Part shown: piece after piece, positions 1 to 26,149 of the stretch
Layout of the letters: each line of letters starts with the position of its first letter
Position numbering within the stretch: the stretch's first letter is position 1
IMG/VR virus record: IMGVR_UViG_3300046543_000497
Coordinates: 1-26,149 of that record
Length of the DNA: 26,149 nucleotides
Strand: one strand, 5' to 3'
Origin: a virus
Notes under the pieces: generated by a model
Databases searched by the model: none
What the model saw: the letters and a program-made list of their open reading frames with translations, nothing else
What the model was told of the DNA's origin: nothing
Translations under genes and position numbers: made by a program

Positions 1-548
1 CGAATTCCGGCTCGGCCAAGCCGAATTGTCCGATCTGCAAGGGCAAGGGCCGGACGTGGGACACGCCGATCCAGACCAAAACCGGCATCGCCGGGCGCTC
101 CGCGCATAAGGATTGGGCCGCCTTCGGCATGTGGGACGGCGGCGACGTCGTGCTGTCGATTCCGTCCGACTCGGCGCTCTACGCGATCGGCCAGTATGAC
201 CGCGTCGTCATGCTCAACCGTTCCGAGCCGTTCTCGATCAACTTCGTCGCGGGCGTGAACGACAAGGCGCTCAATCACATGACGTTCGTCTCGGTCGATC
301 GCGTGGCCTATATCAGCCCGAACGGCGGGGCGCTGGTGCTCTGTACGCCGCCGGTCGTGAATCCGGATGGATCACTGACGTGGCCGTCCGATGCGCCGCC
401 TGCGGGCGTCACGTACTCGATGTCGGGTCGCCGTCGCCAGGAATATTTCTGCTTCAACGATATGCCGTGGGACCGGCCGCATCATGCCGGCGCGCAGTTG
501 CCGCGCAACGTCGTGCTGCGCCGCTTCGATCTGTTCGGGCGCGGGTAA
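1..548 (+). CDS. Putative neck / head-tail connector protein (5' truncated by window edge)
   Basis: The reading frame is open from the first complete codon at base 3, so the gene begins outside the window; an internal ATG at 129 is not a convincing start because the upstream part is clearly coding. About 181 residues are visible. Near the visible N-terminus there is a CPICKGKGRTW segment, a CxxCxGxG-type knuckle like those of DnaJ zinc fingers, here only one knuckle. The rest is a mixed beta-rich sequence with no family I can name. It lies 6 nt upstream of the next gene and heads the neck-sheath-tube order, so a virion neck or connector role is inferred from position alone. Confidence 0.6.
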   Translation, partial: NSGSAKPNCPICKGKGRTWDTPIQTKTGIAGRSAHKDWAAFGMWDGGDVVLSIPSDSALYAIGQYDRVVMLNRSEPFSINFVAGVNDKALNHMTFVSVDRVAYISPNGGALVLCTPPVVNPDGSLTWPSDAPPAGVTYSMSGRRRQEYFCFNDMPWDRPHHAGAQLPRNVVLRRFDLFGRG

Positions 549-554
549 CGGCGC

Positions 555-1367
555 ATGAGCGCGCAATACAAAATCAGCGTGGATCTCGCGCCTGTGCTGA
601 ATCTGCTTCAGGCACAGGCCGAAACGCTGCTCGGGCGCGTCGCGGAGACGGTTCAAACCTTCGGCGAATTCGCGACGCAGAAGTGGAAAGCCGACGTCAT
701 GAACGCGAAGGGCATCTGGCTCGGCGAAAAGCAGGCATACGCGCAGTCGATCGAGTGGTACAACTCCGGCCCCTTCGAAGTGACCGTCGAGGCGGGTTAC
801 GCGAAGGCGGGCGAGATTGAAACCGGGCGCCCGGCGCGCGACCTGAAGGACGCGCTCAAGACGTCGCTGCGCGTGCGCGTGGCGAAGAACGGCAAGCACA
901 AGGGGATGCGCTACCTCATCATCCCCTTCCGGCACAACACGCCGGGCAATGACGCGCTCGCCGACGCGATGCCCGATCACGTCTACGAAGTCGCCTCGCA
1001 GATGAAGCAGTCGAAGATCACCGGCACGCGCATCGTTGCGAATCAGCAGGGCGCCGTCAGAAACGGCTTCCCGGTCATGATCCATCGCAATAAGTACAAG
1101 TGGGGCGACAAACTGCCGTCCGGGCTTACTGCGAAGAAGAAGGACTATCACGCGACCGATCCATATGCGGGCATGGTGCGCATGAAAACCAATGCGGCCG
1201 AATCGCCGAAGTCGTCCGCTTACCTCACATTCCGCGTTATGGGCGAGTGGTCGAGCGGCTGGATCATCGGGCCGCAACCAGGCCGCTATATCGCCAAGGG
1301 CGTCGCTGACGCGCTCGGGCCGAAGTTCGACACGGCGATCCAGAAGGCGCTCGAAACGGGCGGCTAA
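555..1367 (+). CDS. Putative neck / tail-completion protein
   Basis: This 270-residue protein has the look of phage head-tail joining or minor tail proteins: a helical N-terminal third (roughly residues 8-50), a charged central part, and a C-terminal stretch with a WSSGWIIGPQPGRYIAKGV segment close to the end. It has no signal peptide or membrane segment. Its position between a connector-like gene and a gene with a tail-terminator-like half, followed by sheath and tube, supports a neck role. The start at 555 follows the previous stop by 6 nt and lacks a strong Shine-Dalgarno, consistent with translational coupling. It is followed by the first copy of the repeated TCGTGAC element. The family assignment is inference. 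Confidence 0.65.
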   Translation: MSAQYKISVDLAPVLNLLQAQAETLLGRVAETVQTFGEFATQKWKADVMNAKGIWLGEKQAYAQSIEWYNSGPFEVTVEAGYAKAGEIETGRPARDLKDALKTSLRVRVAKNGKHKGMRYLIIPFRHNTPGNDALADAMPDHVYEVASQMKQSKITGTRIVANQQGAVRNGFPVMIHRNKYKWGDKLPSGLTAKKKDYHATDPYAGMVRMKTNAAESPKSSAYLTFRVMGEWSSGWIIGPQPGRYIAKGVADALGPKFDTAIQKALETGG

Positions 1368-1373
1368 ACGAAG

Positions 1374-1390
1374 TCGTGACGGGACCATGC
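1374..1390 (+). promoter_or_regulatory. Repeated intergenic element, copy 1 (TCGTGAC type)
   Basis: TCGTGAC at 1374-1380 is followed by GGGACCATGC, fitting the shared pattern TCGTGAY-NNNANNRTS seen in five gaps of the virion block. It sits 6 nt after a stop codon. An inverted repeat, CATGC-TT-GCATG (1386-1397), overlaps its end and contains the ATG of the next gene. A promoter or operator role is inferred. Confidence 0.55.
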
Positions 1391-1394
1391 TTGC

Positions 1395-2213
1395 ATGATC
1401 TCGTTTCTCATCGCGCTCGCGGCAGGTAATGCCGTATCGGTAATTCTTCAGCCGCCGCAAGGCACGCAGAAGTGTTCCGTCCTGCGCAAGCAGACCAACG
1501 ACATCGGCGGCATCTCCGACCCTGCGGCGACGCTCGTCTATACCGGCGCCGACAAATACGTGGTGGATACGTCCGGCCTCGTCAACGGGCTCACGTACTT
1601 CTATCAGCCGTTCTACTTCGACGGCACGGCATGGAGCTCCGGCGCGGTCGCATCGGTCGTGCCGCAGTGCTCCTTCGAATTCATCCAGACCGACGTTCAG
1701 ACGTTCCTGCGCGATCGCATCGCGGCGGGGCTCGTCGCGGCCGTCGCGCGCGAGGCGATCTTCCCTGAATCCGGCGTCATCCCTGTGCTCACGGCCGCGC
1801 CCGTCTTTGAAGACGTGAGCTTCCCGGTCGTGACGGTACACATGCAGCAAGACGGTTCAGCCGAGCGCGCGGTGGGCGAAGTGGTGGGCGTCGATGCGCA
1901 AGACGACGACGTCGGGCAGTTCGAAGGATGGCTCAGCCGCTACCAGATCGCGATCGCGATTTCCAGCCTGAGCTCCGACGAGCGGATCGCATTGCGCAAT
2001 CTCGTGAAGTCGATCGTGCAGGCGAATTTGCAGGTGTTCGAGTCGGCGGGGATGGAGCTCATCGACCTTCAGTTCTCCGATCAGGAGGACTTCACAACCT
2101 ACAACGTGCCGATGTTTCAGTCGCTCGGTTCGTTCTCGTGCGTGGCGCCCGCGTCGATTCAGGCGACGGTCCCGGCGGTGATCGATCAGATCGATACCAA
2201 CTACCAATTTTGA
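1395..2213 (+). CDS. Putative tail terminator with N-terminal FN3-like domain
   Basis: This is a 272-residue protein. Residues of about 12-95 read like a fibronectin type III-like sandwich, with the pattern VLRK..., LVYTGADKYVVDTSGLVNGLTY and a following YFYQPFYFDG. The C-terminal part (about 100-265) begins DVQTFLRDRIAAGL and resembles the small tail-terminator or neck proteins that cap a phage tail tube: alternating helices and strands, with an acidic loop near residue 170. Such FN3 decorations are common on virion surface proteins and may bind the cell surface. The ATG at 1395 lies inside a short inverted repeat, and no good Shine-Dalgarno is present beyond a weak ACGGGA. It precedes the sheath and tube genes. 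The domain reading is from sequence pattern only. Confidence 0.6.
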   Translation: MISFLIALAAGNAVSVILQPPQGTQKCSVLRKQTNDIGGISDPAATLVYTGADKYVVDTSGLVNGLTYFYQPFYFDGTAWSSGAVASVVPQCSFEFIQTDVQTFLRDRIAAGLVAAVAREAIFPESGVIPVLTAAPVFEDVSFPVVTVHMQQDGSAERAVGEVVGVDAQDDDVGQFEGWLSRYQIAIAISSLSSDERIALRNLVKSIVQANLQVFESAGMELIDLQFSDQEDFTTYNVPMFQSLGSFSCVAPASIQATVPAVIDQIDTNYQF

Positions 2214-2228
2214 CGAAGAGGAATGTCG

Positions 2229-2519
2229 ATGGGCAACGCCACTGACACACCGGACGCAAGCGCGTCCACGAGCACGGATACGAGCGGCGCGAGCGCCGCG
2301 CCGTCCAAGACAACCACGCTCTACACAGATACCGGGCCGCAAACGGTTAGCGAATTCGTGCAGAGCATCACAGAGTTTTGCGCGACTTTGTCCGCGAACG
2401 ATCGCCGCATCGAAATGATCGGCGCGTTCTACCGCGTCGAGTCGGCCGCCGGTCGCACGCGCGCTCTGCCTTCCGTTTTCAAGGACCGCTACGTGGCGTT
2501 CCTGACTCAGCCCGCTTAA
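2229..2519 (+). CDS. Small virion-block protein of unknown function
   Basis: The preferred start is the ATG at 2229 rather than the in-frame ATG at 2223, because the GAAGAGGA Shine-Dalgarno at 2215-2222 abuts the first and is 6 nt from the second. The product is about 96 residues. The first 35 are low complexity (Ser, Thr, Ala, Asp), followed by a folded-looking part (TVSEFVQSITEFCATLSAND, then RRIEMIGAFYRVE). No family was recognised. It is inserted between the putative tail terminator and the sheath gene, 12 nt before the sheath start, so it is co-transcribed with virion genes and may be a small tail or assembly protein. Confidence 0.65.
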   Translation: MGNATDTPDASASTSTDTSGASAAPSKTTTLYTDTGPQTVSEFVQSITEFCATLSANDRRIEMIGAFYRVESAAGRTRALPSVFKDRYVAFLTQPA

Positions 2520-2531
2520 CCGGAGACTCCT

Positions 2532-4250
2532 ATGAGTGGTTTGTTTTTCAATGGGCGTTTGTACACAAGCCCGGCCGTCGTCAGCGCGGTTGACGATTCG
2601 GCAATGAACGATCAGGGCGCGAGCGTAGGTAACTCGCTGCTCCTGATCGGTCAATCGGTGGGCGGTGAGCCGAACGCGCTCCTGAAGTTCGGCTCGCCCG
2701 CCGAAGCTCAAGCTGCACTTCGCAGCGGCGAGCTGATGGAAGCCTGCAAGAAAGCCTTCGCGCCGAGCGCGGAAACCGGCGGCCCGGCCACGGTCTACGC
2801 GATTCGCGTGAACCCGGCGACGCAATCGGTGCTCACGCTCAACGACGCATCGGCCGTGCCGACGATCGCGCTCACGACGGACGACTTTGGCCTTTACACA
2901 AACAACGTGAAGGTCAAGCTCGAAAACGCGACGACAAAGGGCTTGCTCATCACGACGCAGATCGGCAACGCGTACACGTCGGCCGACAACGTCTATCGCG
3001 ACGCCTTTTCGGTGCAGTACAGCGGTGCGCTCGCGAGCGCTGCGATTACCGTCTCGGCATCGACCGTCGATGTGTTCGCCCCGACCGGCTCGCTGCTTCA
3101 GTCGATCGATCTGACGCAGTTCCCCACGATCGGGCAGGTGGTCGATCGCATCAACTCGATTACCGGCTTCTCGGCGACCGTGCTCGACGGCAACGACCAA
3201 CGCGCAGCGCTCGGCGGGCTGGATGCTGTCACGTCGCAAGACGTCAAGACGGCGATCTACACCGTGACGGCGAACCTTCAGGCCGTGGTGGACTGGTTCA
3301 ATGGTCCCACGAGCCCGTATATCAGCGCACAGCGCCTCACGGGCTCCGACAAGCCGCCGGTGATTATGCCGTTCGCATATTTGGCGGGCGGCTCGGATGG
3401 CGTGACGACGAACACCCAATGGAGCGACGCCTTCACGACGGCTCAGACGGCTGACGTGCAGTGGGTGGTGCCGCTTTCCAGCAATCCGGCGATCGCCGCG
3501 ATGGCTGATGCGCACGTCCAGTACATGAGCACGGTCGCGCGCATGGAACGTCGGGCGATCTGCGGCACGGCACTCGGCACGACCGACGTGGCTGCCATTG
3601 CGGCCGCCAAGGCGATCAACTCCGACCGCACGGCCCTCGTGCATCTCGGCTTCTACAGCTACGACGCCAATGGCAATTACACGCTGTTTGCGCCGTACAT
3701 GACCGCCGCGCTGATCGCCGCCGGTTTCGCTGGTTTGAGCCCGGGCGAGACGATGACGAACAAGTCGCTGTCGGTGAGCGGATGGGAGCGCACGCTGCGC
3801 AATCCGACCGATACCGATGGGCTGATCTTGGGCGGCGTCATCCCGGTCGAAAGCAACTCGCGCGGCTACACCGTCACGAAGGCGATTTCGACGTGGCTCA
3901 CGAACACCAACTACAACCGCGTCGAGCTGTCGTGCGGCACGGCGGTGGATTACACCCTGCGCAGCGTGCGCGACGCGGTGCAGCCGATGCTCGGCAAGGG
4001 CGGCACGCCGCTCACGCTGGCGGCGATCCACGCGCGTGCTGAGTCGGCGCTGCGCCTGTGCGCGACGGCGGCTCCAGGCGGCCCGGGTGTGCTGGTGGGC
4101 GACAAGACGAACCCGGCCTACAAGAACCTCACGGTTTCTCTGTCGGGCGATCAGGTGGCGATCAGCTTCCAAGCAAGCCCGGTGATTCCGGTCAACTACG
4201 AAGCCGTCACGATGTACGCAGTCCCGTACAGCGGCACGGTTTCGGCATAA
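2532..4250 (+). CDS. Contractile tail sheath protein
   Basis: The 572-residue product has the size and features of myovirus tail sheath proteins, which polymerise round the tail tube and contract to drive it through the cell envelope. The N-terminus (SGLFFNGRLYTSPAVVSAVD...GNSLLLIGQS) resembles the sheath start that links adjacent subunits. The C-terminal third carries the usual conserved part: a segment GWERTLRNPTDTDGLILGGV, then a region with N-x-R-V-x-L-S-C-G-T and a closing beta strand (VAISFQASPVIPVNYEAVTM). The RBS GGAGA lies about 8 nt before the ATG. It is directly followed by the tube gene, the universal order in contractile phages. The assignment is confident at family level. Confidence 0.88.
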   Translation: MSGLFFNGRLYTSPAVVSAVDDSAMNDQGASVGNSLLLIGQSVGGEPNALLKFGSPAEAQAALRSGELMEACKKAFAPSAETGGPATVYAIRVNPATQSVLTLNDASAVPTIALTTDDFGLYTNNVKVKLENATTKGLLITTQIGNAYTSADNVYRDAFSVQYSGALASAAITVSASTVDVFAPTGSLLQSIDLTQFPTIGQVVDRINSITGFSATVLDGNDQRAALGGLDAVTSQDVKTAIYTVTANLQAVVDWFNGPTSPYISAQRLTGSDKPPVIMPFAYLAGGSDGVTTNTQWSDAFTTAQTADVQWVVPLSSNPAIAAMADAHVQYMSTVARMERRAICGTALGTTDVAAIAAAKAINSDRTALVHLGFYSYDANGNYTLFAPYMTAALIAAGFAGLSPGETMTNKSLSVSGWERTLRNPTDTDGLILGGVIPVESNSRGYTVTKAISTWLTNTNYNRVELSCGTAVDYTLRSVRDAVQPMLGKGGTPLTLAAIHARAESALRLCATAAPGGPGVLVGDKTNPAYKNLTVSLSGDQVAISFQASPVIPVNYEAVTMYAVPYSGTVSA

Positions 4251-4265
4251 GGGGAGACGCGTTAG

Positions 4266-4688
4266 ATGCGTACCAACGTAAAGACGCGCAGCGGCAACCG
4301 GGTTGTCATTCAATTTGACGGCAACACGGTCGGCCTGCTGCAAAACATTCGGATGTCGGACGAATATAGCCCGGAGCCTGCAAGCGGCATCGGCGATATT
4401 CACGCGATCGAGTACGTGCCGACGATGGCGCGTCACACGGTTTCGGCTTCGACAATGGTGCTGTTCTCGGGCGCGCTGCGCGACATGGGTCTGGTTCCCG
4501 AAAACGGTGACGCCGTGCTCGAAGGCAATGTCTTCGATATCTGCGTGCTGTCGAAGGACGACGGCTCGGTGCTGCGCAAGCTGGTGAGCTGCTCGTTCGC
4601 GAGCGGTGACACCGAAGTGTCGAAGCACGCGATTGTGACGACCAACTGCCAGTTCAACGCGCTCGACGTTGCTGGCACCGGCCTGTAA
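4266..4688 (+). CDS. Tail tube protein
   Basis: A 140-residue beta-rich protein immediately downstream of the sheath gene, which is the standard place of the inner tube subunit. Hexameric rings of such proteins stack into the DNA channel. The sequence is consistent: an N-terminal strand pair (NRVVIQFDGNTVGLLQNIRM), a GIGDIHAIEYVPT loop, and alternating strands to the end (VSCSFASGDTEVSKHAIVTTNCQFNALDV). The RBS GGGGAG lies upstream of the ATG at 4266. An alternative would be another small tail protein, but size, position and predicted fold all favour the tube. Confidence 0.8.
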   Translation: MRTNVKTRSGNRVVIQFDGNTVGLLQNIRMSDEYSPEPASGIGDIHAIEYVPTMARHTVSASTMVLFSGALRDMGLVPENGDAVLEGNVFDICVLSKDDGSVLRKLVSCSFASGDTEVSKHAIVTTNCQFNALDVAGTGL

Positions 4689-4701
4689 GGCGGGGGCGCG
4701 C

Positions 4702-5004
4702 ATGAAGACTTCTCTTCAGCGCGCCCGGCTTGATTGGCGACTGTGGGCGCTGCTGATTCCGGCAGCGCTCATTCTTTGTACCAATCTGCCGGTCGCTCTC
4801 ACCATCGGCTATTCGTTCTCCGTCGTGCTGATTTTCGCGGGTGCGTCGCACCTGCTGCGCAAGGTGCTGTTTCCCTACGTGGATCTGCGCCTGCTCGTCG
4901 CAAAAGCCGTCGAAACGCCGCTCGCTTCTGCCGTCATCTTCCTTGCCGTTGCGATCGTGCTCAGCGCGATTCTCGTGGCGAACGCGATATGGCTATCGCA
5001 CTGA
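4702..5004 (+). CDS. Putative holin (three transmembrane segments)
   Basis: The ATG at 4702 is preferred over an in-frame upstream GTG/TTG-type start at 4669, because the upstream part would overlap the tube gene. The product is 100 residues with three hydrophobic stretches: about 12-28 (LWALLIPAALILCTNL), 32-50 (ALTIGYSFSVVLIFAGA) and 75-97 (PLASAVIFLAVAIVLSAILVA). The N-terminus is basic. A class I holin forms membrane holes at a programmed time and releases the endolysin. Its overlap (16 nt) with a lytic transglycosylase gene followed by spanins defines a lysis cassette. No holin family motif was recognised, so the call rests on topology and context. Confidence 0.72.
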   Translation: MKTSLQRARLDWRLWALLIPAALILCTNLPVALTIGYSFSVVLIFAGASHLLRKVLFPYVDLRLLVAKAVETPLASAVIFLAVAIVLSAILVANAIWLSH

Positions 5005-5627
5005 GCCCGCCCGACGCGTCGCTCGCGTATCTGCCGGTCATCCGGTCGGAGCTCGTCGTGCTCTGGCCGGACCATCCGCACCCGGCATATTTGCCCGCGC
5101 AGATCGAGCAAGAAACCTGTCCGTCGCTGAAAAGCAAGCTCTGCTGGAACCCGCACGCGGAGCTCAAGACGGAGCGCGAGTACGGCTTCGGGCTCGGGCA
5201 GCTCACGGTGACGTCGAAGTTCAACAACTTCAACGAGTCGAAAAAGTGGGATCGGACGCTTCGTGATTGGCAGTGGGACGACCGCTTTAACGCCCGGTAT
5301 CAGGTGCGCGCGCTGATCGCCTATGACCGGAACCTGTTTCGCCAGATCAAGGGCGCCGCCGACGCGGAGAACCAGTACGCCTTCGCGCTTTCCGCCTACA
5401 ACGGCGGGCTCGGCGGGCTGCTGAAGGACCGCGAGCTGTGCCGCAACACGCAAGGGTGCGACGAGTCGCGCTGGTGGGGCAACGTCGAGCACACAAGCCT
5501 GAAGGCCAAGGTGGCCGTCAAGGGCTATGGGCAGAGCTTCTTCAAGGTGAATCGCGACTACGTGGTGAACGTCATGCGCGTGCGCGTCGTGCGCTACGAG
5601 TCGTCCATGAAAGGACAGAAAAAATGA
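4989..5627 (+). CDS. Endolysin, SLT-like lytic transglycosylase
   Basis: The start is the ATG at 4989, overlapping the holin stop by 16 nt; the frame is open further upstream but without sense. The 212-residue product has the order of motifs of soluble lytic transglycosylases: IEQETCP (candidate catalytic glutamate E42, in the place of the usual ES), then EYGFGLGQLTVT (compare GxxGLMQ), then FALSAYNGGLGGLLKD (compare AYNxG). Such enzymes cleave the beta-1,4 bond between MurNAc and GlcNAc. There is no signal peptide or SAR anchor, so export would depend on the holin. Two CxxxxxxC-type cysteine pairs are present. The stop overlaps the Rz start (ATGA). Confidence 0.82.
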   Translation: MAIALSPPDASLAYLPVIRSELVVLWPDHPHPAYLPAQIEQETCPSLKSKLCWNPHAELKTEREYGFGLGQLTVTSKFNNFNESKKWDRTLRDWQWDDRFNARYQVRALIAYDRNLFRQIKGAADAENQYAFALSAYNGGLGGLLKDRELCRNTQGCDESRWWGNVEHTSLKAKVAVKGYGQSFFKVNRDYVVNVMRVRVVRYESSMKGQKK

Positions 5628-6163
5628 TTTGGCTGGCAATTTTCATCTTCCTCGGCGCGTGCGCGCTGCTGCGCTGGCTGTGGGCCTTCCCGGGCGCCCG
5701 CAATGCGCTGATCGGCGTCGTGCTCGGGGCCGCGTGCGTCGCTGGCGGCTACGTGCAGGGCTCGGCGCACGTCACGGCCAAGTGGAACGCACAGAAGGCC
5801 GCTACGGCAGCCGCCGTCGCGACGGTGCAAGCCAAGCAGGCCGATGTGACTACGCAAGTCGTCACGAAGTACGTCGATCGCGTGCAAGTCGTGCGCGAAC
5901 AAGGCAAGACCATTACCCAACAGGTGACAAAGTATGTACCGCTTTCTGCTCCCGCTCTGCCTTATGGCTTCCGCGTGCTCCACGACGCTGCCGCCACAGG
6001 TATGCCCCTTCCCGACTCCGCCATCGGCCTTGATGGTCCCGCCGTCGCCGCTGCGGACGCTGCCAGCACCGTCGTCGCCAATTACACCGACTGTCGCGCC
6101 GAGTACGAAAAGCTGAAGAGCCTTCAGGATTGGGTGCAGTCGGAACAGGCCGCCGCGAAGTAG
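5624..6163 (+). CDS. Rz: i-spanin (Rz-like inner-membrane lysis protein)
   Basis: The ATG overlaps the endolysin stop as ATGA at 5624-5627. The 179-residue product begins with a hydrophobic anchor (about 2-20, IWLAIFIFLGACALLRWLW) and a second apolar stretch (about 26-44), followed by an Ala/Gln/Val-rich helical segment (about 50-100, including TVQAKQADVTTQVVTKYVDRV) likely to form the periplasmic coiled coil of Rz proteins. The C-terminus ends with a further helical segment (EYEKLKSLQDWVQSEQAAAK). In Gram-negative phages Rz pairs with the Rz1 lipoprotein to fuse inner and outer membranes at the last step of lysis. The Rz1 gene is embedded in it in the +1 frame. Confidence 0.8.
   Translation: MIWLAIFIFLGACALLRWLWAFPGARNALIGVVLGAACVAGGYVQGSAHVTAKWNAQKAATAAAVATVQAKQADVTTQVVTKYVDRVQVVREQGKTITQQVTKYVPLSAPALPYGFRVLHDAAATGMPLPDSAIGLDGPAVAAADAASTVVANYTDCRAEYEKLKSLQDWVQSEQAAAK
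5934..6116 (+). CDS. Rz1: o-spanin (Rz1-like outer-membrane lipoprotein), embedded in Rz
   Basis: The gene is contained wholly within Rz in the +1 frame, the classical embedded arrangement. The 60-residue product starts MYRFLLPLCLMASAC, a short lipoprotein signal peptide with a lipobox-like LMASAC and lipidated Cys15. The mature part is short and strongly proline-rich (LPPQV, FPTPPSA, VPPSP, LPAPSSP), the hallmark of Rz1 o-spanins. An AGGTG Shine-Dalgarno at 5922-5926 precedes the ATG by 7 nt. The -3 lipobox position is Ala rather than Leu, which is slightly non-canonical, but the signal, proline content and position make the call secure. Confidence 0.82.
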   Translation: MYRFLLPLCLMASACSTTLPPQVCPFPTPPSALMVPPSPLRTLPAPSSPITPTVAPSTKS

Positions 6164-6180
6164 GGCGCCCACGCGCGAAG

Positions 6181-6197
6181 TCGTGATTCCACTATCG
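6181..6197 (+). promoter_or_regulatory. Repeated intergenic element, copy 2 (TCGTGAT variant)
   Basis: TCGTGAT (6181-6187) then TCCACTATCG fits TCGTGAY-NNNANNRTS. The six bases before it, CGCGAAG, match the flank of copy 1 (ACGAAG). It lies 17 nt after the Rz stop and is followed directly by the intrinsic terminator at 6198-6225. Confidence 0.5.
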
Positions 6198-6225
6198 AAG
6201 GGCGGTCGCTGTGACCGCCCTTTTT
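6198..6225 (+). terminator. Intrinsic terminator after the lysis cassette
   Basis: A perfect stem, AAGGGCGGTC / GACCGCCCTT (6198-6207 and 6213-6222), has a 5-nt loop GCTGT and runs into TTTTT (6221-6225). This is a textbook Rho-independent terminator separating the neck-tube-lysis block from the tail-assembly block. Confidence 0.85.
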
Positions 6226-6236
6226 GCATAGCACTC

Positions 6237-6440
6237 ATGGATCAATTCGATCGCGCTACCGAGCTGGAAGAAAAAACCCGCGCCGCTGAGATTGCGGCCG
6301 CGCTCGCCGCGCCCAAGCTGAAGCCGACGCACTTCTGTCACTTCTGTTTCGAGCCGGTCGAATCGGGCCTCTTTTGCAACGCGGATTGCCGCGACGACTA
6401 CGAAAAAGAAGCCCGCCACAAACGCATCAATGGCCGATAA
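6237..6440 (+). CDS. Small zinc-ribbon protein
   Basis: The start at 6237 (MDQFDRATELEEK) is chosen because a longer frame from 6183 would run through the terminator. The 67-residue product has a helical, charged N-terminus and one zinc-ribbon-like site: CHFC then FCNADC, spaced C-x2-C-x9-C-x3-C, followed by the acidic/basic helix RDDYEKEARHK. The N-terminus recalls small phage DksA/TraR-like proteins, but the cysteine spacing is closer to the FCSxxCREEYEK type of zinc ribbon (DUF2116-like). Function is unknown; a regulatory role is possible. It ends at 6440 and its stop overlaps the RBS of the next gene. Confidence 0.7.
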   Translation: MDQFDRATELEEKTRAAEIAAALAAPKLKPTHFCHFCFEPVESGLFCNADCRDDYEKEARHKRINGR

Positions 6441-6450
6441 GGAAAACCCC

Positions 6451-6864
6451 ATGCGCCAACCATCCGATACCGATTTCTATGTCGAAGTGCCGAGCGTCGG
6501 CACTTTCCGCTTCGCACGCCGCACCTACGGCGATCGCATCCGCATCCGCTCCGAGTTCCTCAAGCTCACGAAGGAAGTAGGCGAAGACGATCCGGACATT
6601 CGCGCCCAAGCCGCGATCATCGCCGCGCACAAGGTGCTGTGCGTCGAGGCGCCGCAGGGATGGGAAGACTTGGAGCATCTCGATCTGGCTTCGGTACCGG
6701 ATGCGGAGGGCCGCGTGCTCGACGTCTATCTGGCGCTGAAGTCGAAGGAGGACGATTTTCGACGACCCCAAAAAGCAAACCCGGCGCGCGAAGCGGGCAG
6801 CGCGGGAGATGTACAAGACGATCGTCTTCTGGTTCCGCAAGCAGTACAACCTGTCGCCTCGTGA
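6451..6864 (+). CDS. Tail assembly chaperone, short form (gpG-like)
   Basis: The ATG at 6451 is preferred over the in-frame ATG at 6430, because AAGGA at 6439-6443 is well spaced only for the former. The unshifted product is 137 residues. It begins with a beta-rich part (FYVEVPSVGTFRFARRTYGDRIRIRSEF) and becomes acidic and helical, like the G-type proteins that bind the tape measure during tail assembly in most long-tailed phages. Its last 30-odd residues overlap another coding frame and are probably read only in the unshifted form. It lies just upstream of the tape measure, the conserved position for the G/GT pair. Confidence 0.78.
   Translation: MRQPSDTDFYVEVPSVGTFRFARRTYGDRIRIRSEFLKLTKEVGEDDPDIRAQAAIIAAHKVLCVEAPQGWEDLEHLDLASVPDAEGRVLDVYLALKSKEDDFRRPQKANPAREAGSAGDVQDDRLLVPQAVQPVAS
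6754..6775 (+). other. Programmed frameshift region of the tail chaperone genes
   Basis: The T frame is open from 6740 (after a TGA at 6737-6739) and encodes a sensible peptide well before its first ATG at 6809, so a shift into the +1 (equivalently -2) frame must occur between 6740 and about 6790. Two candidate slippery sites are visible. One is TTT-C before two CGA codons (6757-6760), where Phe-tRNA could move from TTT to TTC. The other is CCC-CAA-AAA-G (6766-6775), where Pro-tRNA could move +1 on CCCC, or a two-base backward slip could occur. With the second site the fusion would be about 199 residues. Confidence 0.65.
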
Positions 6865-7051
6865 TCCACGCTTTCTCGCGCTGACGCCTGAAGAGGTGGA
6901 AGCCGAGTACTACGCCCACGAATTCGCCGCGCGGCCGCCCGCGTCAGAGGAATTCGAGGACGACGAGTTCGACACGGACGACATTCTCGCGCAGCTCGAA
7001 GCGAATGACGGTGATTGGGAATCGCTCATAAATGACCAGTACGCAGATTAA
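6809..7051 (+). CDS. Tail assembly chaperone T domain (made as a G-T frameshift fusion)
   Basis: The first ATG of this frame is at 6809, giving 80 residues, but the frame codes upstream to about 6740 (FDDPKKQTRRAKRAARE), so the natural product is probably the G-T fusion made by frameshifting near 6757-6775 and ending at 7051. The T part has a basic segment, then MYKTIVFWFRKQYNLSPRDP, then a very acidic tail (EEFEDDEFDTDDILAQLE). In tailed phages the T domain recruits tail tube subunits to the tape measure bound by G. It overlaps the tape measure start by 20 nt. The frame relation is +1/-2, not the common -1. Confidence 0.75.
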   Translation: MYKTIVFWFRKQYNLSPRDPRFLALTPEEVEAEYYAHEFAARPPASEEFEDDEFDTDDILAQLEANDGDWESLINDQYAD

Positions 7052-10000
7052 GATTTCGGCGGATGCGAGCGCTGTCACAGCAGCGCTCGATGCCGTCAAC
7101 AAGAAGGCAGCCGAAGTCAATGCCACGCTCAACGCGGGCACTGTCGGCATCGACGCGGGCGACGCGCAGAAGCAGCTTGACGCGCTCGTGCATACGGTCG
7201 AACAGCTCACGGAAGCGACCAAGGAAGCGGCCAACGCCGGGGCCGAGCTCGACTTCGATGATGTGGCGAAGTCGGCGGCCGAAGCCGCGAAGCAAGCCGA
7301 AGCGCTCGGCAAGGCGATCAATCAGCAAGGCGCGGGCTCCGGCGTTCAGAAAACGATCAACGACCTGAAAGGGCTCGGCGACACGATCGAGCGCGTGCGC
7401 AAGGTGCAAGCGGTGCTCGCGCAAGAGGGCATCCAGCTCTCGCGCCGTCAGGCGATCGAGGCGAAAAAGCGGTATGACGAATGGCGCCAGTCCGGCGCGG
7501 TCGGCAGCGGCAAGATCCGCAATGTCCAGTTTGATGACTTCGTCGGCGGCGGCTGGCGCAAGATGGCGCTCGCCGAGATTGACGCGCGGCGCTTCCGGCG
7601 CAATGTGCTCGGTGCATCGGGCATCGACATCAGCAGCGGCGGCGGCAGCGCCGCGCCTGCGGCTCCCGGGCCGTCGCGGCAGCCGCGCGAACCGAAAGAG
7701 CTGACGCCGACCAAGGTCAAGACGCTCGCGCAGTTCGCGGCGGGCGCGGTGCAGGACGCGCTTGGCGGCGTCGCCAGCACGGCGATTCCAGGCGGTGGCG
7801 GCATCGGCGGACGGATCGCCGGGCGCGGCATCGCAGAAGCCGCCGGAAGCGAAGGCGGCCTGTTCTCGATGGGCGGCCTTGGCCGCATGGCGACGGGCCT
7901 CGGCATCGGCGCTCTCGCGTTCGGCGCCGTGAAGGCGGTCGGGGCGATCAAGGACAAGGTCAACGACGCACAGGACGAGGCGACGGCCTATACCGATCTG
8001 CGCCACGCGATCGGACAGACCGAAACGGACTTCGGCCTGCTGCGCGCTTCATTGCGCGACGCGGTGAGCGGTCTTGGCGTCGCCAACAATGAAGCCGTCC
8101 AGCTCGGCAGCCAGTTTGCGAAGATCGCGGGCATCGCGCCCGGCGGCGAACGCGCGCTCGGCGACGACGTGCGCACGAGCACGGCCTTCTCGCGCAGCTA
8201 TGGACTTGACCCCTCGCAAGGCATCGGCCTGTTTGCGAGCGCACGCCACTTCGGCGCGACGAGCAACGACGCGGAAAACCGGCGCCTCGCGATGATGATC
8301 GGCGACGCGGTCGGACACGCGGGCAGCTTCGCGAAGATGCCGGACATGATCGCGGCCGTCGAAGGCTTCACGCAGCGCGCGGGGCGCGCGTCGCTCGGCG
8401 CGGCGCCGAACATGGATTCGTTTCTCGATCAGATGTCGAAGCTCACCGGGCTTCGCATGACCGGGCTCGACACGCAGGGCGCGGCCAACCTCGTCGGCCA
8501 GATGACGAACGCATGGCACGCGGGCGGCGGCATGGGCGAAGCGTCGCGCAACTTCCGCATGCGCTCGATGAGCAACGCGCTGCCGGGCTTCACGGCCTTC
8601 GATCTGGATTACATCAACGATTCCGATCCCAACTCGACCGTCAAGCAGGCGTTCGGGCCGGGCTCGTCCGCGTATCGTGCGGCCCAATCGATGAACGACA
8701 AGAAGCGGCTCGCGCAGCTTGACGCCTACGTCAAGAAGTCGGGCAATCGCACGCTTCAAGACATCGATCTGGACGCGCTCTTCAACAGCGAATACGCCAA
8801 AAACCCGGCTGTGCTCGCCGAGGCGATCCATCAGCACACAGGCATCAGTGTGCCGCAGGCGAATGCCGTCATCGCGGCGCGCAAGCAAGGCCGCTCGGTC
8901 GGCATGACCGAAGCGACGCTCAGGGGCTTGGGCGTCGATCCGAGCACGATGCAAGCCGACTATTCGGCGCTCGCGCAGCTGCACGGTTCGAGCGCGGACA
9001 ATTTGCGGCAGATGGCGCGCGGCTACCTGAAAGACACGTCGCTCACGCCCGCGCTGCGCAGCGCACTCAAGGGGCGCCTGGACGGCGCGACGGGCGAGAG
9101 CGGCGCCGGGGTGGAGATGCTGCGCAAGTCGCTGATCCAGATTGCCGCGACTGTCGGCACGCCCAAGGACGAAGGCGCGCAGGTTCGCGAGGCGGTCGTG
9201 GACCTGAAGAACATCACGCAGGACATGGCTTCGCATCTCGTTCCGTTCACGAACGATATCCGCGCGGGCGTGCTGGCGATGGCCGAAAAGATCGCGGGCA
9301 AGTCCGACGAACGGCTCAAGGACGTCGAGGATCGCGAATTCTCGCCCGCCGAGCGCTCGCTGCGATCGCAGTATGACGATGCGACGAAGGCGCGCGACGC
9401 CGCCATGCAGGGGGCGCCGAACGCTCGCATGGCTGAGATTGACGCGCAGATTGCGGAATTCAAGCTGCATCACAAGGGCAATGATCCGGCAACGAATATC
9501 GCGCTCAAGCGGCTCCAAGATCAGCGTAAGCAGTTCGAATCCGCGGACTATTCCGCCCAACAGCAGGCCGCGCTCGACGCCGCGAACAAGAAGCTCGCCG
9601 ACGTGCGCGAAAAGATCGCCAAGGCGGCCGAAAGCGGCGACGCGGGCATCTATTTCAAGGACTTCGCGAAGCGCCTCGGCCAGAACGGCCCGGACGGCAC
9701 GCAGCAGGCCGGTCAAAACCTGCTCGCCGGGCATCTCGGCCAAGCGGGCGGCAATGGCAGCCAGAGCGAGTTCGTGAAGAAGTACGGCGCCGCCGCGCAG
9801 ATCGCCGGGAAGATGCTCGGCGTCGATCCGAAGGTGCTGCTCGGCCAGTGGGCGCTCGAAACGGGATGGGGCAAGTCGGTCGTTCCCGGCACGAACAATC
9901 TCGGCAACATGAAGTCGGCCGATGGCACTGGCGTCGATGCGATCGACAACCAGACCGGCACGCTCGACAAGTATCAGGCATTCAAGTCGCCTGAGGACTT

Positions 10001-10382
10001 CGCGCGCGCCTACGCCGCATATGTCCGGCGCAAGTATCCCGGCGCCGCAGGCGCGGGCTCGAACGCCAGCAAGTTCTTCTCGGCGCTGAAGGCGGGCGGC
10101 TACGCAACCGATCCTGACTATGTGAGCAAGGCAATGGCAACCGCTGGCGCGGTCGGCAGCCTGCCGGTTGACGCGCCGGTTCCGGGCGGCGCTGGCTTCG
10201 GGGCCATGCCGCTCCCGGCGTCGTCGGTCGTCGGCGGGGTGGGTGGCGGAATGGCGGGCGCGATGCAGCGCTTTGCCTTCGAGCACAAGATCACGCTCAC
10301 GGATCAGCACGGCCGCGCACGGCATGCGCCGATCTTCACGACGCAGCTGAGCAACCCGACGCCGAGCGGGGTGGCGTCATGA
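7032..10382 (+). CDS. Tape measure protein with C-terminal FlgJ-like glucosaminidase domain
   Basis: At 1116 residues this is the longest gene of the block. It follows the G/GT chaperones and precedes the hub, as tape measures do. The N-terminal 200 residues are Ala-rich and helical (coiled coil). A Gly/Ala-rich hydrophobic segment lies at about 276-310 (GGLFSMGGLGRMATGLGIGA), a plausible membrane-inserting part; the middle is helical, with a second charged coiled coil at about 760-870. Residues of about 911-1040 form a muralytic domain of the FlgJ/GH73 type: QWALETGWGKS with candidate catalytic E943, then NNLGNMKSADG. It probably sets tail length and locally opens peptidoglycan during DNA entry. 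It overlaps the next gene as ATGA. Confidence 0.87.
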   Translation: MTSTQIKISADASAVTAALDAVNKKAAEVNATLNAGTVGIDAGDAQKQLDALVHTVEQLTEATKEAANAGAELDFDDVAKSAAEAAKQAEALGKAINQQGAGSGVQKTINDLKGLGDTIERVRKVQAVLAQEGIQLSRRQAIEAKKRYDEWRQSGAVGSGKIRNVQFDDFVGGGWRKMALAEIDARRFRRNVLGASGIDISSGGGSAAPAAPGPSRQPREPKELTPTKVKTLAQFAAGAVQDALGGVASTAIPGGGGIGGRIAGRGIAEAAGSEGGLFSMGGLGRMATGLGIGALAFGAVKAVGAIKDKVNDAQDEATAYTDLRHAIGQTETDFGLLRASLRDAVSGLGVANNEAVQLGSQFAKIAGIAPGGERALGDDVRTSTAFSRSYGLDPSQGIGLFASARHFGATSNDAENRRLAMMIGDAVGHAGSFAKMPDMIAAVEGFTQRAGRASLGAAPNMDSFLDQMSKLTGLRMTGLDTQGAANLVGQMTNAWHAGGGMGEASRNFRMRSMSNALPGFTAFDLDYINDSDPNSTVKQAFGPGSSAYRAAQSMNDKKRLAQLDAYVKKSGNRTLQDIDLDALFNSEYAKNPAVLAEAIHQHTGISVPQANAVIAARKQGRSVGMTEATLRGLGVDPSTMQADYSALAQLHGSSADNLRQMARGYLKDTSLTPALRSALKGRLDGATGESGAGVEMLRKSLIQIAATVGTPKDEGAQVREAVVDLKNITQDMASHLVPFTNDIRAGVLAMAEKIAGKSDERLKDVEDREFSPAERSLRSQYDDATKARDAAMQGAPNARMAEIDAQIAEFKLHHKGNDPATNIALKRLQDQRKQFESADYSAQQQAALDAANKKLADVREKIAKAAESGDAGIYFKDFAKRLGQNGPDGTQQAGQNLLAGHLGQAGGNGSQSEFVKKYGAAAQIAGKMLGVDPKVLLGQWALETGWGKSVVPGTNNLGNMKSADGTGVDAIDNQTGTLDKYQAFKSPEDFARAYAAYVRRKYPGAAGAGSNASKFFSALKAGGYATDPDYVSKAMATAGAVGSLPVDAPVPGGAGFGAMPLPASSVVGGVGGGMAGAMQRFAFEHKITLTDQHGRARHAPIFTTQLSNPTPSGVAS

Positions 10383-11890
10383 GGACGTTCGAACCGAAGT
10401 GCGAAGTGCGGCTCATCAAGGCCCGCGCGCGCAGCGAGATTGTGACCGGCAAGCAGGCGGCCGCGTCGCGCTACGGCGCCAACTTCTCCGGCATCGACCT
10501 GACGCCGTATCTGTCGGATCGCGGCGCGGTGACAGTGACGAAGTCGATTCGCGAAGCAGCGGGCGGCTTCTCTATCACGCTCAACGACCGACCTAATGAG
10601 AAGTTCGGCGAGTCGATGTACGCGATGATCGAACCGATGGACATCATCGAGATTCGCATGGCGCGCTCGCCGTCCGACTATCAAAAGACGGCCGGGTTCG
10701 GCGTCTACTACCGGCTGCCGATCGTCATGCGTGGCTTCGTCACGCGCGTCGCGCGCAATCAGTCGATCGAGTCGGGTGTGCCGGAGCGGCAGATCACGAT
10801 TACCGGCCACGACTACGGCAAGCTGCTGCAGATCATCCGCATCTTCTACAACACGTTCAACGGCGACTATGTTGCCGACGATATCATTTCGGGCCTGAAG
10901 TTCTTCCATCAGTACGCCGACGACGGTGCGGCGCGCATCAAGAGTGCGCGCGACTTCATCACCGACGTGGTGACGGGCATCATCAATCCGTACCTCGCGA
11001 AGCTCGCGCCGCTGCAAACGCCGCAGGAGCTCGACGTGACGGTGGTGAAGACGTTCTCGCCGGTCGTGTCGGTCGAGACGCAAGTTTCGCCGCTGTCGAT
11101 TTCCGGATACGCGGAAGGGCCGATCCACGACTTCTTGCGGACCATTCTCGACGTCGGGGCGTTCAACGAGCTCTACACCGAAGACACGGAAGACGGCGTC
11201 AATCTGATCCTGAGGCCCGCGCCGTTCAAGGACTTGACGACCGGCCAGTTCCTCGACCCGAACGCATGGGCGGATTCGCTCGTGCTGCCGATGGGCGTGG
11301 TGCAGTCGATGTCGCTCTCGCGCACCGATGAAAACGTCGCCAACTTCTTTTGGGTGACGAACACGCGCTGGCAGCTCATCGAGAACGCGACGCAGCGCAT
11401 GGCCGCGAATCAGGGCAAGCCCGATACCTTCTTCATGAAGGATTACGTCAATACCGATCTATCGATCTTCGGCATCCGCAAGATGCAGGTGGACGTTGCG
11501 ACCGCGCCGATGGACGCACAGAATCCGGACTCGCCGAGCACCGGTCAGGCGGCCGCCGAGCAATCGTCCTATCTCGGCTGGCTCGTGAACCGGCGCGAAA
11601 TTCTCGCGAACGCGAACAAGGACAACGTCGTGCTGGAGTCCGGCTCGATCAAGGTGCGCGGCAATGAGCGGATCAAGGCGGGCATGTACGTGACGGTTCA
11701 GTCGTTTCAGACCGAAAACGACATTCAACCGGCGGGCGAGTACTACGTGACGGGCGTCACGCAAGAATTCATTCCGTTCATCGGATTTTTCACAACCATG
11801 CAAGTCGAACGCGGAACCAATTTCGCGAACCGCGCGCAGTCGCAAGGCACGCCGTATTACGACGAGCTCGATCTTGGGGGGATCAGCTAA
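10379..11890 (+). CDS. Baseplate hub protein (gpD/gp44/gp27-like)
   Basis: The ATG overlaps the tape measure stop (ATGA, 10379-10382). The 503-residue protein has the beta-rich build of contractile-tail hub proteins. It starts CEVRLIKA, has a TVTKSIREAAGGFSITLNDR strand pair, a PMDIIEIRMARS strand, and RQITITGHDYGKLLQ, which resembles the hub signature in which the scaffold domain meets the tube. Near the C-terminus it has IKAGMYVTVQSF...GEYYVTGVTQEF, typical of the last hub barrel. Trimeric hubs of this family join the tube to the spike. It is followed without a gap by the spike gene. Confidence 0.78.
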   Translation: MRTFEPKCEVRLIKARARSEIVTGKQAAASRYGANFSGIDLTPYLSDRGAVTVTKSIREAAGGFSITLNDRPNEKFGESMYAMIEPMDIIEIRMARSPSDYQKTAGFGVYYRLPIVMRGFVTRVARNQSIESGVPERQITITGHDYGKLLQIIRIFYNTFNGDYVADDIISGLKFFHQYADDGAARIKSARDFITDVVTGIINPYLAKLAPLQTPQELDVTVVKTFSPVVSVETQVSPLSISGYAEGPIHDFLRTILDVGAFNELYTEDTEDGVNLILRPAPFKDLTTGQFLDPNAWADSLVLPMGVVQSMSLSRTDENVANFFWVTNTRWQLIENATQRMAANQGKPDTFFMKDYVNTDLSIFGIRKMQVDVATAPMDAQNPDSPSTGQAAAEQSSYLGWLVNRREILANANKDNVVLESGSIKVRGNERIKAGMYVTVQSFQTENDIQPAGEYYVTGVTQEFIPFIGFFTTMQVERGTNFANRAQSQGTPYYDELDLGGIS

Positions 11891-12742
11891 ATGCTCGATC
11901 TGGCGAAAGTGGTGGGGGTGCATCGCGAGTCGGGCACTGTGGATCTGGTCATGCTCAGCAACGATCGGCCGGTGCCTGGGGTGAAGGTCATGAGCGGCAC
12001 GGCGTCGGGCAATACCGGCTTCACGGACATTCCAGTGCCGGACGTGAACAACCCGGCCGATCCGTATAAGTCGTCCAATACCGGCGGGCGCGACATGGTC
12101 GCGGTGGTCGGCGCCTTCTCCGGGGTGCCGGTGGTGCTCGGCTTCCTGTTTCCGACCATCGCGCAATGCCTTTTCCCGGACGCGAACCGGATGATCTACC
12201 GGCACGCCTCGGACGTCTACCTGACGATCGATGACGCGGGCAACACGGAGCTCGCGCATCCGTCCGGCGCGTATCTGCGCATCGGCAAGAGCGGCGCGCA
12301 CGAAGACTTGACCGGCAAGGACTACAACGGCAAGTGGAAAATCGCCCGCAACACGGCGGCCGACGTGCATTTCCATCTCGCGATGGGCGGCGGCGCCGCG
12401 TCGCTCGATATCGCGCCGGACGGCACGATCGTCGTGAACGCACAAGGCACGGTGACGATCAACGCGCAAGGCGCCACGACGGTCAAGGCGCCGTCCCTCA
12501 CTGTCGATTCGCCGCAGAGCACCTTCACTGGCGCTGTGACGGTGCAGGGGCCGCTCGCGTTCCAGTCGGGTATGTCGGGGCAGGCGGGCAGCAGCGGGGG
12601 CGCCACGATCATGATTCAAGGCGATGCGCACTTCACCGGCACGGCGAGCTCCGACGTTGACTTCGTTTCGAATGGCAAGTCGGGCCACGGCCATACTCAC
12701 CAAGCTCAAGGCGCTAACGCCGTGGTGACGCCGCCGCTCTAA
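11891..12742 (+). CDS. Baseplate spike (central puncturing protein, gpV/gp45-like)
   Basis: The start is directly after the hub stop, with a GGGGGA Shine-Dalgarno about 8 nt upstream. The 283-residue protein has an N-terminal OB-like region (about 1-95: VVGVHRESGTVDLVML...DMVAVVGAFSGVPVVLGFLF), a middle part, and a C-terminal series of short beta repeats (TIVVNAQGTVTINAQGATTV) compatible with a triple-stranded beta helix. At the tip is HGHTH (H266-H270), matching the HxH metal-binding motif that coordinates iron at the apex of P2 gpV-type spikes. The spike pierces the outer membrane on sheath contraction. It is followed by repeated element copy 3. Confidence 0.82.
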   Translation: MLDLAKVVGVHRESGTVDLVMLSNDRPVPGVKVMSGTASGNTGFTDIPVPDVNNPADPYKSSNTGGRDMVAVVGAFSGVPVVLGFLFPTIAQCLFPDANRMIYRHASDVYLTIDDAGNTELAHPSGAYLRIGKSGAHEDLTGKDYNGKWKIARNTAADVHFHLAMGGGAASLDIAPDGTIVVNAQGTVTINAQGATTVKAPSLTVDSPQSTFTGAVTVQGPLAFQSGMSGQAGSSGGATIMIQGDAHFTGTASSDVDFVSNGKSGHGHTHQAQGANAVVTPPL

Positions 12743-12746
12743 GTAG

Positions 12747-12784
12747 TCGTGACACGAGGATGGGCGCATGAGCGCACCTTCCTC
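12747..12784 (+). promoter_or_regulatory. Repeated intergenic element, copy 3, with start-codon hairpin
   Basis: TCGTGAC (12747-12753) lies 4 nt after the spike stop. TCGTGACACGA (12747-12757) is a perfect 5-1-5 dyad. An overlapping stem pairs GAGGA (12756-12760), GG and GCGC (12762-12767) with GCGC (12772-12775), CC and TCCTC (12777-12784), with one mismatch and one bulge. The next start codon (12768) lies in its loop. A role as promoter, operator or translational control site is inferred. Confidence 0.55.
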
Positions 12785-13937
12785 GCAAAAAGCCGATGTC
12801 CGGCCGATCAGCTTCACGCTTCAGGACACTTCGCAAGGAAGTGTCCCGTTGGCGACTATCCCGCTGTATATCCGGCCGGAGGAATTGACGCGCACTGAAA
12901 CGTCACGCATGACGGTGCATCAGACCTTCGGCGGCAGCGGCGGATGGGCGGACTCGTTCGGGCCGGGCGTGCCGTCGCTGTCGATTTCCGGGCATACCGG
13001 CTGGCGCCCGGGTGACGACGGCAAAGACGGGCTGGATCGGATGAAGCAGCTGCACGACGTCATCTTCAGCGCATGGCATCTGTCGCGCCAGCTCAAGACG
13101 CTTCAGGGGCTCGACCCGGATTCGATTCAGCTGATCTTCTCCGACGCGATGGACGATATCGCGTGGGTGGTCGCGCCGACGCAGTTCGTGCTCAAGCGCG
13201 ATCGCCGTCGCCCGCTTCTCGCGCAGTATCAAATCGGCATGACGTACCTGTCGCAGTACGTCGCCACGTCGGGCGGCTCGTCGTCGGGCTCGACCTTCGG
13301 CGCGCTGCAAGCGCTCGGCCTTGACTCGCTCGCGGCGGCGCTTTCGTCCATTTCGGACTTCCTGAATGGCATCGATGCCGCGATCAAGTCAGCGCTCGGG
13401 CCGATCGTGGCGACGGTAAAGGCGTTCGTCGGCGTGGTGGTGTCCGTCTGCAAGGCGGTGCAGAGCGTCATCCTGACGGGGCTGAAGACAGTCAACTCGC
13501 TCACCTACGGGCTCATCTCGATCGCCAAGGACTTGACGCGCGCGGCGTCGAGCGTCTTTTCGGTTTTCTCGATGATCGCGTCGATTCCGAACTACGTGCA
13601 GGCGCAGTTCATGAAGGTGCGCTCGTCGTTCTTCAATATCTTCTGCGTGCTGTCGAATTGCTTCCAGCAAAGCCGCCTGCTGCAAGACCTGTCGGGCGTC
13701 TATGGCGCCTCAAATTGCTCGTCCACGGCGGGCGGCAGCTCGCTCTCGACCTACCTCAACGTCAACACGTTCGAAGCGATCCAGGCAACCAGTAACGCCG
13801 CGCAAGTGCAGACGCGCGCCGATGCGTCCGCCTCGATCACGGCCTTGAAGGGCATCGACCCCGCGACAAACCCGCCGTCGATCGCACAGGTGCAGGGGCA
13901 TCTGACGAACGTCGTGAACGGGCTCTTGGTGAACTAA
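12768..13937 (+). CDS. Baseplate-associated protein with long hydrophobic insert
   Basis: The 389-residue protein has an N-terminal domain of about 165 residues (FTLQDTSQGSVPLATIPLYI, RPEELTRTETSRMTVHQTFG, then GVPSLSISGHTGWRP and a YQIGMTYLSQYV strand) of the kind found in contractile-tail proteins near the hub, such as DNA-circularisation or tube-initiator-like proteins. From about residue 175 to 290 it changes to a long run of hydrophobic or amphipathic helices (LAAALSSISDFLNGIDAAIK, then PIVATVKAFVGVVVSVCKAV). A Ser/Thr-rich C-terminus follows. It sits between spike and gp25-like genes, so a baseplate role is likely. The hydrophobic part might insert in the cell membrane; this is inference. 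Confidence 0.62.
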   Translation: MSAPSSQKADVRPISFTLQDTSQGSVPLATIPLYIRPEELTRTETSRMTVHQTFGGSGGWADSFGPGVPSLSISGHTGWRPGDDGKDGLDRMKQLHDVIFSAWHLSRQLKTLQGLDPDSIQLIFSDAMDDIAWVVAPTQFVLKRDRRRPLLAQYQIGMTYLSQYVATSGGSSSGSTFGALQALGLDSLAAALSSISDFLNGIDAAIKSALGPIVATVKAFVGVVVSVCKAVQSVILTGLKTVNSLTYGLISIAKDLTRAASSVFSVFSMIASIPNYVQAQFMKVRSSFFNIFCVLSNCFQQSRLLQDLSGVYGASNCSSTAGGSSLSTYLNVNTFEAIQATSNAAQVQTRADASASITALKGIDPATNPPSIAQVQGHLTNVVNGLLVN

Positions 13938-14549
13938 ATGGCAGCCGAATTCATCCCGTCCGGCTACCGGCAGATCAGCGTCCTGCAAACCGACACGCTT
14001 CAGCGCATTGCGCTGCGCGAGCTCGGCGACGCCGAACGCTGGCCCGATATTGCGCAATTCAACAATCTGCACACGCCGTATATCTCGACCGATCCGAGCT
14101 ACGCGTCCGACCCTCAGGTGGTGGCGCCCGGTGCAACGATCCTCGTGCCGACTGCGGCAAGCCAAGTCAATGCAACCGCGTCGTTTGACTTGCTCGGGAC
14201 CGATCTTCAGATCATCAACGGCGAGCTCGTCACTGCGAACGGCGACCTTGCGACCGTCTCCGGGCTCGACAACCTCTCGCAAGCGCTCACGGTGCGCATC
14301 GGGGTCGATAAGGAAGAGCTCGTTTTTCACCCCGAGTACGGCAGCTGGATCAGGAAGCTGATCGGCACAGGCGCCGGGCCGACGACCGCGCAGCTCGCCG
14401 GGCTCTATGTGCGCTCCGCGCTCATCGAGGACGACCGCGTGCAGCAGGTGGCGAGCGTGACGACGGTCGTCAACGGCGACAAATTCAACGTGACCGCGAT
14501 GGTTCAGATCGTCAGCGGTCAGTCCGTTTCCCTTTCTGTGGTGGTGTAG
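13938..14549 (+). CDS. Baseplate wedge protein: LysM-like domain fused to gp25-like domain
   Basis: The gene starts at the base after the preceding stop. In the 203-residue product, residues of about 12-72 look like a LysM-type module (VLQTDTLQRIALRELGDAER, then DIAQFNNL, closing VVAPGATILVP). Residues of about 85-200 carry the GPW/gp25 signature, with ELVFHPEYGSWI (128-138) and the later ALIEDDRVQQVASVTTVV. gp25-like proteins sit in the inner baseplate ring and nucleate the sheath. LysM-like modules occur in baseplate gp53-type proteins, so two baseplate parts that are separate genes in many phages appear to be one protein here. It is followed without a gap by the J gene. Confidence 0.78.
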   Translation: MAAEFIPSGYRQISVLQTDTLQRIALRELGDAERWPDIAQFNNLHTPYISTDPSYASDPQVVAPGATILVPTAASQVNATASFDLLGTDLQIINGELVTANGDLATVSGLDNLSQALTVRIGVDKEELVFHPEYGSWIRKLIGTGAGPTTAQLAGLYVRSALIEDDRVQQVASVTTVVNGDKFNVTAMVQIVSGQSVSLSVVV

Positions 14550-15671
14550 ATGGCCTTTCAGGTAAAAAACTTCGCGTCTATTTCGGCCTCGTGCATCAAC
14601 TATCTGAAGGCCATTCAGACGACCATCACCGACTTCCGCATCGGCGCGCTCGCGCGCACGATCATGGAAGCCGTCGCGATGGAGATCGAAGAGCTCTATC
14701 AGCAGATGTTCGTAGGCTTGCGCGAGGCGATTCCCACGGCGATCTATACCTCGTTCAATTTTCCGAAGCTCAACGCGGTCGCGGCGAGCGGCAATGTGCG
14801 CGTCACGATCGCGGCGCAGGCGAATCCGGTGACAATCCCGGCGGGCACAACCTTCACGCCGAGCGGCGTCGCGCTCTCGTTCGCGTCGCAATCGGACACG
14901 ACCATCGCGCCCGGCGCGACCTATGCGGACGTGTATGTCGTCTGTTCCACGGCCGGTTCGAGCGGCAATATCTCGGCCAGCACGCAATTCACGTTGCAGC
15001 CGCAGCCAGCGGGCTTCGTCTCGGCCGCCAATACAGGCACGTTCACAACCGGCACGGATAACGAAACCGATCCGGAGCAAAAGGCCCGGTTCATTTCGTT
15101 CATCAATTCGCTCCAGCGCGGCACCGTCGCGGCCGTGCAGTACGGGCTTTCGCTTGCGACCGTGACCGATGCGAACGGTGTCGTCATCGAGCGGGTGATT
15201 GCGTCGAACGTCATCGAGCCGTGGATCACCGACAACACGCAGACGGTCGGCTACGTGCAGGCGTATATCCACAATGGCGTCGATGGAGCATCGAGCGATC
15301 TGATCGCCCAGGCGACCAAGGTGATCTATGGCTATTACCTGAGCGACGGCACGGCCGTGCCGGGCTACAAGGCAGCGGGCGCGCGCGTCGATGTCTTCGC
15401 CGCGACGGTCGTGTATCTCAACGTCACGGCAACGATTATCGTATCGAACGGCTACATCGCATCCGACGTTCAGGCGGCCGTGCAGACGGCGATCCAAAAC
15501 TATCTCACCGGCCTGAATGTCGGCGTGCCCGGGCAATACGCGACGATCGTGCAGCTCGCGATGGATACCGTAGGCGTCTCTGACTTCTGGCTGGCGTCGC
15601 CTACTTCCAACACGGCGCTGTCGGCGAGCCAAAAGGTCATGCCGGGCACAATGAACCTCACCACGCAATAA
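14550..15671 (+). CDS. Baseplate J-like protein (wedge, gp47/gpJ type)
   Basis: The 373-residue product follows the gp25-like gene directly, the usual W-J order. The N-terminal helices (ITDFRIGALARTIMEAVAME) match the J-family region with a conserved G-x-x-x-R. A beta-rich central domain follows (VTIPAGTTFTPSGVALSF, then STAGSSGNISASTQF), then an ETDPEQKARFISFINSLQRG segment that closely fits the J-protein motif ETDEx(x)RxRF. The C-terminal half has strands and helices ending in PGTMNLTTQ. J proteins form the wedge that holds tail fibres and triggers contraction. The assignment is confident. Confidence 0.82.
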   Translation: MAFQVKNFASISASCINYLKAIQTTITDFRIGALARTIMEAVAMEIEELYQQMFVGLREAIPTAIYTSFNFPKLNAVAASGNVRVTIAAQANPVTIPAGTTFTPSGVALSFASQSDTTIAPGATYADVYVVCSTAGSSGNISASTQFTLQPQPAGFVSAANTGTFTTGTDNETDPEQKARFISFINSLQRGTVAAVQYGLSLATVTDANGVVIERVIASNVIEPWITDNTQTVGYVQAYIHNGVDGASSDLIAQATKVIYGYYLSDGTAVPGYKAAGARVDVFAATVVYLNVTATIIVSNGYIASDVQAAVQTAIQNYLTGLNVGVPGQYATIVQLAMDTVGVSDFWLASPTSNTALSASQKVMPGTMNLTTQ

Positions 15672-15674
15672 GCC

Positions 15675-16694
15675 ATGCAACTCACTCAAAAGCTGCTTGG
15701 CTCAATCTATCGGGCCTTCAATAAGGATGCGAAGGCGTATCTCGCGCTGCGCATCAATTACTCCGGCGGCCCGTTCGTGTGGACGGTGCTGGATGGCACC
15801 CTGACGGGCGCGAGCGGCGCCACAGAGCTTTTCTCGTTCGACCTGTCTCAGTACACCATCGGGCAGCTCGCGACGGCGCTGGCGGCCATTCCGGGCGTGA
15901 GCGTGCCGTATTTGACAGGCGGCAACACGTCACTCTCGGCGCTCGTGCTGATCGACGGCAGCGGCGACCAGTCCGCGAGCAACGGCGATCACCTGATGGC
16001 CTACTCGTCTACCTTGTGGGCGATGCTGGAGCCGTTCGCAAACGAGCTGGCAGCGGCCGCGCTTCAGATCAAGCAGGCGCTTCTTCAGATGAGCCTGACG
16101 TCGGCGAGTGACGAGTGGGTTGACGAGTGGGGCGGCTACTTCAACGTGCCGCGCAAGTCCGGCGAAGTCGATGCCGCCTACGCGTCGCGGATCATCGTGG
16201 AAGTACTGCGCCCGCGCGGCAATAACATCGCGATCGAAGCAGCGCTCAATGAGCTGCTCGGCCAGCAGATCGTAGTGACAGACCTGTACACCGAACCGGC
16301 GGTCATCAGCGCGGGCAACGATATGTCGCCGCATGTGCTCGGGCTGTTCGACGTGCAGGCCGGTTATGACTTGCTCGGCGGAGACGACGTCAACGGCTAT
16401 ACGGATATGGTGAAGGCGCGCATCGAGACACTGCGCGACGCCGGGATGCACCTGAATTCGTTCGCGCTCGTCGGCAGCACGCTCACCGATTCGGTCAGCT
16501 ATGTGCCGACCGATGAAGGGTTGACGATTTTCATGGACGTCGGCACGCAAATCGTTGAGCCCGCGATCGGCGATCCAGCCGAATCGGCCTCGATCCACTG
16601 GACGCAAGCGACGCTCTACGACGGGCTGCGCAACTTCGACGGCTCGATCAATTACACCTCGGGCAGCGCGTTCGATGAAGTGCTGAGCGACTGA
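15675..16694 (+). CDS. Baseplate wedge / gpI-like tail protein
   Basis: The ATG is 3 nt after the J stop. The 339-residue protein has an N-terminal beta-rich half (LTQKLLGSIYRAFNKDAKAY, TVLDGTLTGASGATELFSF). It also has a part that fits the gpI or YmfQ style of baseplate protein: LQMSLTSASDEWVDEWGGYF, then VPRKSGEVDAAYASRIIVEV and a helix ALNELLGQQIVV. The phrase DEWVDEWGxxFxVPR...GExDxxYxxRI is common in wedge proteins that follow J. It probably connects J to the fibres. The gene ends 55 nt before the next and is followed by repeated element copy 4. Confidence 0.72.
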   Translation: MQLTQKLLGSIYRAFNKDAKAYLALRINYSGGPFVWTVLDGTLTGASGATELFSFDLSQYTIGQLATALAAIPGVSVPYLTGGNTSLSALVLIDGSGDQSASNGDHLMAYSSTLWAMLEPFANELAAAALQIKQALLQMSLTSASDEWVDEWGGYFNVPRKSGEVDAAYASRIIVEVLRPRGNNIAIEAALNELLGQQIVVTDLYTEPAVISAGNDMSPHVLGLFDVQAGYDLLGGDDVNGYTDMVKARIETLRDAGMHLNSFALVGSTLTDSVSYVPTDEGLTIFMDVGTQIVEPAIGDPAESASIHWTQATLYDGLRNFDGSINYTSGSAFDEVLSD

Positions 16695-16707
16695 TCCACG
16701 CGAAGGG

Positions 16708-16737
16708 TCGTGACACGAGAGTGGCAAGAACACTCTC
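16708..16737 (+). promoter_or_regulatory. Repeated intergenic element, copy 4, with perfect hairpin
   Basis: TCGTGAC (16708-16714), as part of the dyad TCGTGACACGA (16708-16718), runs into a perfect stem GAGAGTG (16717-16723) / CACTCTC (16731-16737) with a 7-nt loop. There is no T-tract, so it is not a standard terminator. The RBS TGGAG at 16738-16742 follows at once. A promoter/leader role for the fibre genes is inferred. Confidence 0.55.
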
Positions 16738-16749
16738 TGGAGTCACTCA

Positions 16750-17193
16750 ATGCAACTTCGCGACGAAGTACGCGATCGCCCTACGGGGCGTCTTATCTGC
16801 CGTGCCTACCGAAAAGGGAAGCTCATCGACACGCTCGATGACGCCAATCTCGTCGTCACGGCTTCCAAGCAGATCCAATGCAATGCACTCGGCAACACGG
16901 CGGGGTGGGCGGTCACGCAGATGGGCTTCGGCACCAATGGCGCGACGCCTGCGCTCACCGATACCACGCTGACCGGCGCCTATCTGCGCGCGTTCGATTC
17001 CGTGGTGTTTCCGCTGGCGAATCAGGTGCAGTTCAACTTCTCGCTCGGCGTGAGTGAGGCGAACGGTCTGTCGATTCAGGAATTCGGACTCGTCACCGGC
17101 AACGGCAAGCTGTTCGCCCGCAAGGTGCGGCTCGCGGCCTTGGTGAAGCAGTCCGACATTACGTTGTCGGGCAGCTGGATCATTACGTTCTAA
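16750..17193 (+). CDS. Small tail protein, probably baseplate-fibre adaptor
   Basis: The 147-residue protein starts at 16750 with TGGAG 7 nt upstream. It is almost all beta and loop: RPTGRLICRAYRKGKLIDTL, MGFGTNGATPALTDTTL, a FNFSLGVSEANGLSIQEFGL segment and a C-terminal LSGSWIITF. Proteins of this size and pattern occur between gpI-like and fibre genes in several contractile phages and probably help attach the fibre. I cannot assign a named family. The gap to the fibre gene is 9 nt, so the two are presumably translated from one message. Confidence 0.62.
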   Translation: MQLRDEVRDRPTGRLICRAYRKGKLIDTLDDANLVVTASKQIQCNALGNTAGWAVTQMGFGTNGATPALTDTTLTGAYLRAFDSVVFPLANQVQFNFSLGVSEANGLSIQEFGLVTGNGKLFARKVRLAALVKQSDITLSGSWIITF

Positions 17194-17202
17194 GGCGGCT
17201 AA

Positions 17203-19305
17203 ATGGCAAACATTGTTGAAACCGTCAATTACGATTCCGGCGTCTACCTGCTCGCGACGACTGATCCAGTCCTCGGCGGCACGAGCGGCAAGGCCAACGC
17301 AGCGGCGACGAACCTCGCGAACCGTACCGCCTGGCTGAAGAGCCAAGTCGATACGATCAACGCGCTCACGCCGACGCTCGCGCCGCTGCTCTCGCCGACG
17401 CTCACCGGCACGCCGAAGACGGCCGCGCCGCTCGTGGGCGACAACTCGACGCAGATCGCGAGCACGGCGTTTGTGCAGATTGCGGCGAATGGCCGACTGG
17501 CTCTGAACGTCGCGGGCAGCGCGAACGTCACGCTGAGCGCGACGCAAGCAGGCTATGCGTACATCGAATTCGTCGGCGCGCTGACCGGAAATATCACGGT
17601 CACAGTGCCGGGTGCGTCGTCCCTGTGGAAGATGAAAAACTCCACGTCCGGCCCGTACACCATCACCATCATCAGCGCGACCAGTGGCGGCTCGACGTTG
17701 CTGCTGCCGCAAGGAGGCTCGCAGGACGTGTTGACGGACGGCCAGAACGTCTATTCGCTCGGCTATGCGCCTCTGACGGGTGCGGTATTCACCGGGGCGA
17801 TCACGGTCCCGGGGGAAACGAATAGCGGGAACCTGACGTTTAGCGGCGCCGCGTCGCGCATTCTCGGCGACTTCACGAATGCGACGCTCGCGAGCCGCTT
17901 GATGCTCCAGACGAGCACGGCCAACAGCGCCACGAGTGTCGGCGCGATCCCAAGCGGCACCGCCATCGGCGCAAACTTTGTCGCCTATAGTGCGTCCGAT
18001 CCGACCAATGGTTCTCGGGTCTTGATTAGCGCCATCGCTGGCGAAGGGCGTCTCATGGCCGATGCTGTCGGCACCGGGACCGTGCCATTTCTGACGCTCT
18101 ACACCAACGCCGCTGAGCGGATGCGCATCGGCACGGCGGGCCGCGTGCTGATCGGCACCACGACCGACGACGGCGCGAGCAAGCTGCAAGTGAACGGCGT
18201 CATCGCAACGAATGGCGGCCTGAATGTAACCGGCGCGGCGGGCTCGACTTTCTCCGGCGGCATCACTGCGACAGGGGGCTGGATTGAGCTCGGCCCGACA
18301 ACCGGTGTAACGACGCCGTTCATCGACTTCCACAGCTCGGGCTCGGCCAACGACTTCGACTCGCGGATCATCGCCTCGGGCGGCACGTCGGGCACCTCGG
18401 GCTTGGGCACACTTCAGTTTCAAGTCGGGCAGGTTGTCATCTTGCACGGCTCGCTGGCGCAGCTCAAGCTCGCCTCGGGCACCTACCAGCCGGTGATTCG
18501 CTCGAACCTTTCCAATAGCGCGATCGAATTCGTCAACGGCGCCAACTCGGCCGTGAATCTGACGTTGAGCGATGCCGGTTATTTGACGACTCGCTCCGGG
18601 ATGACGGTCAACGGGGCTGTGACCGCCACTGGCGGCGTCTACGTCAGCGCGGGCAATACGATCACGTTCCAGGCGCAAAACGGCTACACGGGAACCTTGC
18701 GCGCCGACACTTCCAGCATGGTTGGCTTTATCAACCAAGCGGGGAATGCGTGGAACCTCCAGATTCAGGACGCCGGGACGATTGTCGTCCGGGCTAATTT
18801 GGCCGCTACTTCGGGCGAAGTTCGCGGCGCTACGGTTGTGGCGAACAACTACCTGTATGCGGGCGGCGGCACTAGTTATATCTCCGGTGACGGCAATGTG
18901 TACGGCACGCAGTGGGGCGGCTGGCTGAGCAACAAGCTCGGCAGTATGGTGTCCGACACGCAGAATCGCGTGCCGATTCGCAACACTGGCTACGGCGGTT
19001 ACGGGTTCGTCATCAACAACAGCGGCAACGCGGTTCAGATGAGTTGGGGCTCGAACGTCGATCTGTCGGTCGATTCGACCTACATCGGCGCGGTCATTAC
19101 GCACTCGACTCTCATGAGTTGGCTCGCGAGCCAAACGGGCGCGAACGGCGTCGGCTCCTATGCGCTGACGAACACGCCGAATCTGAGCTTCGGTACGAAC
19201 TACTCCGGTGGATCAGTCGGGCTCGCGGCGGGCACATGGACGTGTATGAACGGCTTTGCGTCGCAAGGCAATTACTTCTACTACCTGATGTTTCGGCGGA
19301 GCTAA
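17203..19305 (+). CDS. Tail fibre protein
   Basis: The 700-residue product has the layout of a host-recognition fibre. The N-terminal part includes ATNLANRTAWLKSQVDTINA, the NRTxWLKxQxD motif typical of fibre attachment domains. A repeated shaft follows (SPTLTGTPKTAAPLVGDNST, APLTGAVFTGAITVPG, MRIGTAGRVLIGTTTDDGAS, VTGAAGSTFSGGITATGGW), made of Gly/Thr/Ala/Val-rich beta repeats. The C-terminal part (from about residue 580: GGWLSNKLGSMVSD, VGSYALTNTPNLSFGTNYSG, ending YYLMFRRS) is the probable receptor-binding tip. No peptidase S74 self-cleaving chaperone was seen. A dedicated chaperone gene follows after 3 nt. Confidence 0.85.
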   Translation: MANIVETVNYDSGVYLLATTDPVLGGTSGKANAAATNLANRTAWLKSQVDTINALTPTLAPLLSPTLTGTPKTAAPLVGDNSTQIASTAFVQIAANGRLALNVAGSANVTLSATQAGYAYIEFVGALTGNITVTVPGASSLWKMKNSTSGPYTITIISATSGGSTLLLPQGGSQDVLTDGQNVYSLGYAPLTGAVFTGAITVPGETNSGNLTFSGAASRILGDFTNATLASRLMLQTSTANSATSVGAIPSGTAIGANFVAYSASDPTNGSRVLISAIAGEGRLMADAVGTGTVPFLTLYTNAAERMRIGTAGRVLIGTTTDDGASKLQVNGVIATNGGLNVTGAAGSTFSGGITATGGWIELGPTTGVTTPFIDFHSSGSANDFDSRIIASGGTSGTSGLGTLQFQVGQVVILHGSLAQLKLASGTYQPVIRSNLSNSAIEFVNGANSAVNLTLSDAGYLTTRSGMTVNGAVTATGGVYVSAGNTITFQAQNGYTGTLRADTSSMVGFINQAGNAWNLQIQDAGTIVVRANLAATSGEVRGATVVANNYLYAGGGTSYISGDGNVYGTQWGGWLSNKLGSMVSDTQNRVPIRNTGYGGYGFVINNSGNAVQMSWGSNVDLSVDSTYIGAVITHSTLMSWLASQTGANGVGSYALTNTPNLSFGTNYSGGSVGLAAGTWTCMNGFASQGNYFYYLMFRRS

Positions 19306-19308
19306 AGC

Positions 19309-19731
19309 ATGAGCGAGCAGCAACTTTCTATCGATATGAGCCCGGCTGCGTACAGCACTGTCACGAACCCGCGCTGGATGGACGCGGCGCACACGGTTCT
19401 CGACGTGGACGTGGACTTTCCCGGGCTCGGCGTCGTGCCCTTCACGGCATCGCCGGACGACTGCGAGCACCACGGCAAAGAGATTTACGCCGACTGTATC
19501 GCTGGCAAATACGGGGCGATCGCCGACTATCTGGCCGACGAAAAAGCGCTTGCCGAAAAGGCGCGCGCCACGCGCGACCGGCTGCTTACCGGGTGCGACT
19601 GGTCGCAGCTGCCCGATGTTCCGGCGGCGACGCGCACGGCTTATGTGGCATACCGCGCCGCGCTGCGCGACATTACGAAGCAGGACGGTTTTCCGACGTC
19701 GATCGCGTGGCCGAAGGCGCCGGACGTCTAA
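19309..19731 (+). CDS. Tail fibre assembly chaperone
   Basis: The start is 3 nt after the fibre stop, with GGAG at 19298-19301. The 140-residue protein ends with LLTGCDWSQLPDVPAATRTA, then YRAALRDITKQDGFPTSIAW. That is the W-x-Q-L-P-D...YR-x-ALRDI...FP...WP pattern of phage tail assembly chaperones (Phage_tail_APC type), small proteins that help fibre trimers fold. The N-terminal half is a mixed sequence with a short helix around residues 70-95 (IADYLADEKALAEKARATRD). Gene order, fibre followed by chaperone, agrees. It is followed by repeated element copy 5. Confidence 0.82.
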   Translation: MSEQQLSIDMSPAAYSTVTNPRWMDAAHTVLDVDVDFPGLGVVPFTASPDDCEHHGKEIYADCIAGKYGAIADYLADEKALAEKARATRDRLLTGCDWSQLPDVPAATRTAYVAYRAALRDITKQDGFPTSIAWPKAPDV

Positions 19732-19733
19732 AT

Positions 19734-19780
19734 TCGTGACGGTATGGTGGAGCCATATTCAGCCTGAGGCTCCCCATGCC
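19734..19780 (+). promoter_or_regulatory. Repeated intergenic element, copy 5, with hairpin covering the next start codon
   Basis: TCGTGAC (19734-19740) sits 2 nt after the stop. The adjoining GGTATGG (19741-19747) plus GGAGCC (19749-19754) pair with GGCTCC (19768-19773) plus CCATGCC (19774-19780), a 13-bp stem with one bulged T and a 13-nt loop. The 3' arm includes the ATG at 19776, so translation of the next gene may be controlled by this structure. Confidence 0.6.
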
Positions 19781-20321
19781 GCCCGCCAACCAACTTTCCG
19801 CGACTGACGCCGCCGTTCTCGAAATTCAGCTCAAGCAGATCCACGACTGGATGAGCGAGATGCGGCCCGTCATCATGAATATCCCGACACTGACCGAGCG
19901 GTACAACGGCTTTGAGCATCGCTTGGGCGAGCTCGAAAACCGCTATGCACAGACACTCGAACAGGTGACGCAATCGATGGGACGCGTGCATCAACGCATT
20001 GACGAAGTGCGCGACGAATTCCGCCGCACGCGCGATGAAGGCCGAGCCGAAACCGCCGCGCTGGTGCATAAGGAGCTCGCCGAGCTGAAGTCCGCCATGA
20101 AGAGCATGGAGGACGCCGCCGAGCACACGGAGCGCAAAGTCGATGCGTGGGTCAATCGCGGCAAGGGCGCATGGTGGGCGATCGGCGTCCTCGCGGTCGT
20201 ATTCGGCGGCATCTTCACCTACGTCTTCAGCGATATCACGGCCGCGCACGACTGGCGCATCCGCGTGACCGAAACGCTTCGGAACAAAGGCATCACCGAC
20301 TTGAACCTGCCGGTGCGATAA
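19776..20321 (+). CDS. Membrane-anchored coiled-coil protein of unknown function
   Basis: The 181-residue product has a long charged helix (about residues 10-125, with heptad-like stretches such as YNGFEHRLGELENRYAQTL and QRIDEVRDEFRRTRDE). It then has one strong transmembrane segment (about 131-151, GAWWAIGVLAVVFGGIFTYV) and a short polar tail of about 30 residues. There is no signal peptide. It is the last gene of the + strand virion block and has its own TCGTGAC element and start-codon hairpin. A virion role is not obvious; a membrane-associated function in the infected or lysogenic cell (for example superinfection exclusion) is one guess. Confidence 0.65.
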   Translation: MPPANQLSATDAAVLEIQLKQIHDWMSEMRPVIMNIPTLTERYNGFEHRLGELENRYAQTLEQVTQSMGRVHQRIDEVRDEFRRTRDEGRAETAALVHKELAELKSAMKSMEDAAEHTERKVDAWVNRGKGAWWAIGVLAVVFGGIFTYVFSDITAAHDWRIRVTETLRNKGITDLNLPVR

Positions 20322-20341
20322 AGCGCCGCCGGGCAGCTTTT
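20320..20341 (+). terminator. Terminator-like hairpin closing the virion block
   Basis: AAAGC-GCC (20320-20327) pairs with GGC-A-GCTTT (20332-20340) with one bulged A and a GCCG loop, ending in TTTT. It lies between the convergent genes at 20321 and 20341 and may serve both strands. Confidence 0.6.
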
Positions 20342-20577
20342 CAAGTCGCCGGGTGCTCCAGTTTGTACAGGCGCTCGGCGGTCTTGTCGAAGTTATCCCA
20401 CTGCGCCGCGATCGCTTCGCCTTGGCCCGCGATGAGGGATTCGAGGGAAGCGAAGCGCTTTTCGACGCCCGCGAGTCGCCCTTTGACTTGCTGCATTTCC
20501 TCGTGCATCAGGTCCAGCTTCGCCAGCACCTTGTCGAGTTTCACCAGAACAATGTCTTTCGGTTGTTGCTCGTCCAT
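20341..20577 (-). CDS. Small coiled-coil protein of unknown function
   Basis: The ATG at 20577 is preferred, with GGGGGAAGAG just upstream on the - strand; the frame could begin at a TTG at 20595. The product is about 78 residues and almost wholly helical, with a leucine/valine heptad (VKLDKVLAKLDLMHEEMQQV, then GRLAGVEKRFASLESLIAGQ). It has no membrane segment or cysteines. It is convergent with the membrane-anchored coiled-coil gene and 39 nt downstream of the zinc-knuckle gene on the same strand, so these two are probably one small operon. No function is known to me. Confidence 0.62.
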   Translation of the reverse strand: MDEQQPKDIVLVKLDKVLAKLDLMHEEMQQVKGRLAGVEKRFASLESLIAGQGEAIAAQWDNFDKTAERLYKLEHPAT

Positions 20578-20616
20578 CTCTTCCCCCGTCGTCAATTTTA
20601 CATAATCAAAGAAAGA

Positions 20617-21117
20617 TCAGCGGCGCTCAATAGTGATGCCCGTCAGCTTGATTTCTATCTTTTTGATCCTGCCGAGGAAGCCCAACGCCTCAATGAAACG
20701 GTGTTTCGTCTTACATTTTTTGCAGACAATTTCAGCCTCGAAGGTGAAGTCGTTCTTTCGCGTGTCAATGCGATTAACCCGATAAGTCAGAGTTTCTCGC
20801 TTATGGCAGGTTGGGCAATCATATTCTGCGCACTCGATCGGAATCGATTGGTGTACGAAGCTCAGCATCTCTCCGCACTTCTGGCACTCTACGCCACGAG
20901 GTTTCTTTGCTCTTCCGAATAGCCTCCAACCCGTCGGTCCGTTCTGCTCGATGCGTTCGATGTCCACCTCGTAGCGTGTTGTGAAGAGGTATCTTGGATC
21001 GCGCTCCGACCGGCGACAGCCACGGCAATAGTACTCACCGCCGCGCTCGGTCACCGATAACTGAACCCTTTCGTCCGCAACGGCGTCATCGGGGCGAATA
21101 CGCAATCGATTTGACAT
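20617..21117 (-). CDS. Hypothetical protein with four CxxC zinc knuckles
   Basis: The start at 21117 (MSNRLRIRPDD) is chosen over an in-frame start at 21240, which would overlap the divergent + strand gene. The product is 166 residues with four CxxC pairs in order: YYCRGCRRS, VECQKCGEM, YDCPTCHKRE and IVCKKCKTKH. They are spaced like two zinc-ribbon units, each pair of knuckles separated by beta strands (for example SIPIECAEYDCPTC, RETLTYRVNRI). The C-terminus is basic (GRIKKIEIKL). A nucleic-acid-binding or regulatory role is plausible. The base composition is lower in GC than the virion block, suggesting separate acquisition. Confidence 0.65.
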   Translation of the reverse strand: MSNRLRIRPDDAVADERVQLSVTERGGEYYCRGCRRSERDPRYLFTTRYEVDIERIEQNGPTGWRLFGRAKKPRGVECQKCGEMLSFVHQSIPIECAEYDCPTCHKRETLTYRVNRIDTRKNDFTFEAEIVCKKCKTKHRFIEALGFLGRIKKIEIKLTGITIERR

Positions 21118-21196
21118 AATAGACTTTATCACCCGGAAATTTTGAGGGGTGCGGGAACCCGATTTGCTGCCGAGCTGAGCGTCAATGGAGGCAAGC

Positions 21197-21397
21197 ATGT
21201 GCCATGGAAACCCGGATGAAATACTAGCTGAGATTCTCAAGGCGCGGCCGCTTGCGCGCGACGCGCGCGGCTACACTGCGATGGATGACTTCGACCACTT
21301 CTGCGCATACTCCGGGTGCAACGAGAGCGCAGTAGGCAAAGAAACCTTCGCGTGGGCGCGACTCGCATACATTAGCGCGAAACTGCCCCCGACGTGA
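21197..21397 (+). CDS. Small hypothetical protein upstream of ligase
   Basis: The ATG at 21197 is chosen because GGAGG at 21189-21193 is ideally spaced for it, whereas the ATG at 21185 overlaps that site. The product is 66 residues (MCHGNPDEILAEILKARPLA...), helical and with three cysteines and a DDFDHFCAYSGC segment. No family was recognised. The stop overlaps the ligase start as GTGA (21394-21397), so the two are translationally coupled. It is divergent from the zinc-knuckle gene; promoters for both should lie in 21118-21196, but I could not pick convincing -35/-10 pairs. Confidence 0.62.
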   Translation: MCHGNPDEILAEILKARPLARDARGYTAMDDFDHFCAYSGCNESAVGKETFAWARLAYISAKLPPT

Positions 21398-22044
21398 GTG
21401 CGATTCCCGTCATTGCCGCGCCGGACCTCATGCTCGCGACGCTCACGCGGGCGCCGTTCTCCCGCGAAAATTGGATTTTCGAGCTGAAATACGACGGCTT
21501 CCGGTGCCTGATTCGGAAGGTGGGCGAATGCGTCGAGCTCATCTCGCGGCAAGGCAATTCGATGAATCGCTCCTTCCCCGAGATCGTTGAAGCCGTGGCG
21601 CGCGTTCCTGGCGATTTCGTGTGGGATGCCGAGCTCACGGTGGACGAGCCGACCGGACAGTCCTCTTTCGGACGCCTGCAGCTGCGTGCGCGCACGACAG
21701 TCGAGATGCGGGTGCGCGCTGCGGTAAGGCAGCATCCGGCCCGGCTCTACGTGTTCGATATGCTGGCCGAGGGCGAGCGGGACTTGCGGCAGCTGCCGCT
21801 GATCCAGCGCAAGGAAGTGCTGCGCGATGCGTTCGAAAACACTGCTGTGCTCGTCTACGTGACTGGAATCGTTGCGGCGGGCGCATGGGTGTTCGAGCAG
21901 GTAGAAGCGCACGATTTCGAAGGGATGGTCGCCAAGCGGCTCAACTCCACCTATCAGCGCGGGCGGTCGAACGATTGGCAAAAGGTCAAGTTCGCGGGCT
22001 ACAGCAGGCAGGGGGCACTCGGGTGGGGTCGCAAGCAGGTGTAA
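21394..22044 (+). CDS. Minimal ATP-dependent DNA ligase (adenylation domain only)
   Basis: The GTG start overlaps the previous stop. The 216-residue product shows the nucleotidyltransferase motifs in order: ELKYDGFR (motif I, K32 to be adenylated), VWDAEL (motif III), YVFDML, EGMVAKR (motif IV) and WQKVKFAGY (motif V). These are the motifs of LigD-type and phage ATP-dependent ligases that seal nicks. The protein ends shortly after motif V, and the OB-fold domain with motif VI that normally follows is absent. No continuation was seen in other frames downstream. It may be a natural minimal ligase, may act with a partner, or may be a degraded gene; all core residues are intact. Confidence 0.82.
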   Translation: MSAIPVIAAPDLMLATLTRAPFSRENWIFELKYDGFRCLIRKVGECVELISRQGNSMNRSFPEIVEAVARVPGDFVWDAELTVDEPTGQSSFGRLQLRARTTVEMRVRAAVRQHPARLYVFDMLAEGERDLRQLPLIQRKEVLRDAFENTAVLVYVTGIVAAGAWVFEQVEAHDFEGMVAKRLNSTYQRGRSNDWQKVKFAGYSRQGALGWGRKQV

Positions 22045-22310
22045 ACGACAAAAGCTCCTGCTCTGTATTTTCTAATCTAGGGTTTTTCGTGATACACGAG
22101 ATGAACGAGATAGAGACACTCATGAAAAAAGTGTGTGGCGTGTGATCGTGCAGCAGTCGCAGACGAATAAATGCGAGCAGGCCCCATGATTATCAGGCGT
22201 CTAGTGCTTGGTGCGGTGCCGCATTATCGGAGTTAATCCCACGATAGTCGTCGCTACCTTCTGGCAAATCCTCGCCCCCGCCGGCGCTGCACGAAAATTC
22301 CGTTACTATT
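22045..22310. other. Intergenic region after the ligase, no convincing gene
   Basis: No convincing gene was seen. The region holds a perfect dyad, TCGTG-ATA-CACGA (22087-22099), which resembles the TCGTGACACGA dyads of the virion block. It also holds two micro-ORFs without good RBSs (22101-22145, 14 residues; 22171-22236, 21 residues) and a TACTAT -10-like hexamer at 22304-22309 without a clear -35. Confidence 0.45.
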
Positions 22311-22432
22311 GGGGAGCGGTAAAAGCGTGCAGTTCTTTTTCCCGCCGCAAAAGGAAAGGGCATCACCTGTGAAGACTCTGGGCAGAGTTCAGGGGACACC
22401 CTTTTGTACAGCACGCTTCTTAAGAGGTTCGC
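22311..22432 (+). other. Structured leader of micropeptide module 1
   Basis: Nested complementary segments are visible: AAGCGTGC (22323-22330) with GCACGCTT (22411-22418), inside it CAAAAGG (22348-22354) with CCTTTTG (22400-22406), and at the centre ACTCTG-GG-CAGAGT (22375-22388). The last long-range arm ends 4 nt before the AAGAGG RBS. This suggests an RNA leader that controls access to the RBS. It has not been tested by folding. Confidence 0.55.
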
Positions 22433-22507
22433 ATGATTCCTCATGCTCCCCTGTATTTGGCAATTGCGGTAGCCTACCTATTGATGTTTATAGATAGCAT
22501 CCGCTAA
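22433..22507 (+). CDS. Hydrophobic micropeptide 1 (24 aa), candidate type I toxin-like
   Basis: The ATG at 22433 has an AAGAGG RBS (22422-22427) 5 nt upstream. The 24-residue peptide is MIPHAPLYLAIAVAYLLMFI followed by DSIR: one hydrophobic helix long enough to reach into a membrane, ending in a charged tail. It shares the pattern LYxAI...YLxxFxDS with micropeptide 2 at 25713. The codons are unlike the GC-rich neighbours (TTG, GTA, CTA, ATA). A GC-rich hairpin follows 12 nt after the stop. The set of structured leader, tiny hydrophobic peptide and hairpin resembles type I toxins or small regulatory membrane peptides, but I recognise no named family, and no antisense RNA has been shown. Confidence 0.55.
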   Translation: MIPHAPLYLAIAVAYLLMFIDSIR

Positions 22508-22519
22508 TCGTCAATCAAC

Positions 22520-22543
22520 CCCGGCCCGTTGGAGCGGGCTGGG
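22520..22543 (+). terminator. GC-rich hairpin after micropeptide 1
   Basis: CCCGGCCCG (22520-22528) pairs with CGGGCTGGG (22535-22543) over 9 bp (one G-T) with a 6-nt loop, followed by ATTTC. The T-run is weak, so it may be a terminator for both directions or an RNA stabiliser. An ACAC-ATTGC-GTGT hairpin follows at 22555-22567 and is conserved at module 2. Confidence 0.5.
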
Positions 22544-22626
22544 ATTTCAGCGTAACACATTGCGTGTAAAACATAGTGTGTAAATGGTTTTCAGCGTGCT
22601 TTTAAAACGCACTTTCCACTCAGTGT

Positions 22627-22929
22627 TTACCCCCCGGACGCCCTGCACCACCATGACTGTGCGTAGGCCACGCCATCGACCAGCTCAATGCCGCTCAGCA
22701 CAAACCCGTTCGGCCCCATCCACGAAAGCACCGCGTCGTGCAGCGGCGGCAAAGGCTGCGGGTCATTCACGCCCGTCGTGTGGAAGCGCGCGATGTTGGA
22801 ATAGCGGTTCAGCGCGGACGACTTTTCTTGCACAACGATCATGTCTCCGCGCACGCCGATCGCCTTCTGGACGTCCGCGTGATCCAGCGCTTTGCCGCGC
22901 TCGCGCATGCGTGTGGCGTGGGTCAGCAT
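22627..22929 (-). CDS. Hypothetical protein downstream of rep
   Basis: The 100-residue product begins MLTHATRMRERGKALDHADV, then has a GVRGDMIVVQEKSSALNRYS segment and ends VLSGIELVDGVAYAQSWWC plus a short tail. It has no membrane segment or known motif. It starts 10 nt after the rep stop on the same strand, so it is probably co-transcribed with rep. It might be a small plasmid-maintenance or phage protein; I do not recognise a family. Micropeptide module 1 converges on it, and the hairpins at 22520-22567 lie at its 3' side. Confidence 0.62.
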   Translation of the reverse strand: MLTHATRMRERGKALDHADVQKAIGVRGDMIVVQEKSSALNRYSNIARFHTTGVNDPQPLPPLHDAVLSWMGPNGFVLSGIELVDGVAYAQSWWCRASGG

Positions 22930-22939
22930 CGCGCGATCG

Positions 22940-23812
22940 TCATCCGAGCGCCGCGCGCACAGGGAGGCGTTTAACGCTCACGAGATATGACGGCTTTGGT
23001 CCGATCGTGTACTCGGAGATAAACTGCCCGGCCTTCAGCTCTTCGAGCGCTTTCTTCAGCCGGAAGCGAAAGCCACGCTCATCCGCCTGCGTGCTCCCGC
23101 ACAGGCTGCCGAGCGTCGCCGCCTTGTACGGCAGCGGGCTCTCGTGCGTCGAATAGAACGAGTTCAGCCAGCGCGCGAGCGGCGAGAGCTTGTAATGTCG
23201 GACCCATTCGATCATCGTCATCTCGTCGCCGGTCAACAGGTTCGCCAGATCAGGATTCAGCTTGATCGTCCATTCCGCTTGTGGCGTATCTGCCATCAGC
23301 TCGTCAGCCGTGACCGCGTTCAGTAAGTGCGCGCCGTAGAGCTTCTTGCGGCCCTTCTGGCCGACCATATCGACGTCGATATAGACCGTCCCTTCGAGAA
23401 GGCGCTTGTAGCTGTCGCGCAGCCTGTCGTAGGACTCTTTCGACGTGTCCCATCCAAGTTCTTTGAGTGCCGCTCGCCCGGTGATTCGAACAGTCACGCC
23501 GAGAGGCTCCTTGCGGGCAAAATGCACGAGTTGCATGAACACGAGATGATCGTCCTGATCCAGCTCGACGCCGCTGTACTTCATGCTGACGTTTTGCAGC
23601 GACGCCACGACTCGATCCGTGTGGCGCTCGCGAGGCATGCGCTTGTCCCGCACCGCGAACAGCGCACTCGCTGACAGGCGCTTCGAGATGCCGCGCATAT
23701 CCTCATGCCAAAGCTTCAGCTGCTTGGGCTGGGCAAATTCCTGTTCGAGTCGCTGCGCTCGTTCTAACGCTGTCGGCACGGCATTTTCCTGCGGCGAATT
23801 AGTCTCTTTCAT
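22940..23812 (-). CDS. Plasmid replication initiator, TrfA family
   Basis: The product is 290 residues from the ATG at 23812 (MKETNSPQENAVPTALERAQ). The frame is open further upstream only because it runs through the iterons, so the longer form is rejected. A GTG at 23779 has a better-spaced AGGA and is an alternative. The sequence follows TrfA initiators: SASALFAVRDKR near the start, SMKYSGVELDQDDHLVFMQL, a long helical middle with RITGRAALKELGW, then SPLARWLNSFYSTHESPLPY and RFRLKKALEELKAG near the end. TrfA binds iterons and loads replication at an origin of the RK2 type. Eight iteron units lie directly upstream. Confidence 0.85.
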   Translation of the reverse strand: MKETNSPQENAVPTALERAQRLEQEFAQPKQLKLWHEDMRGISKRLSASALFAVRDKRMPRERHTDRVVASLQNVSMKYSGVELDQDDHLVFMQLVHFARKEPLGVTVRITGRAALKELGWDTSKESYDRLRDSYKRLLEGTVYIDVDMVGQKGRKKLYGAHLLNAVTADELMADTPQAEWTIKLNPDLANLLTGDEMTMIEWVRHYKLSPLARWLNSFYSTHESPLPYKAATLGSLCGSTQADERGFRFRLKKALEELKAGQFISEYTIGPKPSYLVSVKRLPVRAALG

Positions 23813-23830
23813 CGTAGCAAAAAGCCAGTC

Positions 23831-23995
23831 GGGGTTTGAGAAACGGGGTGCGGGGTTTGACAAACACTTTTCGTGTTTTGACCGAGTGAGTTCGGGGTTT
23901 GACAAACATTCGTTCGGGGTTTGACAAACATTCTTCGGGGTTTGACAAACGGAAAGATCGGGGTTTGACAAACACTTCTTCGGGGTTTGAAAAAC
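23831..23995 (+). repeat. Iteron array of the plasmid origin (seven clear copies, one degenerate)
   Basis: GGGGTTTGACAAAC or a one-base variant begins at 23831, 23852, 23894, 23916, 23937, 23960 and 23982, so spacing is 21-23 bp (two helical turns). The 42-bp gap between 23852 and 23894 holds a degenerate copy at 23873 (GTGTTTTGACCGAG), exactly in phase. The core GTTTG-A-CAAAC is a perfect 5-1-5 dyad. These are the expected binding sites of the adjacent TrfA-like protein and mark the replication origin. Confidence 0.87.
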
Positions 23996-24165
23996 GCAGA
24001 CGATTTAAAATCGGCCACAAAAACAACCACTTAGACCATCTTTCCACAGCAGATAAGCTTCTTATAAGCATTTTCTTTGTATAAACCGTGAGACTGCCGG
24101 GTCGATAAAAACCCGCACGAACAGGCGTCGGCCAAAATACGAAAACCCGTTCGGCAAAGGGGTGG
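23996..24165. other. AT-rich part of the replication origin, candidate unwinding region
   Basis: Next to the last iteron there is a perfect dyad, CGATTT-A-AAATCG (24001-24013), followed by an AT-rich stretch to about 24090. It contains CTTTCCACA (24040-24048), a weak DnaA-box-like site (two mismatches to TTATCCACA), and the direct repeat ATAAGC at 24053 and 24064. Iterons, DnaA-box-like site and AT-rich DNA together fit the design of RK2-type origins. The segment separates rep from the small par gene and has no gene. Confidence 0.6.
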
Positions 24166-24585
24166 TCAGTCGTGCTTCGGTGGCTCGATCCCGCGCTCGC
24201 GGAGCATCCGATGAACCTCCTTCATCACGCCGCGCATCGCGATCGAGTGCATCGACTCGCCGAGCGACGTTTCGCCGAGAAACCAGAGCTCCCGGTATTG
24301 GATTTCGTTGAGCCGGAGATTGAACACCTTCGGCACGCGCACGTTCGCCTCTTCCCACGGATAAGGCTCGACGCCCTTCCCCTTCCCGCGCGGAGCCCGT
24401 TTTTCGGCCGCTGGCGCCTCTGCTTCCGATTCCTGGCTGTCTGCGGCCGTCGCTGGCGCCGCCGGGGCCGCCTGAGCCGCCTGAGCCGCGATTTCGGCCG
24501 CGTCGGCGCCGTACTGGATCGTCCCGTTGTTCGCTTGCAGCTCGGCCAGCACGTCGCGGCCCTTGGGCTTCATGATTGATGTCAT
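24166..24585 (-). CDS. Small partition protein, ParB-like centromere-binding (probable RHH)
   Basis: The gene overlaps parA as ATGA (24582-24585), a sign of a two-gene par operon. The 139-residue product has an Ala/Glu/Pro-rich, disordered N-terminal half and a basic linker (EKRAPRGKGKG). The C-terminal domain begins VRVPKVFNLRLNEIQYRELW, followed by helices (ESMHSIAMRGVMKEVHRMLR), which fits a ribbon-helix-helix fold with one DNA-contacting strand. Small RHH partners of ParA are common on plasmids and bind repeats upstream of their operon, also acting as autorepressors. An ATG 12 nt into the gene (24573) is an alternative start. The RHH reading is by pattern. Confidence 0.72.
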   Translation of the reverse strand: MTSIMKPKGRDVLAELQANNGTIQYGADAAEIAAQAAQAAPAAPATAADSQESEAEAPAAEKRAPRGKGKGVEPYPWEEANVRVPKVFNLRLNEIQYRELWFLGETSLGESMHSIAMRGVMKEVHRMLRERGIEPPKHD

Positions 24586-25262
24586 TTTCCGAAAATCTCC
24601 AAATACAGGTCTTTCACGTCGTGCGCGGCGGCCGCGTCGAAGCCTTCGCGCTTGGTCGCAATCTCATGCACCGCCCTGCCCTGCGCCATCGCGTATTTGA
24701 ACGCGACGCGCTTGCCAATTTGCGTCTTCAGGAGCGGCAGCACGTCCGCGTAGTCATGCATGACTTCGAGAGTGTCGCGCGTGAGCTTCGGCGACTCGTT
24801 CGCCATGTTCAGCACGACGCTGACGTTTGGCTTTTTCTTGAAACTGCGCACAAGTTCGGCTAAGTCCGGCACGGTGTTTATGTCAGCGGGCGACGGCACG
24901 AGCGGCGCGACAATCTTGTCGGATACGGTCATTGCGGCGCGAAAGAGCTCGCCATCTTGGCCGCCGACTTCGAGGAAAATATCGTCGTATTGGCCGAGCA
25001 TCTCCTGCAGGCGCTCGCCGAAAAACAGGATATCGGCGCCCACGTCGGGCTTCGGTCGCTTGGGCAAAAGTGCGATGTGGATCGGCGCGAGCGTCGCGTC
25101 ACTCTGCCGATCGACGCCCCACTTCCCGGTCGTCGTCTGTCGCCAGTCAAGATCGAAAATGGCCGTGCGGTATTTGAGCGACGCGCGCACGGCGGCGACG
25201 TTCTGTGCGAGGGTGGACTTGCCGGTGCCGCCCTTCCCTACGCCGAAAAGCACGATTCCCAT
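24582..25262 (-). CDS. parA: Partition ATPase ParA
   Basis: The 226-residue protein begins MGIVLFGVGKGGTGKSTLAQ, with the deviant Walker A box KGGTGKST at residues 10-17 (signature K10), the mark of ParA/MinD ATPases. It continues with FDLDWRQTTTGKW (A' region) and DDIFLEVGGQDGELFR in the Walker B area, where D-x-G-G-D-type residues are partly replaced (LEVGGQD). ParA forms nucleoid-bound patterns that move plasmid copies to daughter cells. At this length it lacks an N-terminal DNA-binding domain, so it is of the small (type Ib) kind that pairs with small RHH proteins, as found next to it. Confidence 0.87.
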   Translation of the reverse strand: MGIVLFGVGKGGTGKSTLAQNVAAVRASLKYRTAIFDLDWRQTTTGKWGVDRQSDATLAPIHIALLPKRPKPDVGADILFFGERLQEMLGQYDDIFLEVGGQDGELFRAAMTVSDKIVAPLVPSPADINTVPDLAELVRSFKKKPNVSVVLNMANESPKLTRDTLEVMHDYADVLPLLKTQIGKRVAFKYAMAQGRAVHEIATKREGFDAAAAHDVKDLYLEIFGK

Positions 25263-25590
25263 ACCCTATCTCCCGTATCGATGGTCAGATACGATATCGA
25301 CCGCACAATACGGGCCATATCGCATCAATGGCGGCAGTATATACCTATCAGGTGGATAATATGTGTGCGATCACACCATGCTGATGATTCGATACCGACG
25401 GCGCAATACTGGTGATATGAGTGGTATGACAGGAATGATATGAGACGCATGAAGCGGCCCATATTGGTGATACTGGTGCGATCATGCGATAGTACGGCTC
25501 GACGTCCTCCGGTCGCGCTCGTCTTCAACGGCATCTCGCACGCGGTGATGATGTGCACGCCGCGCGATCTCGAAGCGTTCGCCGTGGCAA
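25263..25590. promoter_or_regulatory. Upstream region of parAB with repeats; candidate parS/operator
   Basis: There is no convincing gene here. Inverted repeats are CGTATC/GATACG (25274-25279, 25288-25293) and CCCGTAT/ATACGGG (25272-25278, 25308-25314). GATATGA/GGTATGA units begin at 25414, 25423 and 25437. A 16-bp imperfect direct repeat ATAYTGGTGATAYKRG is at 25406-25421 and 25461-25476. These GATAT/GGTAT repeats just upstream of a ParA + RHH operon are what a centromere and autoregulatory operator would look like. The unit boundaries are my estimate. Confidence 0.55.
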
Positions 25591-25712
25591 TATAAGCCGT
25601 GGGCTGCGGAGTGGTCGTCCTTACCGTCCCACAGGATGGGGGCGTCGCCTGGGAACAACTGCCAAGGAGTAATCAGGCGAGCCCTTCAGATCACACGCGA
25701 GAGGAGGCTGTG
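25591..25712 (+). other. Structured leader of micropeptide module 2
   Basis: TATAAG (25591-25596) resembles a -10 box but without a clear -35. AAGCC-GT-GGGCT (25594-25605) gives a small hairpin. GGGCT (25601-25605) can also pair with AGCCC (25680-25684). Inside that pairing, TCGCCTG (25645-25651) and CAGGCGA (25674-25680) form a perfect 7-bp stem. The layout of nested long-range stems upstream of a strong RBS is the same as in module 1. Confidence 0.5.
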
Positions 25713-25775
25713 ATGAAGCACTATTTGTACATGGCAATACTCTATCTAGTGTTGTTTCTAGATAGCTGGCACTAA
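25713..25775 (+). CDS. Hydrophobic micropeptide 2 (20 aa), paralogue of micropeptide 1
   Basis: GAGGAGG (25701-25707) gives an excellent RBS 5 nt before the ATG at 25713. The 20-residue peptide is MKHYLYMAILYLVLFLDSWH: a basic start, a hydrophobic run, and a DS-x-x end that matches micropeptide 1 (LYLAI/LYMAI, YLLMFIDS/YLVLFLDS). Two tandem stop codons follow (TAA TAG). Use of CTA, ATA and TTG is unlike the surrounding genes. A GC-rich hairpin begins 13 nt after the stop. Its sharing of leader, RBS, peptide and hairpins with module 1 argues that both are real and expressed. A membrane-acting toxin or a small regulatory peptide is inferred. Confidence 0.55.
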   Translation: MKHYLYMAILYLVLFLDSWH

Positions 25776-25788
25776 TAGTGGTCAACCC

Positions 25789-25812
25789 CCCCAGCCCTCG
25801 AGACGGCTGGGG
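25789..25812 (+). terminator. GC-rich hairpin after micropeptide 2
   Basis: CCCCAGCC (25789-25796) pairs perfectly with GGCTGGGG (25805-25812) with an 8-nt loop, followed by AATTTAAC. It corresponds to the hairpin of module 1, and, as there, an ACAC-N5-GTGT hairpin follows (25832-25844), lying 32 nt 3' of the convergent - strand gene's stop. Confidence 0.5.
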
Positions 25813-25876
25813 AATTTAACAAAACAAGGATACACACTTCGTGTTAAGCGCGCCACACGCCGCGCCATCACGGCTA

Positions 25877-26149
25877 TCAAGGCTCCAGCGTCGCCAGATC
25901 CACGATCGTGAGCGCGCCGTACTGCTTGAATACCGCGCCGGTATCAATGTAAAACACGTTGCCGAGGCTCATCGCTTCCTTGATTGGCGTGTGGCCGACG
26001 AACACAGCGACGACGCCTTGCACCGGGCGCGTCTCGCCGCTCTCGTAGCGGTCCCGGCTCCAGACGAGCATCTGCTTGAATGCTTCAGCGTTCTCGCACG
26101 CGAGCGCGGGGCCGATATCCTGCCAGCTCACAAACGGGCAGTCGGCGTG
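25877..26149 (-). CDS. Serine/threonine protein phosphatase (calcineurin-like), C-terminal part, cut by window edge
   Basis: The frame is open to the right edge, so the N-terminal part with the first metal ligands lies outside; a GTG at 26131 is not a credible start. About 90 residues are visible. They contain VVAVFVGHTPIKE, the GH-T-P motif with a metal-binding histidine, then NVFYIDTGAVFKQYGALTIV, the D-T-G/C-A..-G-x-L-T sequence at the end of PrpA/lambda-PP-type phosphatases. Lambda-like phages carry such phosphatases. It is convergent with micropeptide module 2, whose hairpins fall at its 3' end. Confidence 0.8.
   Translation of the reverse strand, partial: HADCPFVSWQDIGPALACENAEAFKQMLVWSRDRYESGETRPVQGVVAVFVGHTPIKEAMSLGNVFYIDTGAVFKQYGALTIVDLATLEP

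Follow-up and report, generated by a model that had tools for sequence, protein, structure and literature searches.

A conserved UUU_C as the predicted +1 frameshift site between the overlapping tail assembly chaperone genes G and T of contractile-tailed phages

The window, that is, the whole stretch of DNA analysed, is a virus record of 26,149 bases and is probably a fragment. Two overlapping open reading frames in different frames, designated G and T, lie just 5' of the tape measure gene, and the same order was found in the relatives. The features of the locus are detailed in Table 1. The gene that follows the tail sheath gene was considered a probable tube gene because it is placed directly after the sheath, like the tube in SPO1 and Adastra. 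An alternative upstream ATG for G is present at 6430; homology with the relatives starts at about residues 6-8 of this longer ORF, indicating that G is conserved from about ATG 6451, before which AAGGAAAACCCC stands.

Table 1. Coordinates of the tail genes and of the features of the G-T overlap in the window.
Feature	Position	Strand	Details
Tail sheath	2532..4250	+	phrog_279, E 4.3e-60
Probable tail tube protein	4266..4688	+	phrog_985 virion structural protein, E 2e-30; directly after the sheath
G, tail assembly chaperone, short product	6451..6864	+	137 aa; frame 1 ORF 6430..6864
TGA closing the T frame upstream	6737..6739	+	sequence reading
Shine-Dalgarno-like AAGGAGG in the mRNA	6745..6751	+	ends 5 nt before UUU
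Predicted slip site UUU_C	6757..6760	+	P-site tRNA-Phe from UUU (6757-6759) to UUC (6758-6760)
T, C-terminal half reached via the predicted frameshift	6758..7051	+	frame 2; open from 6740 to 7048; stop 7049-7051
CCC-CAA-AAA-G, rejected alternative site	6766..6775	+	not conserved
First T-frame ATG (6809-6811) with abutting GGGAG (6804-6808)	6804..6811	+	zero spacing
Predicted fusion gpGT	6451..7051	+	6451-6759 joined to 6761-7051; 199 aa; C6760 skipped
Tape measure protein with glucosaminidase domain	7032..10382	+	PF01832, E 1e-18, residues 920-1037; overlaps the end of T

The distance between the end of the sheath gene and G is about 2.2 kb in the window (4266-6451), and is shorter than 580 nt in 59 of the 63 relatives in which it could be measured. 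Two ORFs within this gap, at 4734-5627 and 5438-6163, may be lysis genes. A small ORF just before G (6183-6440, plus strand) encodes paired CxxC-like cysteines (CHFCF...CNADC) and had no Pfam match. Outside the tail region, a 216-aa ORF (21394-22041, plus strand) matched only the adenylation domain of ATP-dependent DNA ligase (PF01068, E 1.5e-30). On the minus strand, a TrfA-like plasmid replication initiator (22943-23971, PF07042, E 5.9e-26) and a ParA/MipZ-like ATPase (24585-25262, PF09140, E 2.3e-11) were found, and their occurrence alongside the tail genes in one record suggests a phage-plasmid lifestyle.

A search at the DNA level among phages gave no match to the window. The cultured relatives, on the basis of G, are contractile-tailed phages of approximately 90-95 kb: Bordetella phage PHB04, Aeromonas phage ST4, Pseudomonas phages Dolphis, Jeremy and Touem01, Enterobacter phage phiT5282EW, and Yersinia phage fHe-Yen8-01.

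T of the window matched the tail assembly chaperone family phrog_25000 (E 2.3e-4), which was also matched by 23 of 30 T proteins and by 7 of the 31 aligned G proteins. G of the window had no family match of its own, and none in Pfam. The AlphaFold2 model of G (m09b83c5bda36), computed from 36 aligned sequences, reached a pLDDT of 93.7. Plain Foldseek of this model against the PDB gave no significant match; after realignment, the best Z was that of the HK97 tail assembly chaperone 2ob9_A, which ranked ahead of unrelated folds with a value of 4.9 (81 aligned, rmsd 3.8) that lies below the decisive level. Among the predicted viral structures of BFVD, the best-named chaperone match was the tail assembly chaperone of Bacillus phage JL (E 3.3e-4), while a match to Proteus phage Myduc was attributed to chance (E 0.6). 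G and T would each make up one half of a tail assembly chaperone of the lambda type, and would act as chaperones of the tape measure protein.

Related loci were gathered with the sheath and G proteins, and 127 records were then searched with separate profiles of G and T, built from 31 and 30 earlier loci, respectively (the T alignment, A2, has 30 rows). Since the two genes were located independently, their register was not built into the search. G was found in 118 records, T in 110, and both in 110; these G-T pairs comprise 73 distinct ones, the window included, and 37 identical copies. T was in the +1/-2 register to G in all 73 distinct pairs, as originally predicted for the window, and the -1 register of lambda and other tail chaperones was found in none. 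An assembly error as the cause of the frame change was ruled out by this common register. Eight loci had G but not T; L010, L012, L094 (three copies of one sequence) and L089 reach the slip site and have TTT CG, and L054, L069, L085 and L088 end before it. In two related contigs, L061 and L072, the sheath gene is immediately followed by a large gene in the place of the expected tube and chaperones (L061:6328-8484 and L072:3864-7598), and no G was found in their available DNA. Seven more records without G (L019, L053, L086, L090, L111, L116 and L118) were taken as contig fragments.

The earliest ATG, GTG or TTG of the T frame in the window is ATG 6809, with 69 nt open ahead of it, and conserved residues are found within this stretch: Ala at codon +8 from the site in 44 of 62 clusters, and Lys at codon +9 in 45. 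The original prediction that T coding runs upstream of its first ATG down to the stop at 6737 was borne out, and its proposal that a shift into the +1 register is needed between 6740 and about 6790 is supported.

The last conserved column of G was Phe; in all 72 aligned distinct pairs its codon was TTT, with C as the next base. In a very distant locus (L043), for which the profile stopped short, TTT CGT likewise stands at the end of G, giving 73 of 73, and two loci with G only (L010 and L089) and the cultured phage Touem01 agree. All 62 clusters formed at 80% protein identity used TTT, compared with 24.4% of Phe codons across these tail genes (p 1e-38), and so did all 36 clusters formed at 60% (one random member each), compared with 34.5% within G (101/293; p 2e-17); these p-values, like those given below, assume that the clusters are independent. 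T-frame stops were located at codons -14 to -7 and were absent from -6 onward (62/62 clusters stop-free), and G-frame stops begin at codon +5, the nearest stops to TTT being 17 nt before it in the T frame and 15 nt after it in G. The T frame is not conserved 5' of the Phe, nor is G past the next codon. Because the stops confine the shift to a short interval of which TTT-C is the only invariant feature, TTT-C was taken as the site, and from the aligned sequences the placement of the predicted frameshift at 6757-6760 is close to certain.

TTT-C before CGA-CGA (6757) had been one of two candidates named from the window sequence, and its conservation in the 73 distinct pairs singles it out. The other, CCC-CAA-AAA-G (6766), contains a run of A and C that looks slippery by eye, but at that place the nearest four other relatives read CCC GCG CGA (L008), CCC AAA GCA (L010), CCC CAA GGA (L011) and CCC CAA AAA (L009), so that three of the four lack it. 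Furthermore, only 3 of 62 clusters had AAAAA in the 30 nt that follow TTT, and a shift at this second place has next to no probability. Elsewhere in the tail genes UUU_CGN was not avoided (23 TTT-CGN, 98 TTC-CGN; odds ratio 0.74, p 0.23), which suggests that by itself it may be only weakly slippery.

The codons on both sides of TTT were also biased. The zero-frame codon in the A site of the window is CGA (6760..6762, plus strand), completing the UUU_CGN motif. Over the 72 pairs, TTT was followed by CGC (31), CGA (29), CGT (10) or CGG (1), and in one relative (L108) by CAG in place of CGN. CGA was enriched at this position, accounting for 24 of 61 Arg codons versus 7% of the Arg codons in the tail genes, and CGG was depleted (1/61 versus 19.6%). 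CGA is a slow codon, and the one at 6760..6762, of a kind rare in these tail genes, is proposed to be slow. The codon before TTT, in the E site, was Ser in 42 of 62 clusters (TCC 21, TCT 18, TCG 3, AGC/AGT 0), TCC and TCT together making up 39 of the 42 Ser codons (p 9e-19). In the window it is GAU (6754..6756, plus strand), while its sister loci L008-L011 have TCC, which was found in 28 of the 72 distinct pairs. UCC before UUU, a feature of influenza PA-X that lies outside the amalgavirus consensus and is not class-defining, is therefore absent from the window itself; in most relatives the preceding UCC or UCU would also matter for the shift.

Upstream of the site, AAG GAG at codons -4/-3 is Shine-Dalgarno-like and ends 6 nt before TTT, or 5 nt when read as AAGGAGG. 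The core GGAG was present in 49 of 62 clusters. Glu codons at this place were GAG rather than GAA in 54 of 61 cases (background 62%, p 4e-6), and Arg at codon -4 was CGG or AGG in 10 of 11 (background 24%, p 5e-6). Both biases persisted when clusters at 60% were used with the codon usage of G itself as background (p 2e-4 and 8e-5, respectively). The element is conserved beyond the needs of the protein, which points to selection on the upstream Shine-Dalgarno-like sequence in the proteobacterial relatives. AAGGAGG would probably pair with 16S rRNA and hold the ribosome over the site.

No conserved RNA structure was detected downstream of the site (mean z 0.03 over 62 clusters, +9 to +69). The stretch from -60 to 0 folds slightly better than shuffled sequences (mean z -1.0). 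AAGGA is complementary to UCCUU around the site in relatives (6745-6759 in the window), and a U replacing the second C can still pair with G. The better folding of this stretch may be due to the AAGGA/UCCUU pairing, which in turn may arise incidentally from the Shine-Dalgarno and UCC elements.

Starting from the distant locus, the comparison reached Bacillus phages Goe26 and SBSphiC and, through these, the family Herelleviridae, of which 18 loci were examined, including SPO1 (one copy counted), Twort, K and A511. T was in the +1 register with TTT_C at the end of G in the 18 loci, followed by CGN in 17 and by CTG in LfeInf. Eight of them have a T frame that becomes open just 5 nt ahead of TTT and a G stop separated from TTT by only two codons, so that the shift is boxed within about four codons. 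The Ser codon before TTT was TCC in 8 of 8 cases, versus 9.2% of Ser codons (p 5e-9). A GGAG-type element was found upstream in only 2 of the 18 loci, and its rarity indicates that the Shine-Dalgarno-like sequence is a feature of the proteobacterial branch.

SPO1 resembles the window in the gene order sheath, tube, G, T and tape measure, in TCC_TTT_CGT at the end of G, and in phrog_25000, matched by both of its halves as it is by T of the window and by some of the G relatives; protein identity between the two is very low. Its gp10.2/gp11.1 pair is annotated as a +1 ribosomal slippage, and that of Adastra as a +1 frameshift product. The +1 chaperone shift of Moonbeam is called unusual in the available part of its description, where the site is not named (PMC4299906). 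The G protein of SPO1 had no match in the viral contigs searched, and that of A511 matched a single locus, at 100%. The records of Twort (L135:1592-2050) and LpeD (L137:1592-2062) call the T half an RNA polymerase beta subunit. T of Twort matches phrog_1316, which carries an RNA polymerase label (E 2.4e-45), and also the chaperone families phrog_4988 and phrog_25000, and the label on both proteins looks wrong.

In haloviruses, TTT CGC was found at the same place in six of six loci (HSTV-2 and five others). A TTT-CGn +1 site has already been proposed for the HF1 group, with reference to the work on PA-X (PMC7230728). These viruses (HF1 group and HSTV-2, Hafunaviridae) share with the window a chaperone pair in the +1 register and TTT-CGC near the end of G, a likeness of motif and register; they differ in their archaeal host and in that four of the six loci lack a Shine-Dalgarno-like element.

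Two further explanations of these data concern the overlap itself. The Phe at TTT is invariant in both frames, and TTT could be kept by dual coding if this residue were needed in each protein while the ribosome slipped elsewhere in the overlap. However, no conservation is seen in the T frame before this residue or in G past the adjoining codon, the eight boxed Herelleviridae loci leave about four codons around TTT for the shift, and the preferences for TCY, CGA and GGAG in neighbouring codons are not explained by the protein, making dual coding extremely unlikely. On the other hand, T could be a separate protein that is initiated independently of G, either at ATG 6809 or at an unconventional start around 6755-6758, with no need of a fusion. 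AAGGAGG at 6745-6751 is a strong Shine-Dalgarno placed as for a start near 6757, and an ATG is indeed present at 6809. Nevertheless, the abutting GGGAG with zero spacing makes ATG 6809 a poor initiation site, and T-frame conservation begins before it. Of the 72 pairs, 54 have no T-frame ATG or reach the first one only after more than 90 nt, and L008, L009 and L073 have no ATG, GTG or TTG in T past the site. At the site, every T frame reads UUC, which is not a start codon, and the 16 of 18 Herelleviridae loci without a Shine-Dalgarno keep the site. Independent initiation of T was consequently considered highly improbable.

The explanation favoured here is a +1 slippage in the P site. Most ribosomes would read G in frame 1 to 6864, and the tRNA-Phe in the P site would occasionally slip from UUU to UUC over the slow CGN codon, the new frame beginning at GAC after C6760 is skipped. 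This tRNA, with anticodon GAA, is described as pairing better with UUC than with UUU (PMC3498833). The efficiency would not be expected to exceed a few per cent; the lambda gpG/gpGT system likewise has a minority long product, which is needed for tail assembly (PMC5009743). In the window, a +1 shift would yield the junction peptide EDDFDDPK and a -2 shift EDDFFDDPK; in SPO1, the tryptic peptide predicted from a +1 shift at UUU_C is AYDNWYHSFVNQVNPEK, and a -2 shift would add a second F.

The closest parallel to this slippage is PA-X of influenza virus, in which UCC_UUU_CGU gives a +1 peptide by mass spectrometry and no -2 peptide is reported; changes of UCC cut shifting by 40-70%, a change of CGU to CGG cut it by half, and the efficiency is about 1% (PMC3498833). 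The codon biases found here run in the same way as those mutants and so lend independent support to the mechanism. The +1 consensus of plant amalgaviruses is UUU_CGN (PMC5052127). PA-X and the amalgaviruses share with the window UUU_C with a sense codon, CGN, in the A site, and PA-X shares UCC before UUU with many of the relatives, the window having GAU; they differ in their eukaryotic ribosomes, unrelated genes and lack of a Shine-Dalgarno. The direction in PA-X is proven by mass spectrometry, and in the phages it is inferred.

A Mu-like shift of -2 at this position was also considered. It reaches the same frame, and DNA does not directly separate it from +1; the fusion would gain one residue, a second Phe. 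Mu has the same gene pair and the same resulting frame, and its chaperone uses -2 (PMC5009743). With -2, however, the tRNA would face the two bases just upstream of UUU together with its first U, so that re-pairing on UUU needs a preceding codon ending in UU, a situation found in 1 of 72 pairs and not in the window, whereas the +1 re-pairing on UUC is available in all 72. Given also the absence of a -2 peptide in PA-X, which has the same motif, a -2 shift is very unlikely. Mu's -2 shift, moreover, occurs at a different sequence. The kinship with Mu put forward in the original prediction does not stand, nor does its argument that the system adds to a small class, as it belongs to a large +1 set that is annotated in SPO1-type phages and proposed for haloviruses (PMC7230728). 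With regard to other known systems, the gene for release factor 2, prfB, also has a Shine-Dalgarno-like element upstream of a P-site slip. It uses CUU_UGA with that element about 3 nt away, while the window has a sense codon, UUU_C and a spacing of 5-6 nt. The tail chaperones of Vandenendeviridae and Andersonviridae shift -1 at GTTTTT (PMC12846349).

On the evidence of sequence comparison, +1 P-site slippage at UUU_C is, with high probability, the best explanation of the predicted G-T fusion; the +1 direction is very likely, and the action of the flanking elements as stimulators is probable.

The +1 register in tail chaperones was already known from SPO1, Moonbeam and HSTV-2 (review PMC5009743). 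Within the open-access literature searched, no paper was found that assigns UUU_CGN to the tail chaperones of bacterial phages, nor was the arrangement of a Shine-Dalgarno plus UUU_CGN found described. Tail-chaperone shifts are usually described as -1, and +1 cases have been noted as oddities, mostly without a site; data indicated that a +1 slip site is readable from comparison alone, and far more firmly than from one genome. The comparison also corrects the annotation of T, which most of the records opened list as a hypothetical protein and two as RNA polymerase beta subunit. The UUU_CGN signal of eukaryotic viruses, suggested also for haloviruses, is now joined by dozens of natural variants from bacterial phages, with and without a Shine-Dalgarno helper, and ordinary reporters in E. 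coli and B. subtilis could thereby test what the codons on either side of UUU do. As a tentative and rather doubtful proposal, UUU_CGN, preferably after UCC, may be a +1 element that works on the ribosomes of all three domains and has been kept in the chaperones of contractile-tailed viruses since a time before Herelleviridae diverged from the PHB04-like phages of proteobacteria, and perhaps from the viruses of haloarchaea, the proteobacterial branch having added a Shine-Dalgarno stimulator at a spacing other than that of prfB.
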